IMG/VR virus record: IMGVR_UViG_3300010885_011458
Span: 1-25,605 of that record
Reading direction: 5' to 3' (one strand)
Source of the DNA: a virus
Length of the DNA: 25,605 nt
Every line of letters begins with the position of its first letter. The stretch's first letter is position 1. A program made the position numbers and the translations under genes. Below the pieces are notes generated by a model. That model saw only the letters and a program-made list of their open reading frames with translations. It did not search any database and was not told the origin of the DNA. This document shows, in pieces, positions 1-25,605 of this stretch.

Positions 1-2
1 CA

Positions 3-2174
3 GTAGGTCCGTTTAGTATCTATTTGGATAGTGACTATACGTCAACACCGTTTTCTTCTGCAACACTTACACAATTAACGAGTTGTCCTTTTATTATTGT
101 AGTCCCAACAGGAACGACAAGTTTAGGATTTAAAGACACCGTTTCAGGTTTTTGTTTTGAGACAACAATTCAAAACAACGACATATGTAGTAACTGTAAC
201 TTAGGATTATCAAATTATTCAGCATCAACAATAACAAGATTATCTTGTGGTGTTTTAACAGGTACTTGTTTAAATATTAATGATTATGTAATAAATTGGT
301 ACGGACCTAACAATACAACGACATTATCATTTACATCAGGTGCCGGTAGTTTTCTTACTACGGGTATGATACCTCATCCTTTTACAGGTATTAACTCAAT
401 ACCTCAACCTGAAGGTGTTTATACACCGATAATATCAAAGATTAAATTAAGCGGAATAACTTTCTCAAATACAGGTGGAACTAATAACGTATTATTTAGC
501 GGAAATTGTTTACCTTCAACAACTATACTCCCATTATCGTGTAGCAATCAAACTAATCCTTCTACAGTTTTACCATATTCGGCTTATAATCATTATATTT
601 CTTATCAATTTCTTAATGGAAACACACCAACACCAGTTAATTTAACTTATAAAGTTTCCGCGTCAACTAAATTTTTTGCTTGGAAATTTAAAGGGTCACA
701 AAATCCCGACAGAATTACAATTAAATTTAGTGGTAGTTCATATGGTACCAATATACTTGGATTAGAAGATGTTGTGGTTGGCGTTAATAATATTACAAAT
801 AATTTTAGTGTAACTACTTTTCCTAAATCAGCATCAACACCTTATTACTTTACTAAATTAACTTGTTTAACAGGTTTAACTGTGAATAATAATGACAATA
901 TTTTAATCACTATTACCCCAGCAACTAATGAAACAATATGGGAATTATATTCAACTTGTTTAACTAATTACGATTGTACGAGTTGTTTATTTACCAATCC
1001 GTATAAAATAATCGGTTCAACAATTACAGGTATAACCGGTAGTTGTTCCTCAAGAGTTAGATTTTCAATTTCAGGATGTTCTAATTATGTGACTAGCGAT
1101 TTACAAAAGTATTATGTTGAAAGTGTGGGTAGTTTCTACCAATCACCTAACAATTATTTAAGCAACAATAGTATAAGTCTTAATACTCCTAATACCAACC
1201 CTGTCGATTTTATAAGTACTGATTATCTTGTAAATCAAAATAAATGCACCTATGATTACTTTGGTATAGGGGGGGTATCTGATTGCGCAACAGACACAAA
1301 TAACACAAAATACGAAAAAACTTTTGTAAGTGGTGTAGGTTCTAAAGGTATTTTTAACATTACAGGGTCTTCAACAGTTATATCATCATATTATAATAGT
1401 TGGGTATTTGCAAAAACTAATTATTCAGGTAGTTCTTCAACTACTAACGCATCTTATTACAGATATTTTCAATGTAAAATCCCTTCATTTATAACATCAA
1501 ATAATTGTTATGAAAATTCATCATATGACCCTTTATATATTCACCCATCCTCAACAGTATCAACTGGGTTAACAAGTAGTGGCAGTTATTATTTTAGATT
1601 AACCGCAGAAACAATATCTAATAATTTTTCAGCATTAACAACTTGTGATGTTGATTGTTCAGGTTTTTCTAATAATATAATTTACAATATTAACAATTTT
1701 TCAACGGGAAACACAACAAATCAATGGGGTAATTACACTAAAGAATTTATATACACAGCTAATACAAACAATTTTGGTGTATATTATACTAACCCATTTT
1801 TCTATGGTACTTCATTACAAATTAATAGAACAACTCTTTCGGCACAAACAATTGGTGGGTTATGGTATACAAACCAATGGACTACAAACACAATTCCGTA
1901 TTCCGGAGTAAGTAACACATTAATACCTTCATTATCCGGTACCGTTTGTGACTATAATTTATCAGGAGTAACAAACTCATACTCCAATAATTTTTACAAC
2001 ACCAAATATTTATACTACTACTATATTATAACACCAACACTTACCGATTTTGAAATATGGTCAGCACCTATTGTTGGTTATAGTGCTAACACCAACTTTA
2101 ATAACGCAATTTTAGCATACAGATATTCAGGTGGAAACGTCACATATTCATCATCAACATATATAATCGGATAA
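3..2174 (+). CDS. Adhesin-like structural protein, 5'-partial
   Basis: The reading frame is open to the left edge, so the true start lies outside the window. An in-frame TTG at 24 is possible but unlikely to be the start. The first visible residues (VGPFSIYLDSDYTST) match the N-terminal segment of the next gene (PGPYTIYLNQN, about residue 17), so probably only some 10-20 residues are missing. The protein is about 724 aa as seen, very rich in Thr, Ser, Asn, Tyr and Gly, poor in charged residues, and carries scattered Cys pairs such as CSNC and CTSC. No catalytic motif or membrane segment is visible. The composition suggests an extended beta-rich extracellular or virion-surface protein. It ends TAA, 2 nt before the next ATG, so the two are probably co-transcribed. 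A run of seven G at 1269-1275 is odd in this AT-rich gene. Function inferred from composition and neighbours only; I do not recognise a family. Confidence 0.85.
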   Translation, partial: VGPFSIYLDSDYTSTPFSSATLTQLTSCPFIIVVPTGTTSLGFKDTVSGFCFETTIQNNDICSNCNLGLSNYSASTITRLSCGVLTGTCLNINDYVINWYGPNNTTTLSFTSGAGSFLTTGMIPHPFTGINSIPQPEGVYTPIISKIKLSGITFSNTGGTNNVLFSGNCLPSTTILPLSCSNQTNPSTVLPYSAYNHYISYQFLNGNTPTPVNLTYKVSASTKFFAWKFKGSQNPDRITIKFSGSSYGTNILGLEDVVVGVNNITNNFSVTTFPKSASTPYYFTKLTCLTGLTVNNNDNILITITPATNETIWELYSTCLTNYDCTSCLFTNPYKIIGSTITGITGSCSSRVRFSISGCSNYVTSDLQKYYVESVGSFYQSPNNYLSNNSISLNTPNTNPVDFISTDYLVNQNKCTYDYFGIGGVSDCATDTNNTKYEKTFVSGVGSKGIFNITGSSTVISSYYNSWVFAKTNYSGSSSTTNASYYRYFQCKIPSFITSNNCYENSSYDPLYIHPSSTVSTGLTSSGSYYFRLTAETISNNFSALTTCDVDCSGFSNNIIYNINNFSTGNTTNQWGNYTKEFIYTANTNNFGVYYTNPFFYGTSLQINRTTLSAQTIGGLWYTNQWTTNTIPYSGVSNTLIPSLSGTVCDYNLSGVTNSYSNNFYNTKYLYYYYIITPTLTDFEIWSAPIVGYSANTNFNNAILAYRYSGGNVTYSSSTYIIG

Positions 2175-2176
2175 TT

Positions 2177-3475
2177 ATGAATAAATATTATACAATAACA
2201 CTATCAGCCGGGACAACATCTCCAGGTCCTTACACAATTTATCTTAACCAAAACCCTCCGGCGGTAATCCCATTACGTTACCCTGAACTAACATTTGCAC
2301 AAAATATTGACCGAGACATATTACTTGCTGGAATAACAGTTGAGGTACCGGATAATACTACATCCATTATTGTTTATAATACATATTGTGGTAGTTCCTT
2401 ATCATTAATACCACCAACAATATCAACATATTCTGATTTTTGTTTATCAGTATCAACAATTAAAAAAGGGGGAACAAATGTAAGTAACACCCATTTTATT
2501 TATAACGGATTAGATTCTAATAATAAACCAACTTGGATAGACGAAAATGAACTTAACCCAAACTCAACAATTAATTGGGTTGGAAATCAGTGGTTATTAT
2601 CTACAACAATATATGGAAACTCAATGTTTTCAACATCAGAATTAACACCATCGGTAACATTTCCAAGTTTTTGGCAAGGTACTAGTGCCGGACCAGGTAG
2701 TTTAGTTTTATCATCAATTGATGTAAATGAAGGTAATTGTGGTATAGTAAGAAAACAACTATCCCCTGTTAGTGTGAATCAACCAACGTGTTTATGTGAT
2801 GGTAGTATCATATTTAATGTTACTTTAGATAACCCCCCATTTAATTATTCAATTGATAATGGTGTGACTTATTCTTCATCACCAATTTTCACAGAACTTT
2901 GTAGTGGAATTTATAGTATATCAGTAGTTGATTCATTGGGTGATGTTTATTCAAACTCAGTTACTTTAAATAATCCGGAACAATCCATTACTTATGAGAT
3001 TTCTTTAAATACAACAAATACCACACCGGTTATTAATAATGTGTCAATTGTAAATTCTTATGAGACAACTATAATAGTAAGCCCACCACTACCTGATGGA
3101 GCAACAGTGGTATTTGATATAATACATAACAATAGTTTTTATTCATCACCAAATAGTGGAACATCAATATTAACTACATCAACAATTTTATATAAAAATA
3201 ATAGTCAAGTAATATTAACAAACACGTCAAACAGTAAAAATGAATCCATCAATACAAATGCAGGTTGTCAAAAAGAATATATTTATCAATCAAACATTGA
3301 TGACGTTTGGGGTTCATTAACAATAACTAATAACGATACAATAACAATCAGTACATCATCAAGAGTTGATAAAACAACATCGGGAGAATGTGTGGTTGGT
3401 TATAGTACAGATAGTTTTTCAATTAGTAATCCGGTTATTAGTGGATGTGATTGTTGTTCAATAAAAATTAACTAA
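2177..3475 (+). CDS. Adhesin-like protein with one SprB-like repeat
   Basis: This 432-aa protein starts at ATG 2 nt after the previous stop and has no Shine-Dalgarno sequence. Residues about 1-75 resemble the N-terminus of the upstream gene product (GPYTIYL against GPFSIYL, then a hydrophobic strand, a PxxTTS turn and a Cys), suggesting duplication of an anchoring or assembly domain. Residues about 190-265 look like a single SprB-type repeat: a QPTCLCDGSI opening, a PPFNYSIDNG core and a CSGIYSISVVDSLG close. The C-terminus is Cys-rich (SGCDCCSIKIN). The SprB repeat is known from the gliding-motility adhesin SprB and other Bacteroidota surface proteins. Here it most likely forms a beta-sandwich module of a virion fibre or decoration. 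No signal peptide is seen, as expected for a virion protein assembled in the cytoplasm. Confidence 0.85.
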   Translation: MNKYYTITLSAGTTSPGPYTIYLNQNPPAVIPLRYPELTFAQNIDRDILLAGITVEVPDNTTSIIVYNTYCGSSLSLIPPTISTYSDFCLSVSTIKKGGTNVSNTHFIYNGLDSNNKPTWIDENELNPNSTINWVGNQWLLSTTIYGNSMFSTSELTPSVTFPSFWQGTSAGPGSLVLSSIDVNEGNCGIVRKQLSPVSVNQPTCLCDGSIIFNVTLDNPPFNYSIDNGVTYSSSPIFTELCSGIYSISVVDSLGDVYSNSVTLNNPEQSITYEISLNTTNTTPVINNVSIVNSYETTIIVSPPLPDGATVVFDIIHNNSFYSSPNSGTSILTTSTILYKNNSQVILTNTSNSKNESINTNAGCQKEYIYQSNIDDVWGSLTITNNDTITISTSSRVDKTTSGECVVGYSTDSFSISNPVISGCDCCSIKIN

Positions 3476-3502
3476 TAATAAAACACAGAATATTTATACA
3501 GT

Positions 3503-5932
3503 ATGGCATATATAGTTAAAAACACATCAGCATTAATTAACACAAGATTAACCGACACAGGTAGAAAAAAACTATCTGAAGGTAATTTTAACATTTCATA
3601 TTTTCAAATTGGAGATAGTGAAGTTTCTTATAATACATTAACCGGAACATCTTATAATCAATCCAGTAACAATATATTAGAACCTAATTTTAATTCTCAA
3701 AATTCGGCACCCGGTCAAACTAATAAACAAAATGTTAAATACCCTATTTTTGTTAATTCGGGAAAAAATAGTGATTATGGTATTCCATTTTCAGAACCAC
3801 TTGTTTCTCCAATATATAATAGAGCAACAATGAGAGGTTTTTTTAGTGGTAACACAACCACACCACCATCTAGTTGGAGTGCTTTAACTAGTACCGACTA
3901 TGTCATCAACTCCAATTATGTTGTTGATATTTCAACATTTACCGGTGGGACACAAATTAAAATTATCTCATCTGCGTGTACCTCAACTATTGTTAGGTTA
4001 CCTATGAAAGGTGATTTAATTACAATATATTTTGATGGTAGTTCTGTTTATTGTAGTACAGGACCAATATCAGTTACCCCTACTAAAACACCAACACCAA
4101 CCCCAACACCATCATATGATGCTTGTATTATATACCCAACCCCAACACCATCCTCAACTTGTTGTGTTACAACACCAACAGGATGTACTCCAACACCTGT
4201 TGTAAACACTTTTGTTAATGTTAATAGTTGTTATAACATATTAACATATAGAATTGTTGACGTTTGTTTAAACATTATAACATTAGATAGGGTAACACCT
4301 AACTATTCATATATAGCTTCGGGATGTACATATGTTAGAACATTAGTATATCCTCCAAATATGACTAACTTATATGATAGTGTAACACCAACACAACATT
4401 GGAATACTGATGTTATTAACTTTGAATCGATATGTAATACAGATGAGTTTGATGTTAAAGTTTGGAATATGAACATTCCTTGGTCTGAAAACCCTGCTGG
4501 GTTAATTGATACCGGAACAGGAGCCACTCAAAATTATAAAACATTTAACTCTAAATCATACATTGGAACTAAAGAATATTTAGGTTATATGTCTAATAGC
4601 GGGCAAACTTTTGTCGATTTAAGTGGTGATACTGAAGAATCTGTTTATTACTACGACTCCTTTTACAATAAAATAAATGTAACTCCTGAAGAACAAAAAT
4701 CTATTGGGATTATACACTACACAAATCAATCAATCGATTTTTATTATGGTGAGAAATTTGCTCTTGAACAACCAATTGCTGGAACAATAGCTGAGGATAT
4801 AACAGGTGACGCTAGAAATTTTAAATTACATTTACCTTGGCTAATGTGGCATAAAAATTCTGATTGTTGTGTTGGGGAAACATTCTATGTTGTTCCACCT
4901 CAAGATAACTTTACAAATGATGTGTCAACATTTTTTAAACCTCACTATATTAAGTCAACTAAAAATAGTGATATGAACACACCTGGTATTCGTTATTATT
5001 TTTTATGGGATGCACACCCAAATGCCTCTAATGGACGACCTAATAGAGTTGGTAAAGTATTTCCTGACCAGAAAATAATTGTTATTGATGATGAAGAATT
5101 AATCGCCGCGTTATCATATAAATCAAATCGTAATTGGACATTACCCGCACCAACAACATCTTTAATTGTTCCAAATAGTTGTAGTTCAAATGATTCATCT
5201 TTTAAAGGTGTTTTAACAGGTGCTAACGAAACTATGTATGTTAGTTATCTATTAACTAATGTATCATCCGGAGCAACTAATTCATTACATTGTAATTATT
5301 ATTCAAAAATATCCGGACCAAACGTTGATTGTGGGACGCCAGGTAGTCAAAATGTTGCCGTTAGATTTGGTGGAGAATTTAATTGTTTAAACCAAATAAC
5401 AAATAACACACTTTTTGATGGTTATGTTGCAAATAAGTTTCAACTGATTTGTCAATTAGTAGAAGACGGAAGTAGACCACTGTCAAATGCTTGGAAAATA
5501 ATTGATTTTACAAGTCAATTAAGCGCAACAACTATAAATGGATATATTACTCAAAACGGATTAACCGGTAACACATTTGTCATAACAAACAATATGTATA
5601 CAACCGCAACAACATATAACTTAAATAACTATATTTCACTACCTACAGTGGGTCAAACAGGACAAACCCTTAATTTTGGTGATGAATATTATTTTTATGG
5701 TTCATTAGAAACAGATATTCAAGCAACCATTTATGAAATGAGGTATAAGATAAATCTTGGTCAATCAGAATTTCAAATATCATCAAACCCAAGTTGGTCT
5801 CAAGGTGTTTCACCATATATTTCAGAAATTGGTCTTTACGATGATAAATTCAATCTTATGATTGTATCAAAGCTACAATCTCCTGTACAAAGACAGGGTA
5901 TTCAACAGTTTTTAGTTAAATTTGATTTCTAA
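3503..5932 (+). CDS. Fibre/baseplate-appendage-like protein with PT linker
   Basis: This is an 809-aa protein with ATG at 3503. The N-terminus (residues 1-45; NTRLTDTGRKKLSEGNFNI then YFQIGDSEV) has the layout of the P2 gpH/DUF3751 tail-fibre N-terminal domain, in which a helix ending in a 'GxxxL' stretch leads into an 'xxxxGDG'-like strand. The matching closing motif of that fold (ISEIGLYDDKFNLMIVSKL) appears only at about residues 773-791, so a segment of over 700 residues seems to be inserted between the two halves. Residues about 191-231 form a Pro/Thr linker (VTPTKTPTPTPTPS, then Cys-containing text). The remainder is an unrecognised beta-rich and aromatic body. It probably attaches to the baseplate and presents the inserted region outward. 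The family link is by motif layout only and was not tested by a profile search. Confidence 0.85.
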   Translation: MAYIVKNTSALINTRLTDTGRKKLSEGNFNISYFQIGDSEVSYNTLTGTSYNQSSNNILEPNFNSQNSAPGQTNKQNVKYPIFVNSGKNSDYGIPFSEPLVSPIYNRATMRGFFSGNTTTPPSSWSALTSTDYVINSNYVVDISTFTGGTQIKIISSACTSTIVRLPMKGDLITIYFDGSSVYCSTGPISVTPTKTPTPTPTPSYDACIIYPTPTPSSTCCVTTPTGCTPTPVVNTFVNVNSCYNILTYRIVDVCLNIITLDRVTPNYSYIASGCTYVRTLVYPPNMTNLYDSVTPTQHWNTDVINFESICNTDEFDVKVWNMNIPWSENPAGLIDTGTGATQNYKTFNSKSYIGTKEYLGYMSNSGQTFVDLSGDTEESVYYYDSFYNKINVTPEEQKSIGIIHYTNQSIDFYYGEKFALEQPIAGTIAEDITGDARNFKLHLPWLMWHKNSDCCVGETFYVVPPQDNFTNDVSTFFKPHYIKSTKNSDMNTPGIRYYFLWDAHPNASNGRPNRVGKVFPDQKIIVIDDEELIAALSYKSNRNWTLPAPTTSLIVPNSCSSNDSSFKGVLTGANETMYVSYLLTNVSSGATNSLHCNYYSKISGPNVDCGTPGSQNVAVRFGGEFNCLNQITNNTLFDGYVANKFQLICQLVEDGSRPLSNAWKIIDFTSQLSATTINGYITQNGLTGNTFVITNNMYTTATTYNLNNYISLPTVGQTGQTLNFGDEYYFYGSLETDIQATIYEMRYKINLGQSEFQISSNPSWSQGVSPYISEIGLYDDKFNLMIVSKLQSPVQRQGIQQFLVKFDF

Positions 5933-5941
5933 AAAAAACAT

Positions 5942-6541
5942 ATGAAAAAAACATTAAAAGAAAGCCCTAAAGTTTTAGGGCTTGATGTTTCTACCAAAAC
6001 TATTGGATGGGCATTATTTGACATACAAAGTAGAGAATTATTAGAATTAACCCACGTATCTCCAACTCCAAAACCAAAAGAAGAAAATAAAATAAAAGAA
6101 TTACTTCTTAAAGGTGAAATCTTTAGAACTAAACTTTTAGAATATAAAAATATGGGGATTACTAAAGTAATTATTGAAGAACCTTTATTAAACTCAAATA
6201 ACGTTTATACAGTCCAAACATTGTTAAGGTTTAATACTTTGGTCACCAAAGAAATTTATGATGTTTTAGGGGTGGTTCCTGACTTTATATCGACATACAA
6301 CTCTCGTAAGTTCGCCTTCCCTGAATTAGTTAAAGAAAATGACAAAGGTAAATTTGTATTATTCGGAGGTCTTCCTAAAGATATTGATAAGAAACAAATT
6401 ATTTGGGATTTAATAGCTAAGAAAGAACCACAAATAACTTGGCAATACACAAGAAACAATACCCTCAAAAAAGAAAACTTTGACCAAACAGACGCTTATT
6501 GTTGTGTCTTAGGTCATATGAGACAAGAAAATATATGGTAA
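5942..6541 (+). CDS. RuvC-like Holliday-junction resolvase/RNase H-fold nuclease
   Basis: This 199-aa protein shows the RuvC-type RNase H-fold acidic layout. Asp15 lies in the first strand (VLGLDVSTKTIGWALFD). Glu79/Glu80 lie at the end of a later strand (KVIIEEPLL). Asp181 and Asp184 lie in a C-terminal helix (NFDQTDAYCCVLG). In this family these residues bind two metal ions and cut DNA four-way junctions. Phage members resolve replication or recombination intermediates before packaging. The length is close to bacterial RuvC (about 170 aa). The ATG is 9 nt after the fibre gene, in the same transcription unit, and the stop lies directly before the terminator. It is the only gene in the window that looks enzymatic, and it is much richer in Lys and Glu than its structural neighbours. 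A related RNase H-fold nuclease with another substrate cannot be excluded. Confidence 0.9.
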   Translation: MKKTLKESPKVLGLDVSTKTIGWALFDIQSRELLELTHVSPTPKPKEENKIKELLLKGEIFRTKLLEYKNMGITKVIIEEPLLNSNNVYTVQTLLRFNTLVTKEIYDVLGVVPDFISTYNSRKFAFPELVKENDKGKFVLFGGLPKDIDKKQIIWDLIAKKEPQITWQYTRNNTLKKENFDQTDAYCCVLGHMRQENIW

Positions 6542-6546
6542 AAAAT

Positions 6547-6570
6547 AACCCCCTTAATTGGGGGTTTTTT
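6547..6570. terminator. Bidirectional intrinsic terminator between convergent operons
   Basis: AACCCCC at 6547-6553 pairs with GGGGGTT at 6560-6566 around a 6-nt TTAATT loop. The plus-strand side is followed by a T run (6565-6570). The minus-strand side is followed by TTATTTTT (complement of 6541-6548). The G/C-rich stem stands out in AT-rich surroundings. It begins 5 nt after the RuvC-like gene's stop and can stop both converging operons. Confidence 0.9.
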
Positions 6571-6598
6571 ATTCTATAATTATGAATACCTGAAGGTG

Positions 6599-6620
6599 GA
6601 CACGGTTTATTGACCGAGTC
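6599..6620. other. Second hairpin at the end of the minus operon
   Basis: GAC-a-CGGT at 6599-6606 pairs with ACCG-a-GTC at 6613-6620, leaving one A/A mismatch and a 6-nt loop (TTATTG). It lies 1 nt past the minus-strand stop codon at 6622. No T run follows on the minus strand, so it is not a canonical terminator. It may protect the mRNA 3' end or be incidental. Confidence 0.4.
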
Positions 6621-6621
6621 A

Positions 6622-9600
6622 CTATTTACACGTTGAATAAATATTTATGTATCTAGGCCAAGGTTTTATTGAACACTTAACTTTAAATACAAAAATAATA
6701 TCCCCTTCACCAGTAGTTTTTGTATCAGTATAATGTGAATTATTATTAAAATTAACATCTAAGGTAATAATGCCATTATTAGGTCCAGGTGTTAACACTA
6801 TTTTAACTACATCGCCATCATTTGTTTGTAAAACATCATTAAAAACTTGAGCGTTAAAGTTTGATGTAAATGAATATACTATAGTAGAATTTACATATAT
6901 TACACCGCTCGTATCCGACCTCTCACAATCACTCCAATTTCTTAAATTATACGGACAATTACCAATCGGTTCTAAAATATTCATAGACGCATCTTTACAT
7001 TCTTCACAAGGTTTCAAAATTTCATCACCCGTAAATGTTGTTCCATAAACATTTGTAAAATAATTATTAGAGAATGTAGTTCCTCCCCACTCATTTTCTA
7101 ATTGAGATAAATTACTACCAATAACCATTAATTCAAAACAGTAATTTTTAACTAAATCTAAAATAACATTACCAACAACATTACCAGGAATTGCCGGAAC
7201 CGGTTGTATTATAACGTTACCATCACCCATTCTACTACCACATAATTGATACACATAATACATAGTTTTAGATGATGGTGTTGGTGTCATTGTCGTTGTT
7301 TGAGTAGGTGTTTGTGTCATTGTTGGCGTCTTAGTCATTGTTGGCGTCTTAGTCATTGTTGGCGTTGTAGTAACTGTTGGTGTTGTAGTCGATGTTGGTG
7401 TTTTAGTAGGCGTATATGACGGAGTTGTTGTTGGCGTTGAAGTCATTGTTGGAGTTACCGGTGGTGTTGAACCAATTGTAGATGTTGGTGATGGTGTCAT
7501 TGTTTTTGTTGGTGTATATGTTGGAGTTTTTGTTATTGTTTGTGTCGGTGTCGGTGTATGTGTTGGAGTTTTAGTTATTGTAGGTGTTGGAGTAATAGTT
7601 TTAGTTGGTGTCATTGTTGGCGTTGGTTGACATCCTATCTCACATTCAATTTCATAATCAATCCTCATTTCAACCAAAACATCTGTATTCTGTAAAGATT
7701 CCGGTTCACAATTTGTTGTAACTGTAATGGTATTAGTTAATTCGTCAATTGTTACATTACCCGAACCAATTTGAGGACAAGATTCTATCAATGATGTTAT
7801 TGCTGAAAACCATAATCCATCTGTAGGATAATATAATAATGATGTTCCATTATAAAAAACTTTAGATTGAACACAATTCCCTATTGTAACTTTTGCTTCA
7901 AATGTCGAAGCGGTTAAAATACAATTAGTATATCCCGGATATAATGATATTACATTAAGATATCCTTCATTTAAATACTGTTTAGGACCTGAATAAATCG
8001 CAATAGGTTCATTAAACTTACCACTACAAACACCATAATACCCTGTTGAACTAAATTCTCTACTACCTATAATTGGTTTTCTTTTTGTTTTTGAACATCC
8101 CGCACTATCAACAATTCTAACTGAGTAATCCCCGGGAGGCAAATCAGGTATTGTCATAACTGTTGTCCCCACTGTATCACCATCAAAATATAACGTAAAT
8201 GGTGGTGTCCCATTAGTAATATACGCAGTTATTAAACCATCATCATCAATGGAATCCTCACCTAATAAGTGAAAATCAATTGTATTTGATTCGCTAATTG
8301 TAAATGGTTGTATTTGTTTACATAATAACACATCTGTAACACTAGCGACATAATTACCACTCGATAAATTATTAAAGGTATATGATGTTAACGATACATT
8401 ATTAATTGATTGACCATCAATTTCGTATCTATATGGTGGAGTACCACCACTTGTTATCACTAAAATAACTGAACCATCCTTACCATTACAAGTTGTTCCA
8501 GTTGTTGATGTAACCAAATCAAATGTTACAACGTTATTAATTGTATACGCACTTGTAAATGAACAAGCCCCGTTATCCGTAATATCTAAATTATAAGTTC
8601 CCGAAGATAAATTATTGAAAACCCAACTTGATTCATAAACCGTATTTGAAATTTGATTACCTAATGAATTAGTTAGAGTAAACGTATATGGAGAAGTTCC
8701 ACCAAAAACAACAATAGGTCCAATAACTCCCGATAAATCATTACAAGTTGAATTTGTAATATCAACCGATATTATTGACATACCTTTTGGTGTTAATAAA
8801 GTTGTTGAAGTTGTAAATGTACACAGCCCGGCATCAACTACTTGAATTGTAAATCCTCCGGGACCTAAACCTGTGAAAACAACTGTCCTATCAAAAGTGA
8901 TATCCGTAACACCATTTGAACCTAAATAATAAAATGGTGGTGTTCCATCAAGAATTATTATTTCAATTTCACCATCCGCAGTAAAACAAGTTGGTTGTGT
9001 TAAATAAATCGCCCCTAATTTTACAGGGGGTATAGTATAGACAACTGATGTATTACTAATTAAACAATCACTACTATCCGTAACCGTCACAGTATAAGTT
9101 CCTTCAGTTAGACCTGTAATACTATCATCAGTACTACCATTAGACCATAAATAAGTATATGGTGGTGTACCTGTCATTCCTGTAATAAATATTTTACCGG
9201 AATTAACCCCACACCCCGCATTATCAATAGTATATAAACCAAAACTTAAATTTGATGAATTTTTAACAATAACACTTTCAGATTTACCAGTACAACCACC
9301 ACCATCATTAGCAATTACGTAATATGTCCCAACAGATAAATTATCAAATAAATATGAATTGTTTGCCGGATAAAATGTCGAAATTAAACCTGTAATTTCA
9401 CTATATAATGAGAATATTGCGTTCCCATAAAAATTACTAGTTTCCGCAAGTAATGAACCATTATTTGCACCACATACCGTATCAACAACATTAGTAATTG
9501 AAACACAAGTTCCACTAGATATGTAAATATTCACAGGTTGTACGGTATTACCCGAAGCACAACTATCAATAATATTAAATGAGTATGTCCCCGCTGATAA

Positions 9601-9777
9601 ACTATTTTGAGTATATGCGGTAACACCCGGACCTAATGCCGTTGTTCCTGTAGTTGGGGATAATCTTTGTATTGTATAGTCAGGAGCTTCACCAAAAATA
9701 TTTATGGTAAATGACCCTGAGTTAGTATTAGTACAATCCCCCGTTATACTAGCGTTATATGATAAAAGACAAGACAT
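6622..9777 (-). CDS. SprB-repeat protein with PT linker and Cys-containing tip
   Basis: This is a 1051-aa protein and the last gene of the minus operon. Residues about 13-563 hold seven tandem SprB-like repeats. Each has a Cys plus Gly/Asp opening, a central 'GTPPYTYLWSNG' type motif, an 'LSSGTY' type turn and a 'VTDSSDC' close. Repeat 3 (about 185-245) is the most typical. Residues about 575-715 are a separate beta-rich domain. Residues about 717-836 are a Pro/Thr repeat linker. The C-terminal part (about 840-1051) has a CEEC pair and two more Cys. The SprB family is known from Bacteroidota gliding adhesins. In this setting the protein is best read as a long tail fibre or host-binding adhesin, with the linker holding out the terminal domain. 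It stops at TAG, followed at once by an in-frame TGA. The start is ATG with no Shine-Dalgarno sequence. Confidence 0.88.
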   Translation of the reverse strand: MSCLLSYNASITGDCTNTNSGSFTINIFGEAPDYTIQRLSPTTGTTALGPGVTAYTQNSLSAGTYSFNIIDSCASGNTVQPVNIYISSGTCVSITNVVDTVCGANNGSLLAETSNFYGNAIFSLYSEITGLISTFYPANNSYLFDNLSVGTYYVIANDGGGCTGKSESVIVKNSSNLSFGLYTIDNAGCGVNSGKIFITGMTGTPPYTYLWSNGSTDDSITGLTEGTYTVTVTDSSDCLISNTSVVYTIPPVKLGAIYLTQPTCFTADGEIEIIILDGTPPFYYLGSNGVTDITFDRTVVFTGLGPGGFTIQVVDAGLCTFTTSTTLLTPKGMSIISVDITNSTCNDLSGVIGPIVVFGGTSPYTFTLTNSLGNQISNTVYESSWVFNNLSSGTYNLDITDNGACSFTSAYTINNVVTFDLVTSTTGTTCNGKDGSVILVITSGGTPPYRYEIDGQSINNVSLTSYTFNNLSSGNYVASVTDVLLCKQIQPFTISESNTIDFHLLGEDSIDDDGLITAYITNGTPPFTLYFDGDTVGTTVMTIPDLPPGDYSVRIVDSAGCSKTKRKPIIGSREFSSTGYYGVCSGKFNEPIAIYSGPKQYLNEGYLNVISLYPGYTNCILTASTFEAKVTIGNCVQSKVFYNGTSLLYYPTDGLWFSAITSLIESCPQIGSGNVTIDELTNTITVTTNCEPESLQNTDVLVEMRIDYEIECEIGCQPTPTMTPTKTITPTPTITKTPTHTPTPTQTITKTPTYTPTKTMTPSPTSTIGSTPPVTPTMTSTPTTTPSYTPTKTPTSTTTPTVTTTPTMTKTPTMTKTPTMTQTPTQTTTMTPTPSSKTMYYVYQLCGSRMGDGNVIIQPVPAIPGNVVGNVILDLVKNYCFELMVIGSNLSQLENEWGGTTFSNNYFTNVYGTTFTGDEILKPCEECKDASMNILEPIGNCPYNLRNWSDCERSDTSGVIYVNSTIVYSFTSNFNAQVFNDVLQTNDGDVVKIVLTPGPNNGIITLDVNFNNNSHYTDTKTTGEGDIIFVFKVKCSIKPWPRYINIYSTCK
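7266..7629 (-). repeat. Pro/Thr-coding degenerate repeat with an 18-bp tandem core
   Basis: This segment encodes alternating Pro/Thr with Met, Lys, Gln and Ser substitutions. At 7317-7364 the DNA carries a perfect 18-bp tandem repeat (two full copies and 12 nt of a third), encoding a TKTPTM-type hexapeptide. The rest is a degenerate 6/12-bp periodicity built on GTTGG. Because the unit is a multiple of three, slippage would change linker length without breaking the frame. Confidence 0.85.
8089..9741 (-). repeat. Seven SprB-like protein repeats
   Basis: This is the coding span of the tandem 65-80-residue repeats in the 1051-aa protein (residues about 13-563). The repeats are recognisable by recurring G-TPPY-type and SGTY/DxxxC-type motifs. 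They are divergent at DNA level, so they look old rather than recently amplified. Confidence 0.75.
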
Positions 9778-9811
9778 TAATTTATTGTTAATAAGGTGTA
9801 ATAAAGTTTAT

Positions 9812-12800
9812 TTAAAATTGTTCACAAGATATATTAAATTGTATCCCAACATTTATATCAATGATATCCAATAATGATGTTGATGAACAGTTAGTATTCC
9901 ATATTCTAACTTTTGTTGGTGGTGTCTCCATATCTTGCCCAACACTATATTCATATCGATAATCATAACCTAATGAAAGCATTTGTTGTAATGTATAATC
10001 CAAAGCTGTCTCCCAATCAGACACACAAGGAATACTTGTTAAAGGTATTAATGGTCCACAACCAGAATTATTATAACCTGTGCCATTGAAAAACACATAT
10101 TGGATAATATTAACCCCATTTATTTTTATGTCAATAAACCATTGACTGTAAATACTACTAAGGTCACACGACGCAGCTAATTGAATTACAGGTGATGGGT
10201 TTAAAAAATTATCAATTACTTTTGCCAACACAATATGAAAACCTAATTCTAAGACGTTTTCCGGATATCTATCACATAACGTGGACTGAACAGTACAATC
10301 ATTTAAAAAAACACTACCTATAAATTTACAAGGTTTACAAAGTATTGGAACTAACTCACAACCTCTTTGTCTTCTCCAAACAAATTTTTGTCTATGAAAT
10401 ATAGAATTTTCTAATTTGACACCTGTGTTCCAAATTGTTGTTGCAGGTATCATTTGTTCAACTAATCTAATCCAATAATCACCCATACCTTCAACATAAT
10501 CAATCATTGTTTTGTATGTAAAGTTATCATTTTGAATACCAGCTAAAGATTCTGATTCTAAATAATTCCAATATATTGATGATAATGTTGGGTAACCACT
10601 TGTTCCTCCATCTGTCGCGTATTGTCTATTTCTAACGTTAATTGTGTTTTTCCAAAATGTTTGAGCAAATTCAAAAAATGTTTCTTTTCTTGGTTGAGGG
10701 TTAATAACTGTTGAATCTACACCTCCGTTATGTGGATAAGACGAAACAGGATTAGGGTTACATCTTGTTGGAGCTATATAACCTAACCCTTCATTAGCAA
10801 TTGGGAAATTATATTCTCTTGACATATACCATACATCATAAGACAAACCTTGAGAAGGATTTAAATATAAATCAATGTTTTTAACATTAATAACTAACCC
10901 TTCTGAATCAACATTATATAATGCGTCGTATCCTCCGTCTAAATTAATTCTATCACCAATTTCAGTATCAACCCAAGTTTTGTTATTATCAATACTTGTT
11001 CTTAAGTTATAACCTAAATCAGTAAACGGGAATGATTTATAAACATTTAAATATTCTTGACCATAAGTGAACGGTGATAATTTTGTTTGGTAATTAGGGT
11101 TTGACCCTGTAAATACACTATTTGTTAAATCAGGTTGTTCAGGTGACCTATGTTTAGGTGTTGATTCAAACCAACCAGCACCCATTTGATAAAAATATGC
11201 GTCTGTATTAATTGGTGACATTGGGTATCCACTATCACTAATTGGATAATCTCCTTTAGTAAAATCAACTTCTTGAAGAATTGATGTTGTTGTAAAACTT
11301 GAATATTGAATTCCTTGTATATTAAAGGTATTACCCCCATCTATAATTGGTAATGTTTTAGTATATGTTCCTCCTGATATGTTAGCATACTGAGAGTCAA
11401 ATTCTGACATATTAATTCTTTGGTCAGCTAAACAAACATATTCGTTAAATTCAACCAAGGCGTCGGGAGCCCCAATCAATCTCATTAAAGTTTCAATTGA
11501 TTTTCTAGTTCCTTTTGATTTAAATAAATAAGCGGAATTGAGAACTAAATTTTTATAATATTGATAGTTTAACTCATCAGGTGTTTGAGATTGTCCAACA
11601 CCACTAAACGCCGACTTATCCACATTTTTTTGACCAAACACTGAAGATAAAAAATCATCATTAGTTATTGGTGACATATTTGTTGACCAACCTAATGTTT
11701 GAGATAAATTCTTTAATAATTGTGACGGAATATCATTACCAGTATTATAATTAACGGAATTCATATAAGCTAAACCATTTATGAATTTTTTAGTTTCATC
11801 AAAACTTCTACCATAAATTTGTAATATTTTTTCAATTTTTTGGTCAGAGGTGTCAAACTCTTTCAAAGAATCTGTTGTTAAAAATCTTGATACAAGATTT
11901 GTTTGATATCCATCAAAAGACATACTAATATTATTTAACGTTGTTAAATAAGTTGTAAATGAGTTTGTTAATATATCTAAATTCCAATTACCATATAAAG
12001 GCCAAGTAACTAATTTATTCTGAATATAAAAAGTACCATCATCACTTTCGTTTGGTACTTGGAAAGTGGCAGTATAAATTGGCGTAACATTTCTATTTAA
12101 TAAAAATCTTTGAACCTCATCTAAATCTTCATTAAAAACTCTATTAACTTGATAATCATTTGGCCTTACAACTAAATCATCATATGTTTGTGTTTGTCCT
12201 TGAAAAACATCTCCTTTAAGGTATATTTTAAGTGTACCCGATGTTAATGATGTTGTTGGAATAATATATGTAACATCATAACCAACACCACTATAAAATA
12301 AGGAATATTTCTCAAATTGAGTTGTCATATTTCTCAAAGGAGAAACCTGTATTTCTCTTAACTCTAAGTTTCTAGTCGCATTAACAGTAAAATCAACATC
12401 AAATGGGTTTCTAATTCTTGTTACATCTAAATCAATACTAGTTTCATCTTCCAACGGATTATAAGATATATTAGTAGCCGTTGCTCCTGTAATATAATTC
12501 TCATCCATAAATGTAACCTCTAACGCTGCAGGGAATTTACTAATGATAGTTTCAACAGATGTCGAAATTCTTTTAACCATTGACCCGTATATAGTAAAAT
12601 TAGTTACTTGAGATAAATCAAAATTTGGATAAACTTTAAAATTGTTTTCAAATATTGCCTTTGATTGTGCAACACTATTAACCCCTAATCCATCTAAATT
12701 AATAGGGTTTGAAAACGCTCCTGTTGTAAAAGTTCTATTCGATTTTTCTTTAATACCTCTTGTAAACTCAAAATTACCTTGCGTCATACCTCCACCCGCA

Positions 12801-12886
12801 ACAAGTTGGAATCCAACTAAATTATCGGAGAATGTACCAGCACCGGATGCTGTTTGTGGTGGACACGTAAATTTTTCTATAGCCAT
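9812..12886 (-). CDS. Large baseplate protein with P2 gpI/gp7-like segment
   Basis: This is a 1024-aa protein. Residues about 340-485 have the layout of the P2 gpI tail-protein family. A helical stretch (KIEKILQIYGRSFDETKKFI) leads to an 'LLKNLSQTLGW' segment and then to YYKNLVLNSAYLFKSKGTRK, closing with LMRLIGAP. The 'KGT' with following Ile and basic residue is the family's best signature. In contractile tails gpI corresponds to the gp7-type wedge component that joins gp25 and gp6 and leads to the fibres. Residues about 814-845 (PATTIWNTGVKLENSIFHRQ then a WRRQRGCE segment) look strongly conserved, and the region after them is Cys-containing. The N-terminal 330 residues are beta-rich and unrecognised. 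The ATG overlaps the upstream gene's TAA by one base, consistent with co-translation. Its length is about six times that of P2 gpI, so most of it is extra domains. The assignment is by motif only. Confidence 0.85.
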   Translation of the reverse strand: MAIEKFTCPPQTASGAGTFSDNLVGFQLVAGGGMTQGNFEFTRGIKEKSNRTFTTGAFSNPINLDGLGVNSVAQSKAIFENNFKVYPNFDLSQVTNFTIYGSMVKRISTSVETIISKFPAALEVTFMDENYITGATATNISYNPLEDETSIDLDVTRIRNPFDVDFTVNATRNLELREIQVSPLRNMTTQFEKYSLFYSGVGYDVTYIIPTTSLTSGTLKIYLKGDVFQGQTQTYDDLVVRPNDYQVNRVFNEDLDEVQRFLLNRNVTPIYTATFQVPNESDDGTFYIQNKLVTWPLYGNWNLDILTNSFTTYLTTLNNISMSFDGYQTNLVSRFLTTDSLKEFDTSDQKIEKILQIYGRSFDETKKFINGLAYMNSVNYNTGNDIPSQLLKNLSQTLGWSTNMSPITNDDFLSSVFGQKNVDKSAFSGVGQSQTPDELNYQYYKNLVLNSAYLFKSKGTRKSIETLMRLIGAPDALVEFNEYVCLADQRINMSEFDSQYANISGGTYTKTLPIIDGGNTFNIQGIQYSSFTTTSILQEVDFTKGDYPISDSGYPMSPINTDAYFYQMGAGWFESTPKHRSPEQPDLTNSVFTGSNPNYQTKLSPFTYGQEYLNVYKSFPFTDLGYNLRTSIDNNKTWVDTEIGDRINLDGGYDALYNVDSEGLVINVKNIDLYLNPSQGLSYDVWYMSREYNFPIANEGLGYIAPTRCNPNPVSSYPHNGGVDSTVINPQPRKETFFEFAQTFWKNTINVRNRQYATDGGTSGYPTLSSIYWNYLESESLAGIQNDNFTYKTMIDYVEGMGDYWIRLVEQMIPATTIWNTGVKLENSIFHRQKFVWRRQRGCELVPILCKPCKFIGSVFLNDCTVQSTLCDRYPENVLELGFHIVLAKVIDNFLNPSPVIQLAASCDLSSIYSQWFIDIKINGVNIIQYVFFNGTGYNNSGCGPLIPLTSIPCVSDWETALDYTLQQMLSLGYDYRYEYSVGQDMETPPTKVRIWNTNCSSTSLLDIIDINVGIQFNISCEQF

Positions 12887-13794
12887 TATTGAATTATATT
12901 TGTAAAGTTTTTACTAAAATCAATATTATTTCCTCTGTCTTGTCTAACCTCATATAATAACTCATTAAATTGGTCTCTAATTTCATATAGATTGTATTGT
13001 TTGTATATGTTATTAGCATTATCATATACCGTGTAAACACCGTCATCAATAGATTTAGTTTGATTACCATATAAAGCAATCGCCAACGTTGAAAAGTCGT
13101 GTTCTCCAATTTCAACATCTAATGTTATTGGATTAAAAAATGTGTTTGTTATAATAACATTTTGATTTGGTTGTCCAATATATGGTGTAGCATTTGGCTT
13201 GTTTGTCGGCGCTGAAGATGGAGATAATGTACAGAACAATAAATTAGAGTTATTATCAGTATATTTATATCTTATCGCCTTTTGAGATGAATTGGTTAAG
13301 TTTTGAATAACCGGTTCACAAAAGAATGATGATGTAATAATTCTAAAAAAATTAGGTACTTTTGTCCCATCAGAATTTAAATACTCAATTCTAAACCCAA
13401 CTAATCCTTGACTAACAAATTTATTTCTATAATTTGGGTCCACTTGGTTTAAATCAAAAATTAACCCTTTAACATTAGGAAGTGCCGATAAAACACCACA
13501 ATCTAATATTGTAGTTCTTATTTGAGCAGGTCTAATAAAAATAGTATAAATACCAATTTGATTAAATTGTTCTGCCGGTAATTTTAAATTATATAAACCA
13601 CCCAAAATTTCAATACCATTATTTATCCCTGTCGTATCATTATTATAGTAAGGTTTTAAAATAGACAACGCATCCAACTTTGTTAATACAAAGTTATCTG
13701 TTTCATCTCTTGATGGTGTATAATTCAAAATTATCTCAACATCAGCCGGACTTACGTCTGCCGGTCTTATAGTTCCATATGTTCCTGTAGCCAT
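12886..13794 (-). CDS. Hypothetical virion-structure protein (302 aa)
   Basis: I do not recognise this protein. It is 302 aa and mostly short beta-strand-like stretches, with a 'SPADVEIILNYTPSRDETDN' start and a C-terminal segment (YEIRDQFNELLYEVRQDRGN) that could be a short helix. There is no catalytic motif, membrane segment or signal peptide. It sits between the PKD-like and gpI-like proteins with a 1-base overlap downstream and a 1-base gap upstream, so it is almost surely part of the same assembly set. A baseplate-peripheral or fibre-connector role is inference from position alone. The start is ATG with only an AT-rich leader. Confidence 0.82.
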   Translation of the reverse strand: MATGTYGTIRPADVSPADVEIILNYTPSRDETDNFVLTKLDALSILKPYYNNDTTGINNGIEILGGLYNLKLPAEQFNQIGIYTIFIRPAQIRTTILDCGVLSALPNVKGLIFDLNQVDPNYRNKFVSQGLVGFRIEYLNSDGTKVPNFFRIITSSFFCEPVIQNLTNSSQKAIRYKYTDNNSNLLFCTLSPSSAPTNKPNATPYIGQPNQNVIITNTFFNPITLDVEIGEHDFSTLAIALYGNQTKSIDDGVYTVYDNANNIYKQYNLYEIRDQFNELLYEVRQDRGNNIDFSKNFTNIIQ

Positions 13795-13795
13795 A

Positions 13796-15025
13796 TTATA
13801 TTTTAGTATTTACATTAAAAAATTTATATCCGTACTTTTCAAGGTCACCTACGTTATCAACCTCACCTAATCGTTCAACTCTTTCAAGTACCGAGTTTTT
13901 TCCTCTTTCTATAAATATGTTGGATTGTACTTCTGCCTCGTCAATTATCCCTAATAATAATTCATTTTTTACGATTGGTTCACAAACCACCATATTAGAG
14001 GTTAAACCTGAAGATTTTGCAACAAAAATTGTTGTTCCATCAGACCAATCATAGTAATCAATATCATTAATTGTATAGGCGGTATATAAACCATTTAAAC
14101 TTACCCCGGAATACTTTCCTATCATTCCCGTGTTTCCTGTTACCTGAATACCCGGTTTATATAACTTAGCACCATATTGTTTTAAATCACTCAATGATGA
14201 GGTTGTATAACCTGTTATTATAAAAGGTATTGATTGACCCGTAAATGGGGGAACATTACCTGTATTAAATAACCATATATCATCGGTTGTCGCTCTACAA
14301 CTAGAATCACCACTGAATATATAATTGTAAGAAAGAAGAGTATTAGACCAGTTACCACCCGCCGGTTTAAAATAAGCAGTCCCTTTAGGGTTTGTTATTG
14401 TAGCTCCCGTAAATGGAATATACACCGTTTTTTTAATAATATTTGTACCCCAAGGACTCATACCTGATAGAACAATATTATACGTTTTACCTGTTGTTAC
14501 AGTAGGATAAGGATGTGATAAAGGTGATGATGATGTTACAGATTGAATAGAGGACCCATCACCCCAATCTATTTTGTATGTTGAGAACTCCAAATACTTT
14601 TTAAACTCTATATCTGACGTATTATAAAAATAACACTCATTGGTGTTGGGTCTACCTGAAAAGACAAAATTTAACATTGTTTCTTGTTGTAATACCATAC
14701 CGTCAAACACAGAATAATATCCAATATCTGTTACAGTTTCAGTTAATAATATTGGAATAGTTAAACCTGTTAATAATGATGTCCCTAATTTGTGAGTAAC
14801 CTTTGAATAATTATTAATATTTGTCCCACCTGACAATACTTCCGTCATTGAGGAATATACATATGATGTTCCCGTTAAATCAATTTTAAAGGTCTCAGCA
14901 GGAATAACACAACATTTATTAACTATTCCGGTTCCCGTTATAGTTCCAGCGTTATAGGTTACTTTAAAAATGTCTCCACTAATAAATTCAGGTGATATTT
15001 TAATATGATAATCTCTCTCTGTCAT
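13796..15025 (-). CDS. Structural protein with PKD-like domain
   Basis: This is a 409-aa protein. Residues about 145-203 resemble a PKD domain: KIDWGDGSS, then HPYPT, GKTYNIVLSG and a final KKTVYIP strand. PKD domains are Ig-like beta-sandwiches common in Bacteroidota surface and carbohydrate-binding proteins. The C-terminal 45 residues (FIERGKNSVLERVERLGEVD, then an LEKYGYKFF stretch) are charged and look like a separate conserved docking segment. The start of the protein has two adjacent Cys (NKCCVIP). It lies in the minus operon with 1-base gaps on both sides. A peripheral baseplate or fibre-network part is the likely role, by inference. Confidence 0.85.
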   Translation of the reverse strand: MTERDYHIKISPEFISGDIFKVTYNAGTITGTGIVNKCCVIPAETFKIDLTGTSYVYSSMTEVLSGGTNINNYSKVTHKLGTSLLTGLTIPILLTETVTDIGYYSVFDGMVLQQETMLNFVFSGRPNTNECYFYNTSDIEFKKYLEFSTYKIDWGDGSSIQSVTSSSPLSHPYPTVTTGKTYNIVLSGMSPWGTNIIKKTVYIPFTGATITNPKGTAYFKPAGGNWSNTLLSYNYIFSGDSSCRATTDDIWLFNTGNVPPFTGQSIPFIITGYTTSSLSDLKQYGAKLYKPGIQVTGNTGMIGKYSGVSLNGLYTAYTINDIDYYDWSDGTTIFVAKSSGLTSNMVVCEPIVKNELLLGIIDEAEVQSNIFIERGKNSVLERVERLGEVDNVGDLEKYGYKFFNVNTKI

Positions 15026-15026
15026 A

Positions 15027-15863
15027 TTATGGATTTATATATTCGTACCATTTTATCGGAGTTGAAGTTCCTCTTCTATTTGATGTCCCATTAATATTAT
15101 CCCATACCTCATATGTTTTTTCCGCATAATTTAATCTAACCTCATAGTAAAAATAGTCTTCAGGGTTAAATTTAAATTTATTACCAACCAATGAAGATTG
15201 AGGTCTATTCATCATTTTAACAAAAACCCCTAATCTAGCATCAAAGAATTTTGCTGTCATATAAAATTTACTGATGTTTAAGAATTTTGTATTTCTTAAC
15301 CAATATAAAAAGAATCCTTCTTTATCACCAACATAATCTAATTGGAATGATGGTGTTTTAATATTAATTGGTGTTTTATATGAACTAGTTGATGCGGTAA
15401 CTGTAAATCCTTGTTGAACAGGTAATATTACCGTAAAATAATTTGTTTGTGTTATAGCATCAGTACTATCATAAAAATCTAATTTAAAAAATGACTTGGT
15501 GAAGGGTTTCACATAGTAATACACTTCAATACTTGTAAAACCTTCAGGAATGTAACTAGTCACCCAATTACTAGCAGTAGAAGTTAAAACTTGTGTTGAT
15601 GGATTTGCCGGAACACCCCCATTAATACCAAAAAAATGAAAATCATATTTAATATCAGTTTTAGTATCACTACTATAAGGTGCGTGAGCAAATCTTAACA
15701 CTTCAAAGTCACCAGGGAACCCAACAACCTCTTCAACCACATTTTGTTGATATTCTTCAACAGCATCATCTTGCCCAAGAAAATCCCATTTAATTTCAAT
15801 CGGTATATTGATATATTTGTCGTCACCTTTTGGTAAGGTAAATTTATAACTGTTATTATTCAC
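15027..15863 (-). CDS. Hypothetical virion-structure protein (278 aa), GTG start
   Basis: I do not recognise this protein. It is 278 aa, mixed beta-strand-rich with many aromatic residues, and has an acidic stretch near residues 32-50 (DDAVEEYQQNVVEEVVG). No Cys cluster or catalytic motif is seen. The chosen start is GTG at 15863, because no ATG lies close by in frame and the GTG overlaps the upstream stop by 8 nt (GTGAATAA), a typical coupled arrangement. It stands 1 nt before the PKD-like protein gene. A baseplate-associated role is inferred only from the operon. Confidence 0.8.
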   Translation of the reverse strand: MNNNSYKFTLPKGDDKYINIPIEIKWDFLGQDDAVEEYQQNVVEEVVGFPGDFEVLRFAHAPYSSDTKTDIKYDFHFFGINGGVPANPSTQVLTSTASNWVTSYIPEGFTSIEVYYYVKPFTKSFFKLDFYDSTDAITQTNYFTVILPVQQGFTVTASTSSYKTPINIKTPSFQLDYVGDKEGFFLYWLRNTKFLNISKFYMTAKFFDARLGVFVKMMNRPQSSLVGNKFKFNPEDYFYYEVRLNYAEKTYEVWDNINGTSNRRGTSTPIKWYEYINP

Positions 15864-16110
15864 AATTGTCGTTTTTGGGTTGAGCAGCTCCGTAAAGAGT
15901 TGCGTAATTATGTAAACTACTTTCTATATAATTAGTTCCTTCAGGTATTATTCTAAAAATAAAATTCCCATATGGATAATGTTTTCCATTTAAAAATGGG
16001 TGGTCAACACCATTCCCACTATTGTCTTTAAACCCGTAACTATATAAATCTCTCCAAATAAGAGCATTGTAAGTTGTTGAGAAATATGAATAATCCGGAA
16101 CATCCGCCAT
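15856..16110 (-). CDS. Small hypothetical protein (84 aa) in the baseplate operon
   Basis: This is an 84-aa protein rich in Tyr, Phe and Asn (for example HPFLNGKHYPYGNFIFRI). It has one Cys, at its penultimate residue, and no membrane segment. Being in frame, between genes spaced 12 nt upstream and overlapping 8 nt downstream, supports it as a real gene and not a chance frame. I see no family. A small adaptor or clamp subunit is possible but unsupported. Confidence 0.72.
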   Translation of the reverse strand: MADVPDYSYFSTTYNALIWRDLYSYGFKDNSGNGVDHPFLNGKHYPYGNFIFRIIPEGTNYIESSLHNYATLYGAAQPKNDNCE

Positions 16111-16122
16111 ATTATTAACACT

Positions 16123-17658
16123 TCACGTTTCTATATAGTCAGAGTAATCTCTAAGTTTCATTTTATTATGTGGTTGATAATAATACCCTAATTGATTTTG
16201 ATTAATATCTTTTGAACTAATGTCAAAAACGAAAGAGTTAAAAGTAAATTTATGTGAAATGTCACTAATCATTCTCTCTTTTTGTTCATAATCATTCCAC
16301 TCATAAATCCCCCCATCTACAACATCACCCTCTTTTAAAGATTCTAAATATTTAAAAACATATGATGTGAGTGTCGCAGGTGTAAAAGTACCTAAAGGGT
16401 ACGGTTGATTGTTCTCATTAACAAAATTAGATGATGTATTAGTTGATAACCACCAATCACTAGGTTTTTTAATTGGAGATAACGGTAAGTTAAATTCATA
16501 ACCTTGTTTTAACCCCGAATTTCCTAATGTTAAACCAAAATAACCTTTCCATAATGTTGTTATATATAATTCAGTTATTGGTCTTTTTTGATTATCTCTT
16601 AATGGACTAACATCAATATCTTTATTAAAAGATAAACTATATGATTGAGCACCTTCTTTAATAGAAACTCTTTTATTTTTATTTGGTGTGTAAGCAGGAC
16701 TTTCAAATTTCTTTTTTGAACCAAATATATTCTGTTCAAACCCCGCATTAACCATTACCGCATCATTAACATTTGTTAATAGTTTATGTTGTAATACATA
16801 ATATTTTGATGTAGTATCGTTAGGGTTTTCATAATTGATTATTCTTTTAAATGTTCCATTATATCCTGAAACAAATTTTGTCGAGGGATACCCAATATCG
16901 TAAATATTAAAAATATACTCGTTAGTTCCCGGTATACCATCTCCTAAAGCAAAAACTTGGAATGTTTCATTTGTTAATACCACTCCATTAACAACTATTT
17001 TAATTTTAGCAAACTCACTAACCGATAATCCGTGTTTAACCGGACACACAAATCTTATAACCTTATTTCCGTTAATAAATGTATCCATTTTTTTAATCAC
17101 AAATGGAATACCATCTGAAACAACCCATTGTTTTCCTGTCGAACTCATTCCATCATAATACTGTAAAACTTTAGTATATGAATTTTTATAAGGATAACTT
17201 ACAAAAAAATTCCAATTGTATGTTGAAGCACTTCTTGACACAAAATTTATATGATTATTAGGTGGTTGAGTATAACCACTAACATTATAATCGCTACGAA
17301 CAAAATCAAACTCGTGATATTGGGGGAAACCTTGCCAAGCAATAGCTCCCGCACTCGCATTACATTGTTGTAATAACGACACATTTTCATTAATGTAATA
17401 TAAATTATTCTCTAATGGGGGATAATTTGTTGACCCAGTATACGCATTTTCATATAATAATTGGAATTTACAAACAGGTCTAAATGTTGTTGATTTTTGT
17501 CTCTCGTCATCAAATAATTGAGCAAGATTAACATCAATACTTCTATCAAATTCTTGTAAATTCTTTGAATTTTGAACTAATGGTGTTGGTATTGATAAAT
17601 CAGTGTCTGTCGCTGTTTTATATCGTAATGAACCTAAAACAATTCTAATATCATCCAT
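16123..17658 (-). CDS. Hypothetical virion-structure protein (511 aa)
   Basis: I do not recognise a family. The protein has a charged N-terminal part (EFDRSIDVNLAQLFDDERQK), then an aromatic beta-rich body (for example WQGFPQYHEFDFVRSDYN, and YNWNFFVSYPYKN). A Lys-rich stretch (about residues 315-335) comes before a SLSFNKDIDVSPLRD segment. It uses a TGA stop. The ATG is 1 nt after the stop of the 1776-aa gene and 12 nt separate it from the 84-aa gene. This tight packing and the composition argue for a baseplate component made with the 1776-aa protein. It has no signal peptide or membrane segment. Confidence 0.83.
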   Translation of the reverse strand: MDDIRIVLGSLRYKTATDTDLSIPTPLVQNSKNLQEFDRSIDVNLAQLFDDERQKSTTFRPVCKFQLLYENAYTGSTNYPPLENNLYYINENVSLLQQCNASAGAIAWQGFPQYHEFDFVRSDYNVSGYTQPPNNHINFVSRSASTYNWNFFVSYPYKNSYTKVLQYYDGMSSTGKQWVVSDGIPFVIKKMDTFINGNKVIRFVCPVKHGLSVSEFAKIKIVVNGVVLTNETFQVFALGDGIPGTNEYIFNIYDIGYPSTKFVSGYNGTFKRIINYENPNDTTSKYYVLQHKLLTNVNDAVMVNAGFEQNIFGSKKKFESPAYTPNKNKRVSIKEGAQSYSLSFNKDIDVSPLRDNQKRPITELYITTLWKGYFGLTLGNSGLKQGYEFNLPLSPIKKPSDWWLSTNTSSNFVNENNQPYPLGTFTPATLTSYVFKYLESLKEGDVVDGGIYEWNDYEQKERMISDISHKFTFNSFVFDISSKDINQNQLGYYYQPHNKMKLRDYSDYIET

Positions 17659-17659
17659 C

Positions 17660-20600
17660 TTAATTAACTACATTATTTGTGTTTATCCATTTAATTCTAA
17701 ATCTATCATAAGCCGAGGCTCCTCGTCTTAAACCAAAGTAAAAATGAAATGGTGCTCCTGTAGTCACTAACTTATCATCACTAGGGTTTCTTTGCCAATC
17801 ATTTGCACTAGCACTTAATTCAATATGAGGAACTGGTAAATTCACATTTTTAACTGCATATATATATCCTTTGAAATATTGGGTTTCTAAAGTATTTTTA
17901 GTTCTAAAATACCTTGAACCTTGGTCTATTCTATCTAATGACTGATATTTTCGAGAGAACACCGTACTACCATTAACTGTGAAATCCCAATTATTAAATT
18001 GTTTACCAAAAATAGAATCATTTTCTTCTATAGCCCATTGTGATAAAGGAACTCTTTGAGAATAAACCGGGAAATTACTAAATGTACAATTACCTACCGA
18101 TGTCCCTGAAGGATTAATAATTGTTCTTTTTGGTGTAACATAATCTCTTAATTGTGTGTCAGATGAAAAGAAAATCCCTAAAACATTATCACAATCAAAG
18201 AAAATCGGATTTTGTTGTCCAGGTGGGTTATCAGGATAATTTGCCGATAAGAATGGTGCGACACCTAATTCTGAATTAATTGAAATTAATTGAGCGTAAT
18301 CCGCATCAATCATTAAATTAGTACCACCAACACCTCTACTTCCTCGACTATTGGAAAAGTATGCTAAAATATTAAGAGAACCTAGTAACGATTTTAAAAA
18401 AGTTTGGTCCATAAATCTACTAACAATAAACAAGTTAAGAATGTCATCAACAGTACCATACGAAGATGTTTCCAATCGATTCGCTACATAACCATCATAC
18501 TCATCAGACATTACTAATTCTTGTAAATAATCAGCTCTTGGACCTAAATCCATAATTGTAGTTGGGAATCCCATATTACCGTTTGAAATTTGATTAAATT
18601 CGTTTGTTGTAGTATTATAAGGTGTTGCCCTATAATAAAAGTTTTTGGTTTTATTATGATAAATTAAAACTCCATCGTTATTTATAATACCACCATTAGG
18701 ACCACAAAATTTAGGTATTGGTTGATTTGGTGTTGGACTAGTTGGTGACGTATAACTACCAATTTCATTCTTAAATGGGAATGCGTATAACACCCCATTA
18801 ATCCAATTATTTATAAATCTATGTGAGAAAACATTTCGACAAGCACCAAGCATAACCATATTTCGTGCAATCCATTCAAACATTAATAACCAATCAAGAC
18901 CTAACGATAAAAATATAGTACTAACAAATCTATAACATCCAAATTCAAAAATAGTTTCACCAAATGGTGATTCTTGACAACGATGTCCTGCAATTGTAAC
19001 AGTGTTATTACTACAACCATAACATTCCAAATTAACCGAACCATTACAAGTAAAAGAATCAAAAACTCTGTTAATTGCCGGAGAACCAGCTAAATCCGCA
19101 TAAGTATAAGCTAAATCACCTGAACTAGCACTTCCTGATGAGCCTTGACTACTAGAAACCGCTAAAACACCATCTTCAGGTATTAAAAATATTTTAAAAT
19201 TAGTGTTTTTTTGTAATACCATACCATTACAACAATATTCTTCAACATTAGTTGAGGTAGGTAATCTATCACCTCTCATAACAGTTTCATAACCACCTTT
19301 AGGATTAATAGATGGATTTAAATTACCTAAGGTAAAGTTTATGGTATTACCGGTTGTGTTATATATTCTTGTAAAATAATTTGACGAAATAGAATAGGGA
19401 CCATTTCCAGTTACATTATAACCTGTATCAACATTACCTCCACCACTAACTGTTTCGTCATAAGCACTAAAAAGTTCAAGATTACTATACATAATCGGAC
19501 CCCCCTCAACAATTTCATTTGGAAAATATCCTTGATTATTACCCGTATTTGTAGTGTAAGGGTTGGAAGTATTAATATAATTTATAAAAGCGTATCTATA
19601 ATCATTAAAAATAGTATGTGGTTGACGTATTCTTTGATATAAAGTATAAACCCTCTGACTAAATCTATTTTGAGGACTAACCCTTAACCCTGTCTGCACA
19701 CCAGTTGTTGGACCTGTATTAGCAACATTAGTTGTTATTGTTGTTACATTATTTATATTACCCCCACAATTAGCTTTCCACCCCATTACCGTCTTATCCA
19801 TATAAGAATAGTAACTAATTAAATTAGAACTAAACCCTGAATATTTTGAAACTAATAACCCATTTGGGTCTACCTGAGGTTGACCAAACTCATATGTTGT
19901 TACAAGACCTCTCACTTCAGTTATTTGTGGTTTATAAGAAAATGAATTAAAATATAATTTTTGACTTGAGTATGAATCTGTACTAATATTACTATTATTT
20001 AAATGACTTTTTAAATGACTAACATTTAAAAACTTACCCTGAATCGGTATATTCATATGGTAAAGACCTGTGACTGTTTTGCTACTATACAATGTATTAC
20101 CAAACAATCTACCTAAACCATAGGATATTTTTACTTTTGGGGTATAAGGGTCAACACCTCTATTTAAAATTAAAACACACATATTTTGAGCGTCCTCAAT
20201 AAAATCTAAACCATTAATTATTTGATTTTCAGCTTCATCAAAGTACTCAGAAGCACCACCTTCAGTTTCATCAATAGCCATAAGTGTTGGATTATTGATG
20301 TAACGACTATTTAAAGTATCTCTACCTATTTGATTACTACACTGACCACTAAATTGACTATAAGTCATACCTGTTATTACTTGGAAGTATTCAACATCTG
20401 TCGGAAACTTATGATAATTATTTTCAGTAGTAGCAGTTATATTAACCGAATATGTTGTTTGTAAATTACTACCTGAACTACCATCAGGATTAGCATAAAA
20501 AACAGTTATATTTGTTTGACCTGTTGAGGTTACACCAGTAATCGCATTATTACCATAAGTATTTAAAACACCAGCTGTAAGATTCACATCTTTAGTTAAT

Positions 20601-22990
20601 GTTGGATTTTGAAACGCAATTAATTGACCCGGAGGTAAATTTTGAAGACTACTTTTATCACAAAGTATTACAATAGTATTATCTGTATGATAATTTGATT
20701 GTTGAGGATTAAAATTAACTGAAATTATATTTACACCACCACCCGGATTATTTGAACTACTATTAAAATATTTCGCCTTAACATTAAATAAATTAATTTT
20801 ATCAGAAATCGGTAAATTAGTTGTATAACAAATTCTTGAATTACCCGTATCTGTAGGATAAGTAAAATATTTTACATAAGGTGCCCCGATATTATTCGAT
20901 GCGTATTGATTATCATATAAAACACCTGTTAAATTTTGATTAAAAATTTGAGCAACAACCGATTCATATCCATTAGGTGTGTTAGGACCTCTTGTTGGAA
21001 TATTAAATGATGATGGACTAAATAATGGTAACATACCAGGTGATAAATCTATTGAAGTAATATCAGTATTAGATTCAATAGACACACAAGCCCCAACTTT
21101 ATTTCCAGCATTTGCCGATGGAGCTCCTGTAGCTTCACCAATATTATCACTCGTGCTTGAATCCGGACTACAAGAACATAATTCACAATCAGGATAAGTT
21201 AAAATAGGAACTTTAACCCCTGATAAATCAATTTTAAATAACTGTTTAACAATAAGAAAAAGAAGTGCCGCTAAAGCAATATACGCTAATCCAGCTAAAA
21301 ATGTTCCAATACTAAATGTTACACCAAACCCAACACTTGTTGCTCCCGCACACGTTAGAATACCAATTATACCATAATACGCAACTAATAAAGGTAATAA
21401 TATTGTTCTTAAAATCCAAACAACAAAATATAAAATGTGCATCACAAGTATTAACGCAAAAAATACCGGTGTTAATATAATACTAAAAAACATAAAAATG
21501 ATATACAATATATCAAATCTAAAATTACCATCATTTGTTGGGAATCTATTATTTAACCCTGAACAAGTTTCGTCTAATATATTTTTAATACCTATGTATC
21601 TTTCTATTCCATTACCTTCTTTTCTGGCAGAAATAAATTGTGATACAGTATAAACTTTATTATATTGCATTAAATAAAACTTATCTTCACAATCAATCGC
21701 CTCCCTAACTATCTTTTGAGATAAGATATTATCAGCATTACCTACAGTAGCACCCGTAAACGCATAATCATTCCAATCAGTACTAAACGCATATGACGGT
21801 TGCGTATTACTACCCGGGTATTCTTTAATATTTGGAACTAAAAAATAACCTCGTTTTGTAGATTCACTTAATGATGGAGATTGAGACCATTTAATTTTAA
21901 ACCTATATTTAGCCTTAGTTGGAATCCCAACTTCAGGGTCATTAGACAACACTTGTTCACCAAATTCATTTGTAACATAATAGTCCAAGTTCATTGGTAC
22001 ATCTATTAACCAAGTACCGTTTTCATCAATAACTTTACCTCCACTTTCTAAAGCAAAGTTTTCTAATATTGGTCTCCCACTTGAATCCTGTTGAATAGTT
22101 TGTCTAATTGCCAATATATCTCCGGGACCAACTGTTAAATCACATAAATGACCCGAATTACTAGTCGGTCGACACCCTGTCGATATTGCACTACTATTAG
22201 GTCCCGATATTATAGAACCCATAAAAACAGATGTTGGTCTAATATCAATATTTGCCTCACTACTTAAATCAAAATCAGTTCTTGTAATACCTAAATTACA
22301 AACCTCAGGTTGACCCCATAATGGTTCCACTTCAATAGATTTACTAAGATTAATAATTTGAGGTAATTCACGTAAATTATTTGATGACCTAAAATTAGTA
22401 CCAGCAACTTGAGTTTCAGTAGCAATACCCATTCTAATTAAATCTTGAGGTGATAAAGAAAACTCCCCAATATCAGATAAATCAACGTCCATAACAATAG
22501 TATGAGACCCCACAGGAACACCAAATATCATATAATCACCGCTATCATTGGTGATAGCGTTGTATTTGTAATATTTGTCGTAAACTTCAATTAAGATTGG
22601 GTCAGTTAAAACGTCTTTTCTTGTAAAAAAAGTCCCTGTTGGAACGTGAGCACTATATGATTTAACGTAAGGTAGTAGATTATATCTATACCCTTCATCA
22701 TTATTGTCTAATAATGTTTTATAGGGATATAATTCTGATATAACAGGGTCTTTTTGGTCTATACTATCAATAGGAATAAAAATAGAAACTTTAGCGTTTG
22801 GAAGACCAAAACCGTTGTTAACACTAACACGACCAACAATAACACCGTAATCGGAACATTGTCTTGTATAAATATCACTTTGTAATATTTTTAGGGAGAG
22901 GATTTCTAAATGTTCGAATTCTTGCTCAATTAATACTTTCAAAGAAGTATCAACACCGACCTTCGTTCTTACTCTATATGACTTTGACAT
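17660..22990 (-). CDS. Giant baseplate-operon protein with membrane-helix-like segments
   Basis: This 1776-aa protein is the largest in the window and sits right after the gp6-like gene. Residues about 48-170 look like a carboxypeptidase-regulatory/Cna-B-like Ig domain (GVIVGRVSVNNGFGLPNAKV, later TNDSGDYMIFGVPVGSHTIV). Residues about 492-586 are strongly hydrophobic, enough for three or four membrane helices (DILYIIFMFFSIILTPVFFA and on), followed at 602-607 by a CELCSC cluster. Another hydrophobic stretch with helix character lies at about 1345-1385, after a Cys-rich segment (ECYGCS). The remainder is beta-rich, Asn/Thr/Ser-rich and ends in FYFGLRRGASAYDRFRIKW. Its position matches gp7 of T4, but no sequence match to gp7 is visible. 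Candidate roles are a large peripheral baseplate protein or one that inserts in the host membrane. The start is ATG, 72 nt after the gp6-like gene. Confidence 0.88.
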   Translation of the reverse strand: MSKSYRVRTKVGVDTSLKVLIEQEFEHLEILSLKILQSDIYTRQCSDYGVIVGRVSVNNGFGLPNAKVSIFIPIDSIDQKDPVISELYPYKTLLDNNDEGYRYNLLPYVKSYSAHVPTGTFFTRKDVLTDPILIEVYDKYYKYNAITNDSGDYMIFGVPVGSHTIVMDVDLSDIGEFSLSPQDLIRMGIATETQVAGTNFRSSNNLRELPQIINLSKSIEVEPLWGQPEVCNLGITRTDFDLSSEANIDIRPTSVFMGSIISGPNSSAISTGCRPTSNSGHLCDLTVGPGDILAIRQTIQQDSSGRPILENFALESGGKVIDENGTWLIDVPMNLDYYVTNEFGEQVLSNDPEVGIPTKAKYRFKIKWSQSPSLSESTKRGYFLVPNIKEYPGSNTQPSYAFSTDWNDYAFTGATVGNADNILSQKIVREAIDCEDKFYLMQYNKVYTVSQFISARKEGNGIERYIGIKNILDETCSGLNNRFPTNDGNFRFDILYIIFMFFSIILTPVFFALILVMHILYFVVWILRTILLPLLVAYYGIIGILTCAGATSVGFGVTFSIGTFLAGLAYIALAALLFLIVKQLFKIDLSGVKVPILTYPDCELCSCSPDSSTSDNIGEATGAPSANAGNKVGACVSIESNTDITSIDLSPGMLPLFSPSSFNIPTRGPNTPNGYESVVAQIFNQNLTGVLYDNQYASNNIGAPYVKYFTYPTDTGNSRICYTTNLPISDKINLFNVKAKYFNSSSNNPGGGVNIISVNFNPQQSNYHTDNTIVILCDKSSLQNLPPGQLIAFQNPTLTKDVNLTAGVLNTYGNNAITGVTSTGQTNITVFYANPDGSSGSNLQTTYSVNITATTENNYHKFPTDVEYFQVITGMTYSQFSGQCSNQIGRDTLNSRYINNPTLMAIDETEGGASEYFDEAENQIINGLDFIEDAQNMCVLILNRGVDPYTPKVKISYGLGRLFGNTLYSSKTVTGLYHMNIPIQGKFLNVSHLKSHLNNSNISTDSYSSQKLYFNSFSYKPQITEVRGLVTTYEFGQPQVDPNGLLVSKYSGFSSNLISYYSYMDKTVMGWKANCGGNINNVTTITTNVANTGPTTGVQTGLRVSPQNRFSQRVYTLYQRIRQPHTIFNDYRYAFINYINTSNPYTTNTGNNQGYFPNEIVEGGPIMYSNLELFSAYDETVSGGGNVDTGYNVTGNGPYSISSNYFTRIYNTTGNTINFTLGNLNPSINPKGGYETVMRGDRLPTSTNVEEYCCNGMVLQKNTNFKIFLIPEDGVLAVSSSQGSSGSASSGDLAYTYADLAGSPAINRVFDSFTCNGSVNLECYGCSNNTVTIAGHRCQESPFGETIFEFGCYRFVSTIFLSLGLDWLLMFEWIARNMVMLGACRNVFSHRFINNWINGVLYAFPFKNEIGSYTSPTSPTPNQPIPKFCGPNGGIINNDGVLIYHNKTKNFYYRATPYNTTTNEFNQISNGNMGFPTTIMDLGPRADYLQELVMSDEYDGYVANRLETSSYGTVDDILNLFIVSRFMDQTFLKSLLGSLNILAYFSNSRGSRGVGGTNLMIDADYAQLISINSELGVAPFLSANYPDNPPGQQNPIFFDCDNVLGIFFSSDTQLRDYVTPKRTIINPSGTSVGNCTFSNFPVYSQRVPLSQWAIEENDSIFGKQFNNWDFTVNGSTVFSRKYQSLDRIDQGSRYFRTKNTLETQYFKGYIYAVKNVNLPVPHIELSASANDWQRNPSDDKLVTTGAPFHFYFGLRRGASAYDRFRIKWINTNNVVN
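21235..21517 (-). other. Predicted membrane-helix cluster in the 1776-aa protein
   Basis: The translated segment (residues about 492-586) has almost no charged residues apart from one Arg near residue 528 and a Lys-containing end. It is made of long Ile/Leu/Phe/Val/Ala/Gly runs, for example LPLLVAYYGIIGILTCAGA and GTFLAGLAYIALAALLFLIV. By eye it fits three to four transmembrane spans. Topology was not computed. Confidence 0.7.
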
Positions 22991-23062
22991 TTTTTATCTT
23001 TTTAAATAAATAGTTTATACACTATTTTTAAAAGATAATTCATTATTTTAAAAAATAAATTA
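22991..23062 (-). promoter_or_regulatory. AT-rich intergenic leader with inverted repeat
   Basis: This 72-nt gap is the widest inside the minus operon and is almost pure A/T. It holds a 7-bp inverted repeat, AAATAGT at 23008-23014 and ACTATTT at 23021-23027, around a 6-nt loop. The T run needed for a terminator is poor on the minus strand. It may carry an internal promoter or an mRNA processing site that sets the level of the 1776-aa gene apart from gp25/gp6. No clear promoter boxes can be fixed by eye. Confidence 0.35.
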
Positions 23063-24901
23063 TTATGAAAAGTTAACAGTTTTTAAATTTTTAACCCTAA
23101 TATTTATATCTTTATTAGGATATTTGATTTGATATGTTTGATTTGGTTCCGCAAAAATGGTATCATCTATCAATTCTATCTGATGTGTAGCACTATCTAA
23201 ATATCGTTGAGACGTTTGAGATGATGAATATTGACCACCGACTTGATTAAACACTTGAATATCAGATAATGATATGACCCCATTTTCACTTTGTATCAAT
23301 CTTCTTAATTCGGACACATTAACATTTTCTCCCATTTGTCTATTTAATGGGTCAAAATATTCAGAAACAATTGTAATAATTTGAGATATTACTGTTCCTT
23401 GATTTTGAGTATTATCTAAAACAACATCGATATTAAAACTTAAATCAATAACATTCGCACTTTGTATTGACACATAATCATTTATCATACGATAGTTTGA
23501 TAAGTAATTTGCTACATTATTTTTTAACGTGTTTGAGATAACTTCAGTTAATCTACCTGTTTCATCATAGGACAACATTTGAACAATTATTTTATTATTG
23601 TTCTCTGTGATTGATACCTTTGCCGGAGCACCAAATTGAGATGGCATTGTTCGGATTAACGATTCATAATCATTAACGGTTACCGCTCTTTTTTGTGATG
23701 AGAAATTATACGAAACTAAATTTCTTACTTCCTCAGTTGTTGGAAAACTTGCTCCACCAATAGCCGCTGTCACATTTGTACATCTTAAAGAATTTACAAC
23801 AGTTGTATTAACACTATCGGAAGGTCCATTAACAAAGAATGAAACCGTCCCTATTTGAGTTATAGCATTTACCCCAATATTACTACCAACACCACCACCA
23901 ACTCTATATTGAATGAATAATGTAGTATTCGGTTTTAAGGTACTACCCAACGCTAAGTTATTGGAATATTTGTATAAATTTAATTGGTATCCATCTCTTG
24001 CAAATTCTCTTAACTGCTCATCGGCGGATTGTGAACCACCACCAAAAGTTATTTTTAAAAACCCTTCAGGTGTAAATTCACTAATAAACTTAGTACTAGT
24101 TTGAATGTATTTACCAACTTTAATACCCGGAGAATCTGATACTTTTGTTGGGTCTTCAACAAATACTCTATCTTCCGCTAAAGCATCTACCTCATACCAT
24201 CTATTATCTAACCCTAAGAACTCTTGAACTGACGGAATATTAGTATACTGAGTACTATCTTTCAATAAAACACTAGTAATCCCTAAAACATTTTTATCAG
24301 GTAAGAATAAATCATAAAAAGGTCTAACATCATTTGGTGTGATTACCTTTTTAAAAACTTTTGTTGTTCCATTTACAACGGTTTCTCGTTTAGTAATGGT
24401 ATAATTTAATAATTTATTATTTGAATCAAAATTAGGTATTTTTAATCTATTAGGGAACCCCTCACCATTAATTGGTGAAGAAAAATCAATATCATAAACT
24501 GTTTCAAATACTTGTCCCGCACCATTAACTTGTGAACCTCTCCTTAAAATCCCACAATATCTTAAATCTTCCTTATCCCCAAATGCCGGAACCGTAATTG
24601 AAAAATCAACTAAAGCGACTGATGGTCTCATCCCCGGAACTTTTAATCCATAAGTTTTTGCAATATTAAAAACTGACGACCTTTGTTGTGCATATTGAAG
24701 AACTGTTTCTTGTATACTTCTATCAATATTAAATTGTAAATTATCAGTCACTGCAGCATTTAAATCTAATAATACTGAAAAAACTGACGCATCATTAAAG
24801 TTTTGAATCGTGTCGGGATAATATGTTTTAGTAAAGTTAATTAACTCTGTTCTAATTGATTGGAAATCCCTTGTAGTGTAGGAAATTTTCTTATTTGCCA
24901 T
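23063..24901 (-). CDS. Baseplate wedge protein, gp6/gpJ-like
   Basis: This 612-aa protein is close to T4 gp6 in length (about 660 aa). The N-terminus (KISYTTRDFQSIRTELINFT, then YPDTIQNFNDASVFSVLLDL) is the typical start of the gp6/baseplate-J family, followed by helices ending near residue 90. A central beta region has RVGGGVGSNIGVNAI, and the C-terminal third (NDYESLIRTMPSQFGAPAKV) is the conserved J-type block. In contractile tails two copies pair with gp25 and a gp7/gpI protein to build the wedge ring, which opens on contact and starts sheath contraction. It lies 4 nt after the gp25-like gene, the usual order. No Shine-Dalgarno sequence precedes the ATG. Confidence 0.93.
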   Translation of the reverse strand: MANKKISYTTRDFQSIRTELINFTKTYYPDTIQNFNDASVFSVLLDLNAAVTDNLQFNIDRSIQETVLQYAQQRSSVFNIAKTYGLKVPGMRPSVALVDFSITVPAFGDKEDLRYCGILRRGSQVNGAGQVFETVYDIDFSSPINGEGFPNRLKIPNFDSNNKLLNYTITKRETVVNGTTKVFKKVITPNDVRPFYDLFLPDKNVLGITSVLLKDSTQYTNIPSVQEFLGLDNRWYEVDALAEDRVFVEDPTKVSDSPGIKVGKYIQTSTKFISEFTPEGFLKITFGGGSQSADEQLREFARDGYQLNLYKYSNNLALGSTLKPNTTLFIQYRVGGGVGSNIGVNAITQIGTVSFFVNGPSDSVNTTVVNSLRCTNVTAAIGGASFPTTEEVRNLVSYNFSSQKRAVTVNDYESLIRTMPSQFGAPAKVSITENNNKIIVQMLSYDETGRLTEVISNTLKNNVANYLSNYRMINDYVSIQSANVIDLSFNIDVVLDNTQNQGTVISQIITIVSEYFDPLNRQMGENVNVSELRRLIQSENGVISLSDIQVFNQVGGQYSSSQTSQRYLDSATHQIELIDDTIFAEPNQTYQIKYPNKDINIRVKNLKTVNFS

Positions 24902-24905
24902 AATT

Positions 24906-25364
24906 TTATATATTAATAATTACAAAGTCACTACTATTAAACACATCATTGTTGATGGTATAATCAATCTTAACTTTTGCTGTATGTTCTTTATCCGACA
25001 TATTCGGTACACGAAATATTCTTTCATCATTATCATTAATGTAACTACCTTTATCTTCATCACCATCAGAGGCGGCTTGAATATTAATATTAGTAATTGT
25101 TATCCCCGGTAGATATACCCCTGCGGATTCTCTTATTTCAGATTCTATTTCAGAAAATGTTGGACCATCTAATGGTTCAAAAATAAATTCATATAATCTT
25201 GTTCCAAAATCCGGCATATAATATCTACTACCTTTCTTAGATAATAAAAGGTGTATTAAATTAGACCTAATCTCTTGGTCATTATAATCTGATAAATCTA
25301 AATATTTCCCATCAAAAGAATCTCTAAAAGGAAAAGTTAAACCATATGTTGCTCCATCTGCCAT
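24906..25364 (-). CDS. Baseplate wedge protein, gp25/gpW (lysozyme-like) family
   Basis: I place the start at ATG 25364, giving 152 aa. The frame stays open to a TTG at 25409, but its extra 15 residues add nothing family-like. The core (TYGLTFPFRDSFDGKYLDLS, then the NDQEIRSNLIHLLLSKKGSR helix and MPDFGTRLYEFIFEPLD) is characteristic of gp25/gpW/TssE proteins. In these the helix plus 'GxxL...F' segment sets the sheath-nucleating platform on the wedge. T4 gp25 is about 130 aa. Where many relatives carry Glu-Pro-Arg, this protein seems to have Leu-Pro-Gly (VYLPGITITNINI), a placement I infer by eye. The C-terminal extension from about residue 98 (SDGDEDKGSYINDNDE) is acidic. It is the first gene of the operon, after the terminator of the upstream gene. 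Confidence 0.92.
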   Translation of the reverse strand: MADGATYGLTFPFRDSFDGKYLDLSDYNDQEIRSNLIHLLLSKKGSRYYMPDFGTRLYEFIFEPLDGPTFSEIESEIRESAGVYLPGITITNINIQAASDGDEDKGSYINDNDERIFRVPNMSDKEHTAKVKIDYTINNDVFNSSDFVIINI

Positions 25365-25410
25365 AACTATAAATATAGTGTCGTAATTATTTTTTATAAA
25401 TACCCCCAAA
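25365..25410 (-). promoter_or_regulatory. Candidate promoter/leader of the baseplate operon
   Basis: The segment between the upstream terminator and the gp25-like ATG must hold any promoter for the operon. On the minus strand it reads AT-rich with TATATTTA (complement of 25370-25377), a 7/8 match to the Bacteroidota -7 element TAnnTTTG, but it sits only 5 nt from the ATG and no well-spaced -33 TTG is seen. The assignment is weak. Confidence 0.2.
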
Positions 25411-25440
25411 ATAAAAAATCACGACCTTAAGTCGTGATTT
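25411..25440 (-). terminator. Intrinsic terminator of the right-edge gene
   Basis: AAATCACGAC at 25416-25425 pairs perfectly with GTCGTGATTT at 25431-25440 around a 5-nt loop. On the minus strand the stem runs into a T tract (complement of 25411-25418, mostly A). It lies 9 nt after the stop of the partial gene at 25450, so it closes that unit and isolates the gp25-led operon. Confidence 0.85.
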
Positions 25441-25449
25441 ATATTCTTA

Positions 25450-25605
25450 TTAAGAACCACATCCGAAACACTCAAATTCCGTATCTGTTGGTTTTGAAGT
25501 TAGTTCAACTGTTGGTTTCTCAATTTGTTTTGGTTGACCTACTTTTGAAATGTCCACCGCCAAGTGTTTAGCTCCGGTTGATATCGCCTTTGTTCTAACA
25601 TAATA
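25450..25605 (-). CDS. C-terminal end of an unidentified protein, partial
   Basis: The frame is open to the right edge, and 51 C-terminal residues are visible before TAA. They include RTKAISTGAKHLAVDIS and a Pro/Lys/Glu-rich tail (QPKQIEKPTVELTSKPTDTE), ending in a Cys pair (ECFGCGS). This looks like a globular end followed by a flexible tail with a metal- or disulfide-capable CxxC. I do not recognise the family. Its own terminator and the position upstream of gp25 would suit a tail or hub gene, but the sequence does not show this. Confidence 0.7.
   Translation of the reverse strand, partial: YYVRTKAISTGAKHLAVDISKVGQPKQIEKPTVELTSKPTDTEFECFGCGS

Follow-up and report, generated by a model that had tools for sequence, protein, structure and literature searches.

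A giant protein of the baseplate operon, designated here P (P0001), carries a long and conserved hydrophobic block in a family of metagenomic phages. P is encoded by a 1776-aa open reading frame (17660..22990) of a 25.6-kb IMG/VR virus record, and the whole of this stretch is referred to as the window. An earlier note on this DNA had reported the frame, which does exist but lies on the minus strand. P is conserved among its relatives and keeps a constant place in the operon. Its gene is closely coupled to that of a small Cys-rich membrane-type protein in many relatives, and this small protein trades off against additional hydrophobic sequence of P itself in the window's clade. It is possible, although we hold this with some doubt, that a jumbo-myophage clade builds its baseplate on the host membrane, or inserts it there, via a two-part module of the giant P and a co-translated small Cys-rich partner, the latter replaced in one clade by an extra helix of P. 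A conserved membrane-type helix with a coupled partner in the core baseplate operon of a widespread, uncultivated jumbo-phage group would provide a testable case of a phage baseplate that either forms on a membrane or enters one.

Operon position, relatives and hosts

The window runs in the order gp25-like gene, gp6-like gene, P, and then a series of ORFs without a known family. The gp25-like baseplate wedge protein (GPW_gp25; 24906..25409, minus strand) was recognized through PF04965 (E 4.9e-8) and phrog_261 (E 1.8e-13), and the gp6-like baseplate wedge protein (Baseplate_J; 23063..24901, minus strand) through PF04865 (E 7.5e-8) and phrog_219 (E 1.7e-23). The next gene after P, termed p511 (16123..17658, minus strand), is conserved and has no known family. 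Across relatives the order gp25-gp6-P-p511-p278-p409-p302-gp7like was constant. In all 229 loci in which gp6 was visible, it was the closest recognized gene upstream of P, and p511 was the closest one downstream in 175 of 175. Because this synteny is absolute, P belongs with the baseplate operon.

In the window, the 511-aa p511 gene is followed by an 84-aa ORF (15856-17658 for the two), which corresponds to the C-terminal portion of p511 in many relatives, where this protein has ~600 aa; the window gene appears to be split, either truly or through a sequencing error. Comparison of p511 with T4 gp8 revealed no similarity (hhalign E 0.62), and its identification as gp8 was rejected on this basis. 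Far downstream of gp6, a 1024-aa ORF (9812..12886, minus strand) contains a weak gp7 / P2 gpI-like motif, LFKSKGTRKSIETLMRLI, and may be a gp7 equivalent. Its alignment to T4 gp7 rests on the motif and is not significant (hhalign E 0.23), so the assignment is treated as a lead; its identification as gp7 was rejected, the match being a short motif and a PDB search giving none. The window ORF at 6622-9777 is SprB-like in appearance, with a long PT-rich stretch.

Several hundred relatives of P were obtained from searches of viral contigs and genome contigs, more than 537 of them on viral contigs. The readable set comprised 253 distinct proteins of 954-3022 aa, 208 of them complete, on metagenomic phage contigs of up to 413 kb. 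Two relatives were found in assemblies of cellular origin, one a Bacteroidales MAG from the rumen and the other a single-cell assembly of Prochlorococcus. The Prochlorococcus contig (L151, QCKH01000004.1) may point to a host among the cyanobacteria or to a phage that was sorted along with the cell. At the rumen locus (L152:1-1209), a hub-like ORF upstream of gp25 ends in a C-terminal part resembling a peptidase M15-type domain.

Each of the three large contigs from the window's clade (L003, L039 and L148, of 308, 272, and 322 kb, respectively) encodes ribosomal protein bS21 (PF01165). Freshwater myophages that encode bS21 have been described with genomes up to 331 kb and predicted hosts in Bacteroidetes (PMC9723584). 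The window's clade agrees with these phages in bS21 and in genome size range; a P-like protein is not mentioned in the passages that give these two features. P-carrying jumbo myophages probably infect Bacteroidota, and the host of the window is a presumptive one since it derives from the bS21 link of the clade contigs.

The P family is unnamed, with one unannotated BFVD model as its only counterpart. This model, A0A8S5LA66 from Myoviridae sp. ctPuP5, is a full-length structural relative of L306, a 954-aa member of the family (Foldseek E 7.6e-86, TM 0.75, 30% identity); it is uncharacterized and brings no function to P. No match to P was accepted from PHROG or NCBIfam, and Pfam matches were all below threshold. 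Sequence and profile searches of the PDB with P gave nothing credible, and tblastn against INPHARED with P0001, P0002/L079, L152, and L306 gave no match. With L151 as query, INPHARED returned Exiguobacterium phage vB_EalM-132 at E 0.5 outside a baseplate operon, which was discarded as a chance match. Also set aside were Pfam PmbA_TldD_2nd (E 0.074) and NCBIfam AAC(6') (E 0.012), and a PHROG Hoc-like match (0.0024) in the C-terminal region of one relative, each sub-threshold and without support from other relatives. Foldseek found no match for the model of P0001 residues 401-1600, and for L306 against the PDB it found Ig-like fragments only.

The hydrophobic block and the domains around it

The strong hydrophobic block reported earlier at about residues 492-586 (21233..21517, minus strand) was confirmed. 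The best 90-residue segment of P starts at residue 492 with a mean Kyte-Doolittle (KD) value of 2.09. The highest value among 5000 composition-preserving shuffles was 1.27, and composition does not explain the block. The best 19-mer (KD 2.77) was alone not beyond chance (shuffle mean 1.91, maximum 3.16). Because this single peak falls within the shuffle range, the length and conservation of the block carry the claim. A TM-grade peak directly follows the ~480-aa N-terminal domain in 208/208 complete relatives and occurs elsewhere in very few; these relatives were collected via the N-terminal domain and not via hydrophobicity. Only 0-3% of the gp25, gp6, p511, p278, p409, p302, and gp7-like proteins of the same operon reach this level. 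The view that a membrane-type helix beside gp6 is unusual was partly supported: such a helix is universal in this family and rare in the other proteins of the operon, but T4 gp7 is also annotated with a membrane domain, as discussed below.

The best 21-mer of P0001 has a KD of 2.80 and its least-hydrophobic 120-degree face is at +1.75, every face being hydrophobic. The median for the least-hydrophobic face was +1.18 in the clade of P0001, versus -0.3 to -1.3 in neighbour proteins. P0001 thus possesses a hydrophobic helix of at least 19 residues without a polar face, which is the sequence criterion for an integral membrane protein. Hydrophobicity alone is no proof, and membrane insertion of P is a plausible reading.

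The block had been read as three to four membrane spans. The AF2 model of P0001 residues 401-1600 (pLDDT 75.5, pTM 0.60) instead predicts one continuous 56-residue hydrophobic helix at residues 494-549 (21344..21511, minus strand; local pLDDT about 85-90), with Pro508 and Pro533 inside, and a second, 25-residue hydrophobic helix at residues 561-585 (21236..21310, minus strand) that is extra in the window's clade. For L306, which is complete, AF2 (mean pLDDT 80.7, pTM 0.79) predicts one continuous 53-residue helix at residues 456-508. The two models, of proteins about 30% identical, concur on a helix of 53-56 residues. In several clades, the common element reduces to a single hydrophobic stretch of ~20 residues. 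In the marine/other clade (L151, L284, L276, and others), the second half of the hydrophobic helix, residues about 480-525, displays a ladder of Asn residues with 4-3 spacing (GFINGILNIINGLIT), hinting at a self-associating helix bundle.

The N-terminal 480 residues of P are strictly conserved. An Ig-like, carboxypeptidase-regulatory-like domain had been proposed for the N-terminus. It would be a beta domain interrupted by a helical insertion and would occupy residues ~47-175 (22466..22852, minus strand). PF13620 recurs at one fixed place in five diverged family members (E 0.084-0.0011), and the L306 model contains predicted strands at 49-173 with partial Foldseek matches to Ig-like pilins, an adhesin, and PA1324 (3qec). 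Because of this recurrence and the predicted strands, the Ig-like N-terminus is plausible, but the PF13620 scores (15.4 bits in P0001, at most 19.7 in relatives) stay below the gathering cut-off of 32.3.

Both Cys clusters pointed out earlier are conserved. Right behind the helices lies a CxxCxC motif (residues 602-607; 21170..21187, minus strand), in which C602 and C605 are invariant in 76 sequences and C607 is kept in at least 90%; all three are invariant in P alignment A2. The same check of 76 sequences found C1315, C1323, C1352, and C1384 invariant. Beyond the Cys motif, P consists of a long beta-rich remainder of variable length. A second hydrophobic segment had been pointed out at about 1345-1385. 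Here AF2 predicts an amphipathic helix of 22 residues (1363-1384; 18839..18904, minus strand; KD 1.5) surrounded by alpha/beta structure, and D1366, E1372, and R1376 within the helix are invariant; because of these charged residues and surroundings, it is no membrane span. It is followed by the conserved motif NNWING (residues 1394-1399; 18794..18811, minus strand), which reads NDWVxG in distant relatives and occurs as N[ND]W[VILM][NSA]G in 171 of the 253 members. Some relatives end in SprB repeats (PF13573; E 9e-12 in L305 and 1e-4 in L300), which are typical of Bacteroidota surface proteins.

A small Cys-rich membrane-type protein between gp6 and P

The gap between gp6 and P encodes a Cys-rich membrane-type protein of 57-172 aa in 131 of 229 assessable loci. 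It combines a pair of cysteines at the N-terminus (for example MGCNCK or MECKTC) with a single long hydrophobic stretch; a proline lies in or beside the stretch in 131/131, and a positively charged region comes after it. The median for its least-hydrophobic face, +1.95, is plainly TM-like. In 98% of these loci its gene ends no more than 30 nt from the start of P, at a median distance of 3 nt, and this closeness suggests translational coupling. The scan for the small protein required two cysteines and a TM-grade peak, so these features were selected; its position, proline, and coupling were not.

In the window, the gp6-P gap is 72 nt and the small protein is absent, as it is throughout a 94-member clade around the window. 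The P block of this clade has a median of 85 hydrophobic residues versus about 26-54 in carrier clades, roughly twice the hydrophobic length. On the N-terminal-domain tree, the trade-off between small protein and P helix amounts to 3 changes in all; because it is mainly one evolutionary event, it is suggestive only. A search for the small protein elsewhere in the three large contigs of the window's clade found none in the 308-kb record and nothing better than E 0.39 and 0.54 in the other two; in two control contigs the values were E 5.5e-23 and 1.3e-19. The match at E 0.54 was rejected, as it falls within a 1925-aa frame that is apparently P itself. Our reading of these sequences is that the long helix of P may require a hydrophobic partner, which a separate protein would provide in trans in most relatives and P itself in cis in the window's clade.

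Some loci of the window's clade have a different gene in the gap. Its ~300-aa product combines hydrophobic segments at the N-terminus with an alpha/beta-hydrolase part (PF05990 E 3.9e-5; GHSVGG or GHSIGG), as in L012 and L127, where the gap is about 1020-1050 nt; 29 loci have a gap above 900 nt. The 9 parsimony changes of this gene suggest frequent gain or loss, and it is absent from the window.

Readings of the module and comparison with known systems

We tentatively propose, with less than even confidence, that P is a membrane-engaging baseplate protein that, with its partner, holds the wedge assembly at the host inner membrane in late infection. P would consist of the ~480-aa N-terminal domain with its Ig-like fold, the long hydrophobic helix, the Cys motif, and the beta-rich remainder. 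Its helix would pair with a partner hydrophobic helix, namely that of the small Cys-rich protein in trans or the extra P helix in cis. Late in infection, P and its partner would be embedded in the host inner membrane or attached to it and keep the baseplate wedge there, so that the baseplate would form at the membrane. The sequences themselves show that P is present and conserved, where it stands in the operon, how closely its gene is coupled to that of the small protein, and the trade-off between the two; membrane insertion, helix pairing, and the assembly role are what we infer here. Assembly at the inner membrane is favoured because the coupled partner resembles an ordinary cellular membrane protein. 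Several observations speak against this proposal. A single pass would split the two halves of P across the membrane, and the L306 model suggests one compact body. The ~20-residue stretch is all that several clades share, and the trade-off is essentially a single evolutionary event. T4 gp7 is likewise predicted to contain a membrane domain and has been solved in baseplate structures.

The same gp7 precedent bears on an alternative, somewhat unlikely in our estimate, in which the helix is soluble, a long rod of hydrophobic residues enclosed by an oligomeric core of the baseplate, like a wedge core bundle, with no membrane contact. At 53-56 residues, the predicted helices are about twice the bilayer thickness, and the 4-3 spacing of the Asn ladder is typical of a helix-bundle interface; both agree with such a rod. 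The P0001 helix, however, is hydrophobic on every side, well beyond gp7 and every neighbour, and the small partner proteins are plainly TM-like, which does not fit a buried rod.

Rather unlikely as well is that P is part of the virion, in which its hydrophobic helices shield one another or are covered by the small protein, and that on infection these helices enter the host envelope, anchoring the baseplate or opening a path. The invariant gene order around P, within an operon of structural baseplate genes, agrees with this, the C-terminal SprB repeats of some relatives suggest an exposed part, and phage T5 offers a good parallel (below). A wedge-layer protein, though, is normally outside the outer membrane, and the positive flank after the hydrophobic stretch gives the coupled small protein the look of an ordinary cellular integral membrane protein. 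Very improbable is that P is a late membrane protein without a part in the baseplate, for example for superinfection exclusion or lysis control, whose operon location is incidental: the hydrolase-like membrane gene of some relatives indicates that membrane genes accumulate in the gp6-P gap, but the invariable neighbours of P in the core baseplate operon, its large beta-rich Ig-containing architecture, and its strictly conserved N-terminus argue against it.

T4 gp7 is a soluble wedge protein of the baseplate. It initiates the wedge and forms the (gp6)2-gp7 heterotrimer core bundle, and its gene lies between those of gp6 and gp8. It is among the proteins of solved baseplate structures (5iv5, 5hx2, and others), and its GenBank note reads 'C-terminus is predicted integral membrane domain', with a peak KD of 2.07 at 886-904. 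Like P, gp7 is encoded right after gp6, is large (1032 aa), and has a membrane-predicted segment. Because gp7 was flagged as membrane-like and yet is soluble, a membrane-like segment beside gp6 is neither unprecedented nor proof. The segments themselves differ, since that of gp7 is a single 19-mer near the C-terminus and that of P a block of ~90 residues after residue 490. The best 21-mer of gp7 reaches 2.02 with a least-hydrophobic face of -0.19, versus 2.80 and +1.75 in P. A gp7 match for P was looked for by profile comparison and not found, P alignments A2 and A3 against gp7 profile A6 giving hhalign E 0.57 and 0.32, respectively, at a probability below 1%. With no match in the PDB profile search either, P as a gp7 homologue was rejected.

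Nor does P resemble a tape-measure protein in architecture, which is long and mostly alpha-helical; the AF2 models of P are rich in beta structure and contain one or two long helices. In phage T5, the tape-measure protein pb2 has a hydrophobic stretch of ~46 residues that is proposed to insert into the host membrane and to form a channel (PMC10038345). It is a tape measure in a siphophage tail tube, whereas P is beta-rich, variable in length, and encoded beside gp6 in a contractile-tail operon, so the likeness is functional at most.

Phage baseplates are usually regarded as soluble machines, and type VI secretion baseplates are docked to a membrane. In the thylakoid-anchored contractile injection system (CIS) of Anabaena, the baseplate/tail-fibre parts Cis12 and Cis13 contact the membrane, Cis13 via a transmembrane helix (PMC8894136). 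Cis13 is tail-fibre-like and Cis12 possesses no more than a putative amphipathic helix, and the likeness to P, by description, is that of a contractile-machine part in contact with a membrane. If the reading of P as part of a module for membrane assembly or insertion is true, these phages would possess a membrane-anchored baseplate, comparable in function to the anchored baseplates of type VI secretion.
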